Below, piece after piece: positions 1-11,110 of a DNA stretch of 11,110 nucleotides. The DNA is taken from the NCBI GenBank assembly GCA_018432645.1, contig JAHDSP010000349.1:1-11110 (forward strand). The letters are read 5' to 3'. The notes under the pieces were generated by a model. The model had not been told where the DNA came from. It made no database searches and saw nothing but the letters and a program-made list of their open reading frames with translations. Within the stretch, counting starts at the first letter, position 1; each line of letters begins with the position of its first letter. This DNA comes from Bacteroidales bacterium (GTDB taxonomy: Bacteria > Bacteroidota > Bacteroidia > Bacteroidales > DTU049). Both the position numbers and the translations under genes were made by a program.

Positions 1-148
1 GAGATACACTTTGTGCCTTGAGACCTTGGTAGTCTACTACATCTGCATTTTTTTGTTTTAACAGGTAAAAGAGACCATCGAGGAATGCTAGATGCTCTTG
101 TTTGCCCATTGATAAATATTCTACTAGATTATCAACTAATTGTTTCAT
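1..148 (-). CDS. Partial unrecognised protein, N-terminal 49 residues
   Basis: The reverse strand reads open from ATG at 148 to the left edge, giving 49 codons without a stop. The sequence begins MKQLVDNLVEYLSMGKQEHL and continues with a leucine-rich, probably helical and soluble stretch. No signal peptide or membrane segment is visible. I do not recognise the family, and the C-terminal part lies outside the window. The start is supported by a full Bacteroidota-type promoter 17 bp upstream (-7 box at 166-173, -33 TTG at 195-197). A dyad overlaps that promoter, so the gene may be repressor-controlled. It is transcribed away from the mltF-like gene. The open frame, start and promoter together make a real gene likely; its function is unknown. 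Confidence 0.7.
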   Translation of the reverse strand, partial: MKQLVDNLVEYLSMGKQEHLAFLDGLFYLLKQKNADVVDYQGLKAQSVS

Positions 149-165
149 AGCTAATTATTTTTTTA

Positions 166-197
166 CAAAATTAATTAAAATTTGGAAATATAATCAA
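166..197 (-). promoter_or_regulatory. Bacteroidota-type promoter of the left-edge gene
   Basis: On the minus strand TAATTTTG (166-173) matches the TAnnTTTG -7 box. TTG at 195-197 lies 21 bp further upstream as the -33 element. Transcription would start around 160, a short distance before the ATG at 148. The match to both elements and the position before a start codon support it. Confidence 0.65.
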
Positions 198-210
198 ATA
201 AATTTCCAAA
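181..210. promoter_or_regulatory. Dyad (9-bp inverted repeat), candidate operator
   Basis: TTTGGAAAT (181-189) and ATTTCCAAA (202-210) are perfect inverted copies separated by 12 bp. The half-site centres are 21 bp apart, about two helical turns, so both face the same side of the DNA. The dyad covers the -33 element and part of the spacer of the leftward promoter. That placement is what a repressor site would show. The regulator is not in the window. Confidence 0.45.
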
Positions 211-220
211 CAATAAAAAA

Positions 221-248
221 TTTATTTTATTTTATTTTATTTTATTTT
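221..248. repeat. (TTTAT)5 short tandem repeat
   Basis: Five full TTTAT units plus TTT lie between the two divergent promoters of the left region. The tract is upstream of both promoters. A copy-number change here would alter spacing between them without touching a reading frame. Confidence 0.8.
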
Positions 249-291
249 CCCACAAAAGATTAAAATACAATAATTTTCATTATTTTTTAAT

Positions 292-313
292 TTTATAAAA
301 TTTATTTTATAAA
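292..313. repeat. Perfect 10-bp inverted repeat over the mltF promoter
   Basis: TTTATAAAAT (292-301) and ATTTTATAAA (304-313) are inverted copies separated by 2 bp. The right arm runs into the -7 box at 310-317. The arms are almost entirely A and T, so chance is a real alternative to a binding site. Confidence 0.5.
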
Positions 314-317
314 TTTG
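310..317 (+). promoter_or_regulatory. -7 promoter box of the mltF-like gene
   Basis: TAAATTTG matches TAnnTTTG and lies 17 bp before the TTG start codon at 335. No clear TTG -33 element is present 19-21 bp upstream. The expected leader is only about 12 nt, which agrees with the leftmost possible start being used. Confidence 0.5.
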
Positions 318-334
318 TATAAAATATTAATTAG

Positions 335-1780
335 TTGAAAATTAAAAATTATTTTTTTAACTTACTCCATTTTATTAAAACCAATAAAATTAAATTGTTA
401 TTATTTTTATTCTTTTTTTATGTACTCATTTTAACTATTATACCTTACAATGACAGTAATAATATTAAGCAAAATGAAAAGTTGGATTTTTCAGAATTAG
501 TCGATAGAGGCTATCTGAATGCTATTGTAGAGCATAATAGTATGAGTTTTTTTGTTCATAATGGTAGATTAATGGGATTACAGTATGATTTATTAAATTA
601 TATTAGTAAAAGGTGGAATCTTAAAATTAATCAAATCGTTGTAAATGATCTTAGTGAAGCTCTAGCCCTTGTGGCTTTTGATACAATTGATATCTTAACG
701 TCTGAAATTACGATTTTACCTAATAGATATCCGTGTCTAGAGTTTAGTATTCCGTTATACAAAACAAAAATGGTATTAGTTTTATATGATTCCATTAATC
801 CAAGTTCTAAAATTAAAAATTTTTCTGAGTTAAATATTGAAAGTTTGCAAAATAAGTCTATTGCTGTTCCTTCTATGTCAATTTTTATTAATTATTTAAA
901 TAAATTAAAGGATAGTTTAAAAATTAATTTTTCAATAAGAGAGTTATCTGAGGAGCCAGAATCCATATTAGATAGTGTGATGAATAAAAAAATCTATGCT
1001 ACTGTGATGGATGAAAAAATCCTTATAGTCAATACGCCCCTTTTGCATAATACAAGTTCTTATTATTTGCCTTATCCTTCTTTTGACATTGGGTGGGCTT
1101 TTAGTTGCTATCAACCTATTTTAAGGGATAGTATCAATCAATTATTGTTATATTTGAAAAAAAAAGGTATTTTAGATTTCTTATTAAATAAATATCAAAA
1201 ACCTATTTATATAAATCAAAGCAATCAACTAACAGCTCATTCTAAAAGAACTAAAAAACTTACTCCTTATGACAAGATATTAAAAAAATATGGTAAAGAG
1301 TATGGAATAGATTGGCGACTTGTAGCGGCATTGATATATAATGAGTCTAAATTTAATGTAAATGCTATTTCTAGTAAAGGTGCTTTTGGGATAATACAAA
1401 TAATGCCAGAGACAGCTGAAATGTATGGTATTACTGCACAAAGCCCTATTGATGAACAAATTAAAGTTTCTTTTAAAATTCTGAATAATTATAAAATTAC
1501 TTTAAAACAATTTTTTAAAAATGAAAAAGATTTATATAAAGCCATGATTGCTTCATATAATTTGGGATTAGGTCATATTTTAGATGCTATTAATTTAGCT
1601 ATTAAATATGACGGTGAAATTTATAATTGGGAACAAGTCTCTAAATGGCTTTTGAATAAAGCTCAAAAAAAATATTATTCTGATCCAATTGTTAGAAATG
1701 GGTATTGTTATGGTAGATTAACCGTATATTTCGTAAATATAGTATTTGATACTTATGAAAATTATGTACAACTTATTTAG
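335..1780 (+). CDS. mltF: MltF-type membrane-bound lytic murein transglycosylase
   Basis: This 481-residue protein joins a periplasmic solute-binding-like domain to a lytic transglycosylase domain, the layout of MltF. Family members cleave peptidoglycan glycan strands non-hydrolytically, leaving 1,6-anhydro ends. A hydrophobic anchor spans residues 18-37, the SBP_bac_3-like part about 50-290, and the SLT domain about 311-480. The likely catalytic Glu is E337 in the NES motif. GAFGIIQIMP (349-358) and ASYNLG (406-411) are the usual downstream SLT motifs. The start is TTG, preceded directly by an in-frame TAG; the next in-frame Met is residue 70, which would lose the anchor, and a -7 box sits just upstream. 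E. coli MltF is slightly longer (518 residues). The role is inferred from domain architecture; the gene symbol is a family assignment. Confidence 0.9.
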   Translation: MKIKNYFFNLLHFIKTNKIKLLLFLFFFYVLILTIIPYNDSNNIKQNEKLDFSELVDRGYLNAIVEHNSMSFFVHNGRLMGLQYDLLNYISKRWNLKINQIVVNDLSEALALVAFDTIDILTSEITILPNRYPCLEFSIPLYKTKMVLVLYDSINPSSKIKNFSELNIESLQNKSIAVPSMSIFINYLNKLKDSLKINFSIRELSEEPESILDSVMNKKIYATVMDEKILIVNTPLLHNTSSYYLPYPSFDIGWAFSCYQPILRDSINQLLLYLKKKGILDFLLNKYQKPIYINQSNQLTAHSKRTKKLTPYDKILKKYGKEYGIDWRLVAALIYNESKFNVNAISSKGAFGIIQIMPETAEMYGITAQSPIDEQIKVSFKILNNYKITLKQFFKNEKDLYKAMIASYNLGLGHILDAINLAIKYDGEIYNWEQVSKWLLNKAQKKYYSDPIVRNGYCYGRLTVYFVNIVFDTYENYVQLI

Positions 1781-1860
1781 ATTATTTTCCTTACTTTAAA
1801 ACAATACACAGATATTTTAAAAAAATTACTCATAAGAGGCATAATTCATTTTTTTATTTA

Positions 1861-1868
1861 TATATTTG
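1861..1868 (+). promoter_or_regulatory. -7 promoter box of ridA
   Basis: TATATTTG matches TAnnTTTG and ends 18 bp before the ridA start at 1887, nearly the same spacing as at the mltF-like gene. No convincing TTG -33 element is seen. The rest of the 1781-1886 gap is plain AT-rich sequence with no clear terminator. Confidence 0.5.
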
Positions 1869-1886
1869 TAAAAATAAATTTATAAA

Positions 1887-2267
1887 ATGATGAAAAAAGT
1901 TATTTCTACAGATCAAGCACCAAAAGCTATAGGCCCATATAGTCAAGCAATAGAATGTAATGGATTATTATTTGTTTCTGGTCAAATACCCATAGACCCC
2001 TCTACAGGAGCAATAGTAGATGGTGACATCAAAATCCAGACGCGCAGAGTTTTGCAAAATATCACAGCTATTTTAGAAGCTGCAGGTTACCAATTGGACG
2101 ATGTCATTAAATGCACTGTCTTAATGGCAGATATGAATGATTTCGCAGCTATGAACGAGATATATGGCGAATTTTTTACTAATAATAAACCTGCTAGAGC
2201 AGCATTTGGTGTTGTTCAATTACCAATGAAATCAAAAGTAGAAATTGAATGTATAGCTTCTAAATGA
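1887..2267 (+). CDS. ridA: RidA/YjgF family 2-iminobutanoate/2-iminopropanoate deaminase
   Basis: RidA hydrolyses reactive enamine/imine intermediates released by PLP enzymes such as threonine dehydratase, protecting other PLP enzymes in the cytosol. The 126-residue length and the family layout fit: [11 protein letters not shown] near the N-terminus, SGQIP (31-35), and PARAAFGVV followed by EIECIA near the C-terminus. R104 corresponds to the carboxylate-binding Arg105 of E. coli RidA and E119 to Glu120, so an active deaminase is likely. Family members form trimers with active sites between subunits. Two ATG codons are adjacent (1887 and 1890); the second gives the more typical MKKVIST start. 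The gene has its own -7 box and converges on lon across 52 bp with no obvious terminator. Confidence 0.96.
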
Positions 2268-2319
2268 TATCTAAATTCTAGTTTGTAGATTATATTCACT
2301 AAACCTACACAAAGCTTAA

Positions 2320-4740
2320 TTATACTAATACTTCTTTTAGTACATCAATCATATTTTCAACAAAAATAGGGTGTAATTTTTGAGTATAGTGTTTTTCTAT
2401 ATCATAGTAGTCTGCCATATTATCAGCAGGTAGGATAATATTAGTAATGCCCGCTCTCGAAGCAGCTAATATTTTTTCTTTAATACCACCTACAGGTAAT
2501 ACTTTTCCTCTAAGGGTTATTTCACCTGTCATAGCTATGTCATTACGCACAGGTTTATTTAGCAAAACACTTGCCATAGCTGTTAGCATAGTTACACCTG
2601 CAGAGGGCCCATCTTTGGGTATGGCACCTTCTGGCACATGAATATGTATGTTAAGTTTTTGATAAAAATCTTCTTCGATATTCAGCGCTTTAGCATTAGC
2701 CTTTATGAACTCGAAGGCTAAGGTAGCAGATTCTTTCATCACATCGCCCAGATTACCAGTCATAGATAATTTGCCATCACCTTTGTGAGTAGACGCTTCG
2801 ATGAAAAGGATTTCGCCGCCTACTGGTGTCCATGCTAATCCTAATACTACTCCTACCATTGGTTGAGTAAGTGCTTTTTCGCGTTTAAAAATTGGCACAC
2901 CTAGAATTTCTTTAATATCATTAACTGATAATGTAGTTTTTTTCAATTTACCATCTGTGAAATCTACGGCTTTATTACGAATAATTTTAGCTATGCGTTT
3001 CTCTAATGCTCTCACACCACTCTCACGAGTGTAATTATCGATAATTTCTTTTAAAGCATTTTCTGAAAATTTTAAACCTGATTTAGCCATTCCATTTTCT
3101 TCTAACTGCTTAGGCAATAAAAAACGTTTTGCTATTTCTAATTTTTCCTCGAGTACATATCCATGTAGTTCTATAATTTCCATTCTATCGAGTAGTGCAG
3201 GATTTATACTAGCAGTATTATTAGCAGTAGCGATAAACATTATTTTAGACAAGTCAAATTCTGTCTCTAGGTAATTATCATAAAAATGAGAATTCTGCTC
3301 TGGGTCGAGAACTTCTAATAATGCAGCTTGTGGGTCGCCTTGTATAGAAAGTGTGCCTACTTTGTCAATTTCATCTAGCATAAATACTGGATTAGATGAT
3401 TGCACTTTTCGCAAGCTTTGTATTATCCTGCCAGGCATAGCCCCTACATATGTTTTTCTATGACCCCTTATCTCTGCTTCATCATGCAACCCTCCAAGAG
3501 AAATACGAATATATTTACGCTCAAGGGCTCTAGCAATAGATTTTCCTAAAGAAGTTTTACCTACGCCAGGAGGGCCTACTAAACATAATATTGGTGAACG
3601 CATATTCCCATTCAACTTTGTAACAGCTAGAAATTCTATTATTCTATCTTTAACTTTTTCTAAACCAAAATGATCCTCATCTAGCACTTTGCGTGCCCTT
3701 TTTAGGTCATAATTATCTTTAGTATATTCATTCCAAGGCAAATCTACTAAAAGCTCCAGATAGTTTAGTTGTACAGAATATTCTGCTGCCGCAGGATTCA
3801 TGCGTTGTAGTTTTTTGAATTCTCTATCAAATAGTTCTGCTACTTCTTCTGGCCATTGTTTTTTTTGAGCTTTTTCATATAAATCTTTTAACTCTTGTTC
3901 ATTAGTAGATACTCCCAATTCATCTTGTATCGCTTTTAATTGAACATTTAGAAAATAGTCTTTTTGTTGTTTATCTATATCAGATTTTACTCTGTCCTCT
4001 ATTTTTTCTTTAATCTCTAAAATTTGAATATCACTAGCTAATTTTTCTAAAACGATATTTGCTATTTCTATAGGGTCATCACTTTCTAGAATTTTTTGTT
4101 TTTTTTCTATTGGTAGATTTAAGCTAGTAGAAATAAAATAGAGCAAATAAATAGAACTTTGAATGTTATCTATAGCCATACTAGCCTCATCAGGCACATT
4201 AGCAGATTGCTTGATAAGTTTTTTAGCATAATTTTTTATTAGTTCTATTGTAGCAGAAAATTCTTGATTATTTTCAGGTTCAATGATAGGTTTGATTTTT
4301 TGAACTTTAGCGATATGATATGGTTCAGTCGTTAATGGTTCTATTACTCTAAATCTATTACGACCTTGCAAAACCACCATTTTAGTATGATCTGGCATTT
4401 GTAATATTTTGATGATTTTGCCAACTGTACCGCACTCAAATAAATCATCGAAGTCTGGATCTTCTACATTAGCATCTTTTTGTGCAATTACACCAACTGT
4501 ATTTGTGGTTTTACTAACATCATTAATTAATTTTAAACTTTTATCTCTGCCAATAGTAATGGGCATTATACTACCAGGATACAAAACAGCATTACGTAAT
4601 GTAATTATTGGCAGCTCTTTAGGTACACGCTCGCTATTAATATGTTTCTCATCATCAGCGGATATCACTGGGAAAAAATCTTCTGCACCTTCACTCATAA
4701 AAAAAGCAATATTGTTCATTAATTCTCCAATTTCTGACAT
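2320..4740 (-). CDS. lon: Lon ATP-dependent protease (LonA type)
   Basis: This is a complete 806-residue cytosolic AAA+ protease that unfolds and degrades damaged and regulatory proteins. The N-terminal substrate-binding domain spans about 43-240, followed by a helical region about 240-340. The AAA+ module has Walker [10 protein letters not shown] (389-397), Walker [10 protein letters not shown] (452-460) and LLDRM (516-520) in the arginine-finger region. The protease domain carries the Ser-Lys dyad: S713 in DGPSAG and K756 in GGIKEK, 43 residues apart as in E. coli (S679/K722). The ATG at 4740 gives a normal N-terminus; Met8 and Met15 are alternatives. It follows gldG on the same strand but is separated from it by an inserted element. 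No clean TAnnTTTG box or heat-shock operator was found upstream, so its promoter is unresolved. Confidence 0.98.
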
Positions 4741-4826
4741 CTTGTCTTAATTTTTATTGTATTTTGATTTTTATTATTAGTTGCAAATAAAAGGCCAAAA
4801 TTTATTATCTAAAAAATTATTTTGAT

Positions 4827-4834
4827 AATTTATT
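4827..4834. repeat. Left target-site duplication AATTTATT
   Basis: Eight bases directly abut the left terminal inverted repeat of the element at 4835-5066 and are repeated exactly at 5067-5074. The sequence is all A and T, so some chance of coincidence remains, but the exact abutment at both ends is what a target duplication predicts. Confidence 0.65.
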
Positions 4835-5066
4835 TGGTTCTATAACGTTTATTGAGAGTTAATTATTTTACCACAAAGGGCACTAATATATTACACCATG
4901 TTCACAAATTGCCATTTTTAAGTCTTTTAATTCTGTCATTCTCTGTGATCTTTGTGTCTTCTTTGAGAACTCTGTGGTTAATATTTAACTTTACAATAAT
5001 AAACAAAATTTATTTTTGTAAAATTACTTTTTTTAATATTTACTCATACAAACCGTTATAGAACCA
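4835..5066. mobile_element. 232-bp MITE-like non-autonomous insertion
   Basis: The element begins TGGTTCTATAACG (4835-4847) and ends with its exact inverse (5054-5066). It is bounded on both sides by AATTTATT, giving a 13-bp terminal inverted repeat with an 8-bp target duplication. Inside are CCACAAAG at 4871-4878 and, inverted to it, a TYTGTG array (cores near 4942, 4951, 4962, 4971) ending in TCTGTGGTTAA, so the body is itself partly foldback. It carries no convincing gene. It lies between gldG and lon, and the right duplication overlaps the gldG stop codon. A 20-bp end segment, 4835-4854, recurs inverted at 9526-9545. It was presumably moved by a transposase encoded elsewhere; the family is not one I can name. 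Confidence 0.7.
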
Positions 5067-5074
5067 AATTTATT
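5067..5074. repeat. Right target-site duplication AATTTATT
   Basis: This is an exact copy of 4827-4834, abutting the right terminal inverted repeat. It overlaps the gldG stop codon (TAA on the minus strand at 5073-5075). The insertion therefore landed at the end of gldG and re-created the terminal codons through the duplication. Confidence 0.65.
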
Positions 5075-6770
5075 ATTTATAATTACGCTTTCTGAAAAAA
5101 TAAATTATCACTCCAGCTATGCATACTAATAAAATAGGCAAAACTATATTTATAGTTCTAATAATTGCCAAGTTAATTTCTACTTTTCTTTTATCTAATA
5201 ATCTAATATTAATATCACGGTTTCTAATAGATATAATATCTGCTTCATCCAGTAAATAATTTACACAATTTAATAGAAATTCACGATTACCATACATTAT
5301 ACCAGTATATCTATCATAACCTAGTGGATAAGGTATGTATTTACCCTGACGAAAAACAACTTGATTTTTAGCAACATCACCATCTCCAACGATAATCATT
5401 CTATTAGGTTTGCTAATTTCCATGAAACCAATATCAGGATCTTGGGCTATGGTATCTGGGATTCTATCTTTATATAAGCTAGTAAAACTACCTTCTAATA
5501 ATACTGCCATTGGGATATTACTTCTATTAAAAAATGATCTATCTGCTTTAATACGTAAAAAATTAAGTGAAATAATAGATGGTGTATTTAAAAGGCGGGA
5601 ATAATTGCCAGAAGACAAAAGAATAGTTTTACGAATACCAGGTTTAGCAATAGTATCTATACTACTGGCGAATTCAAATTTGATATCATTAATATTTCTA
5701 ACTATTGGATGTCCTTTGATATTAGCAACTGTGGGGAAGAAATACCAATTAAATAATGAGAATTGTGGTTGATTACCTACTTGTCCAGTTTTGACAGGTA
5801 TCTGAGCACTATGATAATCCATCACCAGGTCTTTATTTACTCTTGCCCCATAATTAAATAGCATATCATCCAGATTTATATCATTAGGAATAGCTAAAAT
5901 ATCTGATTTAGATTGTAGACTATCCATATCTGCTAGAGCACCATCTAATAGCCAAAGTACTCTGCCACCTTTCATTATATATTGATCAATAATAAATTTA
6001 TCCATCTCATCAAAAGTGCTATCAGGAGCCGCAATGATGATAGCTTTGAACTCGTCTAAAGCTTTTAGTTGATGATTTATCGCTATCTGGTTAACAATAT
6101 AATAATCTTGTAAAGCTAATGCTAAGTCATTAATTTCTAAAGCATCTAATTCTCCGTGTCCTTTTATGAAAGCTATCTTAGCTTTTTTTTGTAATGTAAT
6201 GCGATGGATACCATCTATTAGCTTATATTCTGTATTTTCTATAGCATCATTTATTAAAAGCTCTTTAGAACCAGGAATATTTGAATAAATAAAATTAATG
6301 GGAAGTTCTCTGCCTTTATAAGTAACAATAGCACATGGCCATACTACATTTTCACTTGTGCCAGTTTCGCTAATTTCATAATCTATAGAAGGTACTAATC
6401 CTCTATATTCTAACTCTTTGAGATAATCACGTAATGTAGCTTCATCTTTGCCTTTTGCTGGATCTATCAGGTCATATTTAATCAACCTTTTGTTGTATGC
6501 TTTGAATTCATCAAGAGTTTCTATTATAGTTTTTTGTAATCTTTTATATGAGGGGGAAAGTTTACCATCTAAAAATACTTGAAAATATACATAATCATCG
6601 AGATTTTTTAGAATGTTTTTAGTAGCAGTAGAGAGAGAATATCTTTTTTCACTAGTGAGATCTATTCTGAAATATAAAAAACTAGCTATGATATTAATGG
6701 CTATTAAACCTAATATTACAATAACTAGATTCCATTTATTATTTTTGAAAATATTTTTTTTGTTTTTCAT
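5073..6770 (-). CDS. gldG: GldG, auxiliary subunit of the gliding-associated ABC exporter
   Basis: GldG works with the permease GldF and ATPase GldA as an ABC system needed for gliding in some flavobacteria; it is also kept in many non-gliding Bacteroidota. Numbering here is from the GTG at 6773. An N-terminal membrane segment spans about 15-35, a large extracytoplasmic ABC_transp_aux-type region about 40-535 includes FIKGHGE (202-208) and VGDGDVAKN (462-470), and a C-terminal membrane segment covers about 539-560 with a short basic tail RKRNYK. The ATG at 6770 is preferred to the GTG directly before it, giving 565 residues. It starts 35 bp after gldF ends, on the same strand and probably the same mRNA. 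Its stop codon lies in the target duplication of the adjacent element. No gldA is present in the window. Confidence 0.92.
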   Translation of the reverse strand: MKNKKNIFKNNKWNLVIVILGLIAINIIASFLYFRIDLTSEKRYSLSTATKNILKNLDDYVYFQVFLDGKLSPSYKRLQKTIIETLDEFKAYNKRLIKYDLIDPAKGKDEATLRDYLKELEYRGLVPSIDYEISETGTSENVVWPCAIVTYKGRELPINFIYSNIPGSKELLINDAIENTEYKLIDGIHRITLQKKAKIAFIKGHGELDALEINDLALALQDYYIVNQIAINHQLKALDEFKAIIIAAPDSTFDEMDKFIIDQYIMKGGRVLWLLDGALADMDSLQSKSDILAIPNDINLDDMLFNYGARVNKDLVMDYHSAQIPVKTGQVGNQPQFSLFNWYFFPTVANIKGHPIVRNINDIKFEFASSIDTIAKPGIRKTILLSSGNYSRLLNTPSIISLNFLRIKADRSFFNRSNIPMAVLLEGSFTSLYKDRIPDTIAQDPDIGFMEISKPNRMIIVGDGDVAKNQVVFRQGKYIPYPLGYDRYTGIMYGNREFLLNCVNYLLDEADIISIRNRDINIRLLDKRKVEINLAIIRTINIVLPILLVCIAGVIIYFFRKRNYK

Positions 6771-6805
6771 CACAAAATATCTTTTTTATTTTTAATTAAC
6801 ATTAA

Positions 6806-7537
6806 TTATCTACTTCTATGATCTAGTTTATATTTTGTTAAATATAAAAAACCAAATGTTAAGCTAAGTAAATAAATAACATCTCTGCTATCTATTACTC
6901 CCCTACTGAGAGAAATATAATGATCATTAATGCCTAAACTTTTAATAAATAAACTAATAGAATCAAAAATAGGTAAACGACTAATATATTCAAAGCCAAT
7001 ATAAAAGAATAAAGAAAGTACTAAAGCAATCAAAAAAGCTATTAATTGATTATTAGCTATAGAAGAACTGAATATACCTAAAGATAAGAAAGTCATACCC
7101 AACAGTATGAGACCAATATATGAGCCCGCTATACCACCTATATCTACATTGCCCACAGGTGAGGCTAATTGATAAACACTATAGAAATAAATAAGTGTAG
7201 GTAAAAGACTTAAAATAAAAATTGTTAATCCCGCTAAAAATTTACTAAAAATTATTTGCCACCTAGAAATAGGAAATGTAAATAATAACTCAATAGTCCC
7301 AGTGTTATATTCCTCTGCAAACATTCTCATAGTAATGGCTGGTAAAAGAAATAAAAAAACAAAAGGTGCCAATACAAAAAGTCCATCTAGTACTGCATAT
7401 CCTCCTAGCATAATATTGAATTCATTTGGGAATAACCATAATACTAACCCTGTAGCTAGCAAAAAAATGCAAATAACAATATACCCTACTAAAGAAGAGA
7501 AAAAATCGGACAATTCTTTTTTATATAAAGCCCACAT
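6806..7537 (-). CDS. gldF: GldF, ABC-2-type permease of the gliding-associated ABC system
   Basis: This 243-residue inner-membrane protein has about six hydrophobic segments (near 17-36, 53-70, 99-120, 138-158, 163-184 and 219-236) and a basic C-terminus. The motif EEYNTGTIELLFTFPIS (75-91) is the conserved cytoplasmic segment of ABC-2 permeases. In this family the permease pairs with GldG and an ATPase, GldA; the transported substrate is not established. The length matches GldF of Bacteroidota. The ATG at 7537 has a full promoter 22 bp upstream. gldG follows after 35 bp. The neighbour upstream is divergent, so the ATPase gene must lie elsewhere, as it does in flavobacteria. Confidence 0.93.
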   Translation of the reverse strand: MWALYKKELSDFFSSLVGYIVICIFLLATGLVLWLFPNEFNIMLGGYAVLDGLFVLAPFVFLFLLPAITMRMFAEEYNTGTIELLFTFPISRWQIIFSKFLAGLTIFILSLLPTLIYFYSVYQLASPVGNVDIGGIAGSYIGLILLGMTFLSLGIFSSSIANNQLIAFLIALVLSLFFYIGFEYISRLPIFDSISLFIKSLGINDHYISLSRGVIDSRDVIYLLSLTFGFLYLTKYKLDHRSR

Positions 7538-7559
7538 AAATATTAATAATTTTAATTTG

Positions 7560-7589
7560 CAAAATTAGTAAATAATGCAATAAAGACAA
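7560..7589 (-). promoter_or_regulatory. Bacteroidota-type promoter of gldF-gldG
   Basis: On the minus strand TTG (7587-7589), a 19-bp spacer and TAATTTTG (7560-7567) match the TTG-N19-21-TAnnTTTG consensus. The -7 box ends 22 bp before the gldF ATG. The -33 end lies only 6 bp from the opposing -7 box at 7596-7603. Confidence 0.7.
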
Positions 7590-7595
7590 TTTTTT

Positions 7596-7603
7596 TAATT
7601 TTG
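7596..7603 (+). promoter_or_regulatory. -7 promoter box of the DMT permease-yigZ operon
   Basis: TAATTTTG matches TAnnTTTG and ends 10 bp before the ATG at 7614, so the leader would be only a few nucleotides. No TTG sits at the -33 position; ATG at 7575-7577 is the closest triplet. It lies back-to-back with the gldF promoter. Confidence 0.45.
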
Positions 7604-7613
7604 CTTTAAAAAA

Positions 7614-8474
7614 ATGTTACTTTTCATTTTAGCTCTTGTTACTAGCCTAGCGATTCTAGTAAGCTTCAAAATATTTGAGAGATTTAATGTGTCTACACCG
7701 CATGCTATAGTTATTAACTATATAGTGGCATTTGCATTGGGATATTTATATCAGCCGTATAATTTTCAAAATATATTATCAGCAGATTGGATTTATTTAT
7801 CAACTATTAGTGGAATAATATTGTCTGTATTATTTTTTATTTACGCATTATCTATTAAATATTTTGGAATAAGTATAACTGCACTTAGTGGCAAAATGTC
7901 TATATTAATCCCGATAATTGTAGGATTTGTTTTATTAGGAGATAAAATATTAGCACATCGCATAATAGGAATTATAATGATATTCCCAGCCTTATATTTA
8001 TTATTATATGAGAATGATAAACATGCTAAGTCTAATAAAACCAAATATTTAATATTCCCTATATTACTATTTTTATTTGCTGGTAGTAATGATAGTATAT
8101 TTAAAATAGCAGATACATATTACCTATTAGGAGATATCAGTAATGTATATATGTATTTGACAAATGCATTTGCTATATCATTTGTAATAGCTATTATTGT
8201 TATATTAATACAAAAACCATCAATAAATAAAAATCAATATTTAAAAACAGGCATAGCTGGAATAGAATTGGGCATATTAAACTGGTATTCTACATTTTTC
8301 TTTTTAAGGGCTATTAGACTATTACCAATATCAATATTTATCCCATTATACAATATTTGCTTGGTGTTAATGAGTGTATTATTAGGCAGAATATTATTTA
8401 AAGAAAAATTTGATAAAAATAAAATAGTAGGAACCATAATTGCAATACTATCAATTGTTTTATTAAGTATATAA
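7614..8474 (+). CDS. DMT superfamily (EamA-like) permease
   Basis: This 286-residue protein is almost entirely membrane-embedded, with about ten hydrophobic helices in two homologous halves, the DMT/EamA layout. The end of each half is recognisable: LSGKMSILIPIIVGFVLLGD (91-110) and the matching ISIFIPLYNICLVLMSVLLG (239-258), each followed by a basic loop and a last helix. Such proteins exchange or export small metabolites across the inner membrane; the substrate cannot be read from the sequence. It ends 7 bp before the yigZ-like gene, so the two are probably co-transcribed. The ATG at 7614 begins directly in the first helix, as is common in the family. Confidence 0.85.
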   Translation: MLLFILALVTSLAILVSFKIFERFNVSTPHAIVINYIVAFALGYLYQPYNFQNILSADWIYLSTISGIILSVLFFIYALSIKYFGISITALSGKMSILIPIIVGFVLLGDKILAHRIIGIIMIFPALYLLLYENDKHAKSNKTKYLIFPILLFLFAGSNDSIFKIADTYYLLGDISNVYMYLTNAFAISFVIAIIVILIQKPSINKNQYLKTGIAGIELGILNWYSTFFFLRAIRLLPISIFIPLYNICLVLMSVLLGRILFKEKFDKNKIVGTIIAILSIVLLSI

Positions 8475-8481
8475 TAATTTT

Positions 8482-9078
8482 ATGTTAGATGAATATAAAA
8501 CTATAAAATATAGAAGCGAAAGTATCTACAAAGATAGAAGTAGCAAATTCATAGGTATAATAATGCCAATAGAGAATATCGAAGAAGTAAAAAAATACTT
8601 GCAAGAAATAAAAAAAGAATATTACGACGCTACACATCACTGCTATGCATATATACTTGGAATTAATAAAGAGGTACAATTTGATAGTGATGCGGGAGAG
8701 CCAGTAGGATCAGCCGGGAAACCCATATTAAACACATTACTTTCATATGAAATCACTAATACATTGGCAATAGTAATAAGATATTATGGAGGTACAAAAC
8801 TTGGCATACCAGGGCTAATAAATGCTTATAAAACAGCTACACAATTGGCAATAGAAAAAAATGAAATTATTACAAAATATATATTTGATCAATTGCTCGT
8901 GTTTATACCATACGAAAAGCAGCAATTATTTTATAATTTGCAAAAGAAATACAATTTTAAATATGAAGAAAAAGCTTCGGATAACTCTGGACAAGAAATA
9001 GAAGTCAAAATAAGGCAAAGATTAAAAGAGGAAGTTAAAGAAGAGTTTGAGAGTTTAGGGTTTAATGTAATGGGGTAG
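8482..9078 (+). CDS. yigZ: YigZ/IMPACT family protein
   Basis: This 198-residue protein has the N-terminal UPF0029/IMPACT domain and a C-terminal ferredoxin-like DUF1949-type domain. Conserved segments are SSKFIG (20-25), DATHHCYAY (49-57), DAGEPVGSAGKPIL (70-83) and VIRYYGGTKLGIPGL (98-112). The family is cytosolic and linked to translation through its eukaryotic relative IMPACT (an inhibitor of GCN2); the bacterial role is not settled. Length is close to E. coli YigZ. It follows the DMT permease by 7 bp and probably shares its mRNA. The last codons, ATG GGG TAG, enter a G-rich tract at once, so a four-run G-quadruplex pattern overlaps the stop codon. Confidence 0.92.
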   Translation: MLDEYKTIKYRSESIYKDRSSKFIGIIMPIENIEEVKKYLQEIKKEYYDATHHCYAYILGINKEVQFDSDAGEPVGSAGKPILNTLLSYEITNTLAIVIRYYGGTKLGIPGLINAYKTATQLAIEKNEIITKYIFDQLLVFIPYEKQQLFYNLQKKYNFKYEEKASDNSGQEIEVKIRQRLKEEVKEEFESLGFNVMG

Positions 9079-9168
9079 AGGGGTGACGGGGAGACTGGGG
9101 AGATGAGGAGATGGGGAGACTGGGGTGAATTGGTGGCTGGGAGAGGGGGAGATTGGGTGAAGTGGTGA
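9071..9168. repeat. G/A-rich low-complexity tract
   Basis: About 98 bases are almost free of C on the plus strand, unlike anything else in this AT-rich window. GGGGAGACTGGGG occurs twice (9088-9100 and 9113-9125) at a 25-bp interval. The 15-bp stretch 9089-9103 recurs inverted at 9428-9442. The composition suggests an acquired repeat rather than local sequence. Confidence 0.75.
9072..9100 (+). other. G-quadruplex motif across the yigZ stop codon
   Basis: Four runs of exactly four G, at 9072-9075, 9080-9083, 9088-9091 and 9097-9100, are separated by 4, 4 and 5 bases. This is a canonical intramolecular G4 pattern able to form four tetrads, in DNA or in the yigZ mRNA. The stop codon TAG (9076-9078) is in the first loop. 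Two more G4 runs follow at 9113-9116 and 9122-9125. Confidence 0.75.
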
Positions 9169-9189
9169 GAAAAAGCTTAGTTTTTTCAC
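9165..9189 (+). terminator. Possible terminator hairpin after yigZ
   Basis: Nine bases at 9165-9173 can pair with 9181-9189 around a 7-nt loop, with one G-U pair. The stem is mostly A-U and no U-run follows it, so it is weak as an intrinsic terminator. It lies about 90 nt beyond the yigZ stop. Confidence 0.3.
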
Positions 9190-9329
9190 TAATTAGCTTA
9201 TAAAAACTTTAATTTATCACTCAGCGCTCATTATTCCTAAACTTCTAAATTCCTCAAAACTAATTTATAATTTATGATTTATGATCATTTGTGGACAATA
9301 AATATCTAACCCGCAATTCCTATAATTTC

Positions 9330-9481
9330 ATCCACAGATTTACACAAATTAACACTGATAATTTAGTTTTTTGAATTGCATTTTTGAACTAACTTATTAC
9401 CTATTCCCTTTTACCTTATCAACTTCGTCTCCCCAGTCTCCCATCACTCTCATTTGTGTTCATTTGTGTGCATTTGTGGAT
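9330..9481. repeat. 26-bp imperfect inverted repeat with 100-bp loop
   Basis: The left arm 9330-9355 (ATCCACAGATTTACACAAAT...) and the right arm 9456-9481 match as inverted copies at 22 of 26 positions. The loop holds the inverted copy (9428-9442) of the G/A-rich tract. Arms of CACAGA/CACAAA facing TTTGTG/TTTGTGG resemble the interior of the element at 4835-5066. Confidence 0.65.
9451..9480. repeat. Three tandem 10-bp CATTTGTGnn units
   Basis: CATTTGTGTT, CATTTGTGTG and CATTTGTGGA follow each other without gaps. A further CATTTGTGGA occurs at 9286-9295. The 10-bp period places each TTTGTG core on the same helical face. Confidence 0.8.
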
Positions 9482-9525
9482 TAATAAAAACAATTGGGCA
9501 ATTATAACCCTTAATAATTTACCCA

Positions 9526-9545
9526 CAATAAACGTTATAGAACCA
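9526..9545. repeat. Second copy of the insertion-element terminus
   Basis: These 20 bases are the exact inverse of 4835-4854, including the 13-bp terminal repeat CGTTATAGAACCA (9533-9545). The orientation is that of a right end, with the TTTGTG array to its left as in the element between gldG and lon. No matching left end or target duplication was found upstream, so this copy is truncated or rearranged. Confidence 0.75.
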
Positions 9546-9606
9546 TAAAATTTTATAAAATCCTTATTCAATCAAATAAATATATTAAAATTTTTTTATA
9601 ATTTTA

Positions 9607-9637
9607 TTGAATATTTTCAAAAAATTAATTATATTTG
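9607..9637 (+). promoter_or_regulatory. Consensus promoter of the MEMO-AMMECR1 gene, near-leaderless
   Basis: TTG (9607-9609), a 20-bp spacer and TATATTTG (9630-9637) match the full Bacteroidota promoter consensus. The -7 box ends only 4 bp before the ATG at 9642, so transcription should begin at or within a few bases of the start codon. Confidence 0.7.
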
Positions 9638-9641
9638 TATT

Positions 9642-11110
9642 ATGAAAAAATATTTTTTAATTTTTATAATTATGGTATCAAATTTATTTACAAATGGACA
9701 AGATATGATTAGAAAGCCTGTAGTGCAAGGCACATTCTATCCTAATAATGCGATAGAACTAAAAAATCAAATAGAAAATTGGTATAGAGCATATCAGCCG
9801 ACTAGTTATCCTAAATCTATAAGAGCTTTGATAGTACCACATGCTGGATATGTCTTTAGTGGAGCTGTAGCAGCTAGAGCATATGCTCAGTTAGAACCAT
9901 CAGCAAAATATAAAAATGTTTTTCTCATTGGTAGAAGTCATCAAGGTTACTTCAGTGGAGCTTCTGTATATTCATCTGGAGCTTTTGCTAATGCTTTAGG
10001 AGAAGTTCAAGTAAATAATACTATTTGTGAAGAGTTGCTAAAATATAAAATTTTTGCTCAACCTAGTCATTATCATGATAATGAACACGCTTTAGAAGTG
10101 CAATTACCTTTTTTGCAATTGCGCTTGGCTCCAGATTTTAAAATTGTCCCGATTTTGGTTGGCACAGAGAATACAATTATATTAGATGAGATAGCTTCTA
10201 TTTTGAAAAAATATTTCACTGCTGACAATCTTTTTGTCATTAGCACAGATTTATCTCATTATCCTTCTTACAAAGATGCAATTATCTCAGATAGCTTAAC
10301 AGTACATGCTATCACTACTGGTGACCCTTACAAATTTATGGCAGCTGTCAACGATATCGAGATGAGTGGTAAATATGATAATTTGTCAACTGCTGCCTGT
10401 GGAGCTGCAGCAGTATATGTACTTTTAAAAATCATTGAAAAAGAACCATTTGAAGTTAAAAAAATCTTCACTGCTAATAGTGGAGATGTATCTGGAGATA
10501 AATCTAGAGTTGTCGGATATGCTAGTCTAGTAGTTATTCCGAGAAATACTAAATCTGAAATAAAAAATCAATCAACAGATGTTGAGTTTACACTTACAGA
10601 TGAAGAAAAAAATTTTCTTAAAGATTTAGCTTTTAAAAGTATAAAATATGGTCTTACTTATCATACATATCCGAAAGTAGAAATTCCAGATTGGCCTGGA
10701 TTACATGCTAATTGTGGAGTATTTGTTACTATAAATAAATATGGTAGATTGCGAGGGTGCATAGGTACATTTAGACAAGATCAACCTTTGTGGCAAAATG
10801 TTATGGAAATGGCTCAGAGTGCAGCATTCAATGATCCACGTTTCTCTCCACTCAGCTTTGATGAATTAAATAAAATTGATATAGAAATAAGTGTACTCAC
10901 ACCTCTTAAAAAAATAAAGTCTATTGATGAAATTCAGTTAGGTAAACATGGCATTTATATTAAAAAAGGATTACGTAGCGGTACATTTTTACCACAAGTA
11001 GCTACTGACACTGGATGGACCTTAGAAGAGTTTCTAGGTCATTGTGCTCAAGACAAAGCTGGCATTGGCTACTATGGATGGAAAGATCCAGATACTGAAA
11101 TTTACATTTA
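9642..11110 (+). CDS. AmmeMemoRadiSam system protein B-protein A fusion (MEMO + AMMECR1), 3' end missing
   Basis: The frame is open for 489 codons to the right edge. Residues 1-20 form a signal-like segment (basic start, hydrophobic core, then TNGQ). Residues about 24-300 are a MEMO domain, related in fold to LigB-type dioxygenases: VPHAGYVFSG with H67, GRSH with H100, HYHDNEHALEVQLPF, STDLSHYP and AACGAAA with C253; these hold the likely metal-site residues. Residues about 315-489 are an AMMECR1 domain with LRGCIGTF (370-377), NDPRFSPL (397-404) and FLPQVATDTGW (449-459). In many prokaryotes these two proteins co-occur with a radical SAM protein, as the AmmeMemoRadiSam system of unknown function; no such gene is within the window. 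Only the C-terminal end is missing. Domain calls are firm; export is an inference from the N-terminus. Confidence 0.93.
   Translation, partial: MKKYFLIFIIMVSNLFTNGQDMIRKPVVQGTFYPNNAIELKNQIENWYRAYQPTSYPKSIRALIVPHAGYVFSGAVAARAYAQLEPSAKYKNVFLIGRSHQGYFSGASVYSSGAFANALGEVQVNNTICEELLKYKIFAQPSHYHDNEHALEVQLPFLQLRLAPDFKIVPILVGTENTIILDEIASILKKYFTADNLFVISTDLSHYPSYKDAIISDSLTVHAITTGDPYKFMAAVNDIEMSGKYDNLSTAACGAAAVYVLLKIIEKEPFEVKKIFTANSGDVSGDKSRVVGYASLVVIPRNTKSEIKNQSTDVEFTLTDEEKNFLKDLAFKSIKYGLTYHTYPKVEIPDWPGLHANCGVFVTINKYGRLRGCIGTFRQDQPLWQNVMEMAQSAAFNDPRFSPLSFDELNKIDIEISVLTPLKKIKSIDEIQLGKHGIYIKKGLRSGTFLPQVATDTGWTLEEFLGHCAQDKAGIGYYGWKDPDTEIYI

Follow-up and report, generated by a model that had tools for sequence, protein, structure and literature searches.

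The window, by which we mean the whole 11,110-nucleotide stretch that was analysed, contains between gldG and lon a real MITE with ISL3 ends and an unusual origin from a GxxExxY cassette. This miniature, non-autonomous element very probably descends from such a cassette and is moved in trans by an ISL3-family transposase. The inverted ends, the target duplications, the dispersed copies and the empty sites can be seen directly, as can the gene-bearing and intermediate versions and the likeness of the family's right end to the ISL3 end.

In the history that we propose, the ancestor would be a larger cassette of ~580 bp, with ISL3 ends around a GxxExxY gene (PF13366, PD-(D/E)XK-like) that was set between two inward-facing arrays of CACAAAG/CACAGAG iterons. 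An internal deletion would have taken out the gene, leaving the order ISL3 end, iterons, iterons, ISL3 end. The ISL3-family transposase, acting in trans, would move the resulting miniature element, which in the window would have inserted just past the stop codon of gldG, duplicating 8 bp of target.

Structure of the element and its site behind gldG

The element is 232 bp in length (4835-5066). Its 13-bp inverted ends are TGGTTCTATAACG at 4835-4847 (plus strand) and the exact inverse at 5054-5066 (minus strand), and the 8-bp target duplication AATTTATT is present without mismatch at both 4827-4834 and 5067-5074. This arrangement is exactly the one that the sequence-only reading had placed between the two genes. 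The family consensus begins at GG (4836); in many family copies the duplication adjoins GGTTCTATAACG, and that of the window copy is displaced outward by one base, so that the outermost T/A pair of this copy may be element or target. The element is placed directly behind the gldG-like gene (PF09822; 5073..6773, minus strand), its upstream neighbour, and lon (identified by Pfam; 2320..4740, minus strand) follows downstream in the same direction. The right duplication shares two bases with the gldG stop codon (5073-5075), and gldG stays intact.

The body had also been described as gene-less and partly foldback, and this holds: an open reading frame scan found just two frames within the element, of 69 and 34 aa, each starting with TTG, and there is no reason to call either a gene. 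Folded as RNA, the element has a free energy of -57.1 kcal/mol compared to -33.2 kcal/mol for shuffled sequences (z -6.6), and its foldback as DNA has a z of -4.3. The self-folding spans nearly the whole length of the element.

The gldG loci of five same-genus genomes and six genomes of the family were compared with that of the window. The gldG-lon spacers of G002 and G001 (gldG identities of 96% and 95%, respectively) are without the element and each contain one AATAAATT, the reverse complement of AATTTATT. The window flanks plus one duplication align with both of these spacers, with nearby spacer length differing by ~18-24 bases. In G005 (gldG identity of 97%), a related 273-bp element occupies the same place in the same orientation, with AATAAATT at one flank and AAAAAATT at the opposite flank, each one base out. 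On its far side, this G005 element (L110, G005:C286) is flanked by sequence other than lon, suggesting that a rearrangement occurred there. The 400 bases read past gldG do not include the start of lon in G003 and G004, and these genomes are uninformative on the empty site. The simplest reading is that the insertion took place after the split from G002 and G001 and before or around the split from G005.

Dispersed copies and ISL3-type ends

The assembly from which the window comes (G000) is fragmented, with 2.46 Mb in 572 contigs and 7.1% contamination. It contains at least 24 near-full-length copies including that of the window, each covering at least 200 of the 248 bases of the query (a lower bound, since scoring covered 40 of the 225 first-look candidates). 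Identity to the query is 70-89% for all of these except the window's own copy. At E values up to 10, the same query has at least 111 matches in G000, many of which are short or reflect the likeness of one end to the other. The genome (2.46 Mb) has 54 exact occurrences of the 13-mer end and 192 when up to two mismatches are allowed, compared to 96 for a reversed control. The family also has good matches in G001, G002, G004 and G005, and only weak ones in G003.

Inward-facing ends within ~1100 bp of each other were paired in 59 own-genome loci (part of the 192 end places was fetched, and repeats of the same place were mostly dropped). Thirty-five pairs were found, with lengths of 213-922 bp. An exact 8-bp duplication flanks 16 of the 35, compared to a mean of 0.87 and a maximum of 6 in 2000 shuffles of the right flanks; if one mismatch is permitted, the count is 18, compared to a mean of 3.9 and a maximum of 10. 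The other 19 pairs lack an exact duplication, and in 17 the mismatches number at least two. Those duplications that are exact are AT-rich, and most of them vary between copies. Copy number and shuffles together rule out a chance origin of the repeated ends.

A broken ISL3 copy is found at C427:840-1503 of G000: a PF01610 transposase match with stops (895-1376) is enclosed by family-type inverted ends at 840 (one mismatch) and 1503. Further PF01610 matches in this genome lie at the ends of contigs C310 and C352, beside an end with one mismatch. Contigs C140 and C310 stop 252 bp inside the IS left end. Because the C310 end starts with MNSKEIFSLALNIEKPW and then passes to sequence resembling, by eye, residues ~240-275 of a 409-aa ISL3 transposase (that of L152, described below), this piece looks internally deleted, and the ISL3 pieces of the genome in general likewise seem to be broken or to have internal deletions. 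In G004, four contigs run 60-143 bp into the IS left end before they stop, the pattern expected of a collapsed multi-copy element.

When ISL3 loci of the order were scanned for ends, an exact 8-bp repeat with similar ends was found at 5 of 16, four of which begin with GG. The closest of these to the window family is L152, an open ISL3 element from another genome of the order (1277 bp, ends GGTTCTAC, exact 8-bp duplication), whose 409-aa frame matches PF01610 with an E value of 1.7e-69. The window family has the same ISL3-type hallmark, an 8-bp duplication and ends beginning with GG, and a broken PF01610 transposase lies between ends like those of the window element. These features are shared with the ISL3-family transposon Tn7546, for which PMC9782665 gives GGGTCTTCGGA ends and the 8-bp duplication AAAATAAG. 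Unlike Tn7546, the window element is without a transposase. No PF01610 match at all was obtained in G001-G005, and because the six genus assemblies (G000-G005) yielded no intact ISL3 transposase, we can only infer that the ISL3 enzyme is the mobiliser of the window family.

Likeness to ISL3 continues past the inverted repeat. The right end of the miniature-family consensus, compared with the IS left end beyond the 12-bp repeat, scores 34.5, which none of 1000 shuffles reached (maximum 29.5; the shuffles in these end comparisons are of single letters and not dinucleotides, and are lenient), and the likeness runs through the transposase start codon. In the window copy, the putative ISL3-derived end is 4981..5066 (minus strand; limits approximate), as indicated by the family consensus score beyond the repeat; it resembles the ISL3 left end to the transposase start codon and slightly past. 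The consensus left end is more weakly similar to the IS right end (7 of 1000 such lenient shuffles as high). By the same lenient measure, the window copy alone shows weak similarity to the IS left end (16/1000), and its left end is not significantly similar to the IS right end (123/1000). By eye, the G004 copies resemble the IS right end more closely.

Among 197 genomes, the longer end pattern is found exactly in five genus genomes (not G003) and once in G172, which belongs to a distant genus of the order. The G172 element (L210 1718-2434, G172:C24) is 717 bp in length, with ISL3-type ends (one diverged), the duplication GAAAATTT and a body made up of a Y1 gene (IS200-like/RAYT-like) and GC-rich hairpins. 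In this genome, ends of this kind are found around a different selfish module.

The window element is short and lacks a transposase gene, has inverted ends and target duplications, belongs to a set of dispersed copies, and shares its ends with a transposase-bearing element (the broken ISL3 copy and pieces). The sequence-only reading had taken it for a small non-autonomous transposable element; the copies, duplications and empty sites support this identification. Dispersed copies with different 8-bp flanking duplications, which that reading had said to search for, are found in G000, an empty site with a single duplication in G002 and G001, and an insertion sequence sharing the terminal repeats in the form of C427:840-1503 and the end pieces at contig ends. 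The family, which had been left without a name, can be assigned from the sequence of its ends to ISL3.

GxxExxY cassettes and their iterons

A search with TIGR04256 (GxxExxY) gave five matches in four of the seven genomes searched. In G005 and G002, an intact GxxExxY gene (381 bp including the stop codon in G005) lies in a 579-bp element between the same kind of ends. These two elements occupy one shared site, with flanks that are 97% alike over 2.4 kb; a 7-bp repeat is present in G005 and no clean one in G002. The 922-bp element C56:1674-2595 of G000 also encloses a GxxExxY gene and has the duplication AATAATTT, and so combines the IS ends, non-transposase gene and target duplication of a mobile insertion cassette. 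The G003 match and the partial G002 match showed no such ends in the stretch fetched. The proteins of the 579-bp elements (A) and of the 922-bp element (B) match only PF13366, a PD-(D/E)XK-like family, with E values of 8.6e-39 and 2.4e-36, respectively; no solved structure matched GxxExxY by sequence at E values up to 1. As A and B are only 32% identical and both belong to PF13366, two different GxxExxY lineages are enclosed by the same kind of ends.

Twenty-two own-genome copies (up to 300 bp and alike enough to the window) were aligned with the gene-bearing elements. The 579-bp versions and the 257-287-bp intermediates align at both ends with the ~230-bp copies, and copies of 287, 273, 258 and 257 bp keep remnants of both gene ends. 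Nearly one common junction is found in 18 of the 22 copies (~213-243 bp, window copy included), so that the deletion probably preceded most of the spread. The C59 copy (277 bp) carries another insert. In the window, the left iteron array (CACAAAG, CACTAAT, CACAAAT; 4872..4909, plus strand) is the apparent remnant of the 3' flank of the cassette, and the right array (CACAGAG, CTCAAAG, CACAAAG, CACAGAG; 4941..4976, minus strand) that of the 5' flank. Between them, alignment with the 579-bp elements of G002 and G005 and with the 257-287-bp intermediates places the fusion point at which the gene was lost (4915..4940, limits approximate), where short remnants of sequence from both gene ends are kept. 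The window body thus appears to be a gutted GxxExxY cassette.

A second ISL3-ended, gene-less element, of subfamily B, is located at 9172..9544 (minus strand). Its inverted repeat at 9533-9544 is intact and its end near 9172 is truncated, the outer end having been lost beside a GGGGAGACTGGGGAGAT-rich stretch. Subfamily B has one gene-bearing copy in G000, the 922-bp element.

In Bacteroidota, GxxExxY genes frequently have short iterons on their flanks, and the iteron sequence tracks the clade of the protein. CACAAAG/CACAGAG repeats like those of the element's body are found beside GxxExxY genes elsewhere as well. Such flanking repeats yield spurious 'TTENTEHTE' peptides that are commonly annotated. 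GxxExxY is present in 82 of 149 genomes sampled of the order and in 50 of 99 of the phylum sample. At 30 loci of the order, the iteron pattern occurs upstream of the gene 1.90 (plus strand) and 1.40 (minus strand) times per 150 bp and downstream 1.20 and 2.30 times, compared to 0.28 per strand in control windows, with a degenerate motif that was chosen after part of these data had been seen. Visual inspection of these 30 loci and of four from the genus itself suggested that GPGLL proteins are accompanied by G-ending iterons and GxGFL proteins by T-ending iterons.

When these first 34 loci were scored, L-type proteins had G iterons at 19 loci, T at 2 and none at 4, and F-type proteins had T at 8 and none at 1. 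A test set was drawn from 80 further GxxExxY matches taken roughly by score (excluded were some matches close to contig ends, one containing a stop and one or more others) and scored with n=79, L266 having been dropped. L-type proteins in this set had G iterons at 26 loci, T at 8 and none at 8; F-type proteins had G at 0, T at 20 and none at 14; the single I-type had G and the two H-types T. These counts use a relaxed filter (113 of 114 loci scored); a stricter filter (99 of 114) gives the same direction. On a tree of the 113 proteins, whose short length leaves it poorly resolved, the 86 labelled rows need 4 label changes, compared to 28.6 when shuffled (0 of 500 shuffles as low). Ten L-type rows have T; five of these group together, and the other five are scattered over the tree. 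In 'none' groups hand-picked from the tree, different repeats seem to be present: a ATCCTGTTAA-like one in all 3 of one group, a TTGTCTGAATTAGGATT-like one in about half of the 11 of another and a CTTAATG-like one in 2 of the 4 of a third. L225, L248, L259, L260, L262 and L140 represent such groups, with iterons (ATGTAAATCCTG; TTGTCTGAATTAGGATT; CTTAATG) of neither type, and the code that links protein clade and repeat may extend beyond the two types tested.

Thirty loci were also scored outside the order, in other orders and other classes of Bacteroidota (L-type with G, 18; with T, 3; with none, 5; M-type with G, 1; I-type with G, 1; F-type with T, 1; with none, 1); there, 217 iterons lie in 12000 bases near the genes compared to 84 in 23600 control bases. 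Neighbouring iterons have a spacing of 8-11 bp in 194 of 279 pairs of the G type and in 171 of 271 of the T type. Arrays of the G type point towards the gene (89 to 35 upstream, 112 to 43 downstream), and those of the T type have little orientation preference. At L150, L220, L234 and L265, all from different genomes, DNA likeness ends by eye at the terminal iterons TTTCACGCAAAG...CTTTGCGTGAAA. At L141, the GxxExxY gene is located between tandem copies of an ~85-bp palindromic repeat with CACAAAT/CACAGAT-like iterons. Among GxxExxY units outside the genus that were inspected by eye, no consistent self-standing target duplications were found.

If gene and flanks are inherited together as a unit, this alone would make the repeats follow the protein clades. 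Recognition of the repeats by the protein is argued for because the repeats keep their form despite protein divergence (identity down to 32% among G-labelled proteins, median 50%, and down to 25% among T-labelled proteins, median 38%) and because label changes fall on few branches. These patterns suggest a nuclease/iteron unit of an undescribed kind, enclosed by ISL3 ends in the genus of the window. A tentative extension, which we consider possible but somewhat short of probable, is that the unit is a selfish element: the predicted PD-(D/E)XK nuclease would recognise its own 6-8-bp iterons, approximately one helical turn apart, and thereby favour copying or dispersal of the unit. Iteron pairs without a gene would be its non-autonomous debris, and the two lineages enclosed by ISL3 ends would have gained a second way to move. 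In those parts of the literature on GxxExxY, TIGR04256 and PF13366 that were accessible, almost nothing was found, and mobility is not the subject where GxxExxY is named. We found no literature linking MITEs, ISL3 and Bacteroidetes.

Alternative explanations and related systems

ISL3 is not the only family with 8-bp duplications: IS1595 and IS6 also produce them. IS1595 above all might mobilise the same element, as its transposase genes are abundant, many of them open (G000 has 45 matches and the five sister genomes have 15-33 apiece), and such a gene is enclosed in one 1543-bp G004 element that has these ends and is flanked by an exact 8-bp duplication. We consider this very unlikely, since GGTTCTATAACG is absent within two mismatches from 11 of the 12 IS1595 loci fetched, which led us to reject IS1595 as the mobiliser; at the twelfth, the gene lies between two miniature-element pieces and by eye looks nested. 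ISL3 pieces, unlike IS1595, are directly flanked by these ends. A simple scan of the 12 loci gave no convincing case of IS1595 ends with duplications, the nested one excepted. The 1543-bp element (L200 672-2214, G004:C51:19671-21213) has ISL3-type ends, the duplication AAAAAAAT and an open IS1595-type gene inside. IS1595-type genes in G000-G005 (e.g. L321-L332) number 15-45 per genome, and many are open and ~330-350 aa in length.

The spread might instead be driven by the iterons and the GxxExxY nuclease, with the ISL3 ends as passengers. GxxExxY units are indeed widespread in genomes without the long end pattern, and in at least one group the DNA resemblance extends no further than the terminal iterons. 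Nevertheless, the 8-bp duplications in the genus of the window sit at the ISL3 ends, and the same kind of ends encloses other bodies (the IS200-like gene of G172 and the IS1595 gene of G004), making this an improbable account. There is hardly any prospect that the stretch is an ordinary conserved gldG-lon spacer or a structural repeat with a local role, for example in transcript end or stability. A very stable foldback RNA between co-directional genes could fit such a role, but the element is multi-copy with target duplications, and the same spacer is found without it in G002 and G001; because of these empty sites we reject the ordinary-spacer reading. A local role may have been acquired later by an element that had arrived, as we favour, through ISL3 transposition in trans.

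RAYT systems with REP/REPIN sequences also have a small DNA-acting gene between short inverted repeats, together with dispersed gene-less repeat pairs, and the GxxExxY unit works like a RAYT gene in this respect. However, GxxExxY belongs to PF13366 and not to the Y1 transposases of PF01797, so that proteins A and B are not members of the RAYT family, and its repeats form arrays with 8-11-bp spacing and not REP hairpins. Bacterial MITEs such as those of Haloquadratum, as described in PMC3119063, are likewise short, with inverted ends, target duplications, many copies and ends in common with a transposon. The window family differs from that description in that its body is an apparent gutted gene cassette with iteron arrays and that its IS likeness passes the inverted repeat at one end. 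Compared with the mobile insertion cassettes (MICs) named in PMC3129680, the 579-bp and 922-bp relatives similarly consist of IS ends around a non-transposase gene, but this gene is a nuclease-like GxxExxY with its own iterons and is widespread outside such ends.

These results name a source for a repeat family that is spread through the genomes of one Bacteroidales genus, in which gene-bearing, intermediate and gutted versions are visible side by side. The pattern of clades and iterons is testable: given its clade, a GxxExxY protein is expected to bind or cut a particular DNA repeat.
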